64,000 bases of DNA from Spiroplasma phoeniceum (GTDB lineage: Bacteria; Bacillota_I; Bacilli_A; Mycoplasmatales; Mycoplasmataceae). This document shows, one piece after another, positions 1-64,000 of the stretch; within the stretch, counting starts at the first letter, position 1, and each line of letters opens with the position of its first letter. The notes beneath the pieces are model-generated. The model searched no databases. It saw only the letters and a list, made by a program, of their open reading frames with translations, and was not told the origin of the DNA. The stretch lies in assembly GCA_026239495.1 (NCBI GenBank), contig CP110830.1:496001-560000 (forward strand), read 5' to 3'. Made by a program: the position numbers and the translations under genes.

Positions 1-1
1 T

Positions 2-403
2 ATTTTTAAATATTGATATAATAATCTTTTTTGAGAGTGCTCATTGTATTATATTAATGAATTAAATTATGAAATCACTTCTTCTTTTAAACAAGAACTA
101 TTAATTAATTCTTTTTATAGTAAAATTTACTATTATTTTAATGAATTATTTTCAAATAATGATGTAAAACAAAAATTAAAAGATTCTTATAAAAGTTGAA
201 GATTAAAAATTAGTAAACTAATTACTATTTGTAATAAATATGGTTATGAAGATGATGATTTTACTTTTAATAGTAAAGTATTAAATACACCTTCAGAAAA
301 AGATGAACTTATTAATAGCCAATATATTGATGATTCATTTATTAAAAGAACTAAATATTTTGTGTATGAATTATCAAAATTAATTAAATGATATTTAATT
401 TAA
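2..403 (+). CDS. Hypothetical protein, C-terminal part only
   Basis: The reading frame is open from the window edge to TAA at 401-403, using TGA as Trp at several codons. The 133 visible residues are charged and rich in Lys, Asp and Asn, with no membrane segment and no motif I recognise (the end reads ELSKLIKWYLI). The start lies outside the window. It is followed at once by a gene on the opposite strand, so the two converge. The function is unknown. Confidence 0.55.
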
Positions 404-418
404 AAAATAATTTATAAA

Positions 419-925
419 TTATCCCAATTTATTTAAACTCCTGATACTATCTATCTGTGAAAGGAAAACACAAGTAATAATTTCATTTTTACATAAATTT
501 ATACTAAATATTGATATACTAAAAACTATAGAAAGAATTATATTATTCATTAAAATTAATGATATGTAATTTCCTAATAAAGATATTATTAATGTAGTTA
601 GTAAACTTGTCAAATTAAATTTCATATTTATTGTATTGTCTTTATTAAAAACATTCCAAGTAACTAAATTAAATATAATACAAAATGAAATTGAAAAGAT
701 ATAAGAAATAGGTAAGATTAATGGTTTAATAAAAAATGAAAAGTATTCTAATGACAGAAGATAATCATATTGAGATATTATATTTCTTCTAATCATTAAA
801 TCAGTTAATAAAGGATATAAAAATGCAATTAGAAACAATGTAAACATACTTGTTACAATATAACTTTTGGGAAGCGCATTATTATTAATTCATTTATTAA
901 ATTTGTGTTTAATTGAACTCTTCAT
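419..925 (-). CDS. Multi-pass membrane protein of unknown function
   Basis: A 168-residue protein starting at ATG 925, with a good AAGGAG ribosome site just upstream on the minus strand. An internal TGA near residue 12 must be read as Trp. A short basic N-terminus (MKSSIKHKFNKW) precedes about four hydrophobic segments near residues 24-44, 62-90, 106-126 and 128-147. It is therefore probably an integral membrane protein of the spiroplasma membrane. It runs against its neighbours on the secretion island. Its leader holds a hairpin and a split version of the hairpin cassette found before other genes of this island. I recognise no family. Confidence 0.7.
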
Positions 926-932
926 CAAAAAT

Positions 933-1053
933 CTCCTTTCACTTATTGAACAATATGTTCCAGCATATTGTTTTTTTCTTTTTAATTGATTATTTTGATA
1001 CATTTGGAAATAATATGTTATCTAAATCCATAAATATCCTATCCGAAGTGGTA
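933..1053 (-). promoter_or_regulatory. Leader with hairpin and split CTTCGGATAGGA cassette
   Basis: Read on the minus strand, the 5' arm CTTCGGATAGGATAT (about 1038-1053) is like the cassette before other island genes. Its GTGAAAGGAG partner (933-942) lies about 100 nt away instead of about 20 nt. Between them is a perfect hairpin, CAATATG (951-957) with CATATTG (964-970), flanked by seven T on the plus strand. On the plus strand it looks like an intrinsic terminator; on the minus strand it is a leader hairpin. I see no gene in 926-1114. Confidence 0.4.
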
Positions 1054-1114
1054 CTTAAAGTCAAGAAACCATCTAGACTCAATTACGATATAATTTATTA
1101 AAGAGGCAAATAAT

Positions 1115-1294
1115 ATGAAATCAAACAGAAATAATAAAAATGTTATAAATAAAAAATATATTAAAGCAAATTGATATGCATGAATTATTGAATTTTTAAA
1201 TAAAGCAGATATAATGAGACTTCAAATATGTGAAGTGTCTAGCAAAATGATCTTTTATAATGAAATAATTGAGGAGAAAAAAGTTAAGTTATAA
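1115..1294 (+). CDS. Small hypothetical protein
   Basis: 59 residues from ATG 1115, with GAGG about ten bases upstream, to TAA 1292-1294; two TGA codons are read as Trp. The sequence is basic, begins MKSNRNNKNVINKKYIKANW and has no recognised motif. It overlaps a second small frame (1269-1424) that continues with a more conserved-looking sequence, so the two may be one gene split by a frameshift, or a translationally coupled pair. Confidence 0.45.
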
Positions 1295-1424
1295 ACCGCC
1301 AGCATTAATAAAACTTGGCCGAAGTGCTAGTGGCAAAATATTTTATGGTATTAACAATGATTTATTACAAGAAGCAATTAATTTTTGAAAAGAAACTTAT
1401 GAAAGCAAATGAATCATAAAGTAG
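1269..1424 (+). CDS. Small hypothetical protein overlapping the previous gene
   Basis: A 51-codon frame from TTG 1269 to TAG 1422-1424, in a different phase from the 1115 gene and overlapping it by 26 nt. The text KPPALIKLGRSASGKIFYG looks like genuine protein and two TGA codons are read as Trp. No ATG is available, because a stop directly precedes the TTG. Either it is coupled to the upstream gene, or the two are one reading frame broken by an indel near 1275-1290. The function is unknown. Confidence 0.4.
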
Positions 1425-1452
1425 CTTTAATTAATAGTATGCTTTTTCATAT

Positions 1453-1491
1453 CTTTCGGATAGGATATTCCTACGAAAGAGAGGAACAAAT
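1453..1491 (+). promoter_or_regulatory. Hairpin-RBS cassette 1 (before virB4)
   Basis: CTTTCG (1453-1458) pairs with CGAAAG (1474-1479), enclosing an inner TAGGA/TCCTA stem. The ribosome site GAGG follows and ATG is at 1492. Just upstream is the T-rich text ATGCTTTTT found before most copies. Part of the Shine-Dalgarno neighbourhood is inside the hairpin arm. Confidence 0.65.
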
Positions 1492-4323
1492 ATGAATAAA
1501 AATATGATACCTAAAAATATTAAGGCATCTAAATTTCATTTTTGAAGAGGAATTAGTTGAATAGATGTTATCATTGCAGTACTAGTAATTGGTTTTATTT
1601 CTTTAATGGTTTGAGGATTACCATCTTTGTCAACTGCTGGAAAAATTATTATATCAATGATTGCTGTTATGTTAACATTGCCATTAATGTTTCATTGATT
1701 ACCTGGTTTAAAAGGATGGCATGTTTTATTTTTAATGTTTAAATATGTTTTTATGCACAAAAAGTATAAAGAGAACACTGCAAATGACACATTAGGATTA
1801 ATTCCATATGAAAAATTAGTTGATAATGCAATTCAAACAAAACTCTTAGACAAAAAAATAAACTGAATAATAGGAATTAAATTAAAAGGATTCAATTTTT
1901 ATCAATTATCATTAGAAAAACAATTAGTTTTAATTGAAGACTTACAAACTGCTTTAAAGGGATTAGATTTTCCAATTCAAATGATGGCAATTAATCGACC
2001 ATCTGAATTCAAAGAACAAATTGTTTATTTAAATTCTGTTTTGGATAAATTAAAACAGCAAAGGAAAAACAACAAAATAACATTAAAAATATTTAATGCA
2101 AAGAAATATCAGATTTTAAAACAAATTAAAATTCTTAAGAATGATGTTAACGGAGAAAATAATATTTTATTTAATAAAGAATTTTATGTTTATGGAATTA
2201 TTTCAAAAAAAGAAAATATTGAGTTAACTCAAGAAATTATGATAAATGAATTATCTCGAGTAGGTTTTGAAATTAAGCCATTAAATCGTTATGAACTTGT
2301 CAATTCATTAATATGAAGATTAAATCCAATTGCTGATGTAATTGACAATGAGACAATTGATTCATACGAAGATAATATTGCAGAGTTAATTGCTCATAAA
2401 ACATTAAATATTATGTCTCGAAATTTAAAAGTAGATGATTTATATTTATCTGTTAATGGAATCTTAGATTATCCATTGTGAGTTAGAAATACTTGAGGTG
2501 CTGATATTGTTAGAAATGAACAAGTATTTATTTGAAATATTAATCATCAATTTAATTCAAAAGTTCGTAGGAGTTTAGTTAAAGCTAGTCAAAACGCAAG
2601 AGCTAATTTATATGGAACAAAAGACGATATATCTAGAACTGAAATTGAATATGAAATAGAAAGTTATCAAAACCTAATTGATAGTTTATATGGAAATGCA
2701 GAAACATTAAAAGGTGTAGAAATTTTAGCAATTTCATACGCTGATAATTTAAAAGATTTGGGTCTAATAAAAAACCAGTTATCAAGATCATTAAAAACAA
2801 TTGATATTAAAGACAATCCATTGATGTATCGTCAGAAAGATGCTTTAATTGATATTTGACCACAACATTATCGGCCATTAAATTATCAATTATCTAGATT
2901 GATACCAACATATACATTAGCTTCATCTTTTCCTTTTATTAGTGGGGGGTTAAGTGATGAAAATGGTATGTATTTTGGTAAAGATGTAAATAATGAAACA
3001 ATTATTTTTAATCAGTTTTTTAAAGATAAAAATCGAACAAGTTTTAGTATTTTTATTGCCGGAGAACCAGGAAAAGGTAAAACATGAACTACTAAAAAGT
3101 TAATAAATTTTCATGCCTCAATAGGTAATAAAGTTGTTATTGTTGATGTTGAACGTGAATACAAAAAAGAATGTGACTATCATGGGGGAGAATGAATTAA
3201 TTTAGGCGTTGATGGAATTAATCCACTTCAAATATTTAATAATGAATTAGGAGATGATTCTGAAACAGAGATTGATGCTGCACCATTATCAACACATTTA
3301 TCAATTTTTAAACAATGATTTAAAATTTTATATAAAGAATTAAATGAAAAAGAAGAACGAGTTTTATTAAGAGAAGTACAAAAAACTTATCAAAGATTTA
3401 ATTTGTCTAATACCACTGATTTTGATAAATTAAAAACTACAGATTTTCCAACAATGTCAGATTTATATGATACTATAGTTGAAACATCAAAACATAATTT
3501 AGATTCAATATTACAAAACCTAAAAGAAATAATTGAATATGATTTTTTAAATGATGGAAGATATACAAAAATGTTTAATCGACATACATCCATTAAATTA
3601 GATAATGATTTTATTGTATTAGATATTCATTCATTATATGACGAGGGAGTCCCGGAAAAATTAACAGCTCAATTATATTTAACTTTAGGAGTTATTAAAG
3701 GAGTAGTTAAGCAAAATCGAATTGATAAGTTAGAAAGAAACTTATTAATTGTTATTGATGAGGCTCATACTTGTGTTGATGCTAAAAACCCAGCAGCATT
3801 AGATTTTATGTTCCAAATGGTTAAACGTGGTCGTAAATATAGAACAGGTTTAATCATTACTACGCAAAACTGAAGTGATATGACTGGAAACGGAGATCCA
3901 GAAATATTTAAAAAAGTTAGTGCATTATTAAGAGATTGCCAAGTTAAAATTTTAATGCCAATGGATCCTGATGATGTTGCAGGTGCTGAAGAAGCTTATG
4001 CAACTGCTGGTGGTTTTACGGATGCTTTAAAAAGTTTTTTAACTCATGCTGAACAAGGGGATATGGTAATGTTTTTAACAAAAAATAACTTTATTTGTTT
4101 ACATCGAGAAGTTACAGATGATGAAGTTATTGCGTTTGACAATAAAGGATTTATTATGCCGCAAGAACCTAAACGTAAATATAAGAAAAAAGAAATAAAA
4201 GAAATTATTAGTGATGAAATGATAGAAGATAAACCATTAACTGGTAAAGATCATATGGATTATGATGATTCATGAATAATGAATTATGATCCAAGCAAAC
4301 GTCCAAATTTAACAAATAAATAA
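1492..4323 (+). CDS. VirB4/TraE-family type IV secretion ATPase
   Basis: A 943-residue protein, the energising ATPase of a type IV secretion or conjugation apparatus, acting on the inner face of the membrane. The N-terminus has two hydrophobic segments (about 24-43 and 51-70) before the soluble part. This resembles a PrgI/VirB3-like membrane module fused to VirB4, as in Gram-positive and mollicute systems. Walker A is GEPGKGKT at about residues 524-531 and Walker B is LLIVIDEAH with D756/E757. The C-terminal RecA-like domain has the typical VirB4 text MVKRGRKYRTGLIITTQN. The frame crosses many TGA Trp codons. ATG 1492 is chosen because the hairpin cassette with GAGG lies just upstream. The coupling protein partner is at 17334-19484. 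Confidence 0.9.
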
Positions 4324-4434
4324 AAAATATATGTACATTTGCTTAATAACCAGATAGGATTTCTCGGGGTAAGCAATTACCCTAGCCCTAATTTAAAAGT
4401 TACCTTTTTATTAAATATTTATTTACTATAATAT

Positions 4435-4464
4435 AAATGTAGTCAAACTACATTTTTCTTTTTT
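4435..4464 (+). terminator. Intrinsic terminator after virB4-like gene
   Basis: AAATGTAGT (4435-4443), loop CAA, ACTACATTT (4447-4455), then TTCTTTTTT. A perfect 9-bp stem with a T tract, about 110 nt after the stop. A second GGGTAA/TTACCC hairpin (4367-4382) lies between them without a T tract. Confidence 0.75.
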
Positions 4465-4480
4465 ATGTGCTTTTTTACTG

Positions 4481-4510
4481 CTTTCGGATAGGATGCCTAT
4501 GCGAAAGGAG
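4481..4510 (+). promoter_or_regulatory. Hairpin-RBS cassette 2 (canonical copy)
   Basis: CTTTCG (4481-4486) and CGAAAG (4502-4507) close a hairpin with an inner ATAGG/CCTAT stem, a single G/G mismatch and an ATG loop. CGAAAGGAG contains the ribosome site for the ATG at 4520. It sits less than 20 nt after the terminator T tract, which leaves no room for a normal promoter. Confidence 0.7.
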
Positions 4511-4591
4511 AAAATAAATATGGTAAAAAAAAGATAGAAGAAATAAAAAATTAATTATAATTAAAGTTCTAGAAAATAATCCAAATTTCAT

Positions 4592-5734
4592 CTTTAATTT
4601 TGTCGAAAACTCTTGATATTTATAGAATATAACTAATTTTAGGTATATTTTTAATATATAGAGGTAAATAATTGATGGAAAAAATAATTACAGAATTAAA
4701 AAACAGTTTTACAGATGATCAATTTTTAGAATTTTATGAAAAAATAAAAAAAGAAGTAAAGGTAATCAAAAAACAAAAACGTTTAAATGAAATTGATCAA
4801 AAATTTAGAGATAAAGGCATTACATGTCCTAATTGCAAATCTTTTCATTGTGTTAAAAATGGTCATAATCCTGAAGGAAAACAAAAATATTTATGTAAAA
4901 AATGTCGTGATAGTTTTGATGCTTTTCGTCATCATTTTACTTATTGAAGTCATTTAAATTATGAACAATGAAATTTATTAATTCAAATTTCATTATTAGG
5001 ACAATCTAGCAAAATAATTTCTCGTTTTATTAAAACAACCCCAAAAAATGCTTGGTATAATCGACAAAAATTAATGCAATCAAAACAATTAGAAAATACC
5101 CAATTAAAATTTAAAAAATTAAATGGTCAAATTCAAATGGATGAAACATTTATTAAAGAAATCCATAAAGGTAATTTTAAAGATAAATTTGATAAACGAA
5201 AAACTCATCTCGATCCATTTTCAACCAATACCAAATGCTGTATTCAAATGGCAGTTGATAGCAATAATAATATTTTTGTTCAATCTACCAATACCAAACG
5301 ATTACAAAAACAATGAATTATTGAAAATATGAATAAGCAATTGATTAAAGAAAAATCAACGATTATTTCTGACATGCAACCACTATATTTATTAGTAGCA
5401 AAACAAACAAATTCTACTCTATATTCCACCAAAACTAGTACAAACCCTGATACTAGTTATCGAAAGTTAAATAAGATTAATAAATTACAATCCAGTCTTA
5501 AAGAAGCCTTAATTCATTATCATGGTTTGGGTTTCACTAATATTCAAAATTATTTAAAGCTCTGAAAATGAAAATACCAACATAAAGGTTTAACACCAAA
5601 CCAACAATCAACGGTATTATATTTTAACGTTTAAAAAATTTAAAACAAAATCATAATCTTACACAAAATTAGTTTTTAAATTGTCATATTGATGATTTTT
5701 TTTATTTCATCAAGAGTTTTCGACAAAATTAAAG
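4592..5734 (+). mobile_element. IS1595-type insertion sequence, copy 1
   Basis: A 1143-bp element with near-perfect terminal inverted repeats of about 26 bp, starting CTTTAATTTTGTCG. It is flanked by the 8-bp direct repeat AATTTCAT (4584-4591 and 5735-5742), a length typical of IS1595 elements. It carries one transposase gene. Copy 2, in the opposite orientation at 10386-11528, has exactly the same length. Confidence 0.85.
4675..5634 (+). CDS. IS1595-type transposase
   Basis: 319 residues from ATG 4675 (GAGG upstream; a TTG three bases earlier is also possible). The N-terminal part holds a zinc ribbon, CPNCKSFHCVKNG then LCKKC. A DDE-like domain starts at MDETFIKEIHKG and continues through IQMAVDSNNNIFVQ. 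The zinc ribbon plus an ISXO2-like core is the architecture of IS1595 transposases. Three TGA codons are read as Trp. The gene appears intact, so the element may be active. Confidence 0.8.
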
Positions 5735-5878
5735 AATTTCATTTATTTTAAGAAAAATAATTTAACTTATAATTATTTTAAAACTGGTAAAGCGGGGAGA
5801 AGTTGAACTAGTTGTAAAAAATATTTTAGAAAATTATCTTAGAATTAAAATTAAATTTCTATGAAAGGAGAAAAATAT

Positions 5879-6100
5879 ATGTGTGAGAATTGTAATAAAA
5901 ATAAAATATGTGAACAAATTAAACTGGAATGTGATGGTCATCATTTAGAAAAAAATGATAAAATCGTTAGTGGGAAAGTAATTAAAATAAAACTTTGTAA
6001 AAATTGTTGATTAATTTTTACAAAGTTTGTTAAAGAGTTTAAATTATCATTAATAGTTAATCAACTTAACCATTATAGTCCATTATTTCAAAATTATTAA
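5879..6100 (+). CDS. Small cysteine-rich protein
   Basis: 73 residues from ATG 5879, with a strong AAAGGAG ribosome site. It begins MCENCNKNKICE and later has LCKNCW, so paired CxxC knuckles could bind zinc. The rest is Lys-rich and then hydrophobic near the end. Its last 35 bp overlap the 3' end of the opposite-strand gene 6066-6626. I cannot assign a function; a small zinc-binding regulator is one possibility. Confidence 0.55.
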
Positions 6101-6626
6101 TGTTTGTTATTCCAGATTTCATAAATATAGAAAATGAATTTGCATAATATCTACCACGTGGCCATTCACCTGCGTGGTTTTTATACTTTAGTAATACACA
6201 AACATATGGAATCTCATTAGAATTTTTGTTTTTATCTAAAGCTTTAAAAAAATTATGATAATTATGGCTCACTTTGTATCGGTAATTAATAAAGCCTTGG
6301 TTTCCTGTTTCTCCATAATGTGAAAAATCTGCTACTTTAGTTGTCATCTGAGCGTAATGATTATTCTTAGATTTAATATCTGAAATTTTAAAGATATCAT
6401 TTGAGTGAAACTCTAAAAAGTAAAAATACATTTTATGTATAAATCCTTTTTTGCTTTTGAAAGATACATATCAATCAACTTTAATTGGATATTCTTTTTG
6501 ATCATATGTACTAATGTATTTATCTTCAAATTTTGTTTTTTCCTCAATAATTTCATAATTATTTTTGCTAATATACTCTTTTATCTCTTTAATGCAATCA
6601 TTTGAATATAATACAATTTTATTCAT
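6066..6626 (-). CDS. Hypothetical protein, 186 aa
   Basis: Starts at ATG 6626, with GAGAGG upstream on the minus strand, and ends at TAA 6066-6068. One TGA is read as Trp in KVDWYVSFKS. It is soluble and polar with many aromatic residues, no signal peptide and no membrane segment. The C-terminal half contains HYGETGNQGFINYRY and EWPRGRYYANS, which look like a folded domain, but I recognise no family. It is convergent with the small Cys-rich gene. Confidence 0.6.
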
Positions 6627-6702
6627 AATATTTACCTCTCATATTATTATTTTAGCATTTATTAAATTAAAGCCTATAATTTTAATATGTGCTTTTTCTT
6701 TA

Positions 6703-6738
6703 CTTTCGGATAGGATACCTTTGCGAAAGGAAAAAAAG
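6703..6738 (+). promoter_or_regulatory. Hairpin-RBS cassette 3
   Basis: CTTTCG (6703-6708) pairs with CGAAAG (6724-6729), with a shorter AGG/CCT inner stem. It is preceded by TATGTGCTTTTT and followed by GGAAAA and ATG 6743. Confidence 0.65.
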
Positions 6739-6742
6739 TAAT

Positions 6743-7135
6743 ATGTCAGAAAATAAAAATTATAAATCATTTGAAATTATGACAAGTTCATTAATACTTT
6801 CTAAACCAGTTTTAGATAAAAAGGGTAACCAGTGAATTGTGTTAAAAGTAGATAACTTAATTCATCCTTATGGAACTATTACAATTAATAAAAAATATAT
6901 TACTTTGCAGTACAATAAAGACTATGCCTTTATTAAAATTTTTTTAAATCAAATCTTTGTATATAAGGATAAAGATGGTCGAGCAAAAGGAACTATTGAC
7001 TACAACAAATTAGCAATATATTTATCACAAATGGATAATAAAGTTAAGCTAATAAAAGCTGAGCGAAAACAAATTAGTAATGAAAATAAACAATTTTATG
7101 CTAAGCATAATAGTTTTAAAAATGATATAAGTTAA
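6743..7135 (+). CDS. Hypothetical protein, 130 aa
   Basis: ATG 6743 lies 13 nt after the hairpin cassette; the stop is TAA 7133-7135. One TGA is read as Trp (NQWIVLKVDNLIHPYGTITI). The middle part looks like beta strands (YITLQYNKDYAFIKIFLNQ) and the C-terminus is helical and basic. There is no signal peptide or membrane segment. It has its own terminator, so it is probably a single-gene unit. No family was recognised. Confidence 0.65.
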
Positions 7136-7137
7136 TG

Positions 7138-7161
7138 AAGATATCTAGAAGATATCTTTTT
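7138..7161 (+). terminator. Intrinsic terminator
   Basis: AAGATATCT (7138-7146), loop AGA, AGATATCTT (7150-7158) and TTT. It starts 3 bp after the stop of the preceding gene, and its T tract merges with the upstream box of hairpin cassette 4. Confidence 0.75.
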
Positions 7162-7178
7162 ATGTGCTTTTTCTTTGT

Positions 7179-7213
7179 TTTCGGATAGGATATTTCTATG
7201 AAAGTGAGGATTA
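7179..7213 (+). promoter_or_regulatory. Hairpin-RBS cassette 4
   Basis: TTTC (7179-7182) pairs with GAAA (7200-7203), enclosing ATAG/CTAT. GTGAGGA follows as ribosome site and ATG is at 7217. It is a weaker copy of the same element, again just after a terminator. Confidence 0.6.
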
Positions 7214-7216
7214 AAT

Positions 7217-10104
7217 ATGAAATGATTATTATTGTTTATATCAAGCAGCACATTATTAACAACACCAACTTTGCCACTATCAACAACCAATTTAATTACT
7301 TTATATAGTACTATACGTGGTGCACCATTTTACCCAAATGTAAATATTAATCCCGGTGTAAACTTGGAAGTTTATAAGGGAACAAACTCATGATGAAAAA
7401 CTTTAAGTGATAATAAAAACAAAGAATATATATTTGATTATTTATCTTATACTAAAGATAAACAGACATTTTTAAAATATTATAAATCAATTACTCTTGA
7501 TTTTGGTGCTCTTTCTAGTTCATCTGGCTTTAATCGAAGTCAAGATTATAATGGTCCTGTTACAATAAACCTTCAAAGTAGTGATTTTACTTACACATTT
7601 TTTAATTGGTCACAAAAAGGTGCTCAAAATCAGGCATCTAATAATGCTACTGTAGATATTACTTGATTATATAATAAATTATATTTTAATTTCAAAGTTA
7701 ATTGTTGGATGTATCAGGGAGGCAATTCGTCATGAACTGATACTACTAGTAAATTACAAGTTTCTAAAATAATTTTAAATTCTAACCAGAATTTAAATGC
7801 AATAAAAAATAATTTAACTAATGCATTATCTAATACAATTAACTTAGTTAGTGATTATTCAGGAAGTTTAATTGATAAACGAAACATAATTGATCCAACT
7901 GGAAAAGGGAATGACGAAACTACATTGCTGAATTCTGCAATTTCAAAAGTATTGAGTAATGAATATAATGATTGAAAACAATACATTCAGCCATTTTCTT
8001 TTAGTGATGATACTAGAAAAGCAACAACGACTATAAAGTTTAATGATACAGTTACTAGTCAGCAACAAGTTTGAACTTTTAATACCCCTATTAATATTAC
8101 TTTATCACAGAATTATTGAGGTAAAAGTTTAAATGAACGAATGCATTTATTACCTGGACAAATTGTAAATCCTGATGATTCTACAAAAGGAATGATTATT
8201 GATACACCAGATATATTAGATCGTCCAGATCCAAGTAAAAACTATGGTGGAACTTTAAGATATCATACAACTGCAAGTATTGAATTTGATAGTTTATTAA
8301 ATAATACGGAATGATTAGAAATTAATGGAACTAAAATTGATGTTTTATATAACAAATTTAGTGCGACATTATTAGACAATCGTGTATCAGGAGAAAAAAA
8401 CAATACATATGATATTATTGCATATCACAAGGATGACAAATATAAAGCACAATATGAAATAAAAGTAGTTATTGAAACATTAGTACCAGATTTAAAGTTA
8501 AAATGATATGCATGAGATCCTGACAAAAATCCAGAGCAAAATATTTTAATAACACCTAATTTGCCAGATGGAAAGCCAAATCCAAAATATGACAAGGAAA
8601 TTAATGCTGATACTGGGACAAAAACACAAATTATTTGAGTAAAAAATAAATCATTAGTTCCATTCGCATTAGATCCTTTAGATAAAAATGGAAATGTTAT
8701 TGATCCAAATAAAAATCCTGAAGAATATGATTTAGGTTTTATTGCTGAGGGTGCTTTTGCTGGTAAAGGAGTAAATCAAACCTTTAATGATTCAAATATT
8801 TTATCAGTTTATCGTCAAGGAGTTCAAAATACTTTGGAACCTTTTAACAATCCAAATGATAGACAAAAAAAGACCCAAATCACTTCTGACAGCGATACAC
8901 AATATTGATCTGATAGTGGAATTTGACATTATATTGAAAATTTATCTGATAAATCTTCAGCCCAAAAATTTATGATTATTGGTGCTGATTATTCAAATCA
9001 ATATCCACGATTCTTAGATATATTAAATAATTCAAATATTGCAGTTGACTTTTGAACTACAATTCATGGTGTGCACTTAAAGAATTATTTAGCAACATAT
9101 AAGGGATTTGATTCAGCTAAAATTGGAGATTTAAGTTACGAACAAGTTGCAGCATATTGAAAGGAATATACTTCTGATGTTATTTCGCAAAGAATTCCTC
9201 CAGATCCAACACCTGCAAATTATACTGATATAACTGGGAATATTCCTATTATTAAAATGAATGAAACTGATTTAGACGCAATAGTTTCGAATATTTTAGT
9301 AGATGTAGATAAATATATAACTTCTAAATCTCCAAATGCTAAAATAAAATCTGATTATAATATTTATTCTCCAGATGGTAAAGATATTACTATTGATAAT
9401 TCTGGATTATCAAGTTTATTACAGGATCAAATTAATCCACAATATTTAGGTTTAATAGTTAAATCATCTTCAACCTCAACTCTATTAATAGGAACTGCTA
9501 GAGTCCAAGTAAGAAATTCTTCGACGTATGATCCTACAAATGTTAGAGATTTAAGTAAAATTAAATTTGAAAATTATAAATATAATTTTGCAGATTTTAC
9601 ACCAGAACAATTAAGAACTTGAATTTATAAAGATGTTGATAATTATATGAACACATATGGTTATAATGATATGACTTTAAATGAAGATTATGGAATTTCA
9701 GGAAATAGAATTCCAGATGAAGATCCTATTACTCATCATAATACTCCAGGAGATTTGAATGATTTATTACTAAAAGATTTCTTAGATAATTCAACTGGTG
9801 TTAAAACTTTGACCATCATTGTGTTTATGGTGATGATGCTAGTGATAAAACAACGGGTTATTCATATCAAACTTTAATTAATGATCCAAATGCTAAACCA
9901 GTTCCTCCAGATCCGCCAATACCGCCAGATCCTAATCCAAAACCAGATAATAATTTTGTAAAAAGGAATCTATGATGAATTATTACATTAGTTGTTGGTT
10001 TATTAGCAATAGGAGGCATTATTATATCAATAATACTAATTCGAAGAAAAAAATCATTAGGTAAAAGTAAAACAAAAAGAAAAGGAGCAAAAGTAGTAAA
10101 ATAA
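7217..10104 (+). pseudogene. Spiroplasma adhesin-like (ARP-type) surface protein, one frameshift
   Basis: About 961 residues if restored. The N-terminus is a signal peptide (MKWLLLFISSSTLLTTPTLP). A long extracellular part of polar, beta-rich sequence follows, then a proline-rich linker (PPDPPIPPDPNPKP), one membrane helix (WWIITLVVGLLAIGGIIISI) and a short basic tail (RRKKSLGKSKTKRKGAKVVK). This matches the layout of plasmid-encoded spiroplasma adhesion-related proteins. The frame changes at about 9813 (GTTAAAACTTTGACC), so the anchor is out of frame with the body. This could be a true null or phase-off state, or a sequence error. ATG 7217 follows hairpin cassette 4. The assignment is by architecture, not by sequence identity. 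Confidence 0.7.
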
Positions 10105-10117
10105 ATACTACTTTTTT
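10089..10117 (+). terminator. Intrinsic terminator of adhesin-like gene
   Basis: AAAAGTAGTA (10089-10098), 7-nt loop, TACTACTTTT (10106-10115), then TT. The stem overlaps the last codons and the stop. Confidence 0.75.
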
Positions 10118-10138
10118 ACATATTTTATTGTGTAACAG

Positions 10139-10311
10139 AACTCGGCTTTCCGAGTTGCTGAGAAAGGGTTAATTTTATCCCTATCAAAAACGTATGAAAA
10201 TAAGGATTTTTGATATCAAAAGGGGATAAAATTAACCCTTTCAAGAACGGACATGACCCCAATAAAAAGCTAAATTTTATCTATGCTTTTTAATGTGTAT
10301 GGGGTCTGTCC
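10139..10311 (+). repeat. Cluster of three palindromes, possible recombination, nicking or replication site
   Basis: Three stem-loops follow one another in a gene-free 270-bp stretch. (a) AACTCGG (10139-10145) with CCGAGTT (10150-10156). (b) A perfect 20-bp arm at 10162-10181 matching 10223-10242, with a second inner stem ATCAAAAA (10183-10190) / TTTTTGAT (10207-10214). (c) GGACATGACCCC (10249-10260) with GGGGTCTGTCC (10301-10311) and inner AAAAAGC/GCTTTTT. No T tract makes it a simple terminator. On a T4SS-bearing island it could be an oriT, a single-strand origin or an attachment site; this is inference. Confidence 0.6.
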
Positions 10312-10385
10312 TTATCCTGTTTATAGAGTATAGGGGATATTTATAGAGTAAATAATTATTTAAAATTCTAGATTTTAAAGATTAT

Positions 10386-11528
10386 CTTTAATTTTGTCGA
10401 AAACTCTTGATGAAATAAAAAAAATCATCAATATGACAATTTAAAAACTAATTTTGTGTAAGATTATGATTTTGTTTTAAATTTTTTAAACGTTAAAATA
10501 TAATACCGTTGATTGTTGGTTTGGTGTTAAACCTTTATGTTGGTATTTTCATTTTCAGAGCTTTAAATAATTTTGAATATTAGTGAAACCCAAACCATGA
10601 TAATGAATTAAGGCTTCTTTAAGACTGGATTGTAATTTATTAATCTTATTTAACTTTCGATAACTAGTATCAGGGTTTGTACTAGTTTTGGTGGAATATA
10701 GAGTAGAATTTGTTTGTTTTGCTACTAATAAATATAGTGGTTGCATGTCAGAAATAATCGTTGATTTTTCTTTAATCAATTGCTTATTCATATTTTCAAT
10801 AATTCATTGTTTTTGTAATCGTTTGGTATTGGTAGATTGAACAAAAATATTATTATTGCTATCAACTGCCATTTGAATACAGCATTTGGTATTGGTTGAA
10901 AATGGATCGAGATGAGTTTTTCGTTTATCAAATTTATCTTTAAAATTACCTTTATGGATTTCTTTAATAAATGTTTCATCCATTTGAATTTGACCATTTA
11001 ATTTTTTAAATTTTAATTGGGTATTTTCTAATTGTTTTGATTGCATTAATTTTTGTCGATTATACCAAGCAGTTTTTTGGGTTGTTTTAATAAAACGAGA
11101 AATTATTTTGCTAGATTGTCCTAATAATGCAATTTGAATTAATAAATTTCATTGTTCATAATTTAAATGACTTCAATAAGTAAAATGATGACGAAAAGCA
11201 TCAAAACTAGCACGACATTTTTTACATAAATATTTTTGTTTTCCTTCAGGATTATGACCATTTTTAACACAATGAAAAGATTTGCAATTAGGACATGTAA
11301 TGCCTTTATCTCTAAATTTTTGATCAATTTCATTTAAACGTTTTTGTTTTTTGATTACCTTTACTTCTTTTTTTATTTTTTCATAAAATTCTAAAAATTG
11401 ATCATCTGTAAAACTGTTTTTTAATTCTGTAATTATTTTTTCCATCAATTATTTACCTCTATATATTAAAAATATACCTAAAATTAGGTATATTCTATAA
11501 ATATCAAGAGTTTTCGACAAAATTAAAG
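10386..11528 (-). mobile_element. IS1595-type insertion sequence, copy 2 (inverted)
   Basis: 1143 bp, the same length and ends as copy 1 but in opposite orientation. It is flanked by its own 8-bp repeat AAGATTAT (10378-10385 and 11529-11536). It lies just upstream of the SIR2 gene and of a TATAAT-like box (about 11543), so it may affect expression of the defence genes. Confidence 0.85.
10486..11445 (-). CDS. IS1595-type transposase (copy 2)
   Basis: 319 residues, start ATG 11445, nearly identical to the copy at 4675-5634. I see only a few substitutions, for example KKCRASFDAF instead of KKCRDSFDAF in the zinc-ribbon region. The zinc ribbon and the MDETFIKEIHKG core are intact. Near-identity of the two copies indicates recent transposition. 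Confidence 0.8.
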
Positions 11529-11595
11529 AAGATTATTAAGTTTATAATAATTCTAAGATATAAAATAATTATTAATAATAGAATGGGATAAACTT

Positions 11596-12897
11596 ATGGG
11601 TAAACAATACAATGATATACAAATTAAAAATATGCTTGAATTATCTGTTGATGTATGTAATATTAATATTTTAATTGGATCAGGTTTCTCAATGCCTACT
11701 TTTCCAAATATGGAGCAAGTTCAAACTTTGATAAAATTATTATTACAATATTTTTTAGATTCAAATATTTTAAATACCTTAGAAGACACAGATGATTTAA
11801 AAAAACTTAATAATTTTCTTGAAGTCAACAAAATTAATGAATTATTTTTAAATTTAAAAGAGAAGATTAATTATTCTAATTGAGATTCAAAAAAAATTAA
11901 TGAACTTATTGTATCATTAGAAGACAAAAATATGAATTTTGAAAATCTTTTATATAAAGATCATTTAAATAACTATTTAAATAATGATAAAGATAAAACT
12001 GGAATTAGGGAGTATAATTTATCATTTTTATTTGTAAATCTTTTTTTTTGAATTGTATTTAATTTTAAGAAATGATTTAAAATATAAAAAAAATATTGAA
12101 AAATTTAAATCTTTGTTTGTATGAATTTTAAATAAACATTTATTAAATTCTAAACGAAGTTTAAAAAATACAATTAATGTGTTTACTACAAATTATGATA
12201 CTTTTATTGAAGAAGCATTAGAAAATTTAAAACAGTTTTACTACAATGGATTTCATGGAACAATCAATAAAACGTTTTCTCCAGAATATTATAATTATAA
12301 ATACTTTGATGATATGAATTTAAATAAAAACTTTTATCAAGAAAAAAATCACTATTTAATTTGTATAAATTGCATGGATCCATTACATGAAACTATAATG
12401 AAGAAAAAGAAAAACTAGAAGAAATTGGTATTCAATCTTCTATAAATTTTTTAAAAAGATCAAATTATCCGCATATAATATACCCTTCAACTGAAAAATA
12501 TTCAATGTCTTTAAATTATGAGCATTATTATGAACTTCAAACAAAATTTAAAGAATGTTTAAATAAAAAAGACAGTTGTCTCTTAGTTATAGGATTTTCA
12601 TTAAAAGATAATCATATATGAAAAGTAATTAATGAAGCACTATCAAATGGTAATTTAATAGTATTTATTTTTAGTTCAGACAACATTTTAGATGAAAATA
12701 ATATGATATTAGAGGAAAAAGTTAAAGAAAAATTTAGAGATAATCTCCTTAACATTAATGGTATTAATTTTGTATGCTTTGAAAATTATAATTATGAAGA
12801 ATATTTTATGAAAAGTGCAAATTATGAATTTGAACAAGGATTTGAAAATAAAACTAATATTATTAATGTTAAAAATGAGGTAATAGATAATGATTAA
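11596..12897 (+). pseudogene. SIR2-family NAD-binding defence protein, two homopolymer frameshifts
   Basis: First gene of a SIR2-HerA pair. Three SIR2 hallmarks are visible: ILIGSGFS (residues 25-32, NAD-binding), VFTTNYD (12179-12199), and LYKLHGSITW (12361-12390), in the right order. The frame changes twice: at a T9 run (12041-12049), where T8 would be in frame, and at an A7 run near 12342-12348, where A8 would be in frame. The two shifts compensate, giving 433 residues if restored. The C-terminal third (LLVIGFSLKDNHIW) is typical of SIR2-like defence effectors, which deplete NAD on infection. The stop overlaps the herA start by 8 bp, so the two are translationally coupled. Either the effector is dead or the runs are sequencing errors. 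Confidence 0.75.
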
Positions 12898-14707
12898 TAT
12901 AGGGAGAGTAGTGTCTGTTTTCTTAAATAAAGTTCAAATTGAAGTTTATAATGATTTAATTGATGGAATTATAGTTCAAGATAATAAATTACATAATATT
13001 TTATCTGTTGGAGGTTATTGTAAAATTTATAATAATAATGAATTTTTAATTGTACATATTATTAATGAGACAGCTAACTTTTTACAAAATACAGATATAT
13101 CAAAAAAAATTAAAGATAATTATTATAAAGTTATAGAAGGAAAAATTATAGGAAGTATAAAAAAAGAAAATGGTATTTTTGAATTTGGAATTTCAAAAAT
13201 GCCAAATATATTTTCAAGTGTTTTTTCACTTTCAAATGGTGAATTAATAAAAATTCTTAACAGTCAATCAAAAAATAATGTTTTACAAAAATTTGGAACA
13301 TTTTTACAGGATTCGGATGTTAATTTTCATTTAGATGTAAATGATTTTTTGAAATTTCATTCAGCTATTTTTGGTATAACAGGGAGTGGAAAGTCAAATA
13401 CAATTGGTAAAGTTTTGGAAACAATTAGTTTAGTTGAAAAAAATAAACAATATAAAAGAACTGAATTTTTAAAAATTATTCTTTTTGATATTACGGGTGA
13501 ATATAAAATTATTTTAGAAAAAAATTTAGGCGAAAAAAAATTATTATCAGGTTTATCAATAAATGAATATAAGATTCCAATTGATCAACTTAATTATAAA
13601 GACTGATCATTTTTACTATTTGCATCCCCAAAAACTCAAGAGCCATTTTTAAAAAGTTTAGATTCAAGTTTTAAAAAAATAAACAATTGAATTGAATTTC
13701 AGTCTACAATAGTTAGAACTATATTTTATACAATGAAAGATTTTGCTAATATGTCAAGATCTGCTACTGAACAAGATCATAAATTAAAAGTCATTAGAGA
13801 TGGTTTAAAAGATATTGTTTCAAAGAAATCTGTTTTTTATTCATATTTTCAAAATATTGCTGGTTTTTTTAATGAATTAACTTTGGACTTTGGTAAACCA
13901 TTATATAAGGGGAGTCAACTTACAAATGTTGAATCAACTATTATTAATGATATTAAAAATATACAATTAAACATTAAAAAAACTTTTTTTAAGAATTTTG
14001 AAATTTTTAATATTTTATTTAAATTATTTGAAATTCGATATCAGATGTTTGGAGGCAATATGTTTAATAATATTAAATCTTTAATTCAAAGATATGAACG
14101 TTTTAATGATGAATTGTCATCTATTTTTATGAATAATTTAAAAGAAAAAAATTTAATTAACTTCGTATTTGATTCAGAAAATACTTTAATTAATATTTTT
14201 GATTTATCAAATGTAAACTTTTATATTACAACAGGAATGGCAGGTTTAATAACCTCTAAACTATATAATCAGAAAAAGGAAAAAAAGAATGGTAAATTAA
14301 TTTTATTTTTTGATGAGGCACATAAATATATGGATTCATATAATTCTGATGATTATGAAAATAATACGGAAGAATTATTTAATGAAATTTCAAAAGAAGG
14401 TCGAAAATTTGGAGTTTCATTGATAATTGCTAGTCAAAAACCAAGCGATATTTCTGAAACATTGTTATCACAATGTAGTAATTTTATAATTCATAAAATT
14501 ACTAGCCATACAGATATTAATAAAATAAGTAAAGTTATTTCTTATTTAGATGAGCAAAGTTTAGAAATACTTTCATATTTAAAACCAGGATGTGCAGTAT
14601 TTGCTGGTAGATTTCAAGAATTACCTCAAATCGTAAAAATTCAACAGCCATCAAAAGAATTTGAACCAGATAGTCACATTGATGACATATATTCTTTAGA
14701 AATATAA
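12890..14707 (+). CDS. herA: HerA-family ATPase (SIR2-HerA defence partner)
   Basis: 605 residues, ATG 12890. An N-terminal HAS-barrel-like beta domain (about 1-110) is followed by the DUF87/HerA ATPase core. Walker A is GITGSGKS at residues 162-169 and Walker B is LILFFDEAHKY with D475/E476. The text FGVSLIIASQKPSDISETLLSQCSNFIIHKI is the usual HerA C-terminal core, split here only by description. In SIR2-HerA antiphage systems the hexameric HerA ATPase/translocase assembles with SIR2 and controls its NADase activity. Direct overlap with the SIR2 gene supports that pairing. The gene is intact, with several TGA Trp codons. Confidence 0.85.
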
Positions 14708-14830
14708 AAATTAAATAAAAAGATAATTTTTAATGTTTAATAGGAACACATATTAATATAAATTTTTTAAAAGATGTCCACTTAACATGTTTTTTTCAAA
14801 AAAATACTTTATAATTATTTTGGTGATAGA
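14708..14830 (+). promoter_or_regulatory. Putative promoter region of the methyltransferase gene
   Basis: An AT-rich spacer with TATAAT at 14810-14815, 15 bp before ATG 14831. The 5' leader would be short and only a weak GGTGATAG ribosome site is present. No good TTGACA is seen, so the call rests mainly on the -10 box. Confidence 0.4.
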
Positions 14831-16099
14831 ATGAATCAAGAATTTTTAACAATTAAAGATATTGCTGAATTAGAGCAAAAAAGCATTAAAACTATACGTA
14901 GGGCCATTGCAAGTAACGAATTATTTGCTGAAAAAGTAGGGGGTAATTTTTATTCTATAAATAGAGAAGACTATCATAAGTGAAAAAGCGAAAGTCATAA
15001 AACTATTAAAATTCCTGATAAAATTATTAAATTTAATAGAAATGTTGTATATCAAGAACCCGAATTTATAGATATATCAGAAGAAATGAAAATTATTGAT
15101 GGTTGAAATAATAATTATAAAAATGGTTTTAAATTTTTAGATTTATTTTCTGGTGCAGGTGGGTTATCATGCGGTATGGTTATGGCAGGTTTTACTCCGG
15201 TTTCTAGTGTAGAAATTTTACAACCAGCAGTGGATACCTATACTAAAAATTTTATAAAATCAGGTAGATTCCCTAATGAAAAAATTGAAACTAGAGATAT
15301 TAGAGATAATCTAATAAAAAAAGAAGTAATTAATATATGTAAAAAAGAAAAAGTTGATATAATCGTAGGAGGTTTTCCTTGCCAAGGATTTAGTATGGCA
15401 GGAAATAGAGTTGTAACAGATCCTAGAAATTCTTTATATTTGGATATGTTAGAAATTGTTAAAGAAATTAAACCTAAATTTGTTGTTATGGAAAACGTTG
15501 AAGGCTTACGAAGTATGTTAAATGGAAAAATAGAGCAAATGATAGTTTCAGATTATCAAGATGCAGGATATAATATTTCAGTTCATACATTAAATGCTGC
15601 AAATTATGGTGTTGCACAGCAACGTAAAAGAGTTATTTTTATAGCAAATAATATTGGATTAATTAATTATAATCCGAAGCCTATATTAAATGAAACAAAA
15701 TATAAAACTTTAGGTCAAGAATTAGAACGATTTTTTGATTTAGATGAGAATAAAGAAATTAATCATATTTTTACAAAGCATACAGTTGAAATGCAAAAAC
15801 GTTTATTAGATGTTCCTGAAGGCAAATCATTATATAAAAATTATTCTGATGCTTGAAAAAAATCTTTATGAGATAAACCTTCGTGTACTATTAAAGAAAA
15901 CCATGGGGGAGTAAATATACATCCTAAATTGCCAAGAGTTTTAACTCCACGAGAATTGGCAGCACTACAATCTTTCCCTGACGATTTTATTTTTGAAGGT
16001 ACTAAAAAATGACAATTATTACAAATAGGAAATGCTGTTCCTCCAATTATGGCAAAAGCAATTGGACTAGCTATATATAAAACATTAAAGAATAAATAA
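14831..16099 (+). CDS. C5-cytosine DNA methyltransferase with N-terminal HTH
   Basis: 422 residues. Methyltransferase motifs appear in order: I FLDLFSGAGG (F106-G111), IV GGFPCQGFS with catalytic C184, VI ENVEGL (E221), VIII QQRKRVIF, and X QIGNAVPP near the end. The first 55 residues (FLTIKDIAELEQKSIKTIRR) form a MerR/excisionase-like helix-turn-helix, an unusual addition that could bind DNA or autoregulate the operon. It transfers methyl groups from SAM to cytosine C5 in a specific DNA site. The next gene is a PD-(D/E)XK protein in the same direction, so a type II restriction-modification pair is the simplest reading. No homologue-based specificity can be given. Confidence 0.85.
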
Positions 16100-16168
16100 T
16101 AGAATTTATTCTTTTTATTTGATTATTTTCTGCTAACATTATTATATATAGATTGTTTTAGGTAATTA

Positions 16169-17278
16169 ATGATGAGCAAAGAAATTAGTATGCACATAGA
16201 AAATAATTTAATAATTTGATTACCATCTGAAGCATCACCTGATACTAAAAGGCAAGTTCCAAAAATTAACACCAATTTATCAAGTTTGAAAGCAGTCACG
16301 GTTCCAACCTCATTATATAAGTATTTTGGAATTGATAAAGATAATACAGATTATATTGAATTAGGAGAATTTTGAGTTGATATAAACAGATTAAAAAAAC
16401 ACTTAAATGAAGTTAAAGATAATATTCCGGCATTTATTTTTGCTGGAAAAATTGATAGTAAAGTATATGATTCAAAATTATTTGATAAGTATAATGATAA
16501 GAATAAAGTATTTGGTAAGTTAACGATAGGTTTAAGAGCAGATTACAGAACTGAACGTGTTATTAATTTTGGTAAAAAAACTGCGAAACGAAATGAAACT
16601 AGTGCCACAAAAAAAGAACTTGAATTTCAGAATTTTATATTTTTAGGTTTTTTTGGTGGTGGTAAATCAATTATTGGACAAAAATCAAATAAAAACTTAA
16701 ATTTTGTTGAACTAGTTATTAATAGGGATTCTAAAGAAATATATCATAGAATTAACTATGAAAAAATAGAAAAATTTAAAAAAGAAATGAATCTTGAGTC
16801 TACTTTAGAAACTTTTCCAGATATATTAGAATTAAATGATAAAAAGCAAATTAAAATATTATATGATGATTGAGATGATATTATTCCTGAATACTCAGAA
16901 AATAATAAAGTAGAAACTATAACAATTAATAGGCAAGCAGATCTTTCTTTACAGCATAATAATATTCAAAATATTTTAGCATTGTATTTCTTAAACAAAG
17001 GCTATAAAGTTAAAAGAGAAAAATATCGCTTTATTGATTTATATGTAGAAAATGATGATGAAACACTAATCTTTGAAATTAAAACTTCTAGATCTGAAAT
17101 TTATAAAGCCATTGGTCAAATTTTAGTATATGAAAATTTTGTTAATGATACTAATATGAAAAAACCTACCTTTAAAAAAATTATTTTAATGGATAAAAAT
17201 TACACATATGATTCAAAAGTTTTATTAACATTGCAGAAATATGATATACAATTAGAAACAATTTTTAATTATGTTTAA
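16169..17278 (+). CDS. PD-(D/E)XK nuclease, probable restriction endonuclease
   Basis: 369 residues, starting MMSKEISMHIE at ATG 16169 (or 16172). The C-terminal domain has the nuclease signature: D290 in RFIDLYVEN, E303 and K305 in LIFEIKTSR, then Q317-x3-Y321 in IGQILVYE. The N-terminal half is unfamiliar, with a glycine cluster (FLGFFGGGKS, near residue 160) that is not a clear Walker motif. It lies 69 bp after the methyltransferase gene, with its own AT-rich spacer. It may be the cutting partner of that enzyme, or a nuclease of a wider defence operon. Confidence 0.7.
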
Positions 17279-17300
17279 TTAATAGTTTGTTTTTCTATTA

Positions 17301-17333
17301 TTTTCGGATAGGATGCCTATACGAAAGGATTAG
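17301..17333 (+). promoter_or_regulatory. Hairpin-RBS cassette 5 (before virD4-like gene)
   Basis: TTTTCG (17301-17306) pairs with CGAAAG (17322-17327), with the inner ATAGG/CCTAT stem intact. AAAGGA is the ribosome site, 4-5 nt before ATG 17334. Confidence 0.65.
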
Positions 17334-19484
17334 ATGACAATATGAAAAGTTGATTTGAAAAAAAACAAATTATTTTTAATAGTATATTTAGTTTTATTAC
17401 CAATAATAATATTTTTAGGTTTATTATTTTGTGGTATAATTAATAGTTTACTAAAGTTGCATAAATTAAATATTAAAATTGCTTTAAATTATATTTATTT
17501 AAATAACAACTTATTGTATTTATATTTAGGAATTGGAATAGTAATTTTATTTACTTTTTTCTATTGAACAAAAATAATAACAAAATCAAAAAGTAAATAT
17601 TCAGAAGATGTAAATGATAAAACATTTGGTAAAGCAAGATTTTTAACTAAAAAAGAATTTAATAAAAAATATAAATTAGTGAAATTTAAAAATGGTGGTA
17701 AGCATACTGGGATAGTAATTAATTCTTTTGAAAAAATTAAAGGTGTTTTTAAAAAAATAAAAGAAATTTATTGTAATGTTGCAACTGATAAGCATGTTGT
17801 AACTATTGCAACATCAGTAGATGGAAAATCACAAGGTCATGTTATTCCAACACTGCAATTATTTGCGAATTCAAAAACAAAACCATCTTTATTTATCGCT
17901 GATGTAAAAGGGGAATTATATGAATCATCTTCAAAACATTTAGCAGAAAATGGATATAATGTTATTATTTTAAACTTAAAAGAGGGAGATGAATCAATAT
18001 ATTGGAATCCATTGCAACTTGCTTTTGAAAATTGGAAAAAGGGTTGTGAATTAGAAATAAAATATAATGATACAAGTATAAAAGATAAAACAAAAGAAAT
18101 TAAGTCATATTACAAGTATCAAGAAGAAGCAAAAAAATATATTTCTGATATATGTAGTACACTTGTACCAATCAATGATGATAAAGGAAAATATTTTGAT
18201 GAATCAGCACGTGATTTAGCAAATGGGATTTTATTATCAATGTTATACAAAATGAGAAGTGATAATATTTTTGATGAGAATCGATTTAACTTAGCCTCAA
18301 TTTTACCAATCATTAATAACATAGAAAAATTAAAAAACTATTTATCAGCATTACCTTTGACACATCCAGCTCGAAATATGGCAGGATCAATAATTGATAA
18401 CGCTAAAGAAACAACAGGTTCAATTTTGGGAACTTTAAAAACAGCTTTAAGTATATTTAATGATTCATTGATAAAAAATATTACATCAAGAAATGAAATT
18501 GATTTTAATAAAATAGTCAAAGAGGCAACTGCTATTTTTGCAGTAGTATCACATCAATCAATTGATAAACATAAATTTGCATCAATGTTTATTTCACAAG
18601 TTTATAAGTATTTGTCAAATTATGCTGAAAAAAATGGTGGTAAGTTAAAAAAATCATTTTATTTTATCTTAGATGAGTTTGCGAATTATCCTAAAATAGA
18701 TAATATGATGCAAAAAGTTTCAGTATCACGTGGTGCAGGAATTTTTTGAGATTTAATTCTTCAAGATATTCCACAGTTGGAATCAAAATATGGGAAAGAA
18801 GATGCAAGAACTATTTTAAACAATTGTCATGTTCATTTATTTATAGGAACAGAAGATGATATAACTGCCGAACGTTATTCTAAACGTGCAGGTACAACAA
18901 CTAAACTAATTAAAAATTATTCATCAAATGTTAGTGATAATCATATAAACAAAAAAACTAGTAATTTTAATTTCTTTGGCTCATCTAAAACAACATATAA
19001 GCCAAATAGCACAGGAGCAAGTATTCAAAAAGTTGATTTAATTCCGCCAGGTGATTTATTAGTAGTCCCTTTAGAACAAGGAATATTATTTTCACACAAA
19101 GATTATGCATATAAAGTTAAATTATTACCAATGTGAAAAACTGATGAATGGCAAAAAGGTTCAATTGATATTATTCCAAGAGTTCCTTTATCAGAAGAAG
19201 AATTTGAAAAAAATCATTTTAGTAATTTATTAGAAATAAATCAAAATAATTTTACTTATGATAATAATCTTGTTAATAATGAATCCTTTGATAAAAAAGA
19301 AATTAGAATTAAGAAAAAAGAACCGGTTGTTAGTCTAGATATTCTAATAGAGAGAAAAGAAGATATTCAAGATAAATTATCTTTTTTACAACAGGATGAA
19401 AAAATTTATTCGGATGTTCAAGAAGAAATAAAGAAATTAAGAGCTGAATTATCAGAATTAAATATTCGAATTAAATCATTTTAA
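17334..19484 (+). CDS. VirD4/TraG-family type IV coupling protein
   Basis: 716 residues. ATG 17334 was chosen because AAAGGA of the hairpin cassette lies just upstream; a TGA soon after is read as Trp. Two N-terminal membrane helices (about 13-36 and 58-76) precede a cytoplasmic ATPase. Walker A is atypical, ATSVDGKS (A159-S166), fitting [AG]x4GK[ST]. The family text IADVKGELYE follows, and Walker B is FYFILDEFANYPKI (D447/E448). The C-terminus (about 640-716) is charged and coiled-coil-like. Coupling proteins feed DNA-protein substrates into the secretion channel; the VirB4-like partner is at 1492-4323. Many internal TGA codons. Confidence 0.88.
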
Positions 19485-19502
19485 TGTATGCAATAAGTTC
19501 TT

Positions 19503-19538
19503 TTTCTGATACTATGATCTTGCGAAAGGAGATTATTT
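19503..19538 (+). promoter_or_regulatory. Hairpin-RBS cassette 6 (degenerate)
   Basis: TTTC (19503-19506) faces GCGAAAGGAG (19522-19531), but the GGATAGG/CCTAT centre is changed to TGATACTATGATCTT. The outer pairing and ribosome site are kept, the inner stem is lost. Confidence 0.45.
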
Positions 19539-19541
19539 AAT

Positions 19542-19868
19542 ATGTTAAATAATTTATCAAAACTTCAAATAGTGACTTTAAATGATTTTACAATGAATGT
19601 AGTTAATTGATTAGACTCTAATGATGTTATTGAAGACTCACTATCAGATTTCCAAAATTTCTTATCTGAAAAAGATAAATTTAGTGATGCAAAGCAAAAA
19701 TTAATTGGTAATATATTAGAAGAAAAATATATTGAATGAAATTGTTTGTATGAAGATAAAAATGGAAGCCACAATTGAATAGTTAATATTCATTCAGAAT
19801 ATTTGGGAAATATGGAACAAGAGGAATATTACAAATTAGTTTCAACAAATATTCCTTATATTTTATAA
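19542..19868 (+). CDS. Hypothetical protein, 108 aa
   Basis: ATG 19542 follows GAAAGGAG; the stop is TAA 19866-19868. It is acidic and soluble (MLNNLSKLQIVTLNDFTMN), with three TGA Trp codons and no membrane segment. It lies downstream of the coupling protein in the same direction with its own cassette. No family was recognised. Confidence 0.6.
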
Positions 19869-19871
19869 CAA

Positions 19872-19964
19872 ATGAAAAAGATAAGAAATAATCATATTGA
19901 TTTTAATAATTCACTATATAACATTGAAAAATATTCAATTGAAAATGCAGAACTTACTCGTTAA
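19872..19964 (+). CDS. Possible 30-aa small ORF
   Basis: MKKIRNNHIDFNNSLYNIEK to TAA, starting 3 nt after the previous stop, with no ribosome site, and its end overlapping the terminator stem. It could be translated by coupling, or be mere spacer. Confidence 0.2.
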   Translation: MKKIRNNHIDFNNSLYNIEKYSIENAELTR

Positions 19965-19974
19965 GTTCTTTTTT
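19950..19974 (+). terminator. Intrinsic terminator
   Basis: GAACTTA (19950-19956), loop CTCGT, TAAGTTC (19962-19968), then six T. The next hairpin-RBS cassette starts only 20 bp later. Confidence 0.7.
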
Positions 19975-19993
19975 ATTATGTGCTTTTTTATCA

Positions 19994-20027
19994 CTTTCGG
20001 ATAGGATGCCTATGTGAAAGGAGAGAT
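19994..20027 (+). promoter_or_regulatory. Hairpin-RBS cassette 7
   Basis: CTTTCG (19994-19999) pairs with TGAAAG (20015-20020), where a G-U pair replaces G-C. The inner ATAGG/CCTAT stem and ATG loop are intact. GAAAGGAGAG serves ATG 20031. Confidence 0.65.
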
Positions 20028-20030
20028 AAA

Positions 20031-20498
20031 ATGTCTCGTTCAGCTATGGAATTAAAAATATATGTATATGATTTAAAGGATGTTGAATTAATTAAACAAT
20101 TAATTATTAACAATAAAGAGAAATCTAAAAATGATTTATATTTAAAATTATTACGTAAAGGTGCTGAATTCGAATTATACAATGAAAATCAACATATTTT
20201 TGCTGGCCCAAATAAAAAACTTATTGAAACAACATTTAATAATAAATTAAATCGTTTTATTAAATATATGGATTTTCAATTTACAAATGTATTTAAATTA
20301 CTTAATATGATTCAAGAAATATCAGTATTTACAATTAATGCATTTAGTGATGAACAAGGAAAAGATTTAAATGCACTAAATAATCCAAAAGAAATTATGT
20401 TTCAAAAATTAGATTGAATGAAAAAATATGCGGAACAATTAGAAAAGGAATTTAATGTTTTTGACATTAGAGATGAATATTTTAAGTATGAAAAATAG
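20031..20498 (+). CDS. Hypothetical protein, 155 aa
   Basis: Begins MSRSAMELKIYVYDLKDVEL at ATG 20031, preceded by GGAGAG. The sequence is soluble and helical, with the text ELIKQLIINNKEKSKNDLYL near the start, which might be a small DNA-binding fold of plasmid type, though I see no firm motif. One TGA Trp near the end. It is followed after 17 bp by a lipoprotein gene, so the two are probably co-transcribed. Confidence 0.6.
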
Positions 20499-20515
20499 AA
20501 TGGAGAATATAAAAT

Positions 20516-21277
20516 ATGAAAAAATTATTAGCAATCTTATCAGTAACTAGTTTATCATCAATTCTTGCTACGCAAGTAATTGCATGTGATATAAATTCAT
20601 CAGGAGGAGGTTTTTTCCCAAATCCAACACCACATCCTAAACCCAAGCCAAATCCAAAGCTAGAAACAATCAGTGATTACTACAATGATTATGTTGGTCA
20701 TGCTACAAATATTGTTTTAGATCAAGATACAAGAAATAATTTTAGCAGCGATGATATGAATCAACTAGATTCACAAATGTTATATTTTGAACTTGAAACT
20801 GATATTTATAATGAATATGCGTTGGCATTATATGATATCTATAATATTGTTAAAATTAATGATAAAGACAATTCAACAGATCAAGAGTTAATTTCAACTC
20901 TTAATAACATTAAAAACATAAATCAGAATTATTTTATTAATGGTCAGATTCCCGATAATCCAACACAGAACACAAAAGATTTAGGAGGTTTAATTAATTA
21001 CTCATATGTTGAAACTGTTTTTGACAGTTATATTAATAATTTACATAATTCAGATCATACAATAATTAATAATTTTGTTAAAATTTTATTAGGAGATGAC
21101 AATAATTTATCATTAATAAGTATGGGAAGTTTATTTTATTATAATAAAGAACAAAATGCTATGAATGGTGCAAATAAGTGAGTAGAGGGAACCTATTCAA
21201 AAAATGAATTTAATGGTATTATTAAAGAACAAAATAAATTAATAGCAGAATGAGACAATTGATTTAGTACTCATTAA
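20516..21277 (+). CDS. Lipoprotein, 253 aa
   Basis: Signal peptide MKKLLAILSVTSLSSILA ends with a lipobox-like VIAC, giving a lipidated cysteine at about residue 23. A Pro/Lys-rich spacer (PNPTPHPKPKPNPK) follows, then an acidic helical domain. It would be anchored on the outer face of the membrane. AGAATGGAGAAT is the ribosome site. There is no known domain. A terminator follows directly. Confidence 0.75.
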
Positions 21278-21299
21278 TGCCAATAAAAAGGCATTTTTT
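21276..21299 (+). terminator. Intrinsic terminator
   Basis: AATGCC (21276-21281), A-rich loop, GGCATT (21290-21295) and TTTT. It closes the 20031-21277 unit. Confidence 0.65.
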
Positions 21300-21382
21300 A
21301 TTTTAACCTATCCTAATTAAAAACCCAAAATGTTATAATATATACAAGTAAAAATTAGGGTAAGTATGATGGGCATATAAAT

Positions 21383-22792
21383 ATGAATATTATTAATAAA
21401 CTTGGTAGTATCAACCCATATCAATTTTTTTCTGACATTAATGAGCAATTAATTAAAGATGGACTTATTGAAATTAAAAATCATTTATTAAAACGTGATA
21501 AGGAAATTTTTCTTAGTGATGAAACTAGAAAATTAGGTTTTAAGCCAAAAGGTTTTAAAAAAAGATGTTTTATTACGTTACTTGGAGATATTCAGATTAA
21601 AATTAGACGTTACAAATTTTGAGATGCAAGTGCATATAATAATAAAACAAAAAATTATGGAAAATGACGATTTAAATGTCTTTTATTAGAAGATTTAAAA
21701 TTTGAAAAATATCAAAAAATTACACATGACTTAAAAGAATTAATATTAACTAATGTAGCAGATAGGAAAATAATTAAAGATATTAATGATATGATTCCAG
21801 TTAAAAGTCTTTCGTACTCTTCAATAGCTAGATTAATTAATAAATTAGATCTTAATTTAGAAAATGCAAGTAATAATTTTAGCAATAAAACATCATCAAA
21901 ATATATTTATATTGTTCTAGATGATACTTTTTTAAATTTAAAAGAGAAAAATAAGAAGAAGAAATTTCGAATTCGGACAGCATTTTTTCATCAAGGTCAT
22001 ATGTCAGAAGATGAAAGAGTTGGAAATTCAATTTTGTTAAATAAAAAAGCTTATTGTAAATTGTTAAGAACTGCTACAAATATTAATACATTAGAATATA
22101 GTGAAGAACTTTTCAAAGAAATATCAAAATATTATAATATTACACCTGAGACTCAATTTATTGTATGTGGAGATGGTGCTGATTGGATAAAAAATACTTC
22201 TCATTTTTTAAATGCAAAATATGTTTTAGATAAGTTTCATGCAATTAGAAAAATTGGAACAGTATTTAACTTAAAAAGTAAGTATGATAAATTACAATTT
22301 AAAATTTGTAAAGGTCTTTTTAACAATGGAGAATATAAAAAATTAATCACTCATTTAGAATACTTTAAAAATAAACCAGATTTAATTACTAAACAAAATA
22401 ATTTATTAAATGTAATTAAATATTTAAAAAAACGCAAAGATGGTATTATTGCGTATAAACACGATTGATGTTTAAGCGCATGTGCGGAAGCATTAATATC
22501 ACATACAATAAAAGCACAATTAGGTTATGGAAACAAGATCTATTCATATAATTCATTTAGGAATATTTTAGCCTTACGTGTAGCAAAAATTAATGGATTA
22601 AACTTAGTTAAAGAAATGTTTAAAGAACAGCTTGAAAATAAAGATATTTCATTAGAAAATATGAAAATGGCTAAGTGAAATAATGATGCTAATAATTCAT
22701 TATATGAACCTAAAAAAGGAGGTATGCCTGTAATGGAATATCATACTACTGGAATTAGTAAAGCATTAAAAGAAATAACAGCAGTAAGATAG
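21383..22792 (+). CDS. UPF0236/ISLre2-type transposase
   Basis: 469 residues, full-length for this group. Recognisable stretches are IYIVLDDTFLNLKEK, IVCGDGADWIKNTSHFLNA and YVLDKFHAIRKI, which carry the conserved Asp residues of this transposase-like family, also known from mycoplasma integrative elements. The frame contains several TGA Trp codons and is unbroken. A TATAAT box (about 21341) lies 40 bp before the ATG. I could not find terminal inverted repeats, so the element borders are open. It marks the right limit of the island. Confidence 0.75.
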
Positions 22793-22990
22793 TGGTTAAA
22801 AATCAGTAATTTTACAAAAAATGAATATTTTAAAAATATTCTCATTTTAGTATTCCCTTTTTTAAAGAAATGTGTTTTAATAAATGTGTAAATAAGATAC
22901 TTTTAAATTAAGCGGTTTAATGATTAACTATTTTTAAAAATAGTCTAAAATTGTTGTTAAACTGGTACCTAAAATAATATTCGAACATTA
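22793..22990. other. Gene-free junction region
   Basis: AT-rich with no credible gene. A GAATATTTT/AAAATATTC hairpin near 22823-22843 may end transposase transcription. This would be the left end of the prophage, but I found no repeat shared with the right end near 43.1 kb. Confidence 0.3.
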
Positions 22991-23002
22991 AATTAAAAAT
23001 TA

Positions 23003-23030
23003 TTGACAATTATTTTTATAGGTATATAAT
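23003..23030 (+). promoter_or_regulatory. Strong sigma-A promoter of phage late genes
   Basis: TTGACA (23003-23008), 16-bp spacer, TATAAT (23025-23030): both boxes match consensus perfectly. The first gene (terminase small subunit) starts 215 bp downstream, after two terminator-like hairpins. Confidence 0.75.
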
Positions 23031-23084
23031 TTAAATAATAAACAGTAAATAAATTCTGTCTCTTAAAGCTGTTTATAAAAAAAT

Positions 23085-23109
23085 AAAGTAATTAAGTTTA
23101 CTTTTTTTT
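23085..23109 (+). terminator. Terminator-like hairpin in late leader
   Basis: AAAGTAA (23085-23091), TTAAG loop region, TTACTTT (23098-23104) and a long T tract. It lies about 50 nt after the expected transcription start, so it could release a short RNA or act as attenuator. Confidence 0.5.
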
Positions 23110-23134
23110 ATTTTGGTGTAAAATATAGATAATA

Positions 23135-23158
23135 AAAAGAACTTGTGAGAGTTCTTTT
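23135..23158 (+). terminator. Second terminator-like hairpin in late leader
   Basis: AAAAGAACT (23135-23143), loop, AGTTCTTTT (23150-23158). Still upstream of the terminase genes. Confidence 0.5.
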
Positions 23159-23244
23159 ATACATTTTTACAGTTATTTATTACTCTTTTATTTAATCATA
23201 TTGTTTAGATAATAGCAATTTTAATATGCAAAAAGGAGTAAAAA

Positions 23245-23649
23245 ATGAAAGAATTTAATCCAAAAACAGCAAGTTTACGAACATTTTATCGTAAAATAGA
23301 TGAATTTTGGCAAAATAAATCACCTAATATTCCCTATACTTTGAATGATTTAACCAATAAATTGAACCTTTCTCGTAAATGACGATATGATACTTATGCG
23401 AGCGAGAAGATAGTTTCTTTACTTGAAAAACAAGTTGATAGAATTGAAAGTGAAATAATTAATTTTATGATGAAATCACCTGATGGTGCTAAATTATATT
23501 GACAGCGTGCATTTAATCATAAATATTCACTGCAAGAAAAAGAACTTGAAAAAGAATTAAACTTAAATAATCAGCAACCAATAATTGTTAATTTACAAAC
23601 TGATATTAGAGATATTAAAAATGATGATAATGAAAATAATAATGCTTAA
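23245..23649 (+). CDS. Phage terminase small subunit (probable)
   Basis: 134 residues with AAAGGAG before ATG 23245. It is helical and charged, with a HTH-like part (TLNDLTNKLNLSRKWRYDTY) and a C-terminal acidic tail (RDIKNDDNENNNA). Position directly before, and 8-bp overlap with, the large terminase gene supports the call. It would recognise phage DNA for packaging. The sequence itself has no strong signature. Confidence 0.65.
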
Positions 23650-25102
23650 TCATTTTACTTATTTGTTAGAAACACCTTATTGGTTATTACAAAATAGTAG
23701 TATTGGTAATAAATATCCATTTGCTAAAAAGTTTGAGTTAGTTAATGAAATTAATCAAATTGGAACACGATATAGTGGTAAAACTATATCAAATATTAAA
23801 ATGTTTGGTGAATTATTAAAAATTAGTTTATTAATTAAAGAATCAATTTGTATCATTGCTAGTATGTATTGGAGTAAAGATTTAAAAGATAGTGTATTTC
23901 AAAATATATGAAATATGTTAGATGAAAATCATATTCCTTATACTATTAATTTATCAAATTTTACTTTTACTTTATCAAATGGTAGCAAAATATATTGTAA
24001 AGGTTTACATTCACCAAGTCGGAAAGAAAAATTAAAAGCATTTGCTGATTTAAATAAATATAAATTAGTTATTGATTGACGAGAAGAATGTGACCAATTT
24101 CAACAAAAAGATTTAAGTGATTTAGAGTTTGCTATTCGTGGTTATCAAAATAAAATAACAATTAATACATGTAATCCTGAAAGTTTAAAAAGATATATTG
24201 TTGGTTATTGTAATGAATTATTACCTTTTGATGAAGAAATAATGCGTAGTAAATATGAGCAAATTAAGTATATTGAAAAATGAAATATGAAAATTATTAT
24301 TCATTATTCTAGTTGAAGAATTAATTATGAATTACCACAAGATAAAGTTAATGAACAATTAAGATTAGAGCAGTTAGATATTGAAAGAGCAAGAGTTTGA
24401 AGTTGAGGTTTGCCAGGTAATACTAGTGGTTCAATCTTTGCAAGATATATTGATATTATGCAAGCAACAGATATTATTCAACCAACAAAATTATTGGGTG
24501 GTGTTGACTTAGCAAACTCTACTAGTCCAAAAGGACATACAACATCAGCGAGTTTTTGAATATATAATTCATTTGATAAAAAAGCATATAAAGTTGCTGA
24601 ATATACACACTCAAATGCTACTCAACAATTTAAAGGACCATTAGAACAAGTAAAAGATATTTTAGAGTTTTACAACAATCAATTAAACCAATACTTTAAT
24701 TTAATTCAACAAGGTATATCAATTAATGTTGATGATAGTGCTTATGCAACACTAGAAAGTTTAAATAGAGAAAAATATAATTATAGTTTTGGTCAATATA
24801 TGACATTTAAAACAGCACAAAAACAAAAATTTAAAATAAGACATCGTATTGAAGCTTTTACAATGTTAATAAATACTAATCAATTAAAATGATTATGAGA
24901 AAAATGTCCTGAAAGTAAAACCCAATATGAATTAATTCAATGAGAAGATAAACCAGATGCAAGAGAAGAACGAATGTTAGACTTATATGATGATACATTT
25001 GATAGTGATTTTTATGCTTTACACTTTGAATTAGTACCAATGGTTAAGCATAATAGTTCAGCAGATTATAAATTATGACAACAAAGGGAGTGATTAACTT
25101 AA
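23642..25102 (+). CDS. Phage terminase large subunit
   Basis: 486 residues, starting inside the end of the small-subunit gene. The ATPase part has GTRYSGKT (G41-T48) as Walker A and KLVIDWREE as Walker B. The nuclease part has GGVDLANS (D289) and VDDSAY (D364/D365), the acidic residues of the RNase-H-like packaging nuclease. It cuts and pumps phage DNA into proheads. Many TGA Trp codons, no lesions. Confidence 0.9.
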
Positions 25103-25371
25103 TGAAAAAAGATATTTATGTAATACATGATGAGCGTGTAATAAATGCAAAAATACCTTATATGTCTGTTTGTGGACAAGTTAAAAAAAGACTTTGTCAA
25201 GAATTAAAAAAAGATAATATCGCAATATGTAATTTAAATTTATATAACGAATATATTAAGAAATATCAAAAAGTTAAAGTATGTGTACAAGTTTTAGCAA
25301 ATGAACCAAATTTATTAACAGTAAATATTATTAATTATGCACTTATCTTAAAATTAAAGGAGCAAAAATAA
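25102..25371 (+). CDS. Small phage protein, 89 aa
   Basis: ATG 25102 overlaps the terminase stop by one base. The sequence MKKDIYVIHDERVINAKIPY is soluble, with Cys at about 24, 33 and 44. It lies between terminase and portal, a place often used for small head-assembly or unknown proteins. No motif was recognised. Confidence 0.65.
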   Translation: MKKDIYVIHDERVINAKIPYMSVCGQVKKRLCQELKKDNIAICNLNLYNEYIKKYQKVKVCVQVLANEPNLLTVNIINYALILKLKEQK

Positions 25372-25373
25372 CC

Positions 25374-26765
25374 ATGAATAATACTTTCCCTAGTTTACCA
25401 AACTTAAATGATATTAATAGTGTTTTAAAATTTTATAATTATGATTGAACAATTAATTTAGCAAATATTATTGCTCTTCATCAAATGCGATTAATAAATG
25501 GTAAAGATATTTTATTTAAGTCTCATCGTAAAGACATTTTAGAAAAATTAAATTGATGATATGAAACTTATAAAATAAAAGAGAAATTAGATAAAAACGA
25601 ATTAACAGCAAGTTTAATCGGTAAAACTATCTTTGGTTTATTAGAAACTAGTGATGGCAATATTGATTTATGAATTAATCCATTTAACTTTACATCTCGT
25701 GTAAGTAAAATAAACGAAATTGAACAAGGTGCTGATATTTGATTAAATTATCATCAATCAGATAGTGGTTTTATTTTAAATTTAATTTGTACCAAAGATA
25801 AAATAGTTATTAAAGGTTGACCTAAAAATAATGAAGTAATTGTTGGTCAAAGTAAAACACAAATTAAAGATGACGTTAAACCTGTTTTATTACAAGAATT
25901 TAAAAACAAATTAGGTATAGTACCTTTCTGAGAAATGATTAATGAACCTAGTTCATTGTTTTTATCAACATCAACTACTTTAAATCCATGACCTACTATG
26001 GCAAATTGTTATAAATTACAATTTGATTTAGAAGATAGTTTTAATATTAAATCAAAAGAACGATGAGCAAATCGTACGCATTGATATGGTCAATTAGATG
26101 ATAGTTTACTTGCTGCTTACAATAAAGGTAATAAAAAAGTATATCAAGATATTTTTGATGATATTTTTATTCAATCAGGTCAAACGGCGGCAGATGGGAC
26201 ATCATCTCAATCTTTACAAGTAGTACAAGGAACACCAACCTTAGAAACATATACAGAAGACCAAAAATCAATTATTGAGCAAGTATACTTAGCATGTCAT
26301 TTTTCTAGTCCATTTGGTGATAAATCAGATAATGACCAAAATAAAACACAGTCATTATTAACTAAAACAAAAGACTTAGAAAAACAAGCATATTTACAAG
26401 CATATCGTAAACAGTATTATACTAAAATGTTTGATACTGTTTTAAAATATTATGGTTTATGAGATGGCATTAGTGAACGCCCTTATGGTTTTGATTTTGT
26501 TAGTGCTAGTTTAGTAGACCAAATGCGACAAAATGAATTAATTACTGCTAGATTAGATAATGGTACAATGGAACCAATACGAGCAATTACTGAATATGAT
26601 AATATTGATGAATTAGAAGCAACAAAATATTTTGAAAAAGTAGAAAAATGACAAGATAAAATGCAAGCCAAAGAAATAGAACATAATAACAAATTACTAG
26701 AATATGATGAAACTGGCAATAATCAAAATGCTTTACAAGGTAGAACAGAAATTAAGGAGAATTAA
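25374..26765 (+). CDS. Phage portal protein
   Basis: 463 residues, with AAAGGAG before ATG 25374. The place after terminase, the length and the text (GRTEIKEN end, helical C-terminus, SLLTKTKDLEKQAYLQAYRK crown/wing-like helix) fit a portal: the twelve-mer ring at the capsid vertex through which DNA passes. No single motif proves it, so the call rests on order, length and general pattern. Confidence 0.75.
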
Positions 26766-26768
26766 CAA

Positions 26769-29700
26769 ATGAGTAGAATTAACCCAGGGGTTATGGAAGA
26801 ATTAAGAAGACAAGCCCACGATACTTTAATAGATATCAGAGAAAATATACGAGATAATCGCCATTGAATGGTAATTCCTTTTAATGTTTATAGTTCATAT
26901 ATTCCTGATACTGAAACAGGTTGAAAACCTAATAATGCTAAACCAAGTGATTATGGTAGTTATTCACGAATATTTGATAATATGGAAAGTACTATTGCAC
27001 AATGACAAGGTAGTTTAAAAATAGTCCAAAAATATAAAGGTGAAGAAATTAAAATATTAACGATTGATGATTTTAAAAATCAACCAATTAACTCAACAAT
27101 ATGAGCAAATAATGAAACGCCTTTTGGGATAAAATTAAAAGATGAAAATAGCAATGTTTATTGAAAATTAATTGATGGTGAAAACATTTATGATATTAAT
27201 AAAATGTTAGAATACTTAAAGCAATATAAATTAAGTTATTTTATTAATAATGATAATAAAGCCGATAACTTTTATACAAAAGAAGTTAAAGTTGGTAAAT
27301 ATTGAGATGCTTATATGATTGATGATAGAAGTTCAATCCAATTCGGTGATGCTAAATTTGAACAAGTATTTACACAGCAATCAACTGAAAGACAATATAC
27401 TTTATTAATTTTAGATGAAGATGTAAATAAATTAAATATTAATGATTATTATAATTTTTATACTGTATTTAATGACCGTGGATTAAATATTGGTGGTGGT
27501 AATATTAATTCTGCTCCCCAAGATAGACAATGATTATACCCATCAAATGTTATTAATTATTATTCACCTTATGATGGTAGTTTTTTATGACAAGAAATTA
27601 CCTTTTCAAGTATTAATGACAAAATTAGTCACAGTGGTTTATCAGTAAGACAATTTATACAAACAAGCGCACCTGGTGAAGGTTATTGTTTTCCTAAAAT
27701 AACTTATGATGAAAAACTAAATAAAGGTATTGTTGAATTAGATGAGATTTTATTAAAAGACCCAGGTGTTAGAGCGATGGCAGTTAAATTTTATGGTAAT
27801 CCAATCTTTTTTGATATGCCGGTAATTGGGCGACCAATTATTAAAGGTCAATTTAATAAAAAAGTAATGAATTCAAGAGACTTATTAATGTATAACATGT
27901 TTCCTGCGCCACCTGATAAAATAAATACTTATGCATCACCCGAAGTAAGTTGATATAACATTCAAGGGGTACAACCAACTATGATAACAGGTTATGAAGA
28001 TTGAAAAAAAGATATGGAAAGTAGATATGACTTTTGAAAACAGAAAAATAGTGAAGGTATTGTTATAACCGACCCCACTACTACATCATTATCCAATTCT
28101 ACTGTTGGTAGATATGTTTATAAAGAAGATAAAGATTCTAAATTTTACTGGTCTAAAGATTGAATGATTACTCCACCTGAAAAAGTAAAAATAAAAAATG
28201 AAGATGTTAATAATATCATTAGTACCCAAGCATCATCATATTTTAGAAGAAAAGATGAATTTGGTAATACTGTTGGGCAAATTCAAATTGAATATAATAA
28301 AATGGGTGCATGTAATGTTTGAGATATTTTAAATATGAATAATTTTATTAATCGTCAAATAACTGTATTACCTTTAAACTATACTCAAAAGTTAATATTT
28401 AATCCTTTTACTATTCCGGGCGGTGTTGGTAAATTCTTAAACTTTATTTCGTTTGGTATTCCATGAGGATGAGTAATTAATCAAGATGAAAAATCATGGC
28501 CTAATTTTCAATGACTTAATGGCTTTATGAGTGCTAATGTTTATAGTTTTTATAATGATGCTTTTTGATCTGACAACTCAAAAGGTAAAGGTTATCTACC
28601 ATTTGAAATATTTAGAGAACAAGGGAATGATAAAGTTGGTGCTATCTTTGGAGCAAATGCTACTAGTTTAGGGTTTACAACTTTATTAACTGATAAAGTA
28701 TTAGGTGATGTTTTACGTCCTGATGGTACATTAGATACAAGAACAGTTTATTCAACATATAATTTAAAACAATTAAATACTAAAACTAATCGCATATATT
28801 TAATTAATGAACAAACCAAAGCAGTAGATGCCCAAGTCCCAGTTGGTAATAGTGAAAAAGATAATAATTGTGAATTCTTACAAACACCAGATGGCACAAA
28901 TTGTAGTTATATAATTGATATGTTTTCAATTCAAGCTTTATATAAAGGTAATTTTGAAATTATCTTTTATGCTGATAACCCATATACAAATAATGAAGAA
29001 GATTATTTAAAATTATCAGTATGGAGTTTTCGAGGTAAAACAAAAAGTACATTAAATAATTATTTACGCGATATGACAACTAATTATAAAACTAGTTTCT
29101 TATTACCACATGACTATGAAATACCAACATTTAATTATCCAAAATATGTATTTCCACCAGTCCCATATAACTATAAACCTTATACAAAAGATATTATGCC
29201 TTCTGATGTAGTATTACCATTATTAACCAAAATTACTGAAACACCAAAATGTCAACTTGCACCAACACCATTTGGTGATGTTAATTTATTTGATAATACA
29301 ACAGAATATAAGGGTTATTATGATGTTGAAATTGATTTAAAAGAAATTGACCCCACAATTCAAAGTATCAGCAAATTCCAAGATGCTTATAAAACAATAG
29401 AAATAAGTAATCTTAATAATATACAAGTTGAATGTGGACCACCAGAAATAGAGAATTTTATTCCTAATAGGAATGTTAATTTATTAACTGGATATACAAA
29501 TTGTAATAAAACAATATGCTTGTTAGAAGATTTAAATTTATTAGAAAGTGGTTATTCGCAAACTGATAAAGTTAATTTCCCAAATACCTTTACAATAAAT
29601 ACAAAAGAAATAACTAATGATATTAAAACGCTTGATACTTTTAAAACTAATGGATTATCAGAAAAATATTATGAAAACACTTATGAACCTAGAAACAAAC

Positions 29701-29987
29701 CTCCTTTGGGACTTTGAAAAATTTACTTTTTATTACAAATAACAAAACTATATAATAATGATAATAATAAAATTAAGGAATTATATTTACAAGCATATTA
29801 TACTAATGATGTAAAATTAAAAATTAGATTTTCAAAAGTATTGGTTGCTAAATTAATAGGAAGACCAAATACTAAAATTAATTTCGGTAATGATAAAAAA
29901 ATTGTAATAAATGTTTCTAATCCAAATGTTTTAGGTATTAGAAATAAAAGTACTAAACCAGTTAAAATTATATTTAAGCCAAGATAA
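26769..29987 (+). CDS. Large phage structural protein, 1072 aa
   Basis: The longest gene of the phage, 3 nt after the portal stop. It is a soluble polar protein with many aromatic residues and no membrane segment or signal peptide. Sequence features include NPFTIPGGVGKFLNFISFG in the middle and a beta-rich C-terminus (NPNVLGIRNKSTKPVKIIF). Given portal, capsid and fibre genes nearby and no tape measure, a tail or collar/knob protein of a short-tailed phage is likely. I cannot name the family. Intact over 1072 codons with about 40 TGA Trp codons. Confidence 0.7.
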
Positions 29988-29990
29988 AAT

Positions 29991-30015
29991 AAAAAGATAT
30001 TTAATATCTCTTTTT
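29991..30015. terminator. Terminator between converging units
   Basis: AGATATT/AATATCT stem at about 29995-30009, with A-rich 5' and T-rich 3' sides. It works for the late operon (+) and could serve the leftward lipoprotein gene (-). Confidence 0.6.
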
Positions 30016-30534
30016 CTATTTTTCAGTGATTTTTACATTACCATTTTTGTCTAAAATTAAGTCATATTCTTTTGTATCTGAATTTCAAAGATAAACTGAT
30101 TTAAAGTAATTTTTATTTTTTATATATTCTCGTCATTGGACGATAGAAACAATATTATTGGTTTTACCAATTACTAAATCTATTGGAAAATATGGGGCTT
30201 TATATAAAAATAATTCATAATTATTTTTTAAATCTATTTTTTTTGTTTGCTTACCAGATAAAAAAGTATCGTTTTTAAATTTAATAATTTTTCAATTATC
30301 TTTTTTATCACCACGCCATACTACATAATATCATTTATTATCAACCTCATTAAATGGTTTTTCTTGTGGTGTTATTCATTCTAAAATACCATCTTTTGTA
30401 GTTATATTATTTTTGTCTTTTAGTTCTTTTAATTCTTCTTTTGTATATTCTTGTGGTGTATTACAAGCAATTAAACTGGTTGTACTTGTTCCTATTAAAG
30501 GGATTATTCCTAAAAAAAATAATATCTTTTTCAT
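30016..30534 (-). CDS. Prophage-encoded lipoprotein, 172 aa
   Basis: Signal peptide MKKILFFLGIIPLIGTSTTS followed by lipobox LIAC, giving a lipidated Cys at about residue 24. The mature part is polar, with several TGA Trp codons (LEWITPQEKPF, YYVVWRGDKKDNW). It starts 5 nt after the stop of the secreted-protein gene, so the two form an operon. It runs against the late genes inside the phage, the position of a moron (lysogenic conversion) gene. Function unknown; it would sit on the cell surface. Confidence 0.75.
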
Positions 30535-30538
30535 ATAT

Positions 30539-31114
30539 TTATTTCTTATTAATTAAATAAATATAATTAGGATTTCATTCCCCCAATCTATTTGTTTCAA
30601 TTTCAATCATATTATAATTTTTATTTTTTGATAATTCTAAAACTTTATCATGAAAATATGAATAATGATCATAAATAAAATCTACTAATGTTGAATGATC
30701 AGTATCTAAAATTGATCCACCCCAACCAGTGTTATCTTTTTGTTCCATTTTTTTAAATAAATTTGATAAATAAATCATAAAATCTATTTTACTATTTTCA
30801 TAAAACATTTTTTCAATTACTAGAGCAGTTTTTAATGATAAATTAGTTTTAATTTTATCATGTCCAGCAGATACATAATATACTTGAAAAAAATCTTCTT
30901 TATAATAAAGCGGATTTTCAATATTTATTATTGGGCACGATGAATAATTTATTTCTCTTTTTTGTCTATTTAAATTTTCTAAATTATTTGTTTGTGAAGA
31001 ATTAATCTCACTATTTAACGCTTCTTCTTTTTGATAACTACTAGCGGCAATTGTTGTTGGTACAGCAGTTCCAGTAATTGTTAATACACTTAATAAACTA
31101 AGTAATTTTTTCAT
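30539..31114 (-). CDS. Prophage-encoded secreted protein, 191 aa
   Basis: Signal peptide MKKLLSLLSVLTITGTAVPT with a cleavage site near TIAA, no lipobox, then a low-complexity Asn/Glu linker ending NRQKR, typical of exported spiroplasma proteins. The mature domain contains NIENPLYYKEDFFQVYYV and GWGGSILDTDHSTLVDFIYD, of unknown fold. GGAGAAAAA precedes ATG 31114. Upstream is a TA-repeat promoter, so expression may vary between cells. A secreted effector is possible, but no toxin motif is visible. Confidence 0.7.
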
Positions 31115-31180
31115 ACTTGTTTTTCTCCTTTTCTTAATCTTGAAACTTTTTATTGAAACTTTTTATCAAGACCTAATTGC

Positions 31181-31213
31181 ATTATATATATATATATATA
31201 TATATACAAGCAA
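31181..31213 (-). promoter_or_regulatory. Promoter with (TA)12 spacer, possibly phase-variable
   Basis: Plus-strand 31183-31206 is twelve TA units. On the minus strand this gives TTGTAT (31209-31204), 17 bp of TA repeat, then TATAAT (31186-31181), followed by the 191-aa secreted protein gene about 70 bp on. Repeat-length change would alter the -35/-10 spacing. Confidence 0.6.
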
Positions 31214-31317
31214 AATTATGAATTATTTTAATAATTTTATCTTGTTAAATACATCTTATTGTGTGTTTTAAGGGCTAAATTAGCAATAAAATATATTAAG
31301 TTTAGATATTTATAATA

Positions 31318-32385
31318 GACTTCTTGCATAACCCATTAAAATAATTTCAAATATTTGTAAAAAGGGGTTAATATAAAATTATAATTTTAATTAATTATGT
31401 CTTTTATTTAAAAATTTAATATTTTGCCACAACGAAAAATTATTTTATTATTCAAATTCGTTAATTTTAAATAAATCTTTTATGATAACTATAATAATTG
31501 TAAATTATAAATTGAAGCAATTAAATTAAATCTTAAACTAAATCGTTTTCTACGATTTCTATATTTTTCTGTAATAATTTTAAATTTTTTAAGAATAGCA
31601 AAAATATTTTCAATAATAATTCTTATTTTTGAAACTAGTCTATTATGTTGTTTTTGTTCTTTATTTAAATGTTTTTTCTTAGTTTTCTTTGTGGGCATTA
31701 TAACATTATTGTGAATTTTTTGTATTCCTTGATAACCACTATCAACTATTAATTTGGTATTTTTTAAAATTGCGATTTTTGATTCTTTAAATAAAGCATA
31801 ATCGTGTTTTTTACCAAGTGAAAAACTTGTTGCAATAATTTTTTTGGTTTCTTGTTCGATAATTACTTGTGTTTTAATAGTGTGTTTTTTCTTTTTACCA
31901 GAATAAGATTGTTTTTGTCTTTTTTTGGGCGCTGGATTGGGGTTTCGGTAGCATCAATAATAATAGTTTTATAATTAAAATAATCATTTATTAGTGCTTT
32001 TTTACCAGCAACTTGCTGAAAATCAGGGTGTTTAATTAAAATATCTTCAATTCACTTGGTATTGCGATAACAATTAGCTTCACTAATTCCGAAATTTTTT
32101 CCAAGATGAAAATAAGTTCGATATTCTCGTCAATACGATAAAGTCATCAATAATCGATTTTCTAGTGATAATTTATTAGCTTTGCCACCTTTTTTAAATT
32201 TTTCTATTTCAGCTACTTGTAAAATATCTAACATTTTATTAAAAATATCTTGTTTTATTCCTGTTAATCTTAATCATTCTTTATCATTAATATTTTTAAA
32301 TTCATCAAATTTCATAATTTAATATCCTCATAAATTATATTTTATAATAATATTTTAATAATAAAACCAGGTATCGCAAGAAGTC
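31318..32385 (-). mobile_element. IS5-family element A (intact)
   Basis: 1068 bp between TA dinucleotides, with imperfect 17-bp ends (GACTTCTTGCATAACCC at one end and GACTTCTTGCGATACC at the other). It lies inside the late operon, between the moron cassette and the scaffold gene. Eight more complete, truncated or decayed relatives are in the window. Confidence 0.85.
31489..32315 (-). CDS. IS5-family transposase OrfAB, programmed -1 frameshift
   Basis: OrfA starts at ATG 32315 (MKFDEFKNINDKEWLRLTG) and holds the first catalytic Asp in TIIIDATETPIQRP. OrfB is in the -1 frame and holds LIVDSGYQG and the Glu of RIIIENIFAILKKF. The frames meet at an A7 run (CCAAAAAAAGAC). The 827-nt distance from start to stop needs exactly one -1 slip, to give 275 aa. 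The same spacing occurs in elements B, E and H1, which argues for programmed frameshifting rather than decay. Confidence 0.75.
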
Positions 32386-32399
32386 TAATCAAAAATGTA

Positions 32400-32427
32400 T
32401 TGTAATTGTAAATTATTGTTATATAAT
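32400..32427 (+). promoter_or_regulatory. Internal late promoter before scaffold gene
   Basis: TTGTAA (32400-32405), 16-bp spacer, TATAAT (32422-32427), just outside IS element A. It could restart transcription of the capsid genes downstream of the IS. Confidence 0.5.
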
Positions 32428-32514
32428 TAAATTACGTTTTAATCTTTTTATATTAAAAAAGAGTTTATGCTGACTTGTTAATCGGACAAGGATAAAAAAA
32501 GAGGAGTTTATAAA

Positions 32515-32976
32515 ATGGCACTTACAAAAGAACAATTAATAGAACAAGGTTTAAGTGAAGAGATTGCAGAAAATATCTTAAATCAGTTTAATAATGAAGC
32601 AAAGCAAATTAGAGAAAGTGTGCAAAAACGAAAAGATACTATTTCAAAAGAAGAGTATTTAAAAGTTGCTAATGAATTAGATGAATTAAAAGCATTTAAA
32701 GATATTCCATCTACTAAAATTGAAGATATTAAAACTAATTTAAATAAAGTTAGTGGTAGTTCTTTATCTGAAAAAATGCAAACTTTAAAAGAATTAAAAC
32801 CTGATTTGTTTGTTGAAGAGCAACCATCAGTTTCACCAACTAATTTTATTAAAGATATGATTGAAAAATCGGTTGAAAATAAAAATGATGAAATTGCAAC
32901 TATTAAAGAAAAAGGAGCATATACTCCTGAGGAAATTAAAAAATTAACTGATTATACACTTAAAAACCTTAGATAA
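32515..32976 (+). CDS. Phage scaffold-like protein
   Basis: 153 residues, GAGGAG before ATG. It is highly charged, helical and coiled-coil-like (KEEYLKVANELDELKAFKDI), with a short linker and a C-terminal helix (PEEIKKLTDYTLKNLR). Placement directly before the capsid gene and composition are typical of scaffolding proteins that guide prohead assembly. Confidence 0.7.
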   Translation: MALTKEQLIEQGLSEEIAENILNQFNNEAKQIRESVQKRKDTISKEEYLKVANELDELKAFKDIPSTKIEDIKTNLNKVSGSSLSEKMQTLKELKPDLFVEEQPSVSPTNFIKDMIEKSVENKNDEIATIKEKGAYTPEEIKKLTDYTLKNLR

Positions 32977-32991
32977 TAAGGAGTGAAAATT

Positions 32992-34362
32992 ATGGCAACA
33001 ATTAATTTGCCACAAGTACCTTTTATATTACAAGGTAATACAACAGGGCAAAAAGCGTATGTTGATATGGTTAATGCTTTATTGCGTGGACCTTTATATA
33101 ATGAATATGCAAGTATTATGCAGTATGCTACTGCAACAGCAGAACAAGTTGCTTGATTACCTAATGCAGGACAAGCACTATATAATTTAACTCATCGTGT
33201 AGTATGACAAAATGATTATTCATTACCAAATGGTGGAACAACTCAAACAATGGGTTTAACAAGAATTCCAGTTCCTATTGATAAAAGATTTAATTTAAAA
33301 TTAATGAATGAGGCTTTTGACTTAGCATTAATAGAACAAAATATTAAAAATGGTGTTATTGCCGATGCTATTTCTAGTGTTGTACATAATAAATTTGTTA
33401 ATTTAGAATGTGAATTAATTCAGGGGATTTATGATTATTGTTTAGCAGATGGTCAGTATGAAGTAATTCCATTTCGTAGTTATACAGCTGAAAATGCTGA
33501 TGATGCAAATAAAGCATTCTTTATATTAAATGAAACTTTGATTGAATTAACAAATCAAATTAGTAATTTATATTTTGGTTTGCCAACCGATAAAATGTTT
33601 ATGGTTTTAGGTCGAAGAGCCTATTTAGGATTAACACCTGCTTATTTAAAAGTAATTGGTTCACAAGCCCAATTAAAAGCGATGGTTAATGGTGAATTAT
33701 ATGAAAATACAGCAATGGGTATTCCTGTATCAAAAAGCTTTCATTTAGAAAAAACATATACAAAAGGACAAGTTAATCGTGATAAAGGATATAATTTTAC
33801 TAATGTAAATGGTTTGATTATTAATAAACAAGTTTGAGCATATCCAATTAATATGGATACTATTCAACAAGTTTTAGATAATGATACTGCTAACCCTAAA
33901 TGAATTGGTAAAGTTCAATATGCAACACCAACTATTTTATATCCAAAAACATGTAAAATTATTTTAGAAAAACAACCAACACAAGATGAAATTAATACTG
34001 CTAAAAATAATCTTAATAAAACATTTAGAGTACCAGTTGATTATGTAATCACTGCACCAACACCAAGTAAAATAGATATTAGTAAAATTAATAAAATAGA
34101 TAAACCAACTATTCATGTTGCAGAACCAACACAAACAACAGCCGAACAGTTAAAACCACAATTTAAAGCTGTTGTTTTAAAAGCAGTAAAAGCCGTAGAT
34201 AGTTCTTTAACCGAAAGTGATTTTTATTACTTTATTGAAAGCAAAGGTGAAGATTGACCAATTAATATTACAAATGATAAAACTGTTGAAGTTCAAATTG
34301 AAGGTAAAAACAACGCTAGTGGTCAAACAAATCCGATTGATGTAGTAATTAAAAATTCTTAA
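32992..34362 (+). CDS. Phage major capsid protein
   Basis: 456 residues, AAGGAG before ATG 32992, 15 bp after the scaffold gene. The pattern is that of a HK97-like head protein: an N-terminal arm (MATINLPQVPFILQGNTTGQ), a central alpha/beta region with ELIQGIYDYCLADGQYEV and FMVLGRRAYLGLTPAYLKVI, then a beta-rich C-terminal extension that could be a surface domain. The assignment comes from order, length and pattern. Confidence 0.75.
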
Positions 34363-34368
34363 TAAACA

Positions 34369-35307
34369 ATGAATTTACTAATATTACGAGTTTTAACTTT
34401 ATTAGTATCTAATTTAGAAAATAAACCTTTGATAAGTAAATTTGTAAATTTAATTAATAGAGTTAATCAAGTTCAAAATAAAGTATTAAAGCCAATTAAT
34501 TATATTACTGATAAATATAATAAAATTACAAATAAAGTTGAAGATATTTATCAGTGATTAAATCCATTTACTTATGTAGATTTAATTAAAAAAGGTCATA
34601 AAAAAGAAATACAACAAATATTAAGTCAATTAGAAAAAGATAATAATATTAAAAATAGAGAACAATTTAAAAATGAAAATTATCTAAATACTAATTGACA
34701 ACCTTTAAATGGTAGTTGACTTGATAGTGGAATGTTTAATATAACTAATAAATTAACTTTAACAGGTAATTTAACTATTTTAATATATACAAAAACAGCA
34801 AAGCATCCGAAATTTTATGGACCTTATGTTTATCCTAGTGTTCCAGTTGAAATTTGAAAATTATTAAGTAATGCTGTATCTAATGCAGGGGCTTTATTTT
34901 GGCTTTATTGATTAAGAAAACGATTACCTAGTCATTTAAGAAATTATATTAAAAAACGATTACCGCAAGCATTAAAAGAAAAATATCCCAAAGGAACTAC
35001 TAAATTAACATTACCAACAGTTCAAAAATTACAACAAATTAAAAAGTTTATTAATAATTTAAAGATTGGACATTTTAATTTTAATTTTGCTGGTGAAATT
35101 AATAATAAAAAATGGTATCGTGAACGCCGAAGTGATGTTAAAAATATTAATAATTTATATAAAACACCAGTTAAAAATATGTTTTACAAAACTAATCAAA
35201 CTATTAAAACAATTAAGAAAACAAAAACAAGAGTTAATAGTTATAAGCCAAGTAATTTAAAAAATAAATATCGTAATCAATTAAGAGGTGTTTTATATGG
35301 AAAATAA
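34369..35307 (+). CDS. Phage structural protein, 312 aa
   Basis: ATG 34369 lies 7 bp after the capsid stop. The N-terminus is amphipathic (MNLLILRVLTLLVSNLENKP), then helical with several TGA Trp codons. The C-terminus is very basic (TIKKTKTRVNSYKPSNLKNK). Its position after the capsid suggests a head-tail connector or minor virion protein. The basic tail could contact DNA. No family was recognised. It overlaps the next start by 11 bp. Confidence 0.6.
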
Positions 35308-36560
35308 TTTAAGTAATTTGTTATTTATAACAGTTGAAGATGTTAAAGAAAGTAAACTTTGACAACCTATTAATGATAGAAAACAATCTGCTTATAATGA
35401 TAATTTAATTTATAATGCTATTTTAAAAACTAGTTTATGAATGGATAGATTATCAGGTGGAACAATTTCCGATAAGATTAATAAAAAAGAATTATTTCCC
35501 TGAGTAAAAAAAGATAATACTGGTTTAATTGAATATGATAAATGATTAAGTTATATTCAATCTGCTTGTTTATTAGCAGTTATTAATTGATATTTACCCA
35601 AAGGTGTTAATGATTTAACTGGTAGTGCTTCATTTTCACAAGGTGGAGTTGCTTATTCACAAACTAATGACCCTGAGGCAAATGAAAATATTACTCGTGA
35701 TGTTAAAAATGCTTTAAAATTAGCAGGTGAAATTATTGATATTATATCTAGTAAAACAGTATCTAGACCTTATAATTATAGTTTAGATAATTATGCTCAT
35801 CCCTGAGAAGAAGAATATAAACATATTAGTAAAAAAAACTTTTTATCCAACATTATTATTTTGATTAAAAGAACGATTACAAACAGATAATTCAATAAAT
35901 ATTTCTTATCCCACTATTAATGACTTTTATAAAATTGATTATAATGAATATATTAAACTTATTGTTCCGTTTGATAATAATACTATTTATGAAGAAAATG
36001 GATTATGAAAAGCAAAACAAGGTGGCGATATTCCTTCAGATGTTATTAAAGATAGTGATTTAAATAAAAATTATATTGAAAAAGTTGATGGTAAATATAT
36101 TGTAAAAACATCACAAGATATTAATCTTAAACAAGATAAATTAGTAAGTGGCACAAATATTAAAACTATTAATGGTAATTCATTATTAGGTAGTGGTGAT
36201 ATACATATTAGTGGTGGCAATGATTGAGAAATTGTTAATACTAGTGATTTTAAACCTAATGATACTCAATATATTTTACCAATTACTCCTAATGGAATAT
36301 ATAAATATAAAGTTGAATTAGGATATTTAAAAGATAATAAAACTATTTATAAAAGTTCATTAATTTTTAGTGAAAAAAACTTTGATAAAAATTATGATGT
36401 AGTAGTTGGAAATACCTTTCAATTTTCAGGTTTACCTATTTTTACAATATCTATTAGTTTAAGAAAAGGTTATCAAAATTCTATTATTAATTTATTAAAT
36501 CAAAATAATGTTAAATATGAAATACAAACATTAAATATTGAAAGAAAAAAAGTAAATTAG
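35297..36560 (+). pseudogene. Phage tail-fibre/baseplate-like protein with A8 frameshift
   Basis: The first frame (MENNLSNLLFITVEDVKE) runs to about 35830, then an A8 run (35831-35838) moves reading to another frame, which continues to TAG 36558-36560. The second part holds NIKTINGNSLLGSGDIHISG, a signature common in phage fibre and baseplate tip proteins, followed by a receptor-domain-like C-terminus. A7 would restore one frame of about 420 aa. It could be a real lesion, slippage-controlled expression or a sequencing error. Confidence 0.65.
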
Positions 36561-36576
36561 AAAGGATTTTTAATTA

Positions 36577-37158
36577 ATGAAACAAGATAAAACAACTTGA
36601 TTAAAAGGTGCCTTGCCCTGAAATTGATTTAAAAAAGACCCTATTCCAACTTATAATTGAACTCATAAAGATATTAGAGAATGAGAAAGAAAATATAAAA
36701 TTCGTAGTTGAGTAGTTAGTTTTTATACATTGATATTTTTAGCATTAAATTGTTGATTAGAATATGGGATGATTAATGCAATAAAAGATAATATTAATTG
36801 ATATAATTATGGTCAATATTGAGGTAATGGAATTGCTATTTTATTAACACCTTTATTTACACACGGAATTCAAGGTATATTTGTTGCTAGTAGTAAACCA
36901 AAAGTTGATATGAAAATTGATATCCCACGATTAAAAATATCTAAAATGGGATTAGTATTTACAATATTACCTTTAATTACTTTAATAATTTCTTTAATTA
37001 TTATTTGAATTGATAAATCAAAATGAAAAAAAGACCATTTAAGACATTGTTTAGATTGCCGTATTAATCCGCGTGTTATTCAACCAAGAATAGCAAAAGC
37101 ATGAAACAAATTAGATGGTATAACAGAAGAAAATAACAAAGAATTAAATTTAAAATAG
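36577..37158 (+). CDS. Phage membrane protein, 193 aa
   Basis: GAAAGGA before ATG 36577. Unusually rich in Trp, nearly all encoded by TGA. Helices at about 47-66 (VVSFYTLIFLALNCW), 84-110 and 132-150 are hydrophobic. The C-terminus is hydrophilic, with CLDCR (CxxC). As the host lacks a wall, no endolysin is expected, so this may be a holin-like, injection or virion membrane protein. Function unknown. Confidence 0.6.
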
Positions 37159-37276
37159 ACTATATATAGGGGTGGTTGATATTTTTGGGTGGTTATATAG
37201 TTTAATTTATAAATTATTTTGTTTTGAAAGAATAGATGGTCACTGTTTGAGTAAGGATAAGAAAGGAAATATTAAA

Positions 37277-37570
37277 ATGGAAATTAGCAATGAAATAGTA
37301 ATTGCTTTACTTGTATTAGCAGGTGCAGGCGGGATGGGTAGTCTTGGTATTCTAGGATTATCTGCTAAAAAAATTAAAAAATATAAAGCAGAAATTAGAG
37401 AATTAAGAACTGCTGTTATTGCCCACGAAAAACATTTACGGGGACCTGATTATGCAACAGAATTAGCATTAAAAACAGGTCAAATTAAAAATGTTAAAAA
37501 ACAAGTTAAAGTAAATGACAAAAAACAACAACAAAAAGATGCTATTAGAAAACTAACAAATAGTATTTAA
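37277..37570 (+). CDS. Small phage protein with one membrane helix
   Basis: 97 residues. ATG 37277 has a clear AAAGGA site; an in-frame extension back to GTG 37172 is possible but lacks a better site. One N-terminal helix rich in Gly/Ala/Leu (IVIALLVLAGAGGMGSLGIL) precedes a basic helical tail (KQVKVNDKKQQQKDAIRKL). It is the last gene of the late unit. Confidence 0.6.
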   Translation: MEISNEIVIALLVLAGAGGMGSLGILGLSAKKIKKYKAEIRELRTAVIAHEKHLRGPDYATELALKTGQIKNVKKQVKVNDKKQQQKDAIRKLTNSI

Positions 37571-37598
37571 AAAAATAACCTTAATTGGTTATTTTTTA
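37571..37598. terminator. Bidirectional terminator between late and early phage units
   Basis: AAAAATAACC (37571-37580) pairs with GGTTATTTTT (37587-37596), so T tracts exist for both strands. It divides the rightward late genes from the leftward early genes. Confidence 0.75.
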
Positions 37599-37772
37599 TT
37601 TTTCTTTATTGTGTTTTATATAAAAATTAATAAGATGTTCAATTCGTTGCGAATAAGTAAAGTCATTAAATTCATTTCAAACTTTTTCTTCATTTTCATT
37701 TAAGTAAATATTAACATTACGAATTAATTTAGAATAATATTTTCCTGTTTTTTGATTAAATGAATGTTTCAT
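37596..37772 (-). CDS. Small phage protein, ribbon-helix-helix-like
   Basis: 58 residues from ATG 37772. NVNIYLNENEEKVWNEFNDF followed by TYSQRIEHLINFYIKHNKEK looks like a beta strand plus two helices, the shape of CopG/Arc-type regulators. Last gene of the early unit. The assignment is by pattern only. Confidence 0.5.
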
Positions 37773-37776
37773 AATA

Positions 37777-38247
37777 TTAACCCTTATAATTAGCAATAAT
37801 AATAGCATCTCGTAAATGATTACTTATTTTTTGATTATTATAAAATCAACCTTTACCATATTGATAAGTTAAATTATTATCTTTATCATATTTTCATATA
37901 CAACTATCATTATATTTACTTAAATTTTCTATATTTTTAACAACTGATTTAGTATGTTTTGGCGATACTCAATTAACATTATTTAATTCGTGTGTATCAT
38001 ATTTAATTACTCCAATTATTTTTAATAAATCATCACGGTCGTTTGAACCATTAGCATTTGTATATAAACAATCTTCTATATTAATAATTGCATCTTGTTT
38101 TAACTTATCTAAAATAATATCGGTTTGTGCAATTCAATCACGATTTGTATATTCAGATTTATCAATTAATTTATTATCTTCAAAAATAGCAACAGCCGTA
38201 GTACCAGTTCCTGATGGGTCAATGCCTATTTTTATCAAGTTGCTCAT
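37777..38247 (-). CDS. Phage RuvC-like Holliday junction resolvase
   Basis: 156 residues. IGIDPSGTGTTAVAIF at the N-terminus gives the first Asp, IEDCLY the Glu, and NHLRDAIIIANY the C-terminal Asp, the acidic set of RuvC/RNase-H-fold resolvases. It would process branched phage DNA before packaging. Its start overlaps the recT end by 16 bp, so the pair is coupled. Confidence 0.75.
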
Positions 38248-39137
38248 TCCTCATCATTGTTAACTGTTGGTACTACATTTGATATATCTTCTTCTTTTAC
38301 TACATTATTATCTGTTAATTCTTCACTTGGTTCGGATAAATTATTATTTGATGTATTTTCATTACTAATTTGGCTCTTATTTATGCTTATATTACTATCA
38401 TTATCAATATAAATCTTTTCATCATTAGTTGTAATAACTGCTTGGTCTGATTTATATGCTTGTTGTAATTCAACAGACATAATACCTCATTTTCGCAATA
38501 AACTAGTTAATACTGTTTTAAGTGCCATTTCATCAAAACTAGCAATATAAAATGATTTATTTTTAGCATAAGTTTTAGAATATTTCATAAAATGATTTTC
38601 CGTTTGTTCTTTTGTCATATATAAAGTTTTTTCAAAACCATTAACCATTTTAAAATAAGATACATAACCCATAATTGTTAATTTTTCTCGTTCATCTTCA
38701 TCTTGAATTCAATTAAAACTAGTTCCCTTTAAACGATCATAATTTACTAATTCACCAGTTCTAACATCTGATACTGACATATCTAAATATTGACCGCTTC
38801 TTTGTGCTAATTGAATATAACCTTTATAACCCATTTGAAATTGAGCCTGATTAATTCATTCTTGTATTTCACGACCATTAATAATTCTTGTTATTTTAGT
38901 GTTATATGGAACAACATAAGCATAACAAAATTGTCTTTCCATTGGTAAGTTTAATAATACTCCTTGATAACAAGCAGTCATTATAGTTTTTGGATCTGCC
39001 TTTTGTAATAATTCATTACTATTTGATATTGCAACTATATTACTTTTAAATCTTGCAATTTCATTTTCATTTGAAAATTTACTTTTAATTCATTCTGTTG
39101 CTTTATCTGTTCTTAAAAAATCAACTATATTTGCCAT
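38232..39137 (-). CDS. recT: RecT-family single-strand annealing protein
   Basis: 301 residues; AGGAGAAAAA before ATG 39137. The N-terminal two thirds (ADPKTIMTACYQGVLLNLPM, QWINQAQFQMGYKGYIQLAQ-like text) match the RecT/Bet annealing core. An acidic, Asn/Ser-rich tail follows. It anneals single strands during phage replication and recombination. No RecE-type exonuclease is next to it, though gene 40905-41558 upstream lies in the usual partner position. Three TGA Trp codons. Confidence 0.8.
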
Positions 39138-39205
39138 ATTATTTTTCTCCTTTATTTATTTTAAAATTAATACCTTTAATACCAATTAAATTAATGTCTT
39201 TATTA

Positions 39206-40273
39206 GACTTCTTGCGATACCTGGTTTTATTATTAAAATATTATTATAAAATATAATTTATGAGGATATTAAATTATGAAATTTTATGAATTTAAAAATA
39301 TTAATGATAAAGAATGATTAAGATTAACAGGAATAAAACAAGATATTTTTAATAAAATGTTAAATATTTTACAAGTAGCTGAAATAGAAAAATTTAAAAA
39401 AGGCGGCAAAGCTAATAAATTATCACTAGAAAATCGATTATTGATGACTTTATCGTATTGACGAGAATATCGAACTTATTTTCATCTTGGAAAAAATTTC
39501 GGAATTAGTGAAGCTAATTGTTATCGCAATATCAAGTGAATTGAAGATATTTTAATTAAACACCCTGATTTTCAGCAAGTTGCTGGTAAAAAAGCACTAA
39601 TAAATGATTATTTTAATGATAAAACTATTATTATTGATGCTACCGAAACCCCAATCCAACGCCCAAAAAAAGACAAAAACAATCTTATTCTGGTAAAAAG
39701 AAAAAACACACTATTAAAACACAAGTAATTATCGAAAAAGAAACCAAAAAAATTATTGCAACAAGTTTTTCGCTTGGAAAAAAACATGATTATGCTTTAT
39801 TTAAAGAATCAAAAATCGCAATTTTAAAAAATACCAAATTAATAGTTGATAGTGGTTATCAAGGAATACAAAAAATTCACAATAATGTTATAATGCCCAC
39901 AAAGAAAACTAAGAAAAAACATTTAAATAAAGAACAAAAACAACATAATAGACTAGTTTCAAAAATAAGAATTATTATTGAAAATATTTTTGCTATTCTT
40001 AAAAAATTTAAAATTATTACAGAAAAATATAGAAATCGTAGAAAACGATTTAGTTTAAGATTTAATTTAATTGCTTCAATTTATAATTTACAATTATTAT
40101 AGTTATCATAAAAGATTTATTTAAAATTAACGAATTTGAATAATAAAATAATTTTTCGTTGTGGCAAAATATTAAATTTTTAAATAAAAGACATAATTAA
40201 TTAAAATTATAATTTTATATTAACCCCTTTTTACAAATATTTGAAATTATTTTAATGGGTTATGCAAGAAGTC
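39206..40273 (+). mobile_element. IS5-family element B (intact)
   Basis: 1068 bp between TA dinucleotides, lying between recT and its upstream gene, in the direction opposite to the early operon. It is directly followed by a 5'-truncated relative (C). Confidence 0.85.
39276..40102 (+). CDS. IS5-family transposase OrfAB (element B)
   Basis: Same layout as element A: OrfA from ATG 39276, A7 slip site at 39665-39671, OrfB to TAG 40100-40102, 275 aa after one -1 slip. The catalytic Asp and Glu regions are intact. Confidence 0.75.
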
Positions 40274-40275
40274 TA

Positions 40276-40918
40276 TTATTGATGCTACCTAAACCCCAAT
40301 CCAACGCCCAAAAAAAGACAAAAACAATCTTATTCTGGTAAAAAGAAAAAACACACTATTAAAACACAAGTAATTATCGAACAAGAAACCAAAAAAATTA
40401 TTGCAACAAGTTTTTCACCTGGTAAAAAACACGATTATGCTTTATTTAAAGAATCAAAAATCGCAATTTTAAAAAATACCAAATTAATAGTTGATAGTGG
40501 TTATCAAGGAATACAAAAAATTCACAATAATGTTATAATGCCCACAAAGAAAACTAAGAAAAAACATTTAAATAAAGAACAAAAACAACATAATAGACTA
40601 GTTTCAAAAATAAGAATTATTATTGAAAATATTTTTGCTATTCTTAAAAAATTTAAAATTATTACAGAAAAATATAGAAATCGTAGAAAACGATTTAGTT
40701 TAAGATTTAATTTAATTGCTTCAATTTATAATTTACAATTATTATAGTTATCATAAAAGATTTATTTAAAATTAACGAATTTGAATAATAAAATAATTTT
40801 TCGTTGTGGCAAAATATTAAATTTTTAAATAAAAGACATAATTAATTAAAATTATAATTTTATATTAACCCCTTTTTACAAATATTTGAAATTATTTTAA
40901 TGGGTTATGCAAGAAGTC
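40276..40918 (+). mobile_element. IS5-family element C, 5'-truncated
   Basis: The sequence resumes inside the transposase (ATTGATGCTACC) and is near-identical to the last 640 bp of element B, including the end GGTTATGCAAGAAGTC. One change gives ATGCTACCTAA, a stop in OrfA. It is either the remnant of an element into which B inserted at a TA, or a tandem partial duplication. Confidence 0.75.
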
Positions 40919-41558
40919 TATTACTATCTCATTGTTCTTTAATTTTATTTTTAATAATTTGTTCATCAACAATTAAATAATTTTTAATTAAATTAATAAG
41001 TTCTAATTTATCAGCTTTTTGTAAAAAATCATCATTAATACCTGTAACTTCAATATCTTTAATTAATAGTTTATCTTTACGAAAATTACTAGTAATAATT
41101 TTTAATTCTTGTTCTTGTTTTGCTACACTTTTAATTTCTAAAAATTGTTCTTTTTTATGAGTTTCAATAATTTCATTTTGTTTTTGAAATTGAATATTAA
41201 TTACACTATTTTTTAAAGAATCATAATTACTCTTAATATTATTTTCTAAATTCAAAATATCTTTTCTAATAAAATTTAATTCATCTTTAAAATTTTTTAT
41301 TAATTCTAATGGTTCTCTAAAAATATAATCAATTTTTGAAACTACTAATTTTAAATCTTTTAATGATTGTGATTTATATTCTCCATTTATTAATCAAGCT
41401 TGTTGTCGATATATAAATTCTGCTAATTCTTGCCCATTTTCATCAATTCATTTTTTAATTGTTAATGCTTTTAAACTTAATTCTTTAAAATCATTTCCTT
41501 TTAAATAAAACGGGTAAGTAATATTTTTAACTTCATTATTTAATTTTAAATATACCAT
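40905..41558 (-). CDS. Phage early protein, C-terminus replaced by IS sequence
   Basis: 217 codons from ATG 41558. The last residues (NRLLA) and the stop lie in IS element C, so the natural C-terminus is lost or displaced. The protein is helical and coiled-coil-like (VVSKIDYIFREPLELIKNFK; Lys/Glu-rich middle). In phage genomes the gene before recT often encodes a nuclease or a regulator; I see no such motif. Two TGA Trp codons near the N-terminus. Confidence 0.55.
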
Positions 41559-41560
41559 AA

Positions 41561-41698
41561 TTAAATTTCCTCTAATTCCATTTCTTCAATTAAATTATCA
41601 ATATATTCATATGCACTATCTTCTGAATGACATTCTTCTAATGCCATATTAAATAAATCTTCTTCTGTATAAACTTTACCTTCTTCATCTTTTCACAT
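41561..41698 (-). CDS. Small acidic phage protein, 45 aa
   Basis: MWKDEEGKVYTEEDLFNMAL then LEECHSEDSAYEYIDN, strongly acidic. It ends two bases before the ATG of the next gene and is part of the tight early operon. Unknown function; DNA-mimic-like acidity is notable. Confidence 0.5.
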
Positions 41699-41699
41699 A

Positions 41700-41864
41700 T
41701 TATTCACATCCTTGTCATTTAATTTTTTTATCTTCTAAATCAATAATTGTTGTTTTAAAATAATTTAAATTTTCAGAATAAATTCTCGCTTCATCAAATG
41801 TATAAAAATATATAGTATTTAGGCTATATTTATCTTTCATTACTAATAAATATCTTTTATTCAT
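41700..41864 (-). CDS. Small phage protein, 54 aa
   Basis: MNKRYLLVMKDKYSLNTIYF from ATG 41864, beginning inside the end of the upstream gene. A short alpha/beta-like protein without motif. Confidence 0.5.
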
Positions 41865-42108
41865 AATTTATCACCTCGTAATCTGCTTCTTCATCTTCTA
41901 AATAATCACTAATTAAACCTTTAATTTCATCAATTTCATATCAATTGTAATTTAAATCAAAGTCTACCGGTTGAAAAGTACCTACATATCGTTCTTCATT
42001 GCCAAATTTAAGATATAAATTTAATTCCAAATTATCTGAATAACCACGATTAGTTTGTGCATAAATAATATCTTTATTTGTAATTTTTAATGCTTTATTA
42101 CATATCAT
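41857..42108 (-). CDS. Small acidic phage protein, 83 aa
   Basis: MICNKALKITNKDIIYAQTN from ATG 42108, 8-bp overlap with the next gene. Strand-rich N-terminus, then an acidic C-terminus (LISDYLEDEEADYEVINYE). First coding gene after the long noncoding stretch. Unknown. Confidence 0.5.
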
Positions 42109-42119
42109 TTTTAATTATC

Positions 42120-42612
42120 CTTTTTTAACTCGCTGGCGCTTACTCCCAAGTGAAAGTGCCAAAGCGAGAGTTTGTTAAATAAGTATTTATCTATTTATTT
42201 ACTACGCCGCCCGCTTCACTGGAGGCGAGAGGTAGCGGTATGTTAATTGTTTGAATGTTTAATAATCCACAGTTGTTTTTTGTTTTTTACGCCAGAGAGT
42301 TTTCTCTCTCTTCATCCGCACCATTTCAGGTCAAAGCGTTCAGTTTTTAAAATAAATTCACTTGCGCCTTGAAGAGCCAAGTGCTGGCTTTGTGGTTTTA
42401 AAAACCGCTGCCACTTCTAAGAAGTAATATCTATCGCAAATTTATTTATAAAGTCACTATCTCTATGGTTTATTGTCGTTTGATATTAACCTTGGACTTA
42501 TCACGACTATCGCTTGTTAAAGCGTCTATTATTTCCGGACTGATTACCGCTGGGCTAGACCGCCTCATGTGGAATAAAAACACTTAGTTATTTAAAATAA
42601 CCGTCCCACTTT
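42120..42612 (-). ncRNA. Candidate large structured noncoding RNA of the phage
   Basis: About 490 bp with no credible reading frame, clearly richer in G+C than its surroundings (about 47% in 42181-42240) inside the early phage operon. Many local stems are visible: CTCGCT (42129-42134)/AGCGAG (42163-42168) with GGC/GCC; AGAGAG (42294-42299)/CTCTCT (42304-42309); CACTTG (42359-42364)/CAAGTG (42378-42383); GGTTTT/AAAACC (42394-42406); ACTTC/GAAGT (42413-42425). Known phages carry large ornate RNAs such as GOLLD and ROOL in similar positions. I cannot assign the family. The minus strand is assumed from the operon direction. Confidence 0.55.
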
Positions 42613-42615
42613 GCA

Positions 42616-42855
42616 TTAAGTTGTTTTATAAAATCAAAGTTTTAAAGAACCAGTTTCATAATCAAAGATAATTTTTGAATTTTCTAAGCGTTTATAAAAC
42701 CGCTTTTGTTTTTTATCTTTTATGCGATTTAATAAATCTTTATGTTTTTCACAAGTTCATAAAACTTTATTTGATAAAAATTCTTCGGTAATGAATGATA
42801 TTGCTTTATAGCAATTACCAACATCACATATTGTTTGTTGCTTATTAATTTCCAT
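42616..42855 (-). CDS. Small phage protein, possible zinc finger
   Basis: 79 residues from ATG 42855, AAAGGAG upstream. CDVGNC then TCEKHKDLL gives C-x4-C ... C-x2-H, a plausible zinc site. The C-terminal half is basic (IKDKKQKRFYKRLEN). First gene of the early unit, thus possibly a regulator or DNA-binding protein. Confidence 0.55.
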
Positions 42856-43096
42856 TGCTTACTCCTTTCTTTTATTAAGTTTTTTTATTAGCAAATTAAT
42901 TAACTGAAACAGAGAAAGGACAACACCTTAAATTAGGAGAAAAACAGGTACACTTTGTAAAGATTTCTAAGATATTTAATAAATGTGTAAACAACTTAAA
43001 GAGGGTATCAAAAAGTTGTAATAAAAGGTTTCTATTTTAAGAATTTAAGATGCTGTCCTTTCTCTAAATCAATTAATAATTATGGGTTTACAAATA
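42856..43096. promoter_or_regulatory. Early control region with 12-bp inverted repeat
   Basis: AGAGAAAGGACA (42911-42922) is perfectly complementary to TGTCCTTTCTCT (43054-43065), 131 nt apart. The early transcript must start in or near here. The repeat could be paired operators, an origin or the closing stem of a leader RNA. No gene is seen. Confidence 0.45.
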
Positions 43097-43134
43097 AAAA
43101 AACAACCCTTTTTATTTAACAAGAGTTGTTTTTT
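43097..43134. terminator. Bidirectional terminator at right end of prophage
   Basis: AAAAAACAAC (43097-43106) pairs with GTTGTTTTTT (43125-43134). Its position just before the IS remnants marks the likely right limit of the phage. Confidence 0.65.
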
Positions 43135-43156
43135 GCCGCTTCATCGTACATTATAC

Positions 43157-43370
43157 ATCATTAATAAAATTAAATTTATCAAATTTAATAATTTTAATCT
43201 TCTATAATTTCTATTTTAATTTAAAAATATTTTATATGAATTTTAAAATAATTAGATTAGGTTATGCAAGAAGTCTATTTTTAAATTCATCAAATTTCAT
43301 AATTTAATATCCTCATAAATTATATTTTATAATAATATTTTAATAATAAAACCAGGTATCGCAAGAAGTC
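43157..43370 (-). mobile_element. Two fused end-fragments of IS5-family elements
   Basis: 43157-43275 matches the start-codon end of the second IS5 variant (as in 53460-53563). 43278-43370 matches the same end of the first variant (as in 32293-32385). Both end at AAGTC-TA. They are scars of recombination between elements. Confidence 0.65.
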
Positions 43371-43373
43371 TAA

Positions 43374-43445
43374 CAGCTATAGAAGGGTTTTAAAATTAAA
43401 AATGCCCCCCCAATTCAATTTAAATTAAAAAGCATTTTAAATTAA
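43374..43445 (+). mobile_element. Remnant of IS3-family transposase 3' end
   Basis: GAAGGGTTTTAAAATTAAAA and the following bases are the reverse complement of the IS3-like gene end at about 47140-47205 (protein VLKLKMPP). A mutated fragment, not a gene. Confidence 0.55.
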
Positions 43446-43509
43446 AAAAATAATTCTCATTTATTTGAAACTGTGCATGAACTTTACTAGCATTTTTCCA
43501 TAATGTTAT

Positions 43510-44805
43510 TTATTTACCTTTATAAATTTCTAACGCTTTTTTAACAGACATTTTGTAATCAACAATTTTATTAATTGTGGGGCGGTTTTTTAAAAAATTA
43601 TTACAATATTTTGCTGTTGGATCATATTTTTTTTGTTGTAACTCAGGATTAAAAATTCGAAAAAATGGTTGAGAATCAAATCCCACACCTGCTACTCATT
43701 GTCATGAGCATTGATTTATAATAGGGTCATAATCTATTAACTGTTGAGCAAAATATTGTTCGCCCTTACGTCAGTCAATTTGTAAATTCTTAACTAAAAA
43801 CGAAGCACAAACCATTCTTGCTCGATTATGTAATAAACCTGTTTCTTTTAACTCCTTCATTCCAGCATCAATAAAATCATAACCAGTTTCACCATTTTGC
43901 CACTTTTCTAGTCATTCTGGATTATTTGTCCAGTCAATTGTTATTTTTTTATTTCAATTTTCACTAAAATATCATTGTTGATTTAATTGTGCATTATAAG
44001 TTACTTGATAATAAAAATCTCGCCATGATAATTGGCGCGCAAAAGCGTTATCAAAAACACCAAATTTTTCAATGCTTCAAAGATAACATTGTCGAATTGA
44101 AATAATGCCAAATTTTAAAGAAGTGCTAATTTTTGCTGTACTATTTTCTAAATCAACAAAATCACGAGTTTGATGATAGTTTTGATCTAAATTAAAAATT
44201 GATGTTTTAACTTTTTCAGGTACTAATGGTAAATTAAAATCACTAGATTTAACATTTGTAATGTCTTGTAAAATCTCAAGATTTTTTAATTGTTGGGGCA
44301 AAAAGGATTTAACCTTATAAGGAACAATCTTATTAACGTTAAAATGTCCTTTTAATTTATTTCAAAATGGTGTAAAAACAGCATAATATCCATTTTGAGT
44401 ATTTTTTATTGTTAATGGTTCTATTAATACATAATCATCAAATTCATGATAAATAAAATTATATTCTTTTGATAACTGACGCATTGCTTTACTTCGGTTA
44501 ATAGCAAATGGTGTATAATCACGGTTTGTGTATATTTTATTAATTTTATAACCTTGGTCTAATAAAAATTTAATTCCAGTTTGTTCATTTTCACTTTTTA
44601 GAAAATTAACATGAGCCTTTTTCCTTAATTGTTTTAAACAATGAACCATTGTCTGAAAACTACGAGGTGAAAAATAATTATTTGCTTTTATTTGTTCTTT
44701 TGTAAAAATAAATAATAAATAAATTTTATCTTCTTCATTAGTCAACTGAGCAAGACCAAGATTATCTTCAATTCTAAAATCACGATGAAAAATAAAAATG
44801 TTCAT
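43510..44805 (-). CDS. phr: Deoxyribodipyrimidine photolyase
   Basis: 431 residues, complete. N-terminal photolyase domain ([34 protein letters not shown]). The C-terminal FAD domain has the family signature spread over [45 protein letters not shown] and [20 protein letters not shown]. It uses FAD and light to split pyrimidine dimers in DNA. Six or more TGA Trp codons, no lesion. A second copy of only its first 30 codons lies at 53564-53656. Confidence 0.92.
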
Positions 44806-44950
44806 TAATTACAACCACTTTCTAATTTATTTTTTATCATTATACTATAAATATGCTGTCACATAAAAAAATTAAATTTAATCTAATACACATTTACCTC
44901 AATTTAAGTTGTAATTATATACAAATATTAAAGAGAAGCGGGGAGTTAGA

Positions 44951-45701
44951 ATGGGAATGCCAACATTTTGTCCAATTCATTTAAAAATTCATGAATGTTC
45001 ATAAAATAGTAATAAAGCTATTTCAAGAACAACTGAAAATAGGATTAAAGAAAAAATGAATCGAATGTTAAATCCAACTACAACTAGTAATAAACCTATT
45101 AAATCAGCAGTAGTTGAAAAGGGAAAAATTCAATATATTTTAGAAAATGCTAAAAAAATAATGAAAACATTAAACACAAATTGGGAATTCAAAATGAAGA
45201 TGAAAAAGCGATTGGTGTTGATGAAAATGATATTAAAGCAAAAATGGCTCGTTTACGTGCTGCAGTTACCAACCAACAAGAAGTAGGTGAAAGAGATAAT
45301 AATAATTTATCTTCCCCCACTCGTACTAATAAAAAAAATCCTGGCTTGCAAGAAATAATAGATCATGCTTGTCGAGTTAATCGTGGCATTGAATACATCA
45401 AAAGTTCATCTGAAGAAGACAACCCGTTAGAAACAATTAGTGATTTTGATAATAATGACTTAGATCAATTAAATGTTAAAATGCAAACTAACCAAGGGGG
45501 GCCGTTTTAAACGCATCGAAACAAAAAAAGTCAATCAATAATAAACCTAATCCAGCACAAACAATGAAACAAAAATCTACTAATAAGGAAAAAATAAGTC
45601 ATAAGCTAGTTGAACCAACTATTATCTTAACTGCAACAGAAATTGAAGCTTTAATTGAAAAAGCTGTTGTTAAAGCAATCGCAAAAGAAAAAAATAATTA
45701 A
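44951..45701 (+). pseudogene. Dead copy of the unknown gene at 53803
   Basis: Starts MGMPTFCPIHLKIHECS behind GGGGAG, but the next codon is TAA where the other copy has GAA-type text (TCAGAAAAT changed to TCATAAAAT). An indel near 45160 and another near 45500 break the frame further. About 95% similar to 53803-54558. Divergent from phr. Confidence 0.8.
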
Positions 45702-45840
45702 AAGAAAAAAAGGGGGGGTAGACTGCACCCAGTATCTTTTTCTTTCCGACTTGAATATCATTTATTTCATTTTTTAACATCATTGATATATTCATCATGA
45801 GATAAATAAATATTGTTATGAATTGTTGCTTTTTTTAATA

Positions 45841-46908
45841 GACTTCTTGCATAACACATTAAAATAATTTCAAATATTTGTAAAAAGGGGTTAATATAAA
45901 ATTATAATTTTAATTAATTATGTCTTTTATTTAAAAATTTAATATTTTGCCACAACGAAAAATTATTTTATTATTCAAATTCGTTAATTTTAAATAAATC
46001 TTTTATGATAACTATAATAATTGTAAATTATAAATTGAAGCAATTAAATTAAATCTTAAACTAAATCGTTTTCTACGATTTCTATATTTTTCTGTAATAA
46101 TTTTAAATTTTTTAAGAATATCAAAAATATTTTCAATAATAATTCTTATTTTTGAAACTAGTCTATTATGTTGTTTTTGTTCTTTATTTAAATGTTTTTT
46201 CTTAGTTTTCTTTGTGGGCATTATAACATTATTGTGAATTTTTTTTATTCCTTGATAACCACTATCAACTATTAATTTGGTATTTTTTAAAATTGCGATT
46301 TTTGATTCTTTAAATAAAGCATAATCGTGTTTTTTACCAAGTGAAAAACTTGTTGCAATAATTTTTTTGGTTTCTTGTTCGATAATTACTTGTGTTTTAA
46401 TAGTGTGTTTTTTCTTTTTACCAGAATAAGATTGTTTTTGTCTTTTTTTGGGCGTTGGATTGGGGTTTTTGTAACATCAATAATAATGTTTTTATCATTA
46501 AAATAATAATTTATTAGTGCTTTTTTACCAGCAACTTGCTGAAAATCAGGGTGTTTAATTAAAATATCTTCAATTCACTTGATATTGCGATAACAATTAG
46601 CTTCACTAATTCCGAAATTTTTTCCAAGATGAAAATAAGTTCGATATTCTCGTCAATACGATAAAGTCATCAATAATCGATTTTCTAGTGATAATTTATT
46701 AGCTTTGCCGCCTTTTTTAAATTTTTCTATTTCAGCTACTTGTAAAATATCTAACATTTTATTAAAAATATCTTGTTTTATTCCTGTTAATCTTAATCAT
46801 TCTTTATCATTAATATTTTTAAATTCATCAAATTTCATAATTTAATATCCTCATAAATTATATTTTATAATAATATTTTAATAATAAAACCAGGTATCGC
46901 AAGAAGTC
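45841..46908 (-). mobile_element. IS5-family element E (intact), nested in an IS3 remnant
   Basis: 1068 bp flanked by TA on both sides. The second duplicated copy at 54.6 kb lacks it, so it inserted after the duplication (or was lost from copy 2). Confidence 0.85.
46012..46838 (-). CDS. IS5-family transposase OrfAB (element E)
   Basis: ATG 46838 to stop 46012-46014, 827 nt with the A7 slip site, as in elements A and B. OrfB has one Ala-to-Asp change (NIFDILKKF). Confidence 0.7.
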
Positions 46909-47407
46909 TAATAAAGAATGAAAACTTTCAATAACAATATTATCAGCACAATGATAATTTTTACCCATAGAAATTCTAATTTCATTAGATATACATTTAT
47001 TATTATATATTTTTGATGTGTATTGAAATCCATGATCTGAATGAATTATTATGTTACTGAGATCTTTTTTTATTTGTTTAATTTTATTAATTGCAGCATC
47101 TAAATTGCACATTTTCAAATAAATGATAATTATTTTTTTAATTTAAAATGCTTTTTAATTCAAATTGAATTGGAGGCATTTTTAATTTTAAAACCCTTCT
47201 ATAATTATTATACTCAACAATATAATTATCTATCATATTTTTTAGCTCATTAAAATTTTTGTATTTTGTTATATTTTTATTTTCTTTTTTTAAAATTGAA
47301 AACCAATTTTCAATAGGTGAATTATCTAAACAATTTCCACGTCGAGACATACTTATAGTTACTCCATAATCTCTTAATAAATCAAAATATGCATGTGAAG
47401 TAAAATA

Positions 47408-48476
47408 GACTTCTTGCATAATCTAATCTAATTATTTTAAAATTCCTATAAAATATTTTTAAATTAAAATAGAAATTATAGGAGATTAAAATTATGAAAT
47501 TTGATAAATTTAATTTTATTAATGATAAAGAATTATTGCGATTAACCGGAGCAAAAAAATCTACTTTTAATAAAATGTTAAATATTTTACAAGTAGCTGA
47601 AATAGAAAAATTTAAAAAAGGCGGAAAACTAATAAATTATCACTAGAAAATCGGCTACTGATGACTTTATCGTATTGACGAGAATATCGGACTTATTTTC
47701 ATCTTGCTAAAAGTTTTGACATTAGTGAATCTAGTTGTTGTCGCAATATCAAGTGAATTGAAGATATTTTAATTAAACACCCTGATTTTCAGCAAGTTGC
47801 TGGTAAAAAAGCACTAATAAATGATTATTTTAATGATAAAACTATTATTATTGATGTTACCGAAACCCCAGTCCAACGCCCAAAAAAAGACAAAAACAAT
47901 CTTATTCTGGTAAAAAGAAAAAAACACTATTAAAAAACAAGTAATTATCGAATAAGAAATCAAAAAAAAATATTGCAACAAGTTTTTCACTTGGTAAAAA
48001 ACACGATTATGCTTTATTTAAAGAATCAAAAATCGCAATTTTAAAAAATACCAAATTAATAGTTGATAGTGGTTATCAAGGAATACAAAAAATTAACAAT
48101 AACGTTCTAATACCTACAAAAAAAAGAAAAACCCTTTAAATAAAGAACAAAAACAACATAATAGACTAGTTTAAAAAATAAGAATTATTATTGAAAATAT
48201 TTTTGCTATTCTTAAAAAATTTAAAATTATTACAGAAAAATATCGTAATCGAAGAAAACGATTTAGTTTAAGATTTAATTTAATTGCTTCAATTTATAAT
48301 TTGCAGTTAGCATAGAAGATTTATTTAAAATTAAATAATTTAAATAATAAATTCATTTTTTGTTGTGGCAAAATATTAAATTTTTAAATAAAAAACATAA
48401 TTAATTAAAATTATATTTTTCTATTAGTGTCTTTTTACAAATATTCGCAATTTTTTAATAGGTTACGCAAGAAGTC
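47408..48476 (+). mobile_element. IS5-family element F (second variant, decayed)
   Basis: 1069 bp flanked by TA. The transposase begins at ATG 47494 (MKFDKFNFINDKELLRLTGA) but has several indels and stops (for example around 47635, 47930-47970 and 48170). It borders the left side of the microvirus provirus. Confidence 0.8.
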
Positions 48477-48479
48477 TAA

Positions 48480-48836
48480 TGTATGTGAAAGAGTTGTTAA
48501 TAAAAAACGGGAGAAGTTTCTTTAAGAGTTAATAAGGTTTTAGATTTATATAATTAAATACAAGAGACTGGAATTGGTAATACTTTACAAGAACTTATTG
48601 ATAAATATGAATCTGGTGAAGTTGTAGATTTTAACTTTAGACAAGGTCAATATTTAGATTTATCTGAGTTACCAAGTTCTGCTATGGATACTTTAAATTT
48701 GTTAAAAAATATTGATAATTTAGATGTTATTAATGATTATTTAAGGTCTTTAAATACTGTTAATGAAAAAGATAAAAAAGATGATTTAGATAATCAAATT
48801 GTTTTAAATGTTAATGATGATAAGAATAAATTTTAG
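48480..48836 (+). pseudogene. Microvirus VP3-like internal scaffold
   Basis: From about 48558 a frame reads QETGIGNTLQELIDKYESGE, then FRQGQYLDLSELPSSAMDTL, and ends at TAG 48834-48836. The short Tyr/Leu-rich scaffold sequence before the capsid gene is the gokushovirus order. The first 80 bp contain stops in all frames, so the N-terminus is lost. Confidence 0.6.
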
Positions 48837-48861
48837 GTAAAGGATAAAGGAGAAAATAAAA

Positions 48862-50538
48862 ATGAAAAAAAAATAAATTAGTTTATGGTTTTCAGATTGC
48901 TTTAGATAGGTCGCCACAGCATTCTGTATTTACAAGAAATAGTCAACTTACTACTGCTTTTAATGCTGGTGATTTGGTTCCTATTTATTTGGATGAGATT
49001 TTGCCTGGTGATAATGTTAAGATGGATGTTAAAGCTTTAATTCGTCAGACGACTATGATTAGGTCAGTTATGGATGTTTCTAATATTGATGTTTTTTGCT
49101 TTTTTTGTGCCAAATAGAATTATTTGGGATGATTTTAAAAAGTTTTTTGGTGAAAATAATGACCCCTGAGCTGTTACGGATGATGTTTTAATTCATATTG
49201 TTAAAGCCCCTAGTGATTGTGGGGTCGAAAAGTTGGAAATATTGCTGATTATATGGGCTTACCTGTTAATAAAGAAGGTTTAGAGGTTAATGTTTTGCCG
49301 TTTCGAGCTTATACTCGAATTGTCAATGATTGGTTTAGAGATCAAAATTTACAATCAGCTTCTCATATTAATAAGCATAGTTCTGATGGTAAGGGTTCTA
49401 ATTGCGGTAATTACGTTAAGGATTTAGAGTTAGGCGGCAAACCATTTATCGCTAATAAGTATCATGATTATTTTACTAGTGCTTTACCTAGTCCACAAAA
49501 AGGTTCGCCTATTACTTTAAATTTTGGTGTTAAAGCACTTGTTATGACCTCTTCACTTCCTTTGGTTGATGGTGAACAAAATGCGATTACATTTACTAAA
49601 ACAAATGGCTTGCCTCTTGATTTTGGTCAACATGAATTTAGATATCATTCTGACTAAACTTCTAGATTTAAGACAGGCTTAAAAGATGATTTAGTTGCCG
49701 TAGGGGTTTCATTTTCTCCTTCTCTTTATCCAGATAATTTATATGCTGATTTATCAAAAGCTACAGGTATATCAATTAATGATTTGCGACAAGCTATTGC
49801 TTATCAACATATGTTAGAGAAAGATGCTCGTAGTGGTACTCGTTATGTTTAATATTTGCGTTCTCATTTTGTTGTTAATTCTCCTGATGCTACACAACAA
49901 AGGGCAGAATATTTAGGTGGTTATCATAAACCATTGAATGTTAATACTGTTCTTCAGACTTCTAATACTGTTGATGCTGCTGGTGTTAAATCGCCACAAG
50001 CTAGTTTGGCTGCTTTTGGAGAAAGTTTTTAAGTCAAAGTATGATTAATAAAACTTTTTTAGAACATGGTTATTTGATTTTGGTTGCGTGTGTTAGATAT
50101 GAGCATTATTATCAACAAGGAGTTGAACAATTATGAACTCGTAGATTGCGTAACGATATTTATGATCAGATATTTGCTAATATTGGTGAACAGCCAATTA
50201 AAAATAAAGAAATTTATTTTAGTGGTGATGAAAAAGTAGATAATGAAATATTTGGTTATAATGAGGCGTGAACTTCGTATCGTTCTAAATTTATTAAGGT
50301 TACCGGTATGATGCGTAGTGTTAGTAAAGGTTTGGATGTTTATCATTATGCCGATAATTATGATAGGTTACCTAAGCTGTCTGATGAGTGATTACGAGAA
50401 GACAAGTCAAATATTGACCGTGCCTTAGCTATTAAATCAACTTATGATATGCCACAATTTCAATCTGATTTTTATTTTGAAGTTATGCATGAGCGCACAA
50501 TGCCATTTTTTAGTATTCCTGGTATTGATATAATTTAG
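48862..50538 (+). pseudogene. Microvirus major capsid protein VP1, multiple lesions
   Basis: AAAGGAG precedes ATG 48862, but an A-run shift breaks the frame at codon 5. The restored text has HSVFTRNSQLTTAFNAGDLV, FVPNRIIWDDFKKFFGE, LPFRAYTRIVNDWFRDQNLQ, GTRYVxYLRSHFVVNSPDA, RAEYLGGYHKPLNVNTVLQT and MMRSVSKGLDVYHYA, all typical of gokushovirus capsids (about 555 aa). Lesions include shifts near 48870, 49100, 49215 and 50030, and TAA at about 49655 and 49850. The coat cannot be made. Confidence 0.85.
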
Positions 50539-50552
50539 GAATGAAATATTTT

Positions 50553-50970
50553 ATGAATAATGAATATAGTCAATATTTTAGTGGTCAAAAATATACTACT
50601 GATATTAATCAATTTTGAAATGATAGATTATTAACTGGCGGTAGTAGCGCAAGGGTTAAAAATAAAATGAATTGTGATTTTCAGGAGCGTATGGCTAATA
50701 CGCAGTGACAACGTGGGGTTGAAGATATGAAAAAAGCAGGTATTAATCCTTTATCTGCTTTTACTAGTGCCACAGGAGCTGTTCCTGCTGGTTCTAGCAG
50801 AGCTGGTGGTTCTTCTGAATCTTATTTCTGGTATAGCTTCTAATATTATTGGTTCTAGTGCCAGGTTATTAGGTGATTTAGCAAATGCTAAGTCACCTAA
50901 TATGCTTACTGATTTGTATCAGCAGAATTTAAAAAATTTAATTGTTACATCTGCCAAGATGATTAAGTAA
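50553..50970 (+). pseudogene. Microvirus VP2 DNA pilot protein, frameshifted
   Basis: MNNEYSQYFSGQKYTTDINQ, then ERMANTQWQRGVEDMKKAGI with NPLSAF, the conserved VP2 signature. A shift near 50820-50832 separates it from SGIASNIIGSSARLLGDLAN and LYQQNLKNLIVTSAKMIK. ATG 50541 is an alternative in-frame start, but AGGA is then too close. Confidence 0.75.
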
Positions 50971-50981
50971 AAAAATTTTTT

Positions 50982-51052
50982 AAACCGCCAAAGGCGGTTT
51001 TGGTTGCAACGGGGCGTCTCTCTCTTGAATTTAAATTTAAGATGCCCCGTTG
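50982..51052 (+). terminator. Double stem-loop after VP2
   Basis: AAACCGCC (50982-50989)/GGCGGTTT (50993-51000) with a few T, then a second long stem CAACGGGGC (51007-51015)/GCCCCGTTG (51044-51052). High G+C for this window. It probably ends microvirus transcription; the second stem could be the viral replication hairpin. Confidence 0.6.
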
Positions 51053-51153
51053 AAGACAAGATTGTAAGGATTGTTTAGAAAGTAGTGGTTTTTTTGTATT
51101 TTCATTTCAGTTTTTTTATATATTTTTATTAAATATGAGGGGGAATTCTTAAA

Positions 51154-52127
51154 ATGGCGTGTTTAAAACCTATTCAAGTACATAATTTAAATAAAGGTTA
51201 AAAAGTAATTTTTAAAAGATATATTAATATTGATGTTGATAAATTAGATATGAATATGAATTATGAAAGTAATAATTCTGTTCCTTGCCGCAAGTGCGTC
51301 GGTTGTAAATTAGATAATGCTAAAGAGTGAGCTATTCGTTCTGCTTTAGAATGTAAGAGCTCAAAAGATAATTGATTTATTACTTTAACTTATGCTGGTG
51401 AATTTTTACCTGTTAATGATAGAGTTATTCCGGCGATTAGTTATTATTATTTAAGAAGATTTGTTGAATCTTTGCGTCAAGTTTTTACTCCTCAAGGAAT
51501 TAGAAATATTAGGTATTTAGCTAGTTCAGAATATGGTTCTTGAACGGATAGACCCAATTATCACCTTTGTTTTTTTTGGTCTCCCTTTTTTTGGTGTGGG
51601 GGGGGGAGTGACATTATTCATACTGGCGAAAGGTCTAATTTGAGTCATTTTTACTTTTTTAGTAAATTTGTTGATCCTATTTGAGGCAAAGGTATACATA
51701 AAATAGGTCGTATTACTTATCAGAGCGCCGGTTATGTCGCGCATTATACTTTGAAGAAGTTAGGTACTAAGTTAGATTATGAAAAATTAGGGATTGAACC
51801 TGAAAAATTGTATATGAGTAAAGGAATTGGTAAAAATTATTTTGATGAATTTAAAGATCAAATTTATAAATTTGATGTTGTTAATTTAAATACCGATAAG
51901 GGTTTATTTAAAGTACAACCGCCTCGTTATTTTGATCGTCTTTATGAAAAACAGAATAGTAAACATTTAGAAGAAATAAAAATGCTCACATTAATAATGC
52001 GAGGCATAATTTAGTTTCTCGTGTTCAAAATTCTGGCATAGGATATGTCAATTTACTTGGTAATAGAAAACATATTCTTTGCGAGAGAGTTAAAGATTTG
52101 AAGCGAAATGTTAAAGATAAAAAATAG
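51154..52127 (+). pseudogene. Microvirus replication initiator VP4
   Basis: MACLKPIQVHNLNKG then TAA at codon 16; the frame goes on with PCRKCVGCKLDNAKEWAIRS, WFITLTYAG, YLASSEYGSWTDRPNYH and YVAHYTLKK (the Tyr/Lys of the nicking site), which are gokushovirus Rep features. A frameshift near 51978 precedes the final part (NSGIGYVNLLGNRKHILCER). Two lesions, so it is inactive. Confidence 0.8.
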
Positions 52128-52175
52128 TATTTTTTATCTTTAATGTTATTATATATGAAAGGAGAAATTCTTAAA

Positions 52176-52298
52176 ATGGCGTTTCGTAAAAAAGTAAAAA
52201 ATACTGCAGCCCATCGTCGTTACTTAACAACTACTGCTCGTGCTGTTCGTGCTGCTAATTTGTTTCGTTCTACATCTCGTGGTGGAATTAGATTTTAG
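52176..52298 (+). CDS. Microvirus small Arg-rich protein (VP8-like)
   Basis: 40 residues: MAFRKKVKNTAAHRRYLTTT continuing with ARAVRAANLFRSTSRGGIRF. Intact, with GAAAGGAG upstream. Very basic, matching the small DNA-condensing virion protein of SpV4-type viruses. Intact within an otherwise dead provirus. Confidence 0.7.
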   Translation: MAFRKKVKNTAAHRRYLTTTARAVRAANLFRSTSRGGIRF

Positions 52299-52301
52299 TT
52301 T

Positions 52302-52436
52302 ATGACACAGGGAATTAATATTTTTTTATATATTTTAATATTTGTTATTATAGCTCTTTTATCAACTATTGTTGCTTTGTTAAGAAAAATTAATGATAGG
52401 TTAAAAAAGAAAAAAGATGATGAAAAAAAGAATTAA
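52302..52436 (+). CDS. Microvirus small single-helix membrane protein
   Basis: 44 residues: MTQGINIFLYILIFVIIALL then STIVALLRKINDRL and a Lys/Asp/Glu tail. One membrane helix plus charged tail, starting 3 nt after the VP8-like stop. In walled hosts such a protein might help lysis, but the host here has no wall. Function unknown. Confidence 0.6.
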   Translation: MTQGINIFLYILIFVIIALLSTIVALLRKINDRLKKKKDDEKKN

Positions 52437-52488
52437 TTTAATTTAATTGTTTTTTTAATTTATTTTGATAAATTTAGATGTTGTAATA

Positions 52489-53563
52489 GACTTCTTGCGT
52501 AATTTATTAAAAAATTGCAAATATTTGTAAAAAGACACTAATAGAAAAATATAATTTTAATTAATTATGTTTTTTATTTAAAAATTTAATATTTTGCCAC
52601 AACAAAAAATGAATTTATTATTTAAATTCTTTAATTTTAAATAAATCTTCTATGCTAACTGCAAATTATAAATTGAGGCAATTAAATTAAATCTTAAACT
52701 AAATTGTTTTCTTTGATTACGATATTTTTCTGTAATAATTTTAAATTTTTTAAGAATAGCAAAAATATTTTCAATAATAATTCTCATTTTTGAAACTATT
52801 CTATTACGTTGTTTTTGTGCTTTATTTAAAGGGTTTTTCTTTGTTTTTTTTGTAGGCATTAGAACATTATTGTGAATTTTTTGAATTCCTTGACAACCAC
52901 TATCAACTATTAATTTGGTATTTTTTAAAATTGAGATTTTTGATTCTTTAAATAAAGTATAATCATGTTTTTTTCCAAGCGAAAAACTTGTTGCAATAAT
53001 TTTTTTGGTTTCTTGTTCGATAATTACTTTTATTTTAATGGTGTGTTTTTTTCTTTTTACCAGAATAAGATTGTTTTTGTCTTTTTTTGGGCGTTGGATT
53101 GGGGTATCGGTAACATCAATAATAATAGTTTTATCATTAAAATAATCATTTATTAGTGATTTTTTACCAGCGAGTTGTTGAAAATCAGAGTGTTTAATTA
53201 AAATATCTTCAATTCACTTGATATTGCGATAACAATTAGCTTCACTAATATCAAAACTTTTAGCAAGATGAAAATAAGTCCGATATTCTCGTCAATACGA
53301 TAAAGTCATCAGTAGCCGATTTTCTAGTGATAATTTATTAGTTTTGCCACCTTTTTTAAATTTTTCTATTTCAGCTACTTGTAAAATATTTAACATTTTA
53401 TTAAAAGTAGCTTTTTTTGCTCCGGTTAATCGCAATAATTCTTTATCATTAATAAAATTAAATTTATCAAATTTCATAATTTTAATCTCCTATAATTTCT
53501 ATTTTAATTTAAAAATATTTTATAGGAATTTTAAAATAATTAGATTAGGTTATGCGAGAAGTC
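52489..53563 (-). mobile_element. IS5-family element G (second variant, frameshifted)
   Basis: 1075 bp flanked by TA, start codon at 53477. An extra T near 53045 breaks OrfB. It forms the right border of the provirus and the left border of the duplicated phr segment. Confidence 0.8.
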
Positions 53564-53656
53564 TAATAAATAAATTTTATCTTCTTCATTAGCCAACTCA
53601 GCAAGACCAAGATTATCTTCAATTCTAAAATAACGATGAAAAATAAAAATGTTCAT
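53564..53656 (-). pseudogene. Duplicated first 30 codons of phr
   Basis: Reads [20 protein letters not shown]..., with small changes from the real start at 44805 (for example D to Y). It is cut by IS element G. Direct evidence for a duplicated segment. Confidence 0.75.
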
Positions 53657-53802
53657 TAACTATAACCACTTTTTAATTTATTTTTTATCATTATACTATA
53701 AATATGCTATCACATAAAAAAGATTAAATTTAATCTAATACACATTTACATCAATTTAAGTTATAATTATATACAAATATTAAAGAAAAGAGGGGAGTTA
53801 GA

Positions 53803-54558
53803 ATGGGAGTGCCAACATTTTGTCCAATTCATTTAAAAATTCATGAATGTTCAGAAAATAGTAATAAAGCTATTTCAAGAACAACTGAAAATAGGATTAA
53901 AGCAAAAATGAATCGAATGCTAAATCCAACTACAACTAGTAATGAACCTATTAAATCAGCAGTAGTCGAAAAGGGAACAATTCAATATATTTTAGAAAAT
54001 GCTAAAAAAAATAATGAAAACATTAAACACAAATTGGGAATTCAAAATGAAGATGAAAAAGCGATTGGTGTTGATGAAAATGATATTAAAGCAAAAATGG
54101 CTCGTTTACGTGCTGCAGTTACTAACCAACAAGAAGTAGGTGAAAGAGATAATAATAATTTATCTTCCCCTACTAGTACTAATAAAAAAAATCCTGGCTC
54201 GCAAGAAATAATCGATCATGCTTGTCGAGTTAATCGTGGCATTGAATGCATCAAAAGTTCATCTGAAGAAGACAACCCGTTAGAAACAATTGGTGATTTT
54301 GATAATAGTGACTTAGATCAATTAAATGTTAAAACGCAAAATAACCAAGGGGGGGGAGCCGTTTTAAACGCATCGAAACAAAAAAAGTCAATCAATAATA
54401 AAACTAATCCAGCACAAACAATGAAACAAAAATCTACTAATAAGGAAAAAATAAGTCATAAACTAGTTGAACCAACTATTATCTTAACTGCAACAGAAAT
54501 TGAAGATTTAATTGAAAAAGCTGTTGTTAAAGCAATCGCAAAAGAAAAAAATAATTAA
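53803..54558 (+). CDS. Hypothetical protein, 251 aa (intact copy)
   Basis: ATG 53803 behind GGGGAG. N-terminus MGVPTFCPIHLKIHECSENS with Cys/His, then a long, polar, Asn/Ser/Lys-rich and probably disordered part with short helices (ENDIKAKMARLRAAVTNQQE), and a C-terminal helix (TATEIEDLIEKAVVKAIAKE). No TGA codon and no signal peptide. The second copy at 44951 is dead, so this one keeps the function, which is unknown. Confidence 0.65.
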   Translation: MGVPTFCPIHLKIHECSENSNKAISRTTENRIKAKMNRMLNPTTTSNEPIKSAVVEKGTIQYILENAKKNNENIKHKLGIQNEDEKAIGVDENDIKAKMARLRAAVTNQQEVGERDNNNLSSPTSTNKKNPGSQEIIDHACRVNRGIECIKSSSEEDNPLETIGDFDNSDLDQLNVKTQNNQGGGAVLNASKQKKSINNKTNPAQTMKQKSTNKEKISHKLVEPTIILTATEIEDLIEKAVVKAIAKEKNN

Positions 54559-55188
54559 AAGAAAAAAAGGGGGTAGACTGCACCCAGTATCTTTTTCTTT
54601 CCGAATTGAATATCATTTATTTCATTTTTTAACATCATTAATATATTCATCATGAGATAAATAAATATTGTTATGAATTGTTTCTTTTTTTAATAAAGAG
54701 TCAAAAATTTCAATAACAATATTATGAGCACAATGATAATTTTTACCCATAGAAATTCTAATTTCATTAGATATACATTTATTATTATATATTTTTGATG
54801 TGTATTGAAATCCATGATCTGAATGAATTATTATGTTACTGAGATCTTTTTTTATTTGTTTAATTTTATTAATTCCAGCATCTAAATTGCACATTTTCAA
54901 ATAAATGAGAATTATATTTTAATTTAAAATGCTTTTTAATCCAAATTGAATTGGAGGCATTTTTAATTTTAAAACCCTTCTATAATTATTATACTCAACA
55001 ATATAATTACCTATCATATTTTTTAGCTCATTAAAATTTTTGTATTTTGTTATATTTTTATTTTCTGTTTTTAAAATTGAAAACCAATTTTCAATAGGTG
55101 AATTATCTAAACAATTTCCACGTCGAGACATACTTATAGTTACTCCATAATCTCTTAATAAATCAAAATATGCATGTGAAGTAAAATA
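54559..55188 (-). mobile_element. IS3-family remnants (second duplicated copy)
   Basis: Same two transposase pieces as 45702-47407 but without element E: IHSDHGFQYTSKIYNNK (54622-54900) and SMSRRGNCLDNSPIENWFSI (54919-55131). A G/T-rich end with AGACTGCACCC near 54577 may be an IS3 terminus or a terminator of the gene before it. Confidence 0.65.
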
Positions 55189-56156
55189 GACTTCTTGCGT
55201 AACCTAATCTAATTATTTTAAAATTCCTATAAAATATTTTTAAATTAAAATAGAAATTATAGGAGATTAAAATTATGAAATTTGATAAATTCAATTTTAT
55301 TAATGATAAAGAATTATTGCGATTAACCGGAGCAAAAAAAGCTACTTTTAATAAAATGTTAAATATTTTACAAGTAGCTGAAATAGAAAAATTTAAAAAA
55401 GGTGGCAAAACTAATAAATTATCACTAGAAAATCGGCTACTGATGACTTTATCGTATTGACGAGAATATCGGACTTATTTTAATCTTGTTAAAAGTTTTG
55501 ATATTAGTGAATCTAGTTGTTATCGCAATATCAAGTGAATTGAAGATATTTTAATTAAACACCCTGATTTTCAGCAAGTTGCTTGTAAAAAAGCACTAAT
55601 AAATGATTATTTTAATGATAAAACTATTATTATTGATGCTACCGAGACCCCAATCCAACGCCCAAAAAAAGACAAAAACAATCTTATTCTGGTAAAAAGA
55701 AAAAACACACTATTAAAACACAAGTAATTATCGAACAAGAAACCAAAAAAATTATTGCAACAAGTTTTTCGCTTGGAAAAAAACATGATTATGCTTTATT
55801 TAAAGAATCAAAAATCGCAATTTTAAAAAATACCAAATTAATAGTTGATAGTGGTTATCAAGGAATACAAAAAATTCACAATAATGTTATAATGCCCACA
55901 AAGAAAACTAAGAAAAAACATTTAAATAAAGAACAAAAACAACATAATAGACTAGTTTCAAAAATAAGAATTATTATTGAAAATATTTTTGCTATTCTTA
56001 AAAAATTTAAAATTATTACAGAAAAATATAGAAATCGTAGAAAACGATTTAGTTTAAGATTTAATTTAATTGCTTCAATTTATAATTTACAATTATTATA
56101 GTTATCATAAAAGATTTATTTAAAATTAACGAATTTGAATAATAAAATAATTTTTC
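55189..56156 (+). mobile_element. IS5-family element H1, chimeric and 3'-truncated
   Basis: The 5' half follows the second variant (GCGTAACCTAATC end, MKFDKFNFINDKELLRLTGA), the 3' half the first variant (MPTKKTKKKHLNKEQKQ). It stops about 110 bp before the expected end, at a junction with an inverted fragment. The OrfAB frame (55275-56101, 827 nt) looks intact. Confidence 0.75.
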
Positions 56157-56854
56157 TTTGTGGGCATTATAACATTATTGTGAATTTTTTGTATTCCTTG
56201 ATAACCACTATCAACTATTAATTTGGTATTTTTTAAAATTGCGATTTTTGATTCTTTAAATAAAGCATAATCGTGTTTTTTACCAAGTGAAAAACTTGTT
56301 GCAATAATTTTTTTGGTTTCTTGTTCGATAATTACTTGTGTTTTAATAGTGTGTTTTTTCTTTTTACCAGAATAAGATTGTTTTTGTCTTTTTTTGGGCG
56401 TTGGATTGGTGTTTCGGTAGCATCAATAATAATAGTTTTATCATTAAAATAATAACTTATTAGTGCTTTTTTACAAGCAACTTGCTGAAAATCAGGGTGT
56501 TTAATTAAAATATCTTCAATTCACTTGATATTGCGATAACAATTAGCTTCACTAATTCCGAAATTTTTTCCAAGATGAAAATAAGTTCGATATTCTCGTC
56601 AATACGATAAAGTCATCAATAATCGATTTTCTAGTGATAATTTATTAGCTTTGCCACCTTTTTTAAATTTTTCTATTTCAGCTACTTGTAAAATATCTAA
56701 CATTTTATTAAAAATATCTTGTTTTATTCCTGTTAATCTTAATCATTCTTTATCATTAATATTTTTAAATTCATCAAATTTCATAATTTAATATCCTCAT
56801 AAATTATATTTTATAATAATATTTTAATAATAAAACCAGGTATCGCAAGAAGTC
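56152..56854 (-). mobile_element. IS5-family element H2, truncated and inverted
   Basis: The first-variant sequence in opposite direction, from the middle of OrfB to the GATACCTGG end, followed by TA. With H1 it forms an imperfect inverted pair joined inside TTTTTCTTTG. Confidence 0.75.
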
Positions 56855-56910
56855 TAATATTAAATTTATTTTAAAAGAAAATTTACAGATTATATAAACT
56901 AATTTAACAA

Positions 56911-56939
56911 CAAAAACACCGATTATTATTAATGATCGG
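56911..56939 (-). terminator. Terminator after thioredoxin-like gene
   Basis: On the minus strand CCGAT...ATCGG (56935-56939 / 56919-56923) followed by TGTTTTTG. It lies about 110 bp after the stop of 57053-57700. Confidence 0.55.
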
Positions 56940-57052
56940 CGCAAAATGTATACCCACCAAATTATTTATAATCATTTATTTATTATTTTTAATGCAATTT
57001 TAAACATGATTAATTAAAAAAAATATCCAACAAGTTATCTGAGTATTTTTTA

Positions 57053-57700
57053 TTATGATTTATTATGATCAGTATCTCAATCTTCTAAGACCATATTTTT
57101 AATAAAACGATTCATTCATAAGGCAGAATTAGGCCCCGTTTGTAAGTTTCCAACTTCACCAGTTTCGAACCCAACATAATTTCCATTTTTAATATAGACG
57201 TAAGTTGGCGTTTCAGTTAATCCTAATGAATCAGCAGTAATTGTTTTGTCAATTTCACCATTAATTTTATGAGCATTTCGCTCTTTTATTACAATTAAAT
57301 TAGCAATTTTTTTTGCTCATTTTTCTTTTCAAATACCATTATATTCTTTAATGTTATCAGTAATAATTAAGCGAGTGTTTTTAATTTTTTCTTGCTCATC
57401 ATAACTAATCGGATATGTTTTTAAATCATATTGGGCACCAAAATTACCCGCTAAATAGTTGTCATATTTATCATTACCATAGCCATTTTTATTATATAAA
57501 TCTGTAATTGTTGTATCTGTTGTATTTTGACAATGAATGCAATTCTTTGCTGAAACCATAAAAATAAAACTTTCTTTATTGTTTATACCATTGATGAATT
57601 GGTTGTAATAAGTCATATTTTGATCTGAACAAGCGGTTGTTGCTGTTGCTGTTGTTGTTGCGAGTGTCATTGCTGCCATTGTACTTAGCAGTTTTTTCAT
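57053..57700 (-). CDS. Thioredoxin-fold lipoprotein
   Basis: 215 residues, GGAGGGA upstream of ATG 57700. Signal peptide MKKLLSTMAAMTLATTTATA followed by TTAC, a probable lipidation site. The mature part has KNCIHCQ (CxxC active site) and ETPTYVYIKNG with the cis-Pro, so it is a thioredoxin-like domain on the cell surface. It probably reduces or forms disulfides in exported proteins. Several TGA Trp codons in the C-terminal half. Confidence 0.8.
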
Positions 57701-57869
57701 TTATATTCCTCCCTGATAATTATTTTATATAATTTTATATATATAAATATACATTATTTTTTATATTTTTAAAGTTAAATCTAAATATTTTTATGGTGTT
57801 ATTTAGTAGATAATTATGAGAGAAAAGTATATAATGATAAAAAATAATACAGATTTTAAAGGAGAGCAA

Positions 57870-58648
57870 ATGATTATGGATATGACAACCGCATTGGCTC
57901 TGTTACTTCCAATAATGATTATTTTATTAATTTTATTAATTTTTTTCGGCTTATATTTTATGAATCTGAAAAATTTTGTTTTATCCTTTTACTTGGTTGT
58001 TAACCTTTCATAAAAAAATGGTGTTTTAACAAAAAAATGAATTGTTAGAATTAATTTCAACAATTGAATCATAAGTTGTTTTAGAAAAAAATGAGAAAGA
58101 ACTAATTGAATCAGCAATAACTTTTGATAAAAAAATTGGTTCAATTATGACAGCAAAGGAAAAAGTTAAAACAATTTATAGTAATATTTCATTAAGAGAA
58201 TTACAACGATTTTATAAGCAAGAACGTTTTACGCGTATTCCTGTTTTAGTTCCAGAAACTGAAAAAGTAATTGTAATTTTAAACATTAATGATGTTTTTA
58301 TTGCCGTTATTGATCATCAAGAAGTCGATATCAAAAGCTTATTTTCTGAACCATTTTTTTCTCTTTATTTAAAATTAGATGATGCTTTAGAATTATTTCA
58401 ACAAGAACAAGCCCATATGTTAGTTGTTAGTACCAATGAAGATAGTAATAATTTTCTTGGAATTATTACACTGGAAGATATTTTAGAAGAATTAGTTGAT
58501 GAAATTTATGATGAAGATGATGAAAAATGGACAAGTAAAAGAAAATTGTCACCATATACTTTGAATTCATAGTAGTACTTCGATTAAAAAAGTATTTCAA
58601 AAATATTTGCATTTAGCGGCACAACCAGAAATTACATGTAAAACATTA
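57870..58648 (+). pseudogene. DUF21/CBS-domain membrane protein (CorC/HlyC-like), decayed
   Basis: ATG 57870 behind AAAGGAGAG reads MIMDMTTALALLLPIMIILL, a short membrane start that ends at TAA. Later, KNELLELISTIES-stop and FDKKIGSIMTAKEKVKTIYS, with LGIITLEDILEELVDEIYDE, are the linker and CBS pair of the family. Most membrane helices are missing. A stop at about 58072, a shift near 58570 and IS element I complete the loss. Confidence 0.75.
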
Positions 58649-59721
58649 GCCTTATTGCGTAGCCTATTAAAAAATTGCAAATATTTGTAAAAAGACACTA
58701 ATAGAAAAATATAATTTTAATTAATTATGTTTTTTATTTAAAAATTTAATATTTTCCCACAACAAAAAATGAATTTATTATTTAAATTATTTAATTTTAA
58801 ATAAATCTTCTATGCTAACTGCAAATTATAAATTGAAGCAATTAAATTAAATCTTAAACTAAATCGTTTTCTTCGATTACGATATTTTTCTGTAATAATT
58901 TTAAATTTTTTAAGAACAGCAAAAATATTTTCAATAATAATTCTCATTTTTGAAACTATTCTATTACGTTTTTTTGTACTTTATTTAAATGTTTTTTCTT
59001 AGTTTTCTTTGTGGGCATTATAACATTATTGTGAATTTTTTGTATTCCTTGATAACCACTATCAACTATTAATTTGGTATTTTTTAAAATTGCGATTTTT
59101 GATTCTTTAAATAAAGCATAATCGTGTTTTTTGCCAAGTGAAAAACTTGTTGCAATAATTTTTTTGGTTTCTTGTTCGATAATTACTTGTGTTTTAATGG
59201 TTTGTTTTTTCTTTTTATCAGAATAAGATTGTTTTTGTCTTTTTTTGGGCGTTGGATTGGGGTTTCGGTAACATCAATAATAATAGTTTTATCATTAAAA
59301 TAATCATTTATTAGTGATTTTTTACCAGCGAATTGTTGAAAATCAGAGTGTTTAATTAAAATATCTTCAATTCACTTGATATTGCGATAACAAATAGATT
59401 CACTAATATCAAAACTTTTAGCAAGATGAAAATAAGTCCGATATTCTAGTCAATACGATAAAGTCATCAGTAGCCGATTTTATAGTGATAATTTATTAGC
59501 TTTGCCACCTTTTTTAAATTTTTCTATTTCAGCTACTTGTAAAATATTTAACATTTTATTAAAAGTAGCTTTTTTTGATCCGGTTAATCGCAATAATTCT
59601 TTATCATTAATAAAATTAAATTTATCAAATTTCATAATTTTAATCTCCTATAATTTCTATTTTAATTTAAAAATATTTTATAGGAATTTTAAAATAATTA
59701 GATTATGTTATGCAAGAAGTC
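58649..59721 (-). mobile_element. IS5-family element I (second variant, decayed)
   Basis: About 1073 bp; right end GTTATGCAAGAAGTC before TA, left end altered (GCCTTATTGCG). Transposase frame from ATG 59635 to about 58810 with at least one deletion (near 58972) and a stop-type change near 59480. It truncates the DUF21/CBS pseudogene. Confidence 0.75.
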
Positions 59722-59768
59722 TATTTAATAATAACCTAGAAAGGTTTTTTATTTCATATTATCAGTTA

Positions 59769-59802
59769 AAATAAACATTGTACAATGTTTATTTCTTTTT
59801 TT
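59769..59802 (+). terminator. Perfect 26-bp palindrome with T tract
   Basis: AAATAAACATTGT (59769-59781) and ACAATGTTTATTT (59782-59794), then CTTTTTTTT. A smaller AACCT/AGGTT hairpin with six T lies before it (59733-59750). The gene it served has been lost to IS insertion. Confidence 0.65.
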
Positions 59803-59959
59803 TATATTAGTAAATAGTTAATTTTATAATATTATAGCATAAAAACATAAATTCCAGCAACATTTAAAAAAACTTATTATCAATTTGAAGTTTGCAAGGT
59901 TTATTCTTACTAAATTATATTCTCCTTTCACCATATATAATGAATATATTATTTTGTAA
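59803..59959. other. Gene-free spacer before ABC pseudogene
   Basis: AT-rich with no credible gene or repeat; CTCCTTTCACC near 59930 resembles a ribosome site on the minus strand, but no reading frame follows it. Confidence 0.3.
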
Positions 59960-60857
59960 ACTGTAATATTATTCAAAAATTAATTTTAAGTTTAATTTCC
60001 CAATTATCATTATTTTTTTACTTAGCGCTCCATTTTATTAGTAAAAAAACTTTAACAATTGGTAACTTAATGTTTTATAGTGCTTTAGCTAGTTTTATCA
60101 ATGATTTTACTAGCCAATTATCATTTTTTATTGTTTAAAAAGGAAAATTAGAAAAATCTTTTCAGCAAACATCAACATTATTATTTCCTAAACAAAAAGA
60201 TACTTCACAAGCACAATATTTACTTGTTCCAATTACAGCTTTAACAGTAACAAATTTGAATTATCTTATTAATGATAATTTTTATTTTAAAAGATTTAAC
60301 ATTAACTTTCCAAAACCATTGTTTTTTAAAAGGACGAAGTGGCATTGGAAAAACAACATTATTAGAAATTCGTGCTAAATTACGACTAGGGGCAACCTGG
60401 TAAAATAATGATTAATGATCATTTTGATTTATCAATTCTTACTGAAAAAACCATTTGTAGTAAAATTTTATTTTTTTATCAAGATGACTTTTTATTTACG
60501 GGTAGTGTTTATGATAATATTGTTAATTTTAAGAAACAGTGTGATTATCAAATTTTAAAGTTGCCAGAAATAAAGCAATTATTGTTGCAAAATCATTTAT
60601 CATTTGAATAAATGGTTCGTAATAATAGTAAAAATTTATCAAAAGGAGAACGACAAATTATTTTGTTTTTAAATTTATTGTTACAACGATGTGATGTCTA
60701 TTTCCTCGATGAAGTATTAAGTGATGTTGACTATGATAGTAAAATTATTTTATTAAAATTATTATTTCACTGAAAATCATCACAATTAATTGTATATGCT
60801 AGTCATGACAAATTGTTGAACAATATTTACCAACTGTGATTGATTTAACAAAGTTAA
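59960..60857 (+). pseudogene. ABC exporter, decayed (3' part)
   Basis: Pieces of one protein in several frames: HFISKKTLTIGNLMFYSALA (membrane part), a Walker A-like GRSGIGKTTLLE near 60338, FYQDDFLFTGSVYDNIVNF, the signature LSKGERQIILFLNLLL and Walker B YFLDEVLSD. This order fits a peptide/bacteriocin-type exporter. Stops near 60138, 60402 and 60611 and shifts make it non-functional. The next gene may be its former accessory protein. Confidence 0.75.
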
Positions 60858-60866
60858 ATATTATTA

Positions 60867-61241
60867 ATGAATAAAAAAAGTTTAATTTTAATGGGAATAT
60901 GATGTTTAATGTTAATTGGGTTTGTTCTGTTACTTGCTTATTTTCCAATTAGTTTATATTATGATGGTTATTTAACAATTCTTAAAACTAATGACGATGA
61001 ATTAACCTATATTTTTCTTACCCATCAGACACCTTTAGTTATTAAACAAGGACAACAAGTAAAAATAAAATATTTTGTAGAGAAACAATGGCAAATAATT
61101 ATAACGCAAGTTAAAAGAGAAAATTATTATTATCTTATTTTAAATCAGCCAGAATTTATGATTAATGTTTGATATTTATCAGGGAAAATGGAAATTTGTT
61201 CGCAAACAAAATTAGATTATTTACTGAAGATAATGATTTAA
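60867..61241 (+). CDS. Possible exporter accessory protein, 124 aa
   Basis: ATG 60867, 9 bp after the exporter remnant. One N-terminal membrane helix (LILMGIWWLMLIGFVLLLAY), then an extracellular beta-rich domain (QGQQVKIKYFVEKQWQIIIT). It resembles a short HlyD-like accessory subunit of peptide exporters, by context and shape only. It may be an orphan now that the ATPase is dead. Confidence 0.5.
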
Positions 61242-61278
61242 TTTGTTATAATAAAAAAAAGAAGGGTCTGGTGAGGTA

Positions 61279-61755
61279 ATGAAAGATGATTTTGTGATTT
61301 ACAATGAAACAAAGTTTGATATTAAACCATATCAAGATGATTTTAATGCAATTTTCAAAAAAATTAAAACTTTATTATCAATAACTGAAACATTAGAATT
61401 ATCATTAATTATTGTTGATGCACAAGAACAATTAGAACTTAATCGAAAATATCGTAACAAAGATTATGTTGCTGATGTTATTACCTTTGCTTTAGAAGAA
61501 GAAAATAAGATTGATTTATTTCAATTAACCGGACTGCGCAGTTTAGGGGATATTTTTATTTGCTATGAAAAAGCTCTTGCTCAAGCTGCTAAATATAACC
61601 ATTCTCTTGGTCGTGAATTTGCTTTTTTATTTACTCATGGTATGTTACATATTTTAGGTTATGATCATCAAACTCCAACTGATGAAGAAAAAATGTTTAA
61701 TTTACAACGAAAAGTATTAAATGATTTACAAATTAACCGAATTCCAATAAAATAA
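61279..61755 (+). CDS. ybeY: Endoribonuclease YbeY
   Basis: 158 residues, full length. The zinc site HGMLHILGYDH (H-x3-H-x5-H) near residues 119-129 and the preceding SLGDIFICYEKA are diagnostic. YbeY acts in 16S rRNA 3' maturation and ribosome quality control. It starts a core operon with dgkA and cdd, the usual order in Firmicutes and mollicutes. GAGG (with GTGAGG) lies before ATG 61279. Confidence 0.92.
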   Translation: MKDDFVIYNETKFDIKPYQDDFNAIFKKIKTLLSITETLELSLIIVDAQEQLELNRKYRNKDYVADVITFALEEENKIDLFQLTGLRSLGDIFICYEKALAQAAKYNHSLGREFAFLFTHGMLHILGYDHQTPTDEEKMFNLQRKVLNDLQINRIPIK

Positions 61756-61781
61756 AAACAGAAAGAAGAAAGAGATACATA

Positions 61782-62210
61782 ATGGCAAAAGAGTTACCAG
61801 TCAAGAAAAAAATATTTTTTAAATTACGGAATAAATTTTCAAATGCTTTTCGTGGAATTTATACAGTAATTAAAGAAGAATCAAGTTTAATTATTCATTT
61901 TATTGTTTCATTGGTTGTTATTGGTCTAGGAATTTGATTGCAAAAAATGGTTCCTAACCAGTTTGGATATGTTCAATTAGCAATTTTATTATTAACCATT
62001 GGAATTGTCATTGGTTTTGAGTTAATTAATACAATGGTTGAAAATTTTGTTGATTTATTATCATTTGAATATAATATTAAAGCAAAAAAAATTAAAGATA
62101 TTTGTGCCGCGGCAACATTAATTAATTCTATTTTGGCAATTGCAATTGGATTATTAATAATGTTACCACCGTTGGTGGATGTTATTAAGTTATATTTACA
62201 CATTAGTTAA
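61782..62210 (+). CDS. dgkA: Diacylglycerol/undecaprenol kinase family protein
   Basis: 142 residues with AGAAAGAAGAAAGAG upstream. FSNAFRGIYTVIKEESSLII is the N-terminal amphipathic helix, then helices about 43-62 and 68-92, with GFELINTMVENFVDLLS carrying the catalytic Glu/Asn set, and a last helix (INSILAIAIGLLIMLPPLVD). It phosphorylates a lipid alcohol at the membrane. It lies between ybeY and cdd. Confidence 0.88.
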
Positions 62211-62227
62211 AAAGGAGAGTTAATCAA

Positions 62228-62623
62228 ATGTCAACTTATTTTGAAAAGTTAAAATTATTAAGTAAAAAAGCTTATGCACCATATTCAAATTTTCGTGTTA
62301 GTGCAATTTGTTTGTTAAAAGATGGTACAGAAGTTATCGGTGTTAATGTTGAAAATGCAGCATATGCTGCTACGATTTGCGCAGAACGGACAGCTTTAGC
62401 TCAGGTTTATTCGTTAGGTTATCGTAAAACAGATATTATAAAATTTTACTTATATACTGACAGTAAACAAGAAGGTTCTCCTTGTGGAATATGTCGGCAA
62501 TTTTTATGAGAATTAGTTGATCATCGAATTCCAATTGAAATTTATAATCAAAAAGGTGAATCATATGTTTTAACAATTAGATATTTACTGCCATATGGCT
62601 TCACGAAGGAGGATTTGCAGTAG
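62228..62623 (+). CDS. cdd: Cytidine deaminase
   Basis: 131 residues. Zinc and catalytic motifs: TICAERTAL (C, E) and SPCGICRQF (PCxxC). The N-terminal SKKAYAPYSNFRVSAI is typical. It deaminates cytidine/deoxycytidine in pyrimidine salvage. AAAGGAGAG precedes the ATG. The stop is 2 bp before the next ATG. Confidence 0.93.
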
Positions 62624-62624
62624 G

Positions 62625-63695
62625 ATGGTCAAGAAACATAAAGATGAGGAAGATTTTCAACAAGGTTTAGTTACTGACCATAGTTATCGTCTTGTTCCTG
62701 ATGATCAATTACAAGAATATATGCATAATAATGATATTTATATTAAAATCTTTTATGCTTTTCATGACAAACGTTTTTTATTAACTCATCATACTTGATG
62801 AAAAAAAACTGATAATGATTTAGAAGCATATTGTAAAAAGTATATTATGGATTTAACCAGGCGTTTGCATCTTGAAACAATGTCATTAACTTCTGATGAA
62901 TTAGAACAAAAATGAGATATTCAGGAATATGATATTCCTGGCTATGAAGATGTGATGTTAAAAGGAGTTTCAATTCGTTCATGAGTAAAAAATGACAACA
63001 ATAAAAAATGAGTTATTGTTGTTCACGGATTAAATTCACATAAATTCCGTGCAATTTTTTTTGGTTTAATTTATCTTCGGTTAGGTTATAATATTCTTGT
63101 TTTTGACCAACGAAATCATGGCGAATCAACTACTAAAATGACAACAATGGGTTACTATGAGAAATATGATTTAGCATCAGTAGTTGATTTTTTACAAACT
63201 AAAATTGATCCAAAATTTAAGGAACTTAATTTTCATGGTTGATCAATGGGAACTTTTGTTATTATGGAATATTTAAAATTTGCATTTGATAAAAATAAAT
63301 TAATTAATAGTGCTATTTTAGATTCAACAATTAGTAATTTAAATGTTTTATATCATTATTATATGTTAAAGACAAAAGTTAATTATTATGAACATTATTA
63401 TGCAATTCGTCGTTATGCGATTGAAACACGCGGGTATGATCCAAAACAAATTAATCCTGGTGAGAATTTGGAAGCATTAGCAAAATTACCAGTGTTATAT
63501 ATCTTGAATAAGAAAGATTATGTAACACCATATATAATGGGCCGGTTGGCTTACCAGAATAAGCGTAAGTATGAAAAACAAAAAATTAGTCGTCGAATTG
63601 TTTTTGATTGTGATCATGTTCGCGGAATATATCATAATTCAACGGAATATTTAATAACAATAATAAATTTTATTACAACTTCAAAAAGAAAATAG
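62625..63695 (+). CDS. Alpha/beta hydrolase
   Basis: 356 residues from ATG 62625; GAAGGAGG lies 12 bp upstream inside the cdd end. The nucleophile elbow GWSMG (S at about 209) follows DFLQTK..., the oxyanion region is VVHGLNSHKF, the acid is LNKKDYVTP and the histidine is CDHVRGIY. The N-terminus is soluble. It belongs to the group of uncharacterised mollicute hydrolases and lipases; the substrate is unknown. An upstream in-frame ATG (62595) is possible. Confidence 0.85.
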
Positions 63696-63733
63696 TGATA
63701 AATAAAGCTATTTATCACTATTTTCTTTTTTTA
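63691..63733. terminator. Bidirectional terminator
   Basis: AATAGTGATAAATA (63691-63704), loop AAGC, TATTTATCACTATT (63709-63722), then TTCTTTTTTT. Both converging genes end within it. Confidence 0.8.
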
Positions 63734-64000
63734 TTTTTAGTTTGATTTTTATTAAAAACACTGTACATACCATTGTTAAGACTATGCAAACTAATGTGAA
63801 AAATAGTAAAAACAATAATAAAAATAAAAGCAATAAAATATGCCGCTTGTACTCTTGATAATCCTGAAATAATTGGATTATCAATGTCTAAAAATGGATA
63901 AGGATATGCTCAAGTAATATTGCCATCTCGTTTTCAAGCTGATGCTAGCACAATAACATACATTAAATAAAAAAATGGATAACTTAAACTAATTCATCAA
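63718..64000 (-). CDS. Membrane protein, partial (Pr6Pr-like)
   Basis: The 94 C-terminal residues are visible; the start lies past the window. ISLSYPFFYLMYVIVLASAW and AYFIAFIFIIVFTIFHISLH are membrane helices, with WAYPYPFLDIDNP between them, a text seen in Pr6Pr-type mollicute membrane proteins. The tail is basic (KNQTKNKKRK). Function unknown. Confidence 0.65.

Follow-up and report, generated by a model that had tools for sequence, protein, structure and literature searches.

We propose that positions 10136-10350 of the window – the whole 64,000-nt stretch of DNA analysed here, C1:496001-560000 of the 2.18-Mb Spiroplasma phoeniceum genome (G000) – constitute the origin of transfer (oriT) of an integrative conjugative element (ICE) of the mycoplasma/Spiroplasma type, and that this site is nicked by the relaxase of the same element; judged from sequence comparison, this reading has a probability of roughly 0.87. 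The deciding feature is an RP4-like layout, in which an inverted repeat is separated by eight nucleotides from the cut in the MOBP consensus YATCCTG/Y. The reading gains further support because a fitting relaxase is encoded on the same ICE, because the same anatomy occurs in other elements, and because the stems covary. The first-pass annotation had offered three options for these hairpins, i.e. an oriT, a single-strand origin or a recombination site; it is the oriT that is supported, and we rate the other two as rivals. The parts of the proposed site and the hairpin next to it are:

about 10088-10117, plus strand: terminator-like hairpin of the upstream Mbov_0399-family gene, with a T run, seen in the sequence and the fold
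10136-10160, plus strand: stem 1 of the proposed oriT, CAGAACTCGG / CCGAGTTGCTG, with one bulge
10162-10242, plus strand: stem 2, an inner stem enclosed by 20-bp arms (10162-10181 and 10223-10242) that pair perfectly
10249-10311, plus strand: stem 3, the proposed relaxase-binding inverted repeat, seen in the fold, with an inner A/T stem
10312-10319, plus strand: spacer and nick core TTATCCTG, matching the MOBP consensus, predicted cut 10319/10320
10320-10330 and 10340-10350, plus strand: two 11-bp direct repeats TTTATAGAGTA, possible accessory-protein sites

Three palindromes in tandem, the middle one with a perfect 20-bp arm and an inner stem, had been described from a first look at the sequence, together with their location in a gene-free gap and their lack of a terminator T tract. 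All of these descriptions were borne out: the hairpins fill positions 10136-10311, the upstream frame ends at about 10103, the next listed ORF lies on the minus strand at 10486-11448, and a scan of 9700-10700 for terminator-like sites found none. The hairpin at about 10088-10117 is absent from the list of that scan; it sits before the array and marks the left limit of the site. The array was considered as an intrinsic terminator, and this was rejected because there is no T tract and the upstream gene has a separate hairpin. The 211-nt segment 10120-10330 folds with -46.9 kcal/mol under DNA parameters, compared with a mean of -15.7 for shuffled sequences (z -9.77), and none of 200 shuffles folded as well. 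At the gathering score, Rfam matches no family in the window. The array is present as a single copy in the 2.18-Mb genome, where a second strong match comes from the self-complementary half of the array itself; with no copies elsewhere in the genome, the candidate of an IS end was rejected as well, and the structure did not turn out to be a remnant of a known IS end, the outcome that would have spoken against the first-pass view.

The first-pass annotation was silent on the eight bases after stem 3 and on the 11-bp direct repeats. Stem 3 ends at 10311 and is followed by TTATCCTG (10312-10319) and then by T, which places the predicted nick 8 nt from the stem; when the arm is defined by best energy, the distance is 7 nt at this site and 7-10 nt over nine sites of the same kind. 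The MOBP nick core (C/T)ATCCTG(C/T) is present as TATCCTGT at 10313-10320. Three such motifs occur in the window, and only this one is associated with a hairpin. According to the accessible text of one study, the MOBP consensus is (C/T)ATCCTG(C/T) with a proximal inverted repeat, and the same two-part search for core and inverted repeat was used earlier in H. pylori (PMC3772185). In the available part of another (PMC4814116), the proximal arm is given as eight nucleotides from nic, the RP4 substrate reads ACTTCACCTATCCTG/CCCGGC, and the repeat is described as refolding into a hairpin for rejoining.

The genes of the surrounding island that are relevant here are listed below:

1492-4323, plus strand: VirB4 (Mbov_0397 family) of the same ICE, 700 bits against a cut-off of 590
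7175-10103, plus strand: Mbov_0399-family ICE protein gene by family match, frame broken near the 3' end
11596-12897, plus strand: SIR2-type defence gene, split over three ORFs, family matches to the third ORF only
12890-14707, plus strand: HerA-type helicase, partner of the SIR2 gene, over the Pfam cut-off and under the cut-offs of the NCBIfam anti-phage models
14831-16099, plus strand: C5-cytosine DNA methyltransferase, over the cut-off
17334-19484, plus strand: VirD4 coupling protein, PF02534 over the cut-off, CD1115 family 245 bits, just under 250
21383-22792, plus strand: Mbov_0401-family ICE transposase, 251 bits against a cut-off of 162

On the strength of its gene content, we assign the island to the ICEs of the mycoplasma type: the Mbov_0396, Mbov_0397 (VirB4), Mbov_0399 and Mbov_0401 families occur together (4 of 4), all above their NCBIfam cut-offs, and the match to the Mbov_0395 pilin stays below its cut-off. 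The element also encodes a DnaG-like primase. Read along the plus strand, the left part runs from primase, relaxase and pilin through Mbov_0396, VirB4 and Mbov_0399 to the three hairpins; behind them follow an IS1595-like copy, the SIR2 pieces, HerA, the C5-methyltransferase, a 369-aa protein without an assigned family, VirD4 and the transposase. In the Mbov_0399-family gene, the ORF stops at 9877 and the C-terminal part continues in another frame (to about 10103). This frame change (9800-10103) and the division of the SIR2 gene over three ORFs suggest that the ICE may be partly decayed, or that the assembly may contain errors. A search for inverted ends gave no terminal repeats of the ICE. 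The window contains two IS1595-like copies, one at 4672-5634 and one next to the hairpins, at about 10383-11529 (right end). The latter starts about 70 bp to the right of the array and has matching ends and an 8-bp duplication, AAGATTAT; its insertion thus separated the SIR2 gene from the proposed oriT. A different hairpin of 27 nt, TTTCGGATAGGATGCCTATGCGAAAGG, occurs in four plus-strand copies in the window (4482-4508, 6704-6730, 17302-17328 and 19995-20021) and in six more, also on the plus strand, in the 20 kb to the left (L039 9874, 10322, 11816, 13287, 14886 and 16400), when up to 3 mismatches are allowed and 0 copies are expected. A stricter pattern has seven matches in the whole genome, all within C1:485874-502730. 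These hairpins precede ICE genes, including those for primase, relaxase and VirD4, and their 3' arm holds a GAAAGG that resembles a ribosome site; to judge by these features, the hairpin looks like a shared translational leader of ICE genes.

The first-pass annotation had noted VirB4- and VirD4-like proteins without a relaxase. There is indeed none among the window proteins scanned, but the gene lies just outside, about 5.4 kb left of the window start (G000:C1:489298-490641, 447 aa) and about 15.5 kb from the proposed oriT, so that the relaxase had seemed to be missing only because of where the window begins. The protein scores 70.6 bits against PF18555 MobL (cut-off 28.5) and 108 bits against NCBIfam MobP3, below the curated cut-off of 150; for PF03432 it reached 25.3 bits in one scan (over the cut-off) and 22.8 in another (under it). 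When 10 genomes were searched in six frames with PF18555, G000 was not among the matches, even though the protein, once translated, exceeds the cut-off of this model. From these matches, the protein appears to be a MobP/MobL-type relaxase, a member of the MOBP superfamily on the same element. Tyr46, His165, His172 and His174 are invariant across seven aligned relaxases; by analogy with the accessible description of a characterised relaxase (PMC5313138), they are probably the residues expected for the relaxase reaction. Related relaxases of other ICEs are 24-33% identical. In S. phoeniceum P40, a broken reading of a MobV-type relaxase is found beside VirB4 and VirD4 pieces (L025:4266-5448; 49 bits, below the cut-off of 100), i.e. 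a different relaxase family in a neighbouring ICE.

Copies of the array were sought in 60 genomes of the family. It is nearly whole in S. phoeniceum P40 (G020, 93%) and partial in G026, in both cases on the chromosome. The G020 copy lies after the end of the same Mbov_0399-type gene and before a C5-methyltransferase and an HNH-type gene. In G026, the copy is located in an ICE remnant and has the core TATCCTA. About 0.7 kb ahead of this copy there is what remains of the end of that gene, separated from it by a minus-strand ORF; behind the copy come a 236-aa protein without matched family and an adenine methyltransferase. Stem 1 is nearly invariant among the three copies. Stem 2 of G026 is only a short GAAAGGG/CCCTTTC hairpin, compared with the 81-nt stem in the window; the larger form appears to have arisen from such a short one through inverted duplication of the loop, the kind of product expected from template switching on single strands. 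The search of spiroplasma plasmids for the same structure, as first suggested, yielded no array in the plasmid collection (weak, short matches in 66 records, all below 80% coverage; that collection may exclude records close to the genome of the window), yet the array is present in the chromosomes of the two related genomes. The phage collection gave short weak matches only. The exact array pattern was found in three contigs of the genome contig collection, one from Spiroplasma (phoeniceum) and two unrelated, and in none of the viral contigs. Behind the Mbov_0399 genes of other ICEs there are simple hairpins only, and the counterpart sites of these elements are located elsewhere.

These counterparts became visible around the relaxase genes. 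The relaxase protein matched 14 places in 10 of the 60 genomes, and the surroundings of all 14, together with G020 and G026a, whose array copies lack such a relaxase match, gave 16 regions. A site was counted as hairpin-associated when a hairpin of -12 kcal/mol or lower, folded within a limit of 110 nt, had an arm ending 1-4 nt before the hexamer. At equal settings, this holds for 9 of 126 Y[AT]TCCTGY sites and for 15 of 1060 control sites, drawn from 22 control hexamers (p 4.3e-4; two further control matches overlapped true sites). For the exact YATCCTGY the figures are 8/53 and the same 15/1060 (p 4.4e-6). Another control draw, which was folded at coarser steps than the sites and thereby favours the oriT reading, gave 9/727, and an earlier version of the test gave 7/110 versus 18/2768 (p 2.7e-5). 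A crude ungapped stem scan of 841 TCCTG sites missed the site in the window; its four best hits are real sites. The nine hairpin sites lie in G000, G020, G014 (two), G026b, G023x, G023z, G034a and G042a, and they are not independent: the two of G014, G026b, G023z and a homologous site in G023y, which reads TATACTG, make up one family, G034a and G042a another, and G000 and G020 a third. The sites differ in repeat sequence, and at least four families can be distinguished. In the other ICEs they adjoin the VirD4, VirB4 or relaxase gene. One ICE has two copies of the site in opposite orientation, which flank VirB4 (G014:C1:1002536 on the plus strand and 1007968 on the minus strand).

Altogether, the site is present in 8 of the 14 regions chosen by relaxase. 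No such site was found in the remaining six, of which G034b has matches to VirB4, VirD4 and Mbov_0396, and G045, G042b, G040, G028 and G057 show only fragments of other T4SS genes, or none, within the stretch examined. As for covariation, stem 3 of the window trio varies with its pairing kept (three pairs changed on both sides, matched by 16 of 500 shuffles). In a set of five sites, none of 500 shuffles attains the observed ten cells with a change on either side of the pair; two less clear measures for the same set, five pairs with double change and further pair types, were reached by 73 and 443 of 500 shuffles. With three or five related sequences, such shuffle controls carry little weight. 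A covariance model built from five other sites in four ICEs recovered the G034a site, which was not a member, with E 2.4e-4 in the 60 genomes searched. It also proposed new inverted repeats with CTTATCCTGC or ATATCCTGC in G022, G045 and G054; a further match, in G014, is degraded. The repeat in G022 has CTTATCCTGC and lies about 0.3 kb before a VirB4 gene, the degraded match has VirD4 and Mbov_0399 pieces beside it, and near the matches at G045:C2:784816 and G054:C1:161963 there is no VirB4, VirD4 or relaxase match.

A contrast set was chosen by VirB4. Among 248 genomes of the order, 108 have a VirB4 match; 20 of these regions were hand-picked (10 from family f7, 6 from f5 and 4 from the genus of the window) and scanned with a fold limit of 90 nt. 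None of their 30 YATCCTGY sites has a hairpin (best -7.3), compared with 3 of 673 controls. Set against the 8/53 in the regions chosen by relaxase, 0/30 corresponds to p 0.046. In 16 of the 20 regions, no relaxase of this type was found within the stretch. The other four (G233, G229, G201 and G195) possess a divergent MobP-type relaxase, yet are without the site: hairpins near these genes do not combine an inverted repeat with YATCCTGY. The divergent relaxases (L172-L173, L178-L179, L182-L183 and L188-L189) lie near VirD4 in mycoplasma-type ICEs, with tblastn E values of 1e-8 to 1e-16, and may correspond to the relaxase left unnamed in the accessible part of a study of ICEA (PMC6030558). Because of the results in this contrast set, the site seems to go with this relaxase group in Spiroplasma and, as far as seen, not with the divergent relaxases of mycoplasmas.

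For binding, nicking, strand polarity and rejoining, we infer the following course. The MobP/MobL-type relaxase of the element would bind stem 3 and cut the plus strand after TTATCCTG, between 10319 and 10320. It would remain on the 5' end, which starts TTTATAGAG, and be handed to the VirD4/VirB4 channel. Entry would then begin with the SIR2/HerA, methyltransferase and VirD4 genes and end with those for the relaxase and VirB4. At the end of the strand, stem 3 could refold in single-stranded form next to the TTATCCTG-3'OH, and the relaxase would rejoin the circle. Stems 1 and 2 and the direct repeats might serve the binding of accessory proteins and the start of the second strand; these roles are guesses. 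The order of entry is attractive because methylation and defence genes would enter early, and the first cargo genes behind the array are indeed defence or methylation genes in both the window and G020. One could go further and regard the array as a composite module at the start of a leading region, in which the nick site, the single-strand hairpins and the direct repeats switch on these genes upon entry. Plasmid leading regions are known for early-entry expression, and if true, the module would be their mollicute counterpart. We consider this extension rather unlikely; in other ICEs VirB4 or the relaxase is the next gene, which speaks against its generality and means that early entry of defence genes is no rule.

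The same position before defence or methylation genes, in the window and in G020, could be explained by a 5' leader RNA, i.e. a set of regulatory hairpins for the genes behind and not a transfer site, and RNA pairing would account equally well for the covariation. Such a leader leaves unexplained why a nick motif stands at a fixed distance and why the same anatomy precedes a VirB4 or relaxase gene in other ICEs, and no Rfam family matches in the window; we hold it to be very improbable. Slightly less credit still goes to a single-strand or replication origin of the circular form of the ICE. The large stems 1 and 2 and the direct repeats do resemble replication start regions, and the ICE has its DnaG-like primase gene, but the 8-nt step to YATCCTG/Y is the layout of a relaxase site with the nick outside the hairpin, and rolling-circle Rep proteins, according to the available text of PMC4814116, cut within the loop. 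A replication role may, however, coexist with the oriT.

A recombination or attachment site for swapping defence cargo would fit the three copies of the array, which have the end of an Mbov_0399-type gene on one side and, on the other, cargo genes that differ from copy to copy. The sites of the other ICEs adjoin VirD4, VirB4 or relaxase genes instead of cargo borders, and the element encodes a DDE transposase, with no site-specific recombinase noted among the scanned proteins; hence the chances of this reading are slimmer again. Finally, the IS1595-like copy starting about 70 bp to the right might suggest that the stems are a remnant of an IS end, if not of a terminator or simply due to chance. 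With a fold z of -9.8, a single copy and no T tract in the array, an IS that has its own ends and 8-bp duplication, and 93% conservation of the site in G020, we regard such an origin as scarcely conceivable.

The oriT reading can be compared with several known systems. With the MOBP-type oriT of RP4 and of H. pylori tfs4, as far as the accessible text of PMC3772185 goes, the site shares the proximal inverted repeat, the 8-nt step and the Y-flanked ATCCTG core, and it is likewise intergenic on an element with relaxase and T4SS. It differs by a MobL/MobP2-P3-like relaxase, by its distance of 15.5 kb from the relaxase gene, by two extra large hairpins upstream, and by 11-bp direct repeats that start at the nick. 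With the pLS20 oriT, the prototype of MOBL (PMC5313138), the site shares a relaxase that matches Pfam MobL and a nick, here a predicted one, that flanks an inverted repeat; however, the nick reported for pLS20 follows GAATCGGGGGCCGG, whereas the site in the window reads GTCCTTATCCTG and is not pLS20-like. Since this characterised MobL relaxase cuts a different sequence, membership in the Pfam MobL family does not predict an ATCCTG nick.

Within Spiroplasma, an IncP-like oriT has been proposed for pSKU146 of S. kunkelii, and an inverted-repeat region (IRR) is described for the pSci plasmids of S. citri (accessible parts of PMC1318496 and PMC2386487); these are earlier proposals of an IncP-like oriT or of hairpin clusters as transfer signals. 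Unlike the site in the window, both TATCCTG motifs of pSKU146 lie inside annotated genes, and the inverted-repeat pairs listed, 25 of 48, include no long one next to these motifs. For the pSci plasmids, the available text of PMC2386487 reports no relaxase. ICEA of Mycoplasma agalactiae is the same kind of ICE, with VirB4, VirD4 and a DDE transposase, and the hairpin noted there as a possible oriT has a motif unrelated in sequence to ours (accessible part of PMC6030558). In the same part, this genetic study of 2018 raises the oriT only as a question, without a proven oriT or a named relaxase gene, and the accessible part of a review of 2025 on mycoplasma ICEs lists VirB4, VirD4, VirB6-like and VirB3-like parts but no relaxase or oriT (PMC12857230). 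In the literature covered, which mostly excludes subscription papers, we found no report of a mollicute ICE for which both an oriT and its relaxase are described.

By conjugation, mollicutes transfer ICEs as well as large portions of their chromosomes. The element described here combines a relaxase gene with a putative nick site, and other Spiroplasma ICEs show this combination too. It supplies a short and exact candidate DNA substrate, stem 3 with TTATCCTGTTTATAG, as well as a search rule for passengers that may be mobilisable by these elements: an inverted repeat, eight nucleotides and YATCCTGY.
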